20,858 nucleotides of DNA from a virus. The stretch spans positions 12,004 through 32,861 of IMG/VR virus record IMGVR_UViG_3300037847_007803. One strand, given 5' to 3'. Positions 1-20,858 of this stretch are shown piece after piece. The translations under genes were made by a program, and so were the position numbers. A model generated the notes under the pieces. It had not been told where the DNA came from, did no database searches, and was given only the letters and a program-made list of their open reading frames with translations. How positions within the stretch are numbered: the stretch's first letter is position 1; each line of letters begins with the position of its first letter.

Positions 1-3000
1 GCTGAACCCGATAATGGTACCATATCATTTGAAGCTGGGTCTAATGTAGGTGGTGTCCCTCCTAATGTTAAAGTAGGGAATCTAAAGTCTAAAGATGCAG
101 TACCACCTGTTCTTAGTTTTGGATGGCCACCAATTGAACCCGAACCAACTATTTCATTACCTGGTATTTGTGTATTATACATAGGTCCTGTAGAAGGTGT
201 ATAAAATAATACATCACTATTTAAATCAATACTAAAAGGTGATGGTCGGAAAAGGGTAGAACCAGGTGCTATCGTTTGTATAAAACCTTCCAAAGCATCT
301 TTATTACCAGATCCAAAACCTGTTGGGGGAGAATTCCAACTTACATTTTGTGCTGTTATAGCAGTAAACGATATCCCAACTGAAAATACAAAAAACTCAC
401 CATTATCACTACTTGCCTTATAATATTTGTTATCAGGAATAGTAGCAGCAGTGTTAAAGGAAGTATCATCATAAATAAGAGTACCATTTGTAATTTGAGC
501 GGATTGATTACCACCATTATCAAAATAAATAATAGTATCATGGTCAGCTTCTGATGGTGTTGAAGCTGCATAAGCATTTGCAGCTGAGCTATATCCCGCA
601 CCACTGTTTGTTCTTAAATAAAATCCTGAAGCATTATTGGTTGCACCTGTACCTATTTCAAAATTTTGATCTGTTAAACCACCACCTTCATAACTTGAAC
701 CTGAGTGGTAAATTCCAAGAGCTGTAGTATTTTGGGCACAAGTAGGACAATAAGAAGAACTATAAACAACGCTAGCTGAAAAGAACCAAGGAATATTTGG
801 TGTATAAGTTGGTACATAAGCTGCATGATAAAAGTATTCGGAACCACTAGATAAAATAGCAGCCGCAGTTACAGTTCTTGAACCTGTATTAAGGAAACCT
901 AAAGGATCTACTTCACTAGCAGCCGTTCCATCAGTCCCACCATCAAAAACACTAATAATTTGTTCCTGACCTGTTGTAGTATAATTTGTAAGAGTATTAG
1001 TTTGTAATAAATCTGAAGAGGCTGAGATTGATGCTCCTGTAGACTGTTTAGTACCCCCTCTCATTGACCAATTATTTGAACCACCATCCTGTGAGCTTGT
1101 AATAGGCATATATTCAACCCCATCAACTATTTGGAAAAAGTTATTTCCAAGTTCTTGTGAAATATTACAAATTACATGATCAGCATAAACTGTTCTTCCT
1201 GTTATTACATATTCAGTAGCTGCAGAACCATAAGGTAAAAAGGCATCAGAAAATAAAATTCTTAAGTCCGTAAAATCATCTAAGTAATTAACAACTTCAT
1301 TACCATTAACATCAAAATCACTAAATTTAACCGCAACAACCTGCTGTATACCTGATCTACCTGCATCAGTTTGTTCTGATGCTATCCAAGCAAACCCTGC
1401 AGGTGGTACATTATTAACATCAAAGAATGTATCTCTTGTTATTGTAGCCTGTAAGGAAGGAGTGAATGAAAAGAAAATTGGTTTATATTGTACTGGTGTA
1501 TCGCTTATATTTAAGTAGGGATCACAATGAGCATTAAGTGATTGTGTTACAACCACTAAATCTGAACCACTAAAAATACCATCATAAAATTCAGATTGAT
1601 CTGAATGTATAGGATTGTTGTATCCAACAAATGATCCACTCATCCACTGCGAACTACTTTGGTTAAAATAAGTAGTATTTAAAACAGAATTTTGTATTGA
1701 TTCGCTCCAACTTTGTGTTAAAAAGAATCTATTATTAGGTGATTGAATAGTATGATTTACTAAATCAATACTTCTTAGGGTTAATACTAATTCACCAGTT
1801 CCACTACCTTCTAAAGTACTACCTAATATTGTTATTGTATCACCAACTTTTACTGGGAAATCGGCATCCGCAGATGCAATTAAAATAGAAATACTTTCTA
1901 ATTCTCCACCTGAATTTGTACCAATTAACTGGGCAATTTGAACTTCTAATTCACCATAAAAACCATTATAAGTAGCAGCAAAAAAATCAAAATCATCACC
2001 ACCACCAGGTAAATCTAATGTATTTGTTGTAATTATTCCCGGAATAGAGTTTAAATTATAAGAACCACTAACTCTAAGTATATTTAAATTATAGGTTGAT
2101 AAACCATTAAATCTATTAAATGAACCTCCTGGACCACCTGTAAATTTATAAATTGCAGAACCAGAGGAAGCATATTGAGGTTGGTCAAAAGAACCTGTAT
2201 TATAATCCTTTGGAAAAGGTTTTACTGAACCAGAATATTGTTCAAAGGAAGATGTTACTTGAGCGGGTCTTAATCTATTTCTTTCTAGTAAATGTTGTTT
2301 TACAATTACACCAGAAGCTAAACTTGTTCTTGCTGGCACATAATCCTTAATCATTTTAAATAAGGAATTATCAAAGAATTTTATTAATCTAATAAAATCT
2401 GTTACATCATATCCTTTTATATATTTTTCAAAATAAGCATCTCTTAAAATATCTAGGGTTGGGTAGGTATATAAAGAAGAGGATACTTCTCGAGGATCAC
2501 CTATATAATCACCTAAGTTAAAGTACCCAATTTGTGCATTAATATCATCATTAATTTGATTAGAAGGTGAAAAACCAACTTCTAAATAATTAACATTTGG
2601 AGTATAACTTTGACTTTGGTAAGAAATTGTTTCAATAGATTTTAACCCAGATAAGGTTATATTATCAGAGCTTGCTGTTGTTGCTATTGATGAAGTTGCT
2701 GTTTGAAAACCATAAGGCTCTTCGGCAATTAGATGTTTTTCAATTTGTATTTTATTTGTTATCCTATTTTTTATTCCTGCCGGTACTTGATCTTGGAATA
2801 TATCCTCCACATTTACTTTAAATGTTGGATCTTCAATTTTAAAATCACTATTTCCATCTTTAAAAGAAGCAGTTATTTGAACGGCTGAACCAGTTATTCT
2901 TGGATGTATTGAAGTTCTACTTGCTGTGTTTAATTGAGTACCTAAATCAGCTCTAAATGCTAATTGATTAGGTGTATTATTAACACCATTTCCTTCATTA

Positions 3001-5540
3001 GAAAATGGGTTTACTGTATAGTCATGGAAATTACTTTCTGATATTTGTTGATTCCAAAATCTATATTCTTGAAAAGAACCAGAAAATGGTTGATAAGCCT
3101 TTCCTGATTGTATAAGATTTGAGGAGGTATTTAAAAATGCTCTTACACTTCTATTCCAATCTCGTGTATCATGATTAAGTATAGTATCTGATCCTGTCCA
3201 TCCAATTTTACCATTTATTTGATTTGCAGCAAATAAAGAACTTGTTACACCATTTGAAGTAGTAGTATAAGCTCCAGAAGCTGTTGAAAAATTTATTTGT
3301 GCAGACCACCAATCACCATTAAAAAATGGAAGATAAATACTAGCGGATACTGTAGGTTGTTCCTTTGCAGCAGGAAACCATTTTAATGTTCCATAATTAT
3401 CATAAGCACTTGGAACAGACCCAGAATAGGAACCACTAGTGAACCCAGAACCGGTGTATTCTAATACTAATATAGAACCAGTAGTATCACTATCTCTTTT
3501 ACAAACCCAAAGCGATTGGGAATATCTTATATCCGAAGATGCAACATTAGCTGAGGCAGTTGGTATAGGAGCAGGTTTAAATCTTAATTGAAGAGTGTGA
3601 ATATTACCATCCGCACCTACTGAGCCGCCACCAAAATCATCATTAAGATTAAAAGATGAAGTTAAACAAGAATTTCCATCTGGTCTTGTATCCATCATGT
3701 AATTAAATACATCTTGTTTTAAATCATAATCTTGTGATTCATTTCTATCTTTACTACCAAATTCACTAACCCTTAATATAGTATCTGGGATACCATAGGA
3801 AGTAATTAAAGCTCTTATAGTAGCAACAGTACCTTTTGTTTTAAGTAAATAAGGTATGTTATGGTAGATACGTTTATATACTTGCTTTTGAGTATCATTT
3901 AATGAAACTATATCATTTGAAGCTGATATTTCAGTAGTTATGTACTCATACCCAGTTACTCCTAAAGAACCAGATATACTTCCCGTTATATTTGTAACTG
4001 GGAATGTACTACCAGAAGGGGTTAATCCTAAAAAGGCAGTAAATAAATCATCAGTATTAAAATTATTTGCATAAAGTTTTAAACCAAAATCTTTAATAGC
4101 ATCAGCAACTAAATCTTTTGAAATACCATAATCTAAACGATTATCTGCATCAAATTTATTTGATACGTCTTTAGTATAAACCCAAATATTATCATAGTAT
4201 TGACCTACCATATCAACAAATAACTCATATCCTTCATTTTGAGGATCTTCTCTTAAGTATTCAGGTATAGCCTTAAGCAAATAATCAGGATTATTATCAT
4301 CATAATCCGAAGCAGAAGTTATTTGACCTCCAAAAAATGCAGAAGAAGGGTCTGTACTACCTAACCAGGTTTTAACAACTGCACTTTGTGAAGGTGCTAA
4401 AACATAAGGTGGAGTAGAAGTTAATTTAGGATAAGAAAAAGCAGAACCACTATTAAAATATAAAAAATATTCATAACCATCAAAATTTTCAATTGTTTGA
4501 TTAATTGTATTATTTAAAGAGGCAAGACTTGAACTATATGCTGTAGTATCTATTGTACCACCCGTTTGATCTACTGTTTCAAGAAAGCTAGATATTTGAT
4601 TACTTGATGATTGAATTAAACCTACTTTATAGTAAAAATTTTCTAAACGTGTTTTAGCAGAGGAAAAATTAACAAAGTTAGCATAATTTTCGTAATTAAT
4701 ATTTACATTAATTTCTTTTTCATTTAATAAATTCCTAATTTGTGAAATTGAACTAGTAACATTACTTTGTATTAAAGTATTAAAATCAAAAGAAAATCCA
4801 GAGGTTGCCGTTTCTTGTCTAACTTCTAAACTATAATTTGGTCCTTTTAAATATGTAAAATCATCTTCTTCAAAAGGAATAACTGGGAATTCTACTTGGT
4901 AAGCTTGTGGATTAGAAATAACTTCACCAACCCATAATTCTGTTTTTACATCAATATCACCAGGAAGTGGTTCATAAAGTTTAATTAATATAGTTGGATT
5001 ATCTGTTTCTTCATCTTCTAACTTTATATTATTGGCAATTATTGTTTGATTTTTACCAAAATTAAGATAAAAGTCAACAAAATAAGGAGAAGCATCTCTA
5101 TATTCAATAAAGTCATTTGTTGAAGAAATCATCTCCCCATTTTCAATTACATTACTATCTAAACGGATTTCTTTTCTATCAGATGAAATTTCTGATATGT
5201 AATAATTACTAAAACTATCAGATGCTAATCTTCTTCTATAGAAATTATAAACAATATTAAAAGTACCAATATCAAAACCTAAATCTGATAAGTTAGAAGA
5301 AGGATCCAATAAAACACTACCTTCTCTAATAGAATAGTCTCTTAATTGTATTGTATTTCTTGGGTAGATATAGTTACCTGTACTATCATAGATATAAAAT
5401 TCTATATAGTCGGTTTCCCCAGAAAAAGAAGTATCCTGGTTTTGTGATAAAAGTAAATTTTCATCAGCAGGACTATAGCCTTGAAGTTCAAAACTAACGG
5501 GATCAATAGGATTAACAATAATTTCTAATTCTTCTTCCAT
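1..5540 (-). CDS. giant tail/fibre-region structural protein (C-terminus beyond window)
   Basis: The minus strand is open without a stop from the ATG at 5540 through the left edge, at least 1,846 codons, so only the N-terminal part is present. Residues about 420-460 (PEYLREDPQNEGYELFVDMV followed by a DNIWVYTKDV segment) and 550-595 (VYKRIYHNIPYLLKTKGT, then an IRALITSYGIPDTILR segment) resemble contractile-tail wedge proteins of the gpI/gp7 type and look like the attachment part. Residues about 613-845 are rich in Trp, Gly and aromatic beta strands and look like a LamG/concanavalin-type carbohydrate-binding domain. The rest is Ser/Thr/Gly/Asn-rich beta sequence, as in fibres. The ATG follows the previous stop by 11 nt behind an A-rich AATAAAAAGT leader. 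Role inferred: baseplate-attached, possibly receptor-binding protein, last seen gene of the baseplate operon. The CDS is certain; the exact function is not. Confidence 0.85.
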   Translation of the reverse strand, partial: MEEELEIIVNPIDPVSFELQGYSPADENLLLSQNQDTSFSGETDYIEFYIYDSTGNYIYPRNTIQLRDYSIREGSVLLDPSSNLSDLGFDIGTFNIVYNFYRRRLASDSFSNYYISEISSDRKEIRLDSNVIENGEMISSTNDFIEYRDASPYFVDFYLNFGKNQTIIANNIKLEDEETDNPTILIKLYEPLPGDIDVKTELWVGEVISNPQAYQVEFPVIPFEEDDFTYLKGPNYSLEVRQETATSGFSFDFNTLIQSNVTSSISQIRNLLNEKEINVNINYENYANFVNFSSAKTRLENFYYKVGLIQSSSNQISSFLETVDQTGGTIDTTAYSSSLASLNNTINQTIENFDGYEYFLYFNSGSAFSYPKLTSTPPYVLAPSQSAVVKTWLGSTDPSSAFFGGQITSASDYDDNNPDYLLKAIPEYLREDPQNEGYELFVDMVGQYYDNIWVYTKDVSNKFDADNRLDYGISKDLVADAIKDFGLKLYANNFNTDDLFTAFLGLTPSGSTFPVTNITGSISGSLGVTGYEYITTEISASNDIVSLNDTQKQVYKRIYHNIPYLLKTKGTVATIRALITSYGIPDTILRVSEFGSKDRNESQDYDLKQDVFNYMMDTRPDGNSCLTSSFNLNDDFGGGSVGADGNIHTLQLRFKPAPIPTASANVASSDIRYSQSLWVCKRDSDTTGSILVLEYTGSGFTSGSYSGSVPSAYDNYGTLKWFPAAKEQPTVSASIYLPFFNGDWWSAQINFSTASGAYTTTSNGVTSSLFAANQINGKIGWTGSDTILNHDTRDWNRSVRAFLNTSSNLIQSGKAYQPFSGSFQEYRFWNQQISESNFHDYTVNPFSNEGNGVNNTPNQLAFRADLGTQLNTASRTSIHPRITGSAVQITASFKDGNSDFKIEDPTFKVNVEDIFQDQVPAGIKNRITNKIQIEKHLIAEEPYGFQTATSSIATTASSDNITLSGLKSIETISYQSQSYTPNVNYLEVGFSPSNQINDDINAQIGYFNLGDYIGDPREVSSSLYTYPTLDILRDAYFEKYIKGYDVTDFIRLIKFFDNSLFKMIKDYVPARTSLASGVIVKQHLLERNRLRPAQVTSSFEQYSGSVKPFPKDYNTGSFDQPQYASSGSAIYKFTGGPGGSFNRFNGLSTYNLNILRVSGSYNLNSIPGIITTNTLDLPGGGDDFDFFAATYNGFYGELEVQIAQLIGTNSGGELESISILIASADADFPVKVGDTITILGSTLEGSGTGELVLTLRSIDLVNHTIQSPNNRFFLTQSWSESIQNSVLNTTYFNQSSSQWMSGSFVGYNNPIHSDQSEFYDGIFSGSDLVVVTQSLNAHCDPYLNISDTPVQYKPIFFSFTPSLQATITRDTFFDVNNVPPAGFAWIASEQTDAGRSGIQQVVAVKFSDFDVNGNEVVNYLDDFTDLRILFSDAFLPYGSAATEYVITGRTVYADHVICNISQELGNNFFQIVDGVEYMPITSSQDGGSNNWSMRGGTKQSTGASISASSDLLQTNTLTNYTTTGQEQIISVFDGGTDGTAASEVDPLGFLNTGSRTVTAAAILSSGSEYFYHAAYVPTYTPNIPWFFSASVVYSSSYCPTCAQNTTALGIYHSGSSYEGGGLTDQNFEIGTGATNNASGFYLRTNSGAGYSSAANAYAASTPSEADHDTIIYFDNGGNQSAQITNGTLIYDDTSFNTAATIPDNKYYKASSDNGEFFVFSVGISFTAITAQNVSWNSPPTGFGSGNKDALEGFIQTIAPGSTLFRPSPFSIDLNSDVLFYTPSTGPMYNTQIPGNEIVGSGSIGGHPKLRTGGTASLDFRFPTLTLGGTPPTLDPASNDMVPLSGS

Positions 5541-5551
5541 ACTTTTTATTT

Positions 5552-6121
5552 TTAATAGCCTCCACCGCCACCACCAGTAGAACCACCTCCACCAGTGCTA
5601 CCACCACCACCAGCTGTTGAACCCGCAGATCCACCACCTGAAAAACCACCTCCAGGACTAACTGAAGTGTTTTGTTGTTGAGATAAATTTTCTGCAGTAT
5701 TAGTAGTATTTTGACTAGCAGCATCTAACTCCCTTTGTATTCTTTGAAGTTCTGATTGTGCCTCAGGAGTATTAGAACTTGATAATTCTGTTTTTACTAC
5801 TTCCATTTGAGCATTTAATAAATCAGTTCTTAATTGTGCTATTTCCGCTTGCAAAGCGTCTATTTCTTCTTGATTAGATTGAAAATCTATATATTCTCCA
5901 CTTGTTCTTGCTAAATACTCATGTGAGTTAGTTTCACCAAGTGCCGGGATATCATAAAATAAAGTATTATATTGAGTAAAAAATTCGTTTGTACTAGGAG
6001 AATTATCAATATCTTCTGCAATAGTTGTAGTACCTAATTGCGAAAAGCTTGTATCAATTGTCTTTTCGTAACTAGTTTTTTCGTATACGTTTTTTTCACT
6101 TCTTAGTATTTCTTCAGCCAT
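5552..6121 (-). CDS. coiled-coil protein with glycine-rich C-terminal tail
   Basis: A 189-aa protein of the structural operon. Residues 1-80 are polar without a recognisable domain, 84-138 form a heptad-like helix (starting EEIDALQAEIAQLRTDLL) suggesting a coiled coil, and 157-189 are almost only Gly with Ser/Thr, built from GGGGST-type units and ending in Tyr. Its ATG overlaps the stop of the upstream DNRLRE-like gene by one base (TAATG) and the giant tail gene begins 11 nt after its stop, so translation is probably coupled. A trimeric coiled coil plus a flexible Gly-rich end would suit a whisker, connector or adhesin-like part of the tail, but this is inference. A similar Gly-rich end is present on the gp6-like protein two genes upstream. 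No family recognised with confidence. Confidence 0.82.
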   Translation of the reverse strand: MAEEILRSEKNVYEKTSYEKTIDTSFSQLGTTTIAEDIDNSPSTNEFFTQYNTLFYDIPALGETNSHEYLARTSGEYIDFQSNQEEIDALQAEIAQLRTDLLNAQMEVVKTELSSSNTPEAQSELQRIQRELDAASQNTTNTAENLSQQQNTSVSPGGGFSGGGSAGSTAGGGGSTGGGGSTGGGGGGY

Positions 6122-7284
6122 TATCCATTAACTACTTTAAAGTTATAATTATCATCTTTTACTATAGTACTTCCACTTATAGTAGTTTGTATTAATATAG
6201 TATAATATCTTTCGGGTTGCAACCCATTCATATAAATATCAAAATAATTACTAGTTGAATCACAACTTATTTTTGTAAATTCCGAATCAAAATCAATTAC
6301 AAATTCATTTGTATCAAGATCTTTTACTGCATATAAAGAACTACTATTCAAATAGTGATTTACAGTATCAATTGAAGAAGTTTGAAAAGTTCTTGCAGGA
6401 AAATCTGGTCTAACATTAATTCTAAATCTGTTTATACTTTCACTATAAAATATTCCTGGGTTGCTATCTAATGCTGCATAAAAATCAGTTGTTTGAATTG
6501 GTGGTAAACTACCCGTATCAAACGATTGATCATTCCACTTAATTTCAAGTTGTGGTGGATAAATTGTATTTGTATCAACGGAATAATATTGTATTATTGG
6601 TTGAGAGTTATCATTTGTTACAAATTCAAGTGCATCCTCCCATTTAACTATAAAACCATTATTTTCAATATTAGTATAAGTTCCAGCTATTCCTTTAGAA
6701 CTTGAGTACCAAGTTTTAACTATGTCAGTTACATTAGCGTTAAGATCCTTAATTGAACGAAGGGTAAAGGATTGTGTTACTTCAATTTGTGCATTGGTAT
6801 CAGAAGAACCAGTATACCAATTACAACCTCCTTTATTATCACTACCAGACCAAGATGCTGTTACATAAGTATCATATTGATTAGGATCCGTTTCCCATAA
6901 TCCACCACCTGATCCAGAATACCTCATAGATCTCCAACTTACCCCGTTTGTAGTAATAGGTACGTCTAAATAAGTTCCAGTTCCATTATTCCAAGAACCT
7001 GATATAGGGTAAATTTCAAGATTTGTGTCAAATTGAATACCTTGAGCATTTGCTACGTAATTTCTTAAACTACTTGAAAATTGAGCGCCACCAACAATAT
7101 TGTCAACAACACTATTTATTTCAACTTGATCAAATTCAACTAAATATCTAAATACCTGAGGTACGGGGTTAATATTAACATTAATATTTCCTGCTTCAAT
7201 TATTGAATCAATCCCAGTATTCATAAAGGGATAAAATGAATAAACTGAAGCATCTTGTAAAGGAAATAATTTATATACTGCCAT
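6121..7284 (-). CDS. DNRLRE-like beta-rich structural protein
   Basis: A 387-aa protein between the gp6-like wedge gene and the Gly-rich coiled-coil gene. Residues 4-230 follow the pattern of DNRLRE-type beta-jellyroll domains: an early PLQDASVYS...MNTG segment, an R-x-L-V-E-F-D strand at about 46-52, an ISGSWNNGTGTYLDV segment near 94-108 followed by GVSW, then the late pattern VKTWYSSS with an NNGFIVKWED strand near 188-216. The remaining about 150 residues are beta-rich (Tyr, Ser, Thr, Asp) and may form fibronectin-like or fibre-attachment domains. DNRLRE domains are best known from secreted and cell-surface proteins; here the context makes it a virion baseplate or fibre component, perhaps glycan-binding (inference). 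It starts 10 nt after the upstream stop behind an AAATAAAAAATT leader and its stop overlaps the next ATG (TAATG). Confidence 0.87.
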   Translation of the reverse strand: MAVYKLFPLQDASVYSFYPFMNTGIDSIIEAGNINVNINPVPQVFRYLVEFDQVEINSVVDNIVGGAQFSSSLRNYVANAQGIQFDTNLEIYPISGSWNNGTGTYLDVPITTNGVSWRSMRYSGSGGGLWETDPNQYDTYVTASWSGSDNKGGCNWYTGSSDTNAQIEVTQSFTLRSIKDLNANVTDIVKTWYSSSKGIAGTYTNIENNGFIVKWEDALEFVTNDNSQPIIQYYSVDTNTIYPPQLEIKWNDQSFDTGSLPPIQTTDFYAALDSNPGIFYSESINRFRINVRPDFPARTFQTSSIDTVNHYLNSSSLYAVKDLDTNEFVIDFDSEFTKISCDSTSNYFDIYMNGLQPERYYTILIQTTISGSTIVKDDNYNFKVVNG

Positions 7285-7294
7285 AATTTTTTAT

Positions 7295-9190
7295 TTAATA
7301 GCTTCCAACTCCTGATACACCACCACCTACAACATAACTACCAGCTCCAAGTGAAACAACTTTTCCACCTATATCTACGCCTGGATAAGCTACTTCAAAA
7401 ATAGAAGGGTCTAATGATGGGTAAATTATACCACCTTGTGTTGCACCTTTGATATCATAAGCATATTGTGAATATCCTGAGTTTGTTCCTGCTATATTAT
7501 TTATTTGTAAATTTTGTACTGTTTGCACTCCTTCAATATTATCTAAAAGTACACTTAAATCTTTTAAAATAATTGGTTGATTAATTTGCCAATTACTTAT
7601 ATTAAAATAATCTTGTAAAGCTAAATTACATAAAGATATTATATCACTATTATTATAATTAGGTAAAGTTACAATTTCATATCTAACTTGAATATTAATT
7701 ACATACGCATCTTTAATATCTAAAACATCACCAATCATTCTATATTGGTTTAGATAGGTTTGAAGGTTTGTTTTTAAAGTATCAGATGCCGTTACTAAAT
7801 TACCAACATTATTTTTAGTTAAAACATAAATACATAATGTAGCATCTGGGTTATTTGGATTTGGTTTCATTGTTATTGCTTTTGAAATAACACCAAATCT
7901 TGCTGGCATACTTAAAGCCCTTATTAAATAATCATCAGCTGTTACATTTCTTAACTGTGTATTAGATTGTCCTAATGCATTTTGTCTTACTTCTTCTATA
8001 GTATCACCATCTTGACCACCACTTGCTGCAGATGGATTATTTACAACTAATGAATTAAAAGCGTATTGTGCTTCATTAGCATCAGCTTGTTGTGAAGTTG
8101 CAAAAACAACATCACCTGCATTTATTCTTGTTAAAGTATTAGAAGGGATATTTGCTTCTGTACCACCTCCAACTAAATATCTAACGGATATTGTTGTATT
8201 AGAAGGGGCAATACCATAAGAATTTGTAAAAATAAAGTTAGTTGGAGAAAATGCCGTTGTTAATTTATCCTCTTCAAAAGGTAAGCCTATACCAACATTA
8301 TCGGGATTAGGAATAATTTCTTCGTCTACTAAATTTGGTTGACCTGATCCAAATTGAATTTGTAATATGTTTGGTGATGTAAATCTAGATACAAATCTTC
8401 TATTTGTTGATCTTGTTTTTAGTATATAGGGTGCATCATTACTATTAGCAAAATTATTGGGATCATTTGTATTAGTATTTTTAATGCCATCAAAAACTAA
8501 ATCTTGAGCCAAATAATCTACTTCAGCCCAATTATTACCTTCACTATCATAAACCTCTACTACACCTGCAATATTATCATCAGTTATACTAATTGTTGGG
8601 AATTGACTATAAGAACTAAAATCAAATTCTTCAGTTCTTATTTCACCGGAGACTGCAGTTCTTGTTTTTTTAAGTAAAAAATAATTAGGTTCATTAGAGG
8701 AAACAGAAGCAATAGTAACTTCAGTTGTATCTATTGAATTAGAAACTGAAAAATCACATTGATCTTGTAGGATAAAATTTGTTCCTGAATTCGAACTTAC
8801 AGAAGAATTAGCAGGAATTAATAATGCATAACTATAATCTGGTACAGTTGCTCCTCCTTCAGTTTTAGCTGGTACTTGCTGGTATAAAGCCATTGTTACA
8901 GTTGCTAGTCCCGTTACTTTGGGTTTATACCCATACATGTAAGCTAAATTATAAATGTTATTAAATTGTTGAGCATACTGCAAATATGTTTCTTGAACTT
9001 GATTATCTAGATAAAAAGCTAATACATCACTTACATAAGATGCTTGTTCAATAAACATCATACCCGGAGAAGTTTCACTAAAATCTGTATAAGTATTAGG
9101 GAAATATGTTTGGGAATAGTTAATTAATTGACTCCTTATGGAGTTAAAATCTCTATTTACATATGTTACATTTCTATTACCTGTTGCCAT
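7295..9190 (-). CDS. baseplate wedge protein, T4 gp6 / baseplate-J family
   Basis: A 631-aa protein with the hallmark N-terminus of T4-like gp6: VNRDFNSIRSQLINYS at about 11-26, DFSETSPGMMFIEQASYVSD at about 36-55, then a helix with LAFYLDNQVQETYL and an AYMYGYKPK segment at about 83-91. A central beta-rich region (about 110-390) and a baseplate-J-like core with VRQNALGQSNTQLRNVTADD near 406-425 follow. In this family, dimers of gp6 form the continuous ring of the baseplate that connects wedges and rearranges on sheath contraction. The final about 28 residues are an unusual Gly/Val/Ser tail. The ATG overlaps the stop of the gp25-like gene by one base (TAATG), the conserved gp25-gp6 neighbour order of myoviruses. 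Confidence 0.95.
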   Translation of the reverse strand: MATGNRNVTYVNRDFNSIRSQLINYSQTYFPNTYTDFSETSPGMMFIEQASYVSDVLAFYLDNQVQETYLQYAQQFNNIYNLAYMYGYKPKVTGLATVTMALYQQVPAKTEGGATVPDYSYALLIPANSSVSSNSGTNFILQDQCDFSVSNSIDTTEVTIASVSSNEPNYFLLKKTRTAVSGEIRTEEFDFSSYSQFPTISITDDNIAGVVEVYDSEGNNWAEVDYLAQDLVFDGIKNTNTNDPNNFANSNDAPYILKTRSTNRRFVSRFTSPNILQIQFGSGQPNLVDEEIIPNPDNVGIGLPFEEDKLTTAFSPTNFIFTNSYGIAPSNTTISVRYLVGGGTEANIPSNTLTRINAGDVVFATSQQADANEAQYAFNSLVVNNPSAASGGQDGDTIEEVRQNALGQSNTQLRNVTADDYLIRALSMPARFGVISKAITMKPNPNNPDATLCIYVLTKNNVGNLVTASDTLKTNLQTYLNQYRMIGDVLDIKDAYVINIQVRYEIVTLPNYNNSDIISLCNLALQDYFNISNWQINQPIILKDLSVLLDNIEGVQTVQNLQINNIAGTNSGYSQYAYDIKGATQGGIIYPSLDPSIFEVAYPGVDIGGKVVSLGAGSYVVGGGVSGVGSY

Positions 9191-9597
9191 TAACTAAAAT
9201 TTAATAATAATTCATCATTAATTCCTGTTTGAGGAATACTATATTTTATAGATACATTAATTGTATTTGCATTTACATTTTTTGAAATTTCTATGTCTTC
9301 TAAATTTATATTTGAAAAAAATATATTTACTTTTTCTTGTAAATCTTCTTTTATAAACTCAAAGTTTTCATTAGTTATGCTAGAAAATATAAATTTTCTT
9401 AAACCTGCACCAAAAGTAGGGTTACCAGGTCTTTCACCTGGGTTCGTTAAAAAGTAATTAATTAAATTATTTTTAATAGCATCTCTAGTTTGATAATTAG
9501 GTTGAAAGACTCCAGGTTCGCTAAAAGGTAAATTAACACCAATAGCAACTCTAGGTCTAGTATCATTAGGATATACTCTTCTTGCACCAAATGCCAT
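9190..9597 (-). CDS. baseplate wedge protein, T4 gp25-like (GPW/gp25 family)
   Basis: A 135-aa protein, close to T4 gp25 (132 aa). It has the family core: a polar N-terminus, an RDAIKNNLINYFLTNPGERP helix-loop at about 38-57, the NPTFGAGLRKFIF motif at about 59-71, an amphipathic helix (FEFIKEDLQEKVNIFFSNI) and C-terminal beta strands ending in ELLLNFS. Gp25-like proteins sit at the baseplate wedge core and seed sheath polymerisation in phages, type VI secretion and related contractile machines. It starts 5 nt after the stop of the 121-aa gene behind an A-rich leader and its own stop overlaps the gp6-like ATG. Assignment is firm from motif, length and neighbours. Confidence 0.95.
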   Translation of the reverse strand: MAFGARRVYPNDTRPRVAIGVNLPFSEPGVFQPNYQTRDAIKNNLINYFLTNPGERPGNPTFGAGLRKFIFSSITNENFEFIKEDLQEKVNIFFSNINLEDIEISKNVNANTINVSIKYSIPQTGINDELLLNFS

Positions 9598-9602
9598 AAT
9601 TC

Positions 9603-9968
9603 TTATTTACTATTCATTAAACCCATAATTTGATCCATACTAACATTACCAGCTGGTAAGGTACCATTAGCTGAAGTTGTGTCCATAGGACCATTGACTT
9701 GTAAAGGCACGTCAGCTGATGTAGCTGATAAAGTACCATTAGCTCCCGGCATCATTCCATTTAAAACATTCATCATATTCTCTCTTAATTCTTTTTTCTT
9801 TCCATCTGTTAATGGTTTTTGTTGTTCGAATTGAGGAGTTGTTGATTTTTTAGTCTCAACTATTGTTTTTGGAACTTTAACTGCCTCAAGAAGTATATCT
9901 TTCATTTCTTCTTGTATAGCCTCTTTTACGGCTTCTTTAATTATTTTTTTCAATTGACTTATTTTCAT
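9603..9968 (-). CDS. small protein with basic amphipathic N-terminal helix, function unknown
   Basis: A 121-aa protein inside the baseplate operon. Residues 1-30 (beginning MKISQLKKIIKEAVKEAIQE) form a Lys/Glu-rich amphipathic helix of a kind often seen at the N-terminus of small T4-like phage proteins. The middle is polar and low in hydrophobics. Residues 61-73 contain a Met-rich helix (ENMMNVLNGMMPG) and 77-106 carry two near-copies of a short unit (ANGTLSA and ANGTLPA). Another Met-rich helix ends the protein. No catalytic motif is visible. Unlike most genes of this operon it has its own 30-nt upstream gap containing an ATATTTATAA motif 13 nt before the ATG, so it may head a separate late transcript. 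Role unknown; assembly factor or minor virion protein are possibilities. Confidence 0.8.
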   Translation of the reverse strand: MKISQLKKIIKEAVKEAIQEEMKDILLEAVKVPKTIVETKKSTTPQFEQQKPLTDGKKKELRENMMNVLNGMMPGANGTLSATSADVPLQVNGPMDTTSANGTLPAGNVSMDQIMGLMNSK

Positions 9969-9981
9969 AATTATTGATTTA

Positions 9982-9991
9982 TTATAAATAT
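9982..9991 (-). promoter_or_regulatory. ATATTTATAA motif, candidate late promoter
   Basis: The minus strand reads ATATTTATAA, ending 13 nt before the ATG at 9968, in the short gap after the 562-aa gene. The same decamer occurs at 13361, 16562 and 19056/19060, always between genes. Its reverse complement contains TATAAATA, the T4 late promoter core, but in that orientation it points away from the gene. Promoter function is inferred. Confidence 0.45.
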
Positions 9992-9998
9992 TAATTTA

Positions 9999-11687
9999 TT
10001 AAGCTTTTAAATTATTTTGTTGTATATAAAATACAAGTTCATCTATTAAAATTTGATCATTTGAACTAAACGATAGTTCACCTTGTAAAAGTGTAACACC
10101 TCTATTATCTTTTGCTACTGCTCTTCTACGTTTTAGTTCACCAACAGGATTTGAATCATCAGTTTCAACACTTAAAATAAAACCATTTATTTCGTTGATA
10201 GAAGGATTACCATCTAATCCCTGTTGGACTGTAAGAGCTACTAATTCTTCATCAAGTGCTTCGGGAGTAAATTCAACATCTAACTCTTCGGCACATTCTT
10301 GTGTTAAATTATCTATTGCTTTTAATAGAAGTAAAATTGTTACAATAGCAGCTAAAATATATATTAGTGCTAATACTAACTTTTTATTTAACTGTTTGTT
10401 ATTTTCAGATATTTCTTCTATTAAATCTTTTATTCTTTGTATTTTTCCTGTAAAAGAATAAGGTAAAGCAGAAATTAAACCACCAAAATCTTTACTTGGT
10501 GGAGTACCAATAGCTTGGGGAGCTGGTATACTATCCAATCTTAAGCTTATTCCTTTTAATTGTTTTGCTAATAAAGCAAACACACCAGCAATTGCAGTAT
10601 TAGTAATAACTGATTTATAAACATTATTTAACTGCCTTGTTACACCATTTCTTCTATTTATAACACTTTGAAGAGCAGTAGGGGAGGGACAAGTTTTTTG
10701 TTCTTGTTCCGAAAGTTTAGCAATTCCAAAAGCAAGTAATAACTGCATAGCTAGGGGTAATAGCTTTGTTTGGACAATATTAGTTAATTTACTAATACTT
10801 TTTTGTCTAGCATTTAAGACCAATTCAGTAGGCTCCAAAACAAATTTATCTACTTTTTCATCTAAATACTGGTTTGTTCTTACAACAGCTTCTTTAGCTA
10901 TAATATCACCAACATCCTTAATACTTGTTACACTAACAGCTTTTAAATCTGTTCTTATTGTTCTATCACCTTTTACTATTAAGGCTTTTTGAGGTAAATA
11001 GCCCTTTTTAGTCATTATCAACGCAAAAAATAAAGGTGTTGTTTTGTTAAAATCAATAGTGGGTAAAGTAACTTGAATAGTAAAATTACCATCTTTGTCA
11101 CTATAAACAAACCCTTTATCTTTTTCATAAACATTTACGTCAAATTCTTTTTCAGTACTTTTTTTAATATGTAAAAAAGGAACTGGGGTATAGGTATAAT
11201 TAGAAGGATCAAGATTTATTTCTGTTGTTGATAACTCTAACTGTTGTAAAGATCTTGTTGGTGGAGGATTTATATCTGCATAAACACCAGGTGTTACTTT
11301 AACTCCTTTTAAAGGTTTTGTTCCAGTTGCATCATATACTCTTCCAGTTATTTTATAAACATAGTTTACTTTTACTTCAACTGGGAGATTAGTAATAGGA
11401 TCTTTTGATGTTGGTGAATTTACTTTTCTAGTAAAAGAAGGTGTTCTAGAAGCAATATTTCTATTAACTGATCGAATTTTATCACTTAATTCTGTTTTTG
11501 CTTCATCTATTGCTTCATTCCCTCCTGTTTCACCTTCTTTTAAAGTTAAAGCAGTATAAGTTGCTTGTAGTTGTTTTCTTTCTTCAATTAACAGTTCAAT
11601 AGTTTCATTATCTATTAGATTTCTTCCCTCTTCAGAATCCATAAACTTATTAATTAACTGATCTAATGCTTCAGGTCCTAGCTCCAT
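9999..11687 (-). CDS. baseplate-region protein with CarboxypepD_reg-like domain and membrane segment
   Basis: A 562-aa protein between the spike and gp25-like genes. Residues 1-85 are helical and charged, probably coiled coil. Residues about 107-250 look like a carboxypeptidase-regulatory/TonB-plug-like beta sandwich: VYKITGRVYDATGTKPLKGV at 110-129 and SDKDGNFTIQVTLP at 196-209, with a VYEKDKGF insert between. Residues 255-430 are helical with hydrophobic stretches at 309-323 and 362-374. Residues 437-456 (LVLALIYILAAIVTILLLLK) are a convincing transmembrane helix. A C-terminal domain (about 497-562, containing GELKRRRAVAKDNRGVTLL) ends the protein. Its ATG overlaps the spike gene's stop (TAATG). 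A strong membrane helix is odd for a baseplate protein; a membrane-contacting or ejected tail component is possible. It is not an enzyme I can name. Confidence 0.88.
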   Translation of the reverse strand: MELGPEALDQLINKFMDSEEGRNLIDNETIELLIEERKQLQATYTALTLKEGETGGNEAIDEAKTELSDKIRSVNRNIASRTPSFTRKVNSPTSKDPITNLPVEVKVNYVYKITGRVYDATGTKPLKGVKVTPGVYADINPPPTRSLQQLELSTTEINLDPSNYTYTPVPFLHIKKSTEKEFDVNVYEKDKGFVYSDKDGNFTIQVTLPTIDFNKTTPLFFALIMTKKGYLPQKALIVKGDRTIRTDLKAVSVTSIKDVGDIIAKEAVVRTNQYLDEKVDKFVLEPTELVLNARQKSISKLTNIVQTKLLPLAMQLLLAFGIAKLSEQEQKTCPSPTALQSVINRRNGVTRQLNNVYKSVITNTAIAGVFALLAKQLKGISLRLDSIPAPQAIGTPPSKDFGGLISALPYSFTGKIQRIKDLIEEISENNKQLNKKLVLALIYILAAIVTILLLLKAIDNLTQECAEELDVEFTPEALDEELVALTVQQGLDGNPSINEINGFILSVETDDSNPVGELKRRRAVAKDNRGVTLLQGELSFSSNDQILIDELVFYIQQNNLKA

Positions 11688-13000
11688 TATGATATTTTTA
11701 TAGTTTTTGAGGTATAAGTATCAATATTATCTAAAATAGATTGAATTTGAACATTAACATTATCAGCAGCACCTTGTGTACGTATTAGTTTTGGCTCCAA
11801 ACTAAGATTATTAACTAATATCTTCATTTCTTGTAAAAGAAATTTTAAATCTGTTATAAATTTATTACCTAGTATGACACCCTCACTTGAATTAATATTA
11901 CCTATATTAACTCTTTTTCCAGTTAAGTTTATTTCACCGTTTCTTGTAAATAAACCAATATCATTAATTGACGAAAGTGCTATATTATCATTTGAATCAA
12001 TTATTACGTTATCCTTACTTGCATTAACAACTATTCTTTCTGAAGAAATTATTGCTTGACTACCACTATAGGTGGAAATACTTCTTGGTTCATTTGTTAT
12101 TGCTGGATATGAATTAAAATTAGTAGTTAAAGGTATAGTTTGTGTACTAGTTAAGTAGATAGAAGAAGGATCTTCATTTATATTTTCAACCATGGGTATA
12201 TAACCTGGTTCATCTGTTAGTAAATTACCATTTCTTAAAATTAATATTGGATCACCATTATTACCTTGTGTTGACCAATTATTCCTTGAATAAAATTCTT
12301 TATTTACATTTGTACCAGGTGAAACATTAAGTTCATCTGGTTCAAAAGTTATTTTAGATTTTGTAGTACTTCCTAATCTAATAGAATTTCCAAATCTACC
12401 TTCAAAAATTACATCCCCTGCAAATGATAATAATGGTCTAATATTACTTTTTGGTTCAAAGCTTCCCCCAATTAAAGGAGAGTTATAATTATATTCTACT
12501 TGTTCAGTACTTCCTCTAATTATTTGTCCTTCTTCTATTTCTTCATAGGTTTTTCTTTGTGAAGGTTGAGTTGTTTTAACACCTGCTGTTAGTGTATCTG
12601 GAATAGCGTTTAGATTTGGCGTGTTCCAAATTGAAATAGGAGGCAAATAATAATAAGATTTACTTTCAATTCCACTATTAATATTTTGATTTGGTAAGAA
12701 AAATGCAACAACTAATTCATTTACTACGGGGTAGTTTTTTATATTAGGAAATAAAGGTCTTGCAAAAGGTTCTCCATTTTTAACATTAGGACCTGGTTTA
12801 ATTTCATCATAAAGAATTGTACCAATACCATTCCATGCCCCATACTGTTCAAATTTAGGGTGGGTTTCATCTAAAATAATATCCGTAACTCTTACAGATA
12901 TCATATTATCCCCTAATCCACTAATAAGACCAATTAAATTAGATTGGTCATTACCACCAGAAGTTACTTGGTTATTTACACTTGTAAATCCGTATGACAT
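11687..13000 (-). CDS. gp5-like baseplate central spike / hub protein without lysozyme domain
   Basis: A 437-aa protein. Residues about 32-105 look like the gp5/VgrG OB-fold: ISVRVTDIILDETHPKF at 34-50, a GIGTILYDEI strand and a PVVNELVVAFFLP strand at 91-103. At 195-211 there is the typical GDVIFEGRFGNSIRLGS segment seen in gp5-like proteins of marine T4-like phages. Residues 310-370 show alternating beta repeats (VVNASKDNVIIDSNDNIALS, then INLTGKRVNIG) expected for the trimeric beta-helical needle. T4 gp5 is 575 aa and carries a lysozyme domain between OB-fold and needle; nothing here resembles it, so this spike probably only pierces. A C-terminal helix (379-398) extends past the needle region. 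One-base overlaps link it to both neighbouring genes. Confidence 0.88.
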   Translation of the reverse strand: MSYGFTSVNNQVTSGGNDQSNLIGLISGLGDNMISVRVTDIILDETHPKFEQYGAWNGIGTILYDEIKPGPNVKNGEPFARPLFPNIKNYPVVNELVVAFFLPNQNINSGIESKSYYYLPPISIWNTPNLNAIPDTLTAGVKTTQPSQRKTYEEIEEGQIIRGSTEQVEYNYNSPLIGGSFEPKSNIRPLLSFAGDVIFEGRFGNSIRLGSTTKSKITFEPDELNVSPGTNVNKEFYSRNNWSTQGNNGDPILILRNGNLLTDEPGYIPMVENINEDPSSIYLTSTQTIPLTTNFNSYPAITNEPRSISTYSGSQAIISSERIVVNASKDNVIIDSNDNIALSSINDIGLFTRNGEINLTGKRVNIGNINSSEGVILGNKFITDLKFLLQEMKILVNNLSLEPKLIRTQGAADNVNVQIQSILDNIDTYTSKTIKIS

Positions 13001-13350
13001 TACTCTTTTTTATTATCAAAATTAGTATTTAATTTATCTAATTCTGCCATTAATTCTTCTTTTTCTTCTTCCGTTATACCCAGTGAATTTTCACTATTAC
13101 TATTATTTAATGCACGTTGCACTATAGTAGCCATTTTAATTAATTGTTCATCGTTACGAACGCCAATTTCCATATATTCTTTAATTAAAGGGACAATTAA
13201 AGTAGCATCACCTATATCATTTATAAGTGGTTTTAACTCGGATATTAATCCTGTTATTTGTGCTTCTTTTTTCTTTTGGTTGTCGTAAATTTCACTAAGG
13301 ATATCAGAAAATTTTTTCTTTTTAAATATAATATTATCTAAATTTCCCAT
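13000..13350 (-). CDS. 116-aa helical protein, first gene of the baseplate operon
   Basis: A small all-helical protein: FSDILSEIYDNQKKKEAQIT at about 14-33, a GLISELKPLINDIGDATLIV segment at 34-53, then PLIKEYMEIGVRNDEQLIKM at 54-73 and a Glu-rich C-terminus. No transmembrane segment, Cys cluster or enzyme motif is visible. It is the first gene after the late sigma gene, behind an ATATTTATAA motif, and its stop overlaps the ATG of the spike gene by one base. Position suggests a baseplate hub or hub-assembly protein, but I recognise no family. The ATG is preceded by AATAAAAACATT, the usual A-rich leader here. Confidence 0.8.
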   Translation of the reverse strand: MGNLDNIIFKKKKFSDILSEIYDNQKKKEAQITGLISELKPLINDIGDATLIVPLIKEYMEIGVRNDEQLIKMATIVQRALNNSNSENSLGITEEEKEELMAELDKLNTNFDNKKE

Positions 13351-13360
13351 AATGTTTTTA

Positions 13361-13370
13361 TTATAAATAT
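13361..13370 (-). promoter_or_regulatory. ATATTTATAA motif between late sigma gene and structural operon
   Basis: The minus strand reads ATATTTATAA in the 35-nt gap between the sigma-factor stop and the ATG at 13350, with 10 nt from motif end to ATG. It is the only candidate promoter seen between 13350 and 9992 and would drive the spike and baseplate genes. Recognition by the adjacent gp55-like sigma is inference from position and repetition of the motif. Confidence 0.5.
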
Positions 13371-13385
13371 GGATATAGATAAGGT

Positions 13386-14087
13386 TTAGAATCTAGTATA
13401 ACCATTTTCTAGATAAAAAATATAATTAGATTTAAATATTGTATGTAGTTTATCTGCTATTTTAGTAATTTTAGGGGTTTTTACATCTACCATTTCTCTT
13501 ATGTAGATGTATAAAGCTTTTTTATTAAATACTTCTAAATCTTCTCTTTTACGAAATAATTCTAAAATAGCATCTGCTATTTGAGCATCATTTTTTTTAG
13601 GAAATAACTCAAATATATTATTAGTTACATGTTCAACAAATATATCTACATATTTATCTAAATCACTTTTAACTCTTTCATCTCCTTGATTGTAAGTATG
13701 TGTAGATGTAGGTTTAGTTAATGCTTCAACCCCAACTTTTTTTATTTTTTTATTATAATTTTTAGTATTATATAATATCAACCATCTTTTTACTATAGTA
13801 CCAAAATAAGAATACGCTTTAGCACCTCTACTAGGATCAAATAAATGCATTTTAGATAAAAGAAAAGTTATAATCTCATGTTGCAAATGTTCTAAATTTT
13901 CTACTTCCGTATGATAAAATTTAAAAGTATGAATTATATTCTGAGTTAATTTAAAGAAGGCAAAATGTATTTCCTTTTGGTAAATATCACTACGTACCTT
14001 AGAATCAGGCTCATTATTGTATCTTACTATAGCATCCTCTGTTTCTTGAGTAAAGTAATTTTTACTTTTTTTCCTTCTCTTGCGCAT
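13386..14087 (-). CDS. late RNA polymerase sigma factor, T4 gp55-like
   Basis: A 233-aa, very basic protein. Residues about 64-104 match sigma region 2 as found in phage late sigma factors: LEHLQHEIITFLLSKMHLFD, then PSRGAKAYSYFGTIVKRWLI, with the RGAKAYSYF..IVKRW core that binds core polymerase and the -10 DNA. Residues 1-10 are an RKRRKK cluster. A helical C-terminus at about 189-230 could form a DNA-contacting helix-turn-helix. T4 gp55 is 185 aa and directs host core polymerase to late promoters with gp33 and the sliding clamp; this longer version probably does the same. It starts inside the preceding gene (26-base overlap), implying translational coupling, and lies immediately upstream of the structural operon. 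A gp33-like partner was not identified. Confidence 0.88.
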   Translation of the reverse strand: MRKRRKKSKNYFTQETEDAIVRYNNEPDSKVRSDIYQKEIHFAFFKLTQNIIHTFKFYHTEVENLEHLQHEIITFLLSKMHLFDPSRGAKAYSYFGTIVKRWLILYNTKNYNKKIKKVGVEALTKPTSTHTYNQGDERVKSDLDKYVDIFVEHVTNNIFELFPKKNDAQIADAILELFRKREDLEVFNKKALYIYIREMVDVKTPKITKIADKLHTIFKSNYIFYLENGYTRF

Positions 14088-14364
14088 TATTGGTTATTTT
14101 AAATTGTGATAACTTATTTTGAATTTTTTGTACTTCTTTAAAAAACCAACCGATTTCATCATCTGACCTAAACGTACCTTTTTCATCTATTTGTTTAAGT
14201 CTTTTTTCAGAGAAGATGATGTGCTCCTCTACTTTATCTATAAATTCTTGTTGGGAAACTATAATGTCCTCTGCTTTTTCATTTTTAGTTAAAAGATTAA
14301 AGGTCGTATAACCTAATATACTGACCAATAATGTTAATATCCCAATAATTATTTCTAGTATCAT
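14062..14364 (-). CDS. membrane-anchored coiled-coil protein, function unknown
   Basis: A 100-aa protein. Residues 3-25 form one transmembrane helix (IIIGILTLLVSILGY core), then residues 28-60 are a polar helix (EDIIVSQQEFIDKVEEHIIF), followed by a short FRSDDEIGWFFKEVQKIQNK segment at about 65-84 and a Lys/Glu-rich end. Topology with a short N-terminus and long cytoplasmic helix is likely. Its ATG overlaps the stop of the HD-domain gene by 4 bases (ATGA-type) and the sigma gene begins within its last codons. It has the same general build as the 135-aa protein at 19499. No enzyme or lysis motif is seen. Confidence 0.82.
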   Translation of the reverse strand: MILEIIIGILTLLVSILGYTTFNLLTKNEKAEDIIVSQQEFIDKVEEHIIFSEKRLKQIDEKGTFRSDDEIGWFFKEVQKIQNKLSQFKITNNAQEKEKK

Positions 14365-15134
14365 AAATTATCTAGCATATTTTTTAGCCCGGGACTTGAT
14401 AATGTGTTTAGGGCTTTTGATTTTGTACTAGTTTTCGACCTTAATGTATAATTTTCTTTTTGCCCCTCCACGCTATTTTCTCCTTTTAGTTTAGGTAACC
14501 ATTCTTGTTCAAATTCTATACGTGCAGCCATTAAATCCGCTTGATGTAAAATATAAGGAAGTGATGTACGTGGTTTTTGTTCTGGTAAAAACGTTTTAAG
14601 GTATTTTACATTAGCATCATCATATAAACCATCATGTGTTTGTATAGCTATCATTTCATTAAATGAATAAGAAATATCATGTTGTTGTAGTAAAAATAAT
14701 CCCCTATCAGGTACAGAACAAAATGCTAATTTTTTATTAAACATATAATCTTCACCTAATTTATCTTTTCTCCATTGATCCGTTTGGGGAATATAAGCAT
14801 CATGATCTTTATCTCCTAATTTACCTAGATCATGATTAATAGCTGAGAATATTAATTCTTCTTTAGTAAATGTAGTCATATCACAACCCATTTCTTCCCA
14901 CATATCATATAATCTAAGAGATCCTTCTACTACTCTATTTACATGGGCAACATAACCACCTGGGAATGCACCATGATATTCCTTTTTATGAGCAGCAGGC
15001 ATTAATATAACCCTCTCCTCATAACGTTTATAAAAATTAAGTAATTGTTCTCCCCTATTTCCTGGGATATGTACTTTAATATTGGCTAAAAATATTTCCC
15101 AATTTGCTTGAATTTGTTCTGCTGATAATTTCAT
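14361..15134 (-). CDS. HD-domain metal-dependent phosphohydrolase-like protein
   Basis: A 257-aa protein. The HD pattern is visible: His54 and His64 in HGAFPGGYVAHVNRVVEGSL, the paired His101-Asp102 in FSAINHDLGKLGD, further His at 152 and 167 (TQTHDGLYDD-like context), and Asp200 in YILHQADLMAARIEFE. HD-domain enzymes bind one or two metals and hydrolyse phosphate esters, commonly nucleotides; the substrate cannot be read from sequence. The C-terminal about 45 residues are polar, Ser/Thr/Lys-rich and probably flexible. It follows the Cys-rich gene after 5 nt with the start context AAAATAAAAGTTATG, one of the recurrent starts of this genome. It may act in nucleotide pool control during infection (inference). 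Confidence 0.87.
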   Translation of the reverse strand: MKLSAEQIQANWEIFLANIKVHIPGNRGEQLLNFYKRYEERVILMPAAHKKEYHGAFPGGYVAHVNRVVEGSLRLYDMWEEMGCDMTTFTKEELIFSAINHDLGKLGDKDHDAYIPQTDQWRKDKLGEDYMFNKKLAFCSVPDRGLFLLQQHDISYSFNEMIAIQTHDGLYDDANVKYLKTFLPEQKPRTSLPYILHQADLMAARIEFEQEWLPKLKGENSVEGQKENYTLRSKTSTKSKALNTLSSPGLKNMLDNL

Positions 15135-15139
15135 AACTT

Positions 15140-15454
15140 TTATTTTAAATTTTCTTTTAATGTATCTTCCATTTTTTTAGGTATGAAAGGTAACCATTTA
15201 TTTTTAGGACAGCCCGCTGACATAGACCTTACTTTTAAATTTATAATACATCCACATTCCGCGCAACAAGGAGGAGTTCCTGGTACTGCACAGTGAGCTC
15301 CGGACATATCAAAATATTCACATTGCGAACAAATTTGAGCTCTAATAGAGGCTATTTCCTCAACTTCCGCCTTAGTAAACACTTTATTTTTTATACCTTC
15401 ATAAATTAAATCAAGGTTACCAAAAGCATTTATTAATTTGTTTAATCTATTCAC
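15140..15454 (-). CDS. Cys-rich putative zinc-binding protein
   Basis: A 104-aa protein with eight cysteines in a compact block: C42-x2-C45, C55, C63-C64-x2-C67-x-C69 and C82, in the context ICSQCEYF, AVPGTPPCCAECGCIINLKV and AGCPKNKW. The spacing suits one or two structural zinc sites (zinc-ribbon or treble-clef type). The first about 35 residues form a helix. The start is GTG at 15454, preceded by ATAATAAGT; no nearer ATG would keep the N-terminal helix. It lies in the operon that ends in the late sigma gene, so a transcription or replication accessory role is possible, but only from position. An iron-sulphur site cannot be excluded by sequence alone. Confidence 0.83.
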   Translation of the reverse strand: MNRLNKLINAFGNLDLIYEGIKNKVFTKAEVEEIASIRAQICSQCEYFDMSGAHCAVPGTPPCCAECGCIINLKVRSMSAGCPKNKWLPFIPKKMEDTLKENLK

Positions 15455-15459
15455 ACTTA

Positions 15460-15660
15460 TTATCTGATAGGATTTTGTTCATCCGCAGAAAAAGGCTCTC
15501 TTTCAATTATACCCTTAATATCTTCCATTATATCCTGAGCCTTATTAAGTCCCTTTCTATATGTTTCTACGGGTTCCTGAGTGTTTACAATTCTATGTAA
15601 GTTAAGTAATGTGCTATCTAAAGCCTCTATTTTTCTATATAGTAAATTTCTATTTCTCAT
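15460..15660 (-). CDS. 66-aa helical protein, function unknown
   Basis: A small charged helical protein: YRKIEALDSTLLNLHRIVNT at about 8-27, then EPVETYRKGLNKAQDIMEDI at 29-48 with a Glu-rich end. It is likely a two-helix hairpin or dimeric coiled coil. It is the first gene behind the promoter at 15744-15774 and is followed after 5 nt by the Cys-rich gene, so it heads the operon that runs to the late sigma gene. No family recognised. The AT-only leader AATAAAGTTTATAAAAT precedes the ATG. Confidence 0.75.
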   Translation of the reverse strand: MRNRNLLYRKIEALDSTLLNLHRIVNTQEPVETYRKGLNKAQDIMEDIKGIIEREPFSADEQNPIR

Positions 15661-15743
15661 ATTTTATAAACTTTATTTTTATTTTTTATCCAACCCCCTC
15701 TTATCAACCTTTATCTCTATCCCTTTTTCCTAAACCCGTGATA

Positions 15744-15774
15744 TAAATATACGAGAAGAAAGGAGGTATTCCAA
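15744..15774 (-). promoter_or_regulatory. promoter, TTGG-N19-TATATTTA
   Basis: On the minus strand TTGG (15774-15771) is followed after exactly 19 nt by TATATTTA (15751-15744), with CTCG just before the -7 box. This is close to the Bacteroidota housekeeping consensus (TTTG, TAnnTTTG). It sits in a 122-nt gap between the stop at 15783 and the ATG at 15660, giving a leader of about 75 nt. It should drive the genes from 15660 down to the sigma factor. Confidence 0.75.
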
Positions 15775-15782
15775 GTTATTTT

Positions 15783-16208
15783 TTAAATTCTTCTTACTAT
15801 TTCTTGAATATCATAAAGATGAGCACACTTTTCATATTCTTCAACCCCCTCGAAATATTTTATAGACATATCTAGAGCATTAAAAAGTAATTTAGGGTCA
15901 AAATTTATTATAGCATTTACATCATCATGATGGGATAAATCTATTTCATTAATGTATTCCCAAGATTTATTAAAAATAGAATATTCAGAAGCTTCTTTTG
16001 TTGTATTTTGGTTAAAACTAGGTTTTTCATGTTTTAAAAATTTTTCTAGTTTATCATGAAATACTTGGTGGTTTTGAATTAATTTTACGAACATCCCCAG
16101 TTTAGCAACTGGTCCTTCCATAAATTGTCTAATTTTCTTTTTTGTTTTTTCATCTGTAATTTCCTTACCATCAACAAACAAATTAAAAATCTTATTCTTA
16201 TCTATCAT
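15783..16208 (-). CDS. 141-aa protein with UVR-like C-terminal helix pair, function unknown
   Basis: A charged helical protein. Residues 1-60 contain helices with MEGPVAKLGMFVKLIQNHQV, 61-95 are polar, and the C-terminal 100-141 has FDPKLLFNALDMSIKYFEGV followed by EEYEKCAHLYDIQEIVRRI. That last stretch resembles the UVR/helical-hairpin motif of UvrB and UvrC (pattern E-x-Y-E-x-A/C-x-x-x-x-D-x-I), a protein-interaction module, but the match is short. Its ATG overlaps the stop of the nuclease-like gene by 4 bases (ATGA), so the two are probably translated together. It is the last gene before the promoter at 15744. Function unknown. Confidence 0.82.
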   Translation of the reverse strand: MIDKNKIFNLFVDGKEITDEKTKKKIRQFMEGPVAKLGMFVKLIQNHQVFHDKLEKFLKHEKPSFNQNTTKEASEYSIFNKSWEYINEIDLSHHDDVNAIINFDPKLLFNALDMSIKYFEGVEEYEKCAHLYDIQEIVRRI

Positions 16209-16549
16209 CTTTTACCACCATTATATTGTACAGCATGTCCTTCTGTAATTAATAAATCATTTAATTTAACATCACCAAAAAATATCTCTCCTAAACATCT
16301 ACCAAATTTCCCAACTCCCTGTGATTGTAAAATAAAAGTATTTTTATGTTTTTTAAACATATCAACAACAAATTGTTTGGCAGCTAAACCTCTAGCTTTT
16401 TCTTCCAAATCTCTAGTACGAGATTCTGGTGTGTTAATACCTACTAATCTAATTCTTACCTTTTTCCAGGTATCGAATCCTAAATCTACTGAAGCGTCAA
16501 CAGTATCCCCATCAACAACTCTATCTAATTTTGCGTTATATATGTACAT
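16205..16549 (-). CDS. staphylococcal-nuclease-like (thermonuclease) protein
   Basis: A 114-aa SNase-fold protein. RVVDGDTVDASVDLGF at 10-25 carries the Asp (D15) equivalent to SNase Asp21. KVRIRLVGINTPESR at 30-44 holds Arg34 and Glu42, matching catalytic Arg35 and Glu43. GKFGRCLGEIFFGD at 80-93 supplies Arg84, matching Arg87. The calcium ligand equivalent to Asp40 is Asn39 here (GINTPE rather than VDTPE), which may change metal use. The protein lacks an evident signal peptide, so it probably acts in the cytoplasm on DNA or RNA, for instance host nucleic acid degradation (inference). It starts 12 nt after an ATATTTATAA motif and overlaps the 141-aa gene by 4 bases. Confidence 0.9.
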   Translation of the reverse strand: MYIYNAKLDRVVDGDTVDASVDLGFDTWKKVRIRLVGINTPESRTRDLEEKARGLAAKQFVVDMFKKHKNTFILQSQGVGKFGRCLGEIFFGDVKLNDLLITEGHAVQYNGGKR

Positions 16550-16561
16550 ATGAACGTTTGG

Positions 16562-16571
16562 TTATAAATAT
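16562..16571 (-). promoter_or_regulatory. ATATTTATAA motif upstream of nuclease gene
   Basis: The minus strand reads ATATTTATAA in the 25-nt gap between the stop at 16575 and the ATG at 16549, with 12 nt from motif to ATG. It is the same decamer as at 9982, 13361 and 19056. It suggests the nuclease and the 141-aa gene can be transcribed separately, possibly late. Inferred function. Confidence 0.4.
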
Positions 16572-16574
16572 GTA

Positions 16575-16769
16575 CTATTTTTCTAATTCCGCTAATTCTT
16601 TTTCAATATCTGATTTTATTTTTTCAAGTATTTTATACTCCTTAATTATATCTTTTTTATTTGGATTATCTGGGTGGTATCTCCATACTTCATCCATAAC
16701 TGTTTGTGTAGCTAATAAATCCGCTACTAAATCTGATTTTCTATTATCTATTTTATCTTGTTCTGACAT
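16575..16769 (-). CDS. 64-aa helical protein, function unknown
   Basis: A small, highly charged protein: DKIDNRKSDLVADLLATQTV at 5-24, a WRYHPDNPNKKDII linker, then an EYKILEKIKSDIEKELAELE coiled-coil helix at 44-63. No motif of known function. Its ATG lies one base after the TAA of the T5orf172 gene (TAAAATG), so it is translationally coupled to that operon. The opposite-strand open frame at 16531-16794 is a shadow of it. Function unknown. Confidence 0.75.
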   Translation of the reverse strand: MSEQDKIDNRKSDLVADLLATQTVMDEVWRYHPDNPNKKDIIKEYKILEKIKSDIEKELAELEK

Positions 16770-16770
16770 T

Positions 16771-17247
16771 TTATTTATATTTATTTCCTATTAAACTAAT
16801 TGCTTGTTTTGCTTCTTCCAAACTGATTTGGAAAAATTCTTTTTGCATATTTACTCTATAACTTTCTAATTTATGGTGAACTTCCCTTTCAATTGTTTCT
16901 CCATTAAAACATTTATAAGCCCATTCTACTTTATAAGGTAAGGCAACACCTGTAGCAGAGGATATTTGTTTAGCCCTCTCATCAGGTGTTTTTTTAGTAT
17001 AACCTATTTTTAATAAATCAGGGGTAGTGGGATTTGATAAAACATACACCCACTGATCTCCTTCTCCTTTATCAGAATATAAACCTATTTTTTTAGCCGT
17101 ATAATATGTAATATCTTCCCATCCTTCACCTTTGGAGCTAGGGGTTAAAGTAAAATATTTAGCAAATTCTACTCCTTTATTACCATAATTTTCTTTTAAT
17201 GGTATATACCCCTTAGCTTCCTCAACTGAAATTCTAGTTAAACTCAT
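16771..17247 (-). CDS. T5orf172 / GIY-YIG-like protein
   Basis: A 158-aa protein. Residues 67-145 match the T5orf172 branch of the GIY-YIG superfamily: WVYVLSNPTTPDLLKIGYTK at 66-85 (Tyr68 and the KIGYT strand correspond to the two Tyr signature strands), DERAKQIS at 89-96 with the conserved Arg91, then GETIEREVHHKLESYRV at 116-132 with Glu122 in the metal-binding position, and KEFFQI at 136-141. Residues 1-60 are a variable N-terminal part. Such proteins occur widely in phages and are presumed nucleases; a homing role is possible, but it sits in an ordinary operon, not inside an interrupted gene. Its ATG overlaps the DUF932 stop by one base (TAATG). Confidence 0.87.
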   Translation of the reverse strand: MSLTRISVEEAKGYIPLKENYGNKGVEFAKYFTLTPSSKGEGWEDITYYTAKKIGLYSDKGEGDQWVYVLSNPTTPDLLKIGYTKKTPDERAKQISSATGVALPYKVEWAYKCFNGETIEREVHHKLESYRVNMQKEFFQISLEEAKQAISLIGNKYK

Positions 17248-18131
17248 TATGCATTTATGTATTGAAGTGCAACATCAAACATCTTACTATTCAAATCCAT
17301 ATCTTGTTTAAAGTTTTTAATCTGTCTAGCTTTTCTATGCTTAGTACCTACTGTATATTCAAAATCACCTTCAATAATTTTTTCCTGAATAGTATTAAAT
17401 ACACTCCATAAATCATCACCTTTATCTTCAGGTCTAACTGGAGTAATAAACTCATCCATATCAATAGTAATTCTTCTTAATTCATCTTCTGGGAATCTAA
17501 CTGCTAACATATCTTTAGCAAATTTAAGAATTGACTTTTGGTTCATTTTAGTATCAATCATATTATTCATTGATTCTACTGTTAATGGTAATCTTTCCAC
17601 CATTTCAGTAATTTGTTTTTGTAACTCTTCAAAATCATAACCCATATGTCTAATTGCTACTTTTTCAAATTCATTAGTAGAAATAACTAAACCATTTTCA
17701 CAAACCATTCTAAATAAACCAGCAGTAAAGGTAAATGCATTTTTACCATCATGTGAATTAGTTAATAATATTTGTGGAAAAACAGTATCAATTGGGTTTT
17801 TCTTAGCAAACGTACCATCAGTTCTTCTATAACCCGTAGGAGAAGTAATTGATTCTCTAATATTATTAGGCATTTGATTAATTACAATATCATCATTTCT
17901 AAATACTACAAGGTGTTTTTGATAACCTATAGTATCTACTTTTCTAGCTTTAACTTCTTTAGCATCTATTACATTCCATCCTAGTAATTGCATATCATCA
18001 ATTAACTTATCAGTTGGAATATGTGAATACTTACTTGAAACCTCAGGAGAGGGTTTTGTTGAGAATATACTTGGAGCGATTTCTCTTAACTCATCTTTAC
18101 TTAAATATTTACTTGATTTTAAATCTAACAT
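17247..18131 (-). CDS. DUF932 domain protein
   Basis: A 294-aa protein with the DUF932 signature at about 124-149: LTNSHDGKNAFTFTAGLFRM followed by VCENGLV. A C-terminal DDLWSVFNTIQEKIIEGDF segment (239-257) and a Lys/Arg-rich HRKARQIKNFKQD segment (265-277) also fit the family. DUF932 proteins are common in phages and plasmids; their biochemical role is not settled, so none is assigned. The ATG at 18131 follows the recurrent AAATAAAAGTT leader, about 35 nt downstream of the promoter at 18166-18196, making this the first gene of an operon with T5orf172 and the 64-aa gene. Confidence 0.92.
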   Translation of the reverse strand: MLDLKSSKYLSKDELREIAPSIFSTKPSPEVSSKYSHIPTDKLIDDMQLLGWNVIDAKEVKARKVDTIGYQKHLVVFRNDDIVINQMPNNIRESITSPTGYRRTDGTFAKKNPIDTVFPQILLTNSHDGKNAFTFTAGLFRMVCENGLVISTNEFEKVAIRHMGYDFEELQKQITEMVERLPLTVESMNNMIDTKMNQKSILKFAKDMLAVRFPEDELRRITIDMDEFITPVRPEDKGDDLWSVFNTIQEKIIEGDFEYTVGTKHRKARQIKNFKQDMDLNSKMFDVALQYINA

Positions 18132-18165
18132 AACTTTTATTTATTATTTAATTATTAATATGATG

Positions 18166-18196
18166 TGAATATACGAAAGGAAGCCTGGGTAGCCAA
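18166..18196 (-). promoter_or_regulatory. promoter, TTGG-N19-TATATTCA
   Basis: Minus strand: TTGG (18196-18193), 19 nt, TATATTCA (18173-18166), with CTTTCG just before the -7 box. It matches the promoter at 18636 nearly base for base over TTGGCTACCCAGG and CTTTCGTATATT. It drives the DUF932 operon. The -33 box lies inside the hairpin at 18178-18203. Confidence 0.78.
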
Positions 18197-18203
18197 GCTT
18201 CCT
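18178..18203. repeat. inverted repeat overlapping promoter (copy 1)
   Basis: AGGAAGC and GCTTCCT form a 7-bp stem around an inner TGG-GTAG-CCA hairpin, separated by a single C/A mismatch. A related element occurs at 18652-18672 with the same core (CTGGGTAGCCAA) but different outer arms (ATCC/GGAT), suggesting covariation. On the minus strand it is followed only by TTT, so it could be a weak terminator of the small gene ending at 18216, or a DNA operator overlapping the -33 box. Confidence 0.5.
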
Positions 18204-18215
18204 GTGCAGTACTTT

Positions 18216-18326
18216 TTAATAAAATACCCAAAGTGAAAAATAAAATAAATAGAATACTAACGCTATAAATAAAAATCCCGTTATCATATCTATTTTTTCT
18301 TCATATTTTTTAAAAAACTTTCTCAT
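18216..18326 (-). CDS. 36-aa single-span membrane protein
   Basis: A short open frame with a good start: AAAATAAAGGTTATG, the same context as the gene just upstream. The protein begins MRKFFKKYEEKIDMITGFLF and continues with a hydrophobic helix (IALVFYLFYFSLWVFY) to the stop. A basic N-terminus followed by one transmembrane helix fits a small inner-membrane protein. It starts 5 nt after the stop of the 92-aa gene and is followed by the hairpin at 18178-18203. Function unknown; many phages encode such proteins in early operons. Confidence 0.68.
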   Translation of the reverse strand: MRKFFKKYEEKIDMITGFLFIALVFYLFYFSLWVFY

Positions 18327-18331
18327 AACCT

Positions 18332-18610
18332 TTATTTTTTAATTAATAAACTTGGTGAAACTGTATACATATCAAATCTATCACTTGTAGAAACTACTTT
18401 AATATTTTTATTATTAATTTTACTAATCCTAAATGTTTTATTAGGATCCATTTTTTTATGATTAATACTTACAATATCACCTACTTTAAATTCTGATTTA
18501 ATATCGTAGTTTATTTCTGATCTACGAATTTCAACTTGTCTTCTAATATTACTAATTTCTGATTGATTTGAATTTTTAATGAATTCTAACACTTGATCTA
18601 AATTTGACAT
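18332..18610 (-). CDS. 92-aa small protein with KOW/SH3-like fold
   Basis: Residues 1-36 form a helix (SNLDQVLEFIKNSNQSEISN start). Residues 39-92 have the strand pattern of a small SH3/KOW-type barrel: EFKVGDIVSINHKKMDPNKT at 40-59, then FRISKINNKNIKVVS and a C-terminal YTVSPSLLIKK strand. The V-G-D-x-V turn followed by K-x-x-x-I-x-x-I is characteristic of such barrels, which often bind nucleic acid or protein. The ATG follows AATAATAAAGGTT and lies about 25 nt downstream of the promoter at 18636-18666. It is the first gene of a two-gene unit with the 36-aa membrane protein. Function unknown. Confidence 0.8.
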   Translation of the reverse strand: MSNLDQVLEFIKNSNQSEISNIRRQVEIRRSEINYDIKSEFKVGDIVSINHKKMDPNKTFRISKINNKNIKVVSTSDRFDMYTVSPSLLIKK

Positions 18611-18635
18611 AACCTTTATTATTATTATTATGCCG

Positions 18636-18666
18636 TAAATATACGAAAGATATCCTGGGTAGCCAA
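18636..18666 (-). promoter_or_regulatory. promoter, TTGG-N19-TATATTTA
   Basis: Minus strand: TTGG (18666-18663), 19 nt, TATATTTA (18643-18636), with CTTTCG before the -7 box. Upstream, CTGCGCA is matched by CTGCACA at the 18166 promoter. It lies in the 75-nt gap between the stop at 18686 and the ATG at 18610 and drives the 92-aa and 36-aa genes. Confidence 0.78.
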
Positions 18667-18672
18667 ATGGAT
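18652..18672. repeat. inverted repeat overlapping promoter (copy 2)
   Basis: ATCC-TGG-GTAG-CCA-AAT-GGAT: a hairpin with the same inner TGG/CCA stem and GTAG loop as at 18178-18203 but different outer arms and a three-base bulge. It lies between the stop of the 117-aa gene and the -7 box of the promoter at 18636, overlapping its -33 box. Confidence 0.45.
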
Positions 18673-18685
18673 GCGCAGGGAAATT

Positions 18686-19039
18686 TTAAGAAATTGTTAA
18701 TTCCAAATCACCCGTACCTCTTAACATTGAAGAACCTGCTGCTATTGTAGAAGTTGGCGCAAATTGAAGGGTTGCTATTGTATTAGGTTGTAAAACAACA
18801 GACCACTTATAAGAAGAAGTGACTAAAGTTGAGGAATCGATTCCACTAAAAGAACTAAAAGTACCTACTGCATTCGTAGTTGAACTACCCGAATAGTTAC
18901 CATCTGCATTTCTAACTTGTTCCATTGTAAAATAAACAGAACCCGTTGAAGAGTTTCCAAAAAGAAAAGTTGTAGCACCAGAAATTTCTTCCGTCGCTAC
19001 TCCTGCTCCATATAATTGATCTGATGTATAAGTTGCCAT
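18686..19039 (-). CDS. 117-aa Ser/Thr-rich beta protein, probable virion component
   Basis: The composition (Ser, Thr, Gly, Ala; hardly any Lys or Arg; no Cys) matches the structural proteins at the left of the window rather than the neighbouring charged accessory proteins. It begins MATYTSDQLYGAGVATEEIS and ends with beta strands around LQPNTIATLQFAPTSTI and GDLELTIS. No domain is recognised. It is a single gene between a divergent plus-strand gene and the 92-aa gene's promoter. A candidate late motif (ATATTTATAA, 19060-19069) lies 20 nt upstream of the ATG, and AAATAAATT precedes it. A decoration, fibre or tail-tip protein is plausible; not shown by homology. Confidence 0.78.
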   Translation of the reverse strand: MATYTSDQLYGAGVATEEISGATTFLFGNSSTGSVYFTMEQVRNADGNYSGSSTTNAVGTFSSFSGIDSSTLVTSSYKWSVVLQPNTIATLQFAPTSTIAAGSSMLRGTGDLELTIS

Positions 19040-19055
19040 AATTTATTTAATTATT

Positions 19056-19069
19056 ATATTTATAAATAT
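19056..19069. promoter_or_regulatory. palindromic ATATTTATAAATAT, divergent candidate promoter
   Basis: A perfect 14-bp palindrome in the 28-nt gap between divergent starts at 19039 (minus) and 19068 (plus). Each strand carries the ATATTTATAA decamer found upstream of three other genes. For the minus gene it ends 20 nt before the ATG; for the plus gene it runs into the ATG, so that transcript would be leaderless. Promoter role inferred. Confidence 0.42.
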
Positions 19070-19385
19070 GAGAAAGCTCCTTATTATTTTATTATTACCT
19101 ACTTTTTTATTTTTCCAAGATTTTAAAGAAAAAGATAAACAACTTCATTTTGCAGCAGGGATAGTTTTTGGTTCTTTAGGGTATGATTTTGTTTATCAAA
19201 GAACAAAAGATAAAAAGAAGGCTATTTTAGGAGGTATTGCTTTTTCTACATTAGCGGGGTTAGCTAAGGAATTAGCGGATTCAGAAATGTATGAACAAAA
19301 ATTTGATAAAAAGGATTTAATGGCTACTTCAATTGGTGGTTTTACAGTTAGTTTAACTATACCTTTATTTAATAAAAAGAAGTAA
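19068..19385 (+). CDS. YfiM/DUF2279-like membrane-associated protein
   Basis: A 105-aa protein with a signal-like N-terminus (MRKLLIILLLPTFLFFQ), followed by EKDKQLHFAAGIVFGSLGYD at 21-40, a typical DK-x-LHF-x-x-G motif of YfiM/DUF2279-type proteins. Further hydrophobic segments are at 53-65 (ILGGIAFSTLAGL) and 88-101 (TSIGGFTVSLTIPL), separated by the charged KELADSEMYEQKFDKKDL. It could be an envelope protein with two or three membrane or membrane-facing helices. Function in phages is not established; a lysis or envelope-modification role would be a guess. There is no Cys for lipidation at the signal end. The ATG directly abuts a TATATTTATAA box, leaving almost no leader. Confidence 0.82.
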   Translation: MRKLLIILLLPTFLFFQDFKEKDKQLHFAAGIVFGSLGYDFVYQRTKDKKKAILGGIAFSTLAGLAKELADSEMYEQKFDKKDLMATSIGGFTVSLTIPLFNKKK

Positions 19386-19463
19386 AACGACTCTTTCTCT
19401 TTTACATCCCCACATATATAAATACGTATATATTACTTAATATAAATTATTTTAAAAAATTAT

Positions 19464-19494
19464 GTGGATTACCTCATGTATTTTCGTATATTAG
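19464..19494 (+). promoter_or_regulatory. plus-strand promoter, GTGG-N19-TATATTAG
   Basis: GTGG (19464-19467), 19 nt, TATATTAG (19487-19494) with TTTTCG before the -7 box: the same layout as the four minus-strand promoters, with one change in each box. The ATG at 19499 is only 5 nt after the -7 box, near the expected transcription start, predicting a leaderless mRNA. The gap 19386-19463 upstream is AT-rich with no gene. Confidence 0.65.
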
Positions 19495-19498
19495 TTAT

Positions 19499-19906
19499 AT
19501 GGAATTAATTTATTTTATTAGTGGTATTTTAACAGTAGGTGTTGTTTATGGTGTAGTATTATTGCGTCATGTAAAATCTTCACATACGTCGTTACTGGAG
19601 TCGAATCAACATTCCACAAATATCTCTTCTATAAGATATGCTGACATGCAAGAAAAGCTGGATAATATGACAGGGCATATGAATGAGGTAAAAGAGATTA
19701 TGGAAAAAGATTCGTATGAAAATTTAACAAAAATTAAAAAACGAATAGGTAATATGGGGGAGGATATTGCGAATATTCAGAATATTTTAAATAATGATGT
19801 TAATGCGACGGAGAAGAATTTTAACAAAGCATTTACGGAGATACAAACCATTAAAAACAATATTAAAGCGTTAGGGGCGGATCCTAATTTTTTAAATAGG
19901 TATTAA
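19499..19906 (+). CDS. membrane-anchored coiled-coil protein
   Basis: A 135-aa protein with one N-terminal transmembrane helix (residues 3-22, IYFISGILTVGVVYGVVLL) and a long polar helix. Heptad-like segments run from about 46 to 125 (RYADMQEKLDNMTGHMNEVK; later KKRIGNMGEDIANIQNILNN). It ends GADPNFLNRY. Topology is probably N-out with the coiled coil in the cytoplasm. No enzymatic motif is seen. It is alone on the plus strand behind its own promoter, which would give a leaderless transcript; the first codons ATGGAATTA are the only good start. Function unknown; it resembles in build the 100-aa protein upstream of the sigma gene. Confidence 0.82.
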   Translation: MELIYFISGILTVGVVYGVVLLRHVKSSHTSLLESNQHSTNISSIRYADMQEKLDNMTGHMNEVKEIMEKDSYENLTKIKKRIGNMGEDIANIQNILNNDVNATEKNFNKAFTEIQTIKNNIKALGADPNFLNRY

Positions 19907-19928
19907 AATATAAATATATATTTTCCTC

Positions 19929-19990
19929 GGACCCAAAAAGTTTTCGAAAGAAGACAGTTGCCATTTTATGATTTTCTATCATTTGGGTCT
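19929..19990. other. long-range inverted repeat / possible structured RNA
   Basis: GACCCAAA (19930-19937) pairs with TTTGGGTC (19982-19989), extended by a G-T pair, enclosing a TTTCGAAA palindrome (19942-19949) and an ATGAT/ATCAT hairpin (19968-19982, sharing one base with the outer stem). It lies between a gene end and the GC-rich terminator at 20002. It may be a structured 3' end or small RNA; no known family recognised. Confidence 0.35.
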
Positions 19991-19996
19991 AAATGG

Positions 19997-20020
19997 AAAA
20001 AGGCCCCCTTTTGGGGGGCC
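19997..20020 (-). terminator. GC-rich rho-independent terminator
   Basis: GGCCCCC (20002-20008) pairs with GGGGGCC (20014-20020) around a TTTTG loop, by far the most GC-rich stretch nearby. On the minus strand the stem is followed by five T (the A run 19997-20001), the usual intrinsic terminator layout, so it should end the unit carrying 20370 and 20261. On the plus strand the following TAATCTTAATATT is a poorer tract, so it may act weakly in both directions. Confidence 0.75.
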
Positions 20021-20033
20021 TAATCTTAATATT

Positions 20034-20168
20034 ATGAAACAAAAAAAATTTTCCGAATATTTAGGAGTTTATTTTAAATTAACAATAGGAATAAGTATAG
20101 TAGTTACTTGTATTTTTTCTATTTTAGCATTACTTGGGTTTGTGTTGCTTAGGGCAAATCCTTTCTGA
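20034..20168 (+). CDS. 44-aa single-span membrane protein
   Basis: The protein begins MKQKKFSEYLGVYFKLTIGI and continues with one transmembrane helix (about 17-40, SIVVTCIFSILALLGFVLL) to a short end. The same frame is open back to an ATG at 19968, but that extension crosses the terminator hairpin, so the ATG at 20034, behind AT-rich CTTAATATT, is preferred. The last 39 bases overlap the convergent minus-strand gene 20130-20261. Function unknown; the basic N-terminus suggests insertion in the inner membrane. Confidence 0.6.
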   Translation: MKQKKFSEYLGVYFKLTIGISIVVTCIFSILALLGFVLLRANPF

Positions 20169-20261
20169 TGCATAATTTTTAAGTATATCTGGGAACCATG
20201 CGTGTATGAATAATGCTAATGAAGACAACATTGCTAACCTCCAATGTTGCCAATATCCCAT
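20130..20261 (-). CDS. 43-aa protein resembling DUF6356
   Basis: The protein starts MGYWQHWRLAMLSSLALFIH and continues AWFPDILKNYASERI to a Lys-rich end. The Y-W-Q-H-x-R-x-A...H-A-x-x-P pattern is that of DUF6356-type small membrane proteins, recalled rather than searched. One hydrophobic helix spans about 9-23. Its ATG lies just after the stop of the 35-aa gene (TAATATG), suggesting coupling, and the terminator at 19997-20020 follows its stop. Its 3' end overlaps the plus-strand 44-aa gene by 39 bases. Role unknown. Confidence 0.6.
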   Translation of the reverse strand: MGYWQHWRLAMLSSLALFIHAWFPDILKNYASERICPKQHKPK

Positions 20262-20262
20262 A

Positions 20263-20370
20263 TTATTTTCTTTTAGGTGTTTCATCTTTTTTCATGTGAG
20301 CAGTAAGATTAGGATAAATTTTATATAATTCATCCATAAACCATTTATCTATTAATTTTAGTATTTTCAT
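20263..20370 (-). CDS. 35-aa small charged protein
   Basis: The protein begins MKILKLIDKWFMDELYKIYP and ends in a Lys/Glu-rich tail. It is probably one amphipathic helix followed by a basic end. The frame is open upstream to an ATG at 20418, which would add 16 residues; the inner ATG at 20370 is preferred because the extra residues are unlike the rest and an AT-rich leader precedes it. It would be the first gene after the promoter at 20665-20695, with a leader of nearly 300 nt. Function unknown. Confidence 0.5.
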   Translation of the reverse strand: MKILKLIDKWFMDELYKIYPNLTAHMKKDETPKRK

Positions 20371-20664
20371 AAAATATAAGTATATACAATCGATGGTGTA
20401 AGATCGTGTTCGAGTCATAAATATACCTACACCTTTTTTTTCACATATACACGCTATATGGACACCAACGCGCGTGGTATTATGGGGGTATGCATGCGTA
20501 CGGTATATGGTGTGGTTATAGCTATAATATATAATTCAGTGTGTAATAATAAAGTAGTAAGTACCGCGGTATAAAAGTATAAGTAATAAGTATAGGAGTA
20601 CCCGTCGCCAACTGAGTAATTACTACCGTCGTAGTCTTCTACCCATACCGCCTATTGCATCACC

Positions 20665-20695
20665 TAAATATACGAACAATAACCTACGTATCCAA
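20665..20695 (-). promoter_or_regulatory. promoter, TTGG-N19-TATATTTA
   Basis: Minus strand: TTGG (20695-20692), 19 nt, TATATTTA (20672-20665), with GTTCG before the -7 box and TTGGATACGTAGG resembling the TTGGCTACCCAGG of the 18166 and 18636 promoters. The next gene downstream starts near 20370, so the transcript would have a leader of about 290 nt or encode an RNA. Confidence 0.68.
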
Positions 20696-20706
20696 ATTTA
20701 TTTGCA

Positions 20707-20760
20707 ATTATTGCATTAATATTGTTGTATTCACAACGTATTTAATGTATTATTGCATTA
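20707..20760. repeat. direct repeat ATTATTGCATTA (2 copies)
   Basis: The 12-mer ATTATTGCATTA occurs at 20707-20718 and 20749-20760, 42 bases apart start to start, with a partial copy TATTGCATCA at 20653-20662. TTCAC occurs three times in the same region (20731, 20781 and 20813). Iteron-like spacing is not regular, so protein-binding or origin function is only a possibility. Confidence 0.45.
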
Positions 20761-20858
20761 TCCTCAATGTTAACTGAATGTTCACGTGTGTATATTGTGT
20801 TGTTCACAAATATATACTTGTCGAGTCGAAATAGGTTGGCTTCCACCACATAAAGGTT

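Follow-up and report, generated by a model that had tools for sequence, protein, structure and literature searches.

Putative pre-late promoters with an exact 19-nt spacer, some possibly doubling as terminators, in a T4-like phage of marine Bacteroidota

Here, we describe a recurrent two-box unit, TTGG-N19-TATATT, found in the window (the whole stretch of DNA analyzed, 20,858 nt, positions 12,004 to 32,861 of IMG/VR record IMGVR_UViG_3300037847_007803) and in its relatives. From its distribution over the genes, the class appears to consist of pre-late (early/middle) promoters, with the timing predicted. As a whole, we consider it reasonably probable that these sites are pre-late promoters in a T4-like phage infecting marine Bacteroidota, presumably read by the host polymerase, and that some of the sites double as terminators.

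The pattern KTGG-N19-TATATTNR has exactly five matches in the window (Table 1) compared with 0.29 in dinucleotide shuffles, a test that is partly circular since the pattern itself was derived from these five sites. A sequence-only reading of the window had claimed five sites with a fixed 19-nt spacer, and all of them proved real in exact pattern matching, spacing scans, and an unbiased dyad search. The layout consists of TTGG at −33, the exact 19-nt spacer with TTC(G) at −16 to −13, and a −7 box of the form TATATTTA. TTCG or CTCG just 5′ of the −7 box and a TAC after the −33 box had also been reported; TTCG is present at four window sites and CTCG at one, and TAC lies 1–2 nt past TTGG/GTGG in five of five. 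Outside the window, TTC(G) recurs throughout the class and can be likened to an extended −10 element. The TAC element is found at 24 of 51 sites in the window's clade versus 0–3 of 35–39 in five other phages, and the claim that it is part of the promoter class is not supported, since the element is specific to this clade. Nothing was found for the added activator or repressor contact that had been suggested.

Table 1 Features of the window discussed in the text
Feature	Position	Strand	Remarks
Promoter 1	15744..15774	−	TTGG 15771–15774, N19, TATATT 15746–15751
Promoter 2	18166..18196	−	TTGG 18193–18196, TATATT 18168–18173; upstream of DUF932 gene 17247–18131
Promoter 3	18636..18666	−	TTGG 18663–18666, TATATT 18638–18643; upstream of 92-aa gene 18332–18610
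Promoter 4	19464..19494	+	GTGG 19464–19467, TATATT 19487–19492; upstream of 135-aa gene 19499–19906
Promoter 5	20665..20695	−	TTGG 20692–20695, TATATT 20667–20672; then ~250–300 nt of conserved non-coding sequence
Hairpin AGGAAGCTTGG-CTAC-CCAGGCTTCCT	18178..18203	−	11-bp stem, 4-nt loop, in the −33/−7 spacer, then TTCGTATATT
36-aa predicted membrane ORF	18216..18326	−	Stop 12 nt before the hairpin; direct reading, below the ORF-list cut-off
Late-type box ATATTTATAATA	9980..9991	−	Before gene 9603–9968
Late-type box ATATTTATAATA	13359..13370	−	20 nt before gene 13000–13350, adjoining the baseplate operon
Late-type box ATATTTATAAAT	19058..19069	−	Before gene 18686–19039
Phage sigma-70-family protein	13386..14087	−	Sigma domain 2 fold; candidate gp55-like late sigma

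About 91 nt separate the −7 box of promoter 1 from the 66-aa ORF at 15460–15660; this box overlaps the late-type TATTTATA described below, and an identical site is carried by a related, separate contig (G019). Promoter 2 has a predicted transcription start at ~18161, and most of the ~40 relatives inspected have kept it 5′ of their DUF932 gene. The transcript from promoter 4 is predicted to be leaderless because the start codon lies only 12 nt past the first T of TATATT, an offset shared by sites in G005 and G012.

Elsewhere on the 38.7-kb contig (G000), a single further full site lies at G000:37706 and a single TAGG variant near G000:3316. Among 20 related contigs (T4-like phages), 17 carry TTGG-N17-CG-TATATT, with 60 matches in all versus 1 in the reversed control and 0 for a control pattern one base longer. 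The exactness of the spacing is illustrated by a scan of 572 kb of clade sequence, in which 43 matches occurred at 19 and 0–1 at each of the remaining lengths between 13 and 25. The two-box architecture also ranked first in nearly every related genome in the unbiased dyad search. The cultured relative Flavobacterium phage immuto has its own version, GTTG-N20-TATAT, with 29 matches and at most 2 at any other spacer length; no such class was seen in phage FCL-2. A scan of genome contigs gave 120 matches, whose sequence logo shows nothing past the query; most are due to chance, to an IS-like leader of Chryseobacterium/Flavobacterium, or to MAG-binned phage contigs. Matches lying at the ends of contigs were considered as possible rRNA promoters, which was rejected because an ORF is encoded downstream. 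No description of this class was found in the open-access literature searched, by which novelty is not proven.

The sites are intergenic and co-directional with a gene, at a median of 30–38 nt from the start codon. TTCGTATAT is intergenic in 24 of 25 cases in G049 and 37 of 38 in G046, and is nearly absent from coding sequence; equal abundance inside genes, which the sequence-only reading had named as grounds for refutation, is thus not what is seen. The same placement near start codons, together with no enrichment of the full motif in four bacterial genomes, upholds a phage-associated promoter class. In immuto, the motif precedes 16 of the 33 genes of the small-gene region and 2 of the 41 virion genes (p 1.7e-5). 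The label "early" given previously therefore holds in the sense of pre-late, with enrichment 5′ of small non-virion genes and depletion 5′ of virion genes.

A precedent is provided by the early promoters of T4-type phages (T4, RB69, RB49, and others; PMC2988021, PMC1524935), which likewise form a genome-wide, phage-specific consensus 5′ of early genes and novel ORFs. Their conservation goes further than the consensus of the host and takes in an element just 5′ of −10, and they come in a version per phage, as here. The present class conforms to this type as a recurrent, intergenic, co-directional consensus before non-virion genes and ORFans. Unlike the T4-type early promoters, it has boxes of the Bacteroidota type set exactly 19 nt apart, lacks a host-like final G, and often overlaps terminator-like hairpins. 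A T4 middle promoter (MotA box centred at −30, N11–13, TAtAAT) does not match, as the gap is 19 nt at every class site; the dyad search covered gaps from 14 nt upward, and any distinct MotA-like class would lie outside its range. Nor does a T4-type late promoter, a −10 box alone before virion genes, since the −33 box is present and virion genes are rarely preceded by the motif. ECF-sigma promoters (GGAAC, ~16 nt, CGT) do not match either: TTGG is 17 nt from CGTA, and G009 has GGAA but at 21 nt from CGTA.

In Bacteroidota hosts, the −7 box carries a nearly invariant G-5 (PMC6847099). The σABfr/σA promoters, TTTG/TAnnTTTG (PMC6847099, PMC7366714, PMC9723704), resemble the phage class in the TTG near −33, which most sites have (TAGG or GTGG in some), and in TAnnTTT at −7. 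They differ in the final G, and their −33 box is weak and their spacer variable, whereas the phage class has A-5, a strong −33 box, a fixed spacer, and TTC(G). At the place of the final G, A is found in 44 of 52 clade sites and G in 4, whereas the G form is seen at all 10 of the host tRNA genes that show a candidate box. The partial agreement with the host consensus, and a small excess near spacer 19 in Flavobacterium intergenic regions, would fit ordinary host-type promoters that are alike by chance within one phage. This is very unlikely, however: host spacers are broad, and TA..TTTG is an enriched host box (52 versus 16; 37 versus 15) that is nearly missing from phage intergenic regions (0 of 79 in immuto), where A mostly takes the place of G. 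The full motif's lack of enrichment in the four bacterial genomes also disfavors this explanation.

A few sites of the TTGG-N19-TATATT class do stand 5′ of virion genes, which counts against a pre-late class. In immuto, virion genes tend to have a different box, TATTTATA, found before 10 of 41 of them versus 1 of 33 genes in the small-gene region (p 0.018). Strand asymmetry was used as the control for this box, as the reversed-sequence control is useless because ATATTTATA is identical when read backwards; summed over seven phages, 94 oriented intergenic matches were found versus 21 for the reverse complement. The protein encoded at 13386–14087 matches the sigma domain 2 fold over residues 11–111 (rmsd ~2.4–3.5, Z 8–10), with Foldseek E-values that are weak taken alone. 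Sigma70_r2 was detected in 9 of 15 homologues (best E 2e-5), the window's member falling below Pfam's cut-off, and a PDB sequence search with a sigma profile gave no match. These phages have, like T4 with its late promoters (TATAAATA, gp55; PMC1524935, PMC2988020), a short −33-less box before virion genes and a sigma-domain-2 protein; the likeness belongs to the TATTTATA class and not to the TTGG-N19-TATATT motif. The sigma-like protein more likely reads the former class than the latter.

The TTGG-N19-TATATT class would be read by the host's own RNA polymerase carrying the primary sigma factor. We favor this reader because the unrelated Cellulophaga phages phiST and phi38:1, in which no homologue of the sigma-like protein was detected, share the spacing and A-5. 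Their promoters, TTG-N20-TANNTTTA, are in excess at exactly 20 (12 versus 4 and 7 versus 0 reversed) and have some inverted repeats in the spacer, as here; they differ in having no TTCG, and TATCTTTA is common in phiST. The missing final G may be offset by the fixed distance between the boxes, the strength of the −33 box, and the extension of the −7 element, and the phage promoters would thus compete well right after entry, like T4 early promoters in Escherichia coli. The absent G-5 is odd if an unmodified host sigma reads the class. A gp55-like sigma was at first favored as the reader and was lowered after the second motif and the phiST/phi38:1 promoters were considered. More broadly, a phage-specified machine (the sigma-like protein, an injected factor, or a phage-modified polymerase) is somewhat unlikely in our judgment. 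It would account for the missing G-5 alongside a strict spacer and strong −33 box, for −33 variants that differ by lineage (TTGG, TAGG, GTTGC, GAGG/GGAA), and for the sigma-like gene in 15 of 23 large motif-bearing contigs versus 1 of 17 controls, the controls being shorter. Besides the Cellulophaga phages, it is opposed by the −33-less class before virion genes, which suits a gp55-like sigma better, and by the need of early genes for a reader already present at entry.

At part of the sites, the extra conservation between the boxes is explained by a predicted terminator-like hairpin. The hairpin in promoter 2, the only strong one among the five window sites (z −0.6 at promoter 3), is a candidate terminator of the upstream small ORF; its MFE is −18.6 (z −4.2), and the stem is present with a short T-run. 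Covariation is modest there (pairs kept 82.8% versus 79.2% shuffled, 0/500); as this signal at the single DUF932 site is weak, an arm-swap test across sites was used. Against this null, z was −4.6 to −6.8 in five of seven groups (clade sites, −6.8). Of 102 intergenic terminator-like hairpins, 35 overlap a promoter spacer (6.0 expected). The spacer hairpins, at a sizeable minority of sites, have a T-rich 3′ side and stand just after the upstream stop codon, and as a group they show the stem and T-run of overlapping intrinsic terminators. Neither an Rfam match nor a tRNA was found. A dimeric operator was considered for the TTGG/CCAA inverted repeat; the loop length varies among sites, and a hairpin fits better. 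At the hairpin sites, the same DNA probably serves both to end one early transcript and to begin the one that follows. Alternatively, what is conserved could chiefly be a hairpin in RNA or DNA, serving as a terminator or for processing, with the promoter role secondary; strong hairpins just past stop codons, at a minority of sites in most groups, would agree with this. Such a reading is highly improbable, as most sites have no hairpin and still keep both boxes, the exact spacing, and a nearby start codon.

A more sweeping reading, which we regard as doubtful, is that several Bacteroidota phage lineages have a promoter class that excludes the host G-5 and depends instead on an extended −7 element and a −33 box at a fixed distance, because the polymerase reading it is altered at infection. 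The promoter core would also terminate the gene before it, so that early genes form insulated units of one gene each. QueC is encoded by all long T4-like relatives tested, and a modified guanine in DNA is one possible reason for avoiding G; phi38:1 has no QueC yet shares the A.

The pre-late class and the late class would together provide a two-class promoter map for marine T4-like phages of a common group that is largely uncultured, and the cultured member immuto makes both classes open to testing. The compact promoters, some with a built-in terminator, are candidate genetic parts for Flavobacterium strains used in the laboratory. The class shows how a T4-type programme may be fitted to the unusual Bacteroidota polymerase, and it raises the question of what the −33 box, the spacing, and the TTC contribute when G-5 is absent.

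The five promoter-like sites of the sequence-only reading (KTGG-N19-TATATTNR) were all located in the window, which spans 12004–32861 of a source virus record of 38,697 bases. Their invariant 19-nt spacer was confirmed in 572 kb of related contigs, several of which are close relatives, so that the counts are not fully independent: among spacers of 13–25 nt, TTGG (the −33 box) preceded CG-TATATT (the −7 box) 43 times at 19 nt and 0–1 times at each other length, and the motif matched 60 times over 20 contigs and never with the spacer lengthened by one base. In an unbiased dyad search (4-mer and 5-mer pairs upstream of mechanically called ORFs, phage by phage), the top-ranked dyad in nearly every phage was the same two-box architecture. 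The −33 letters are TTGG in the clade of the window and contig G049, TAGG/TTGG in G041, GTTG in G044 and Flavobacterium phage vB_FspM_immuto_2-6A (immuto), and GGAA just upstream in G009. GTTG-N20-TATATT has 29 matches in immuto, with two or fewer at any other length. The extra elements claimed earlier are retained in part. TTC(G) at −16 to −13 is general across the phages and occupies the place of the extended −10 element of E. coli promoters (PMC2988021), but TAC after TTGG is nearly confined to the clade, where 24 of 51 sites have it.

Features located in the window and in related records
Feature	Record	Position	Strand	Remark
Promoter site	window	15744	−	
Promoter site	window	18166	−	DUF932 site
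Promoter site	window	18636	−	
Promoter site	window	19464	+	
Promoter site	window	20665	−	
TATTTATA box	window	13370	−	
TATTTATA box	window	9991	−	
TATTTATA box	window	19069	−	
Sigma-like gene	window	13386–14087	−	
Conserved non-coding stretch, ~300 nt	window	20390–20690	−	downstream of promoter 5; common to contig G002 (L207 ~3823)
Own promoter family, CTGTTGT-N19-TATCTTTAT	Cellulophaga phage phiST (L423)	776, 1077, 1346		TTGT-N4-ACAA repeats; one terminator-like hairpin overlaps promoter spacer
Same family	phiST (L423)	17677	−	

Immuto (Immutovirus, 160 kb; host Flavobacterium sp. LMO8) is the closest cultured relative found. Its DUF932 and baseplate wedge proteins are 39–43% identical to those of the window phage, and its gene neighborhood resembles that of the window, where a T4-type baseplate operon (baseplate wedge proteins) on the minus strand is followed by small genes and DUF932, T5orf172, and SNase genes. 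QueC is encoded in all eight long T4-like relatives tested (G005, G009, G011, G041, G044, G046, G049, and immuto), which suggests 7-deazaguanine DNA modification across this group. Motif copies, several in some cases, were also present in MAG contigs labeled Pelagibacter, Flavobacteriaceae, or Flavobacteriales (L323, L310, L280, L297, L242, L333, and L334), which resemble phage contigs placed in host bins.

The motif is not equally common inside coding sequence: 48 of 52 clade sites are intergenic. The sites lie on the coding strand at a median of 30–38 nt from the next start codon, and TTCGTATAT is nearly restricted to intergenic DNA (24/25 in G049 and 37/38 in G046). At site 19464, the predicted transcription start coincides with the ATG, and the transcript would therefore be leaderless; sites in G005 and G012 have the same 12-nt offset from the first T of the −7 box to the start codon. 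In several relatives, early genes show a recurrent AAAGGTTATG context ahead of the start codon; the host phylum is said to lack Shine–Dalgarno sequences. The conserved non-coding stretch is possibly a small RNA or a structured leader.

In immuto, whose gene groups were hand-assigned from the annotation of the record, the motif lies upstream of 16/33 genes in the 61–77 kb small-gene region versus 2/41 genes in the virion region (p = 1.7e-5). A different box, TATTTATA, which has no −33 partner, is found ~25 nt upstream of the ATG of virion genes, among them those for portal, sheath, tube, tape measure, and terminase. In oriented intergenic regions of seven phages, it occurs 94 times versus 21 for its reverse complement. 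Because of this division, the proposed phage-specific early promoter class is, as judged from sequence, a pre-late class, within which early and middle are indistinguishable.

The spacer of site 18166 contains an 11-bp hairpin (loop CTAC, z −4.2) that starts 12 nt past the stop of a 36-aa ORF. Among the intergenic terminator-like hairpins of seven phages, 35 of 102 lie inside a promoter spacer versus 6.0 expected; examples are AGAGTTGCTAGCGCAGCTCTTTTTTCGTATATT (immuto) and AAGGCTTGGTAACTCAAGCCTTTTTTCGTATATT (G041). Promoter sites that bear a hairpin are mostly situated 5–30 nt past an upstream stop codon. The −33 box is therefore often within the 5′ arm, and the T-run of the putative terminator adjoins the −7 box. 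When 5′ and 3′ halves were exchanged among sites within one genome, five of the seven groups folded more weakly (z −4.6 to −6.8); the value for G044 was −2.1, and the exchange had no effect on folding in G009 (five sites). Covariation is modest at the DUF932 site taken alone.

Primary-sigma promoters of Flavobacterium combine a weak −33 box with a TAnnTTTG −7 box whose G-5 is nearly invariant (PMC6847099), and Bacteroides promoters have a variable spacer (PMC7366714). TA..TTTG was enriched, with broad spacing, in 200-kb samples from the genomes of two Flavobacteriaceae. In the phages, it is nearly absent and replaced by TATATTTA or TATATT at spacer 19. The motif could thus have a reader different from the host primary sigma, since the phage −7 box nearly always lacks the G found in all 10 host tRNA genes with a candidate upstream box. 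One sigma-70-family protein was detected in these phages, and its gene co-occurs with the motif (15/23 large contigs versus 1/17 control contigs, which are smaller). Sigma70_r2 matched 9 of 15 homologues, and structural alignment of the AlphaFold model matched residues 11–111 to sigma domain 2 (Z 8–10). The protein is divergent (38–85% identity to its aligned relatives), its C-terminal domain is helical, and its closest PHROGs family, phrog_11747, is listed as unknown function. However, the unrelated Cellulophaga phages phiST and phi38:1, in which no homologue of this protein was detected, carry TTG-N20-TANNTTTA at exactly that spacing. Because promoters of an early class need a reader at the time of entry, and the TATTTATA class fits the sigma-like protein, the host polymerase would be the better guess as reader of the motif, and a reasonably probable one. 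As in the early promoters of T4, conservation extends beyond the host consensus, and T4-like phages each have their own early-promoter version (PMC1524935).
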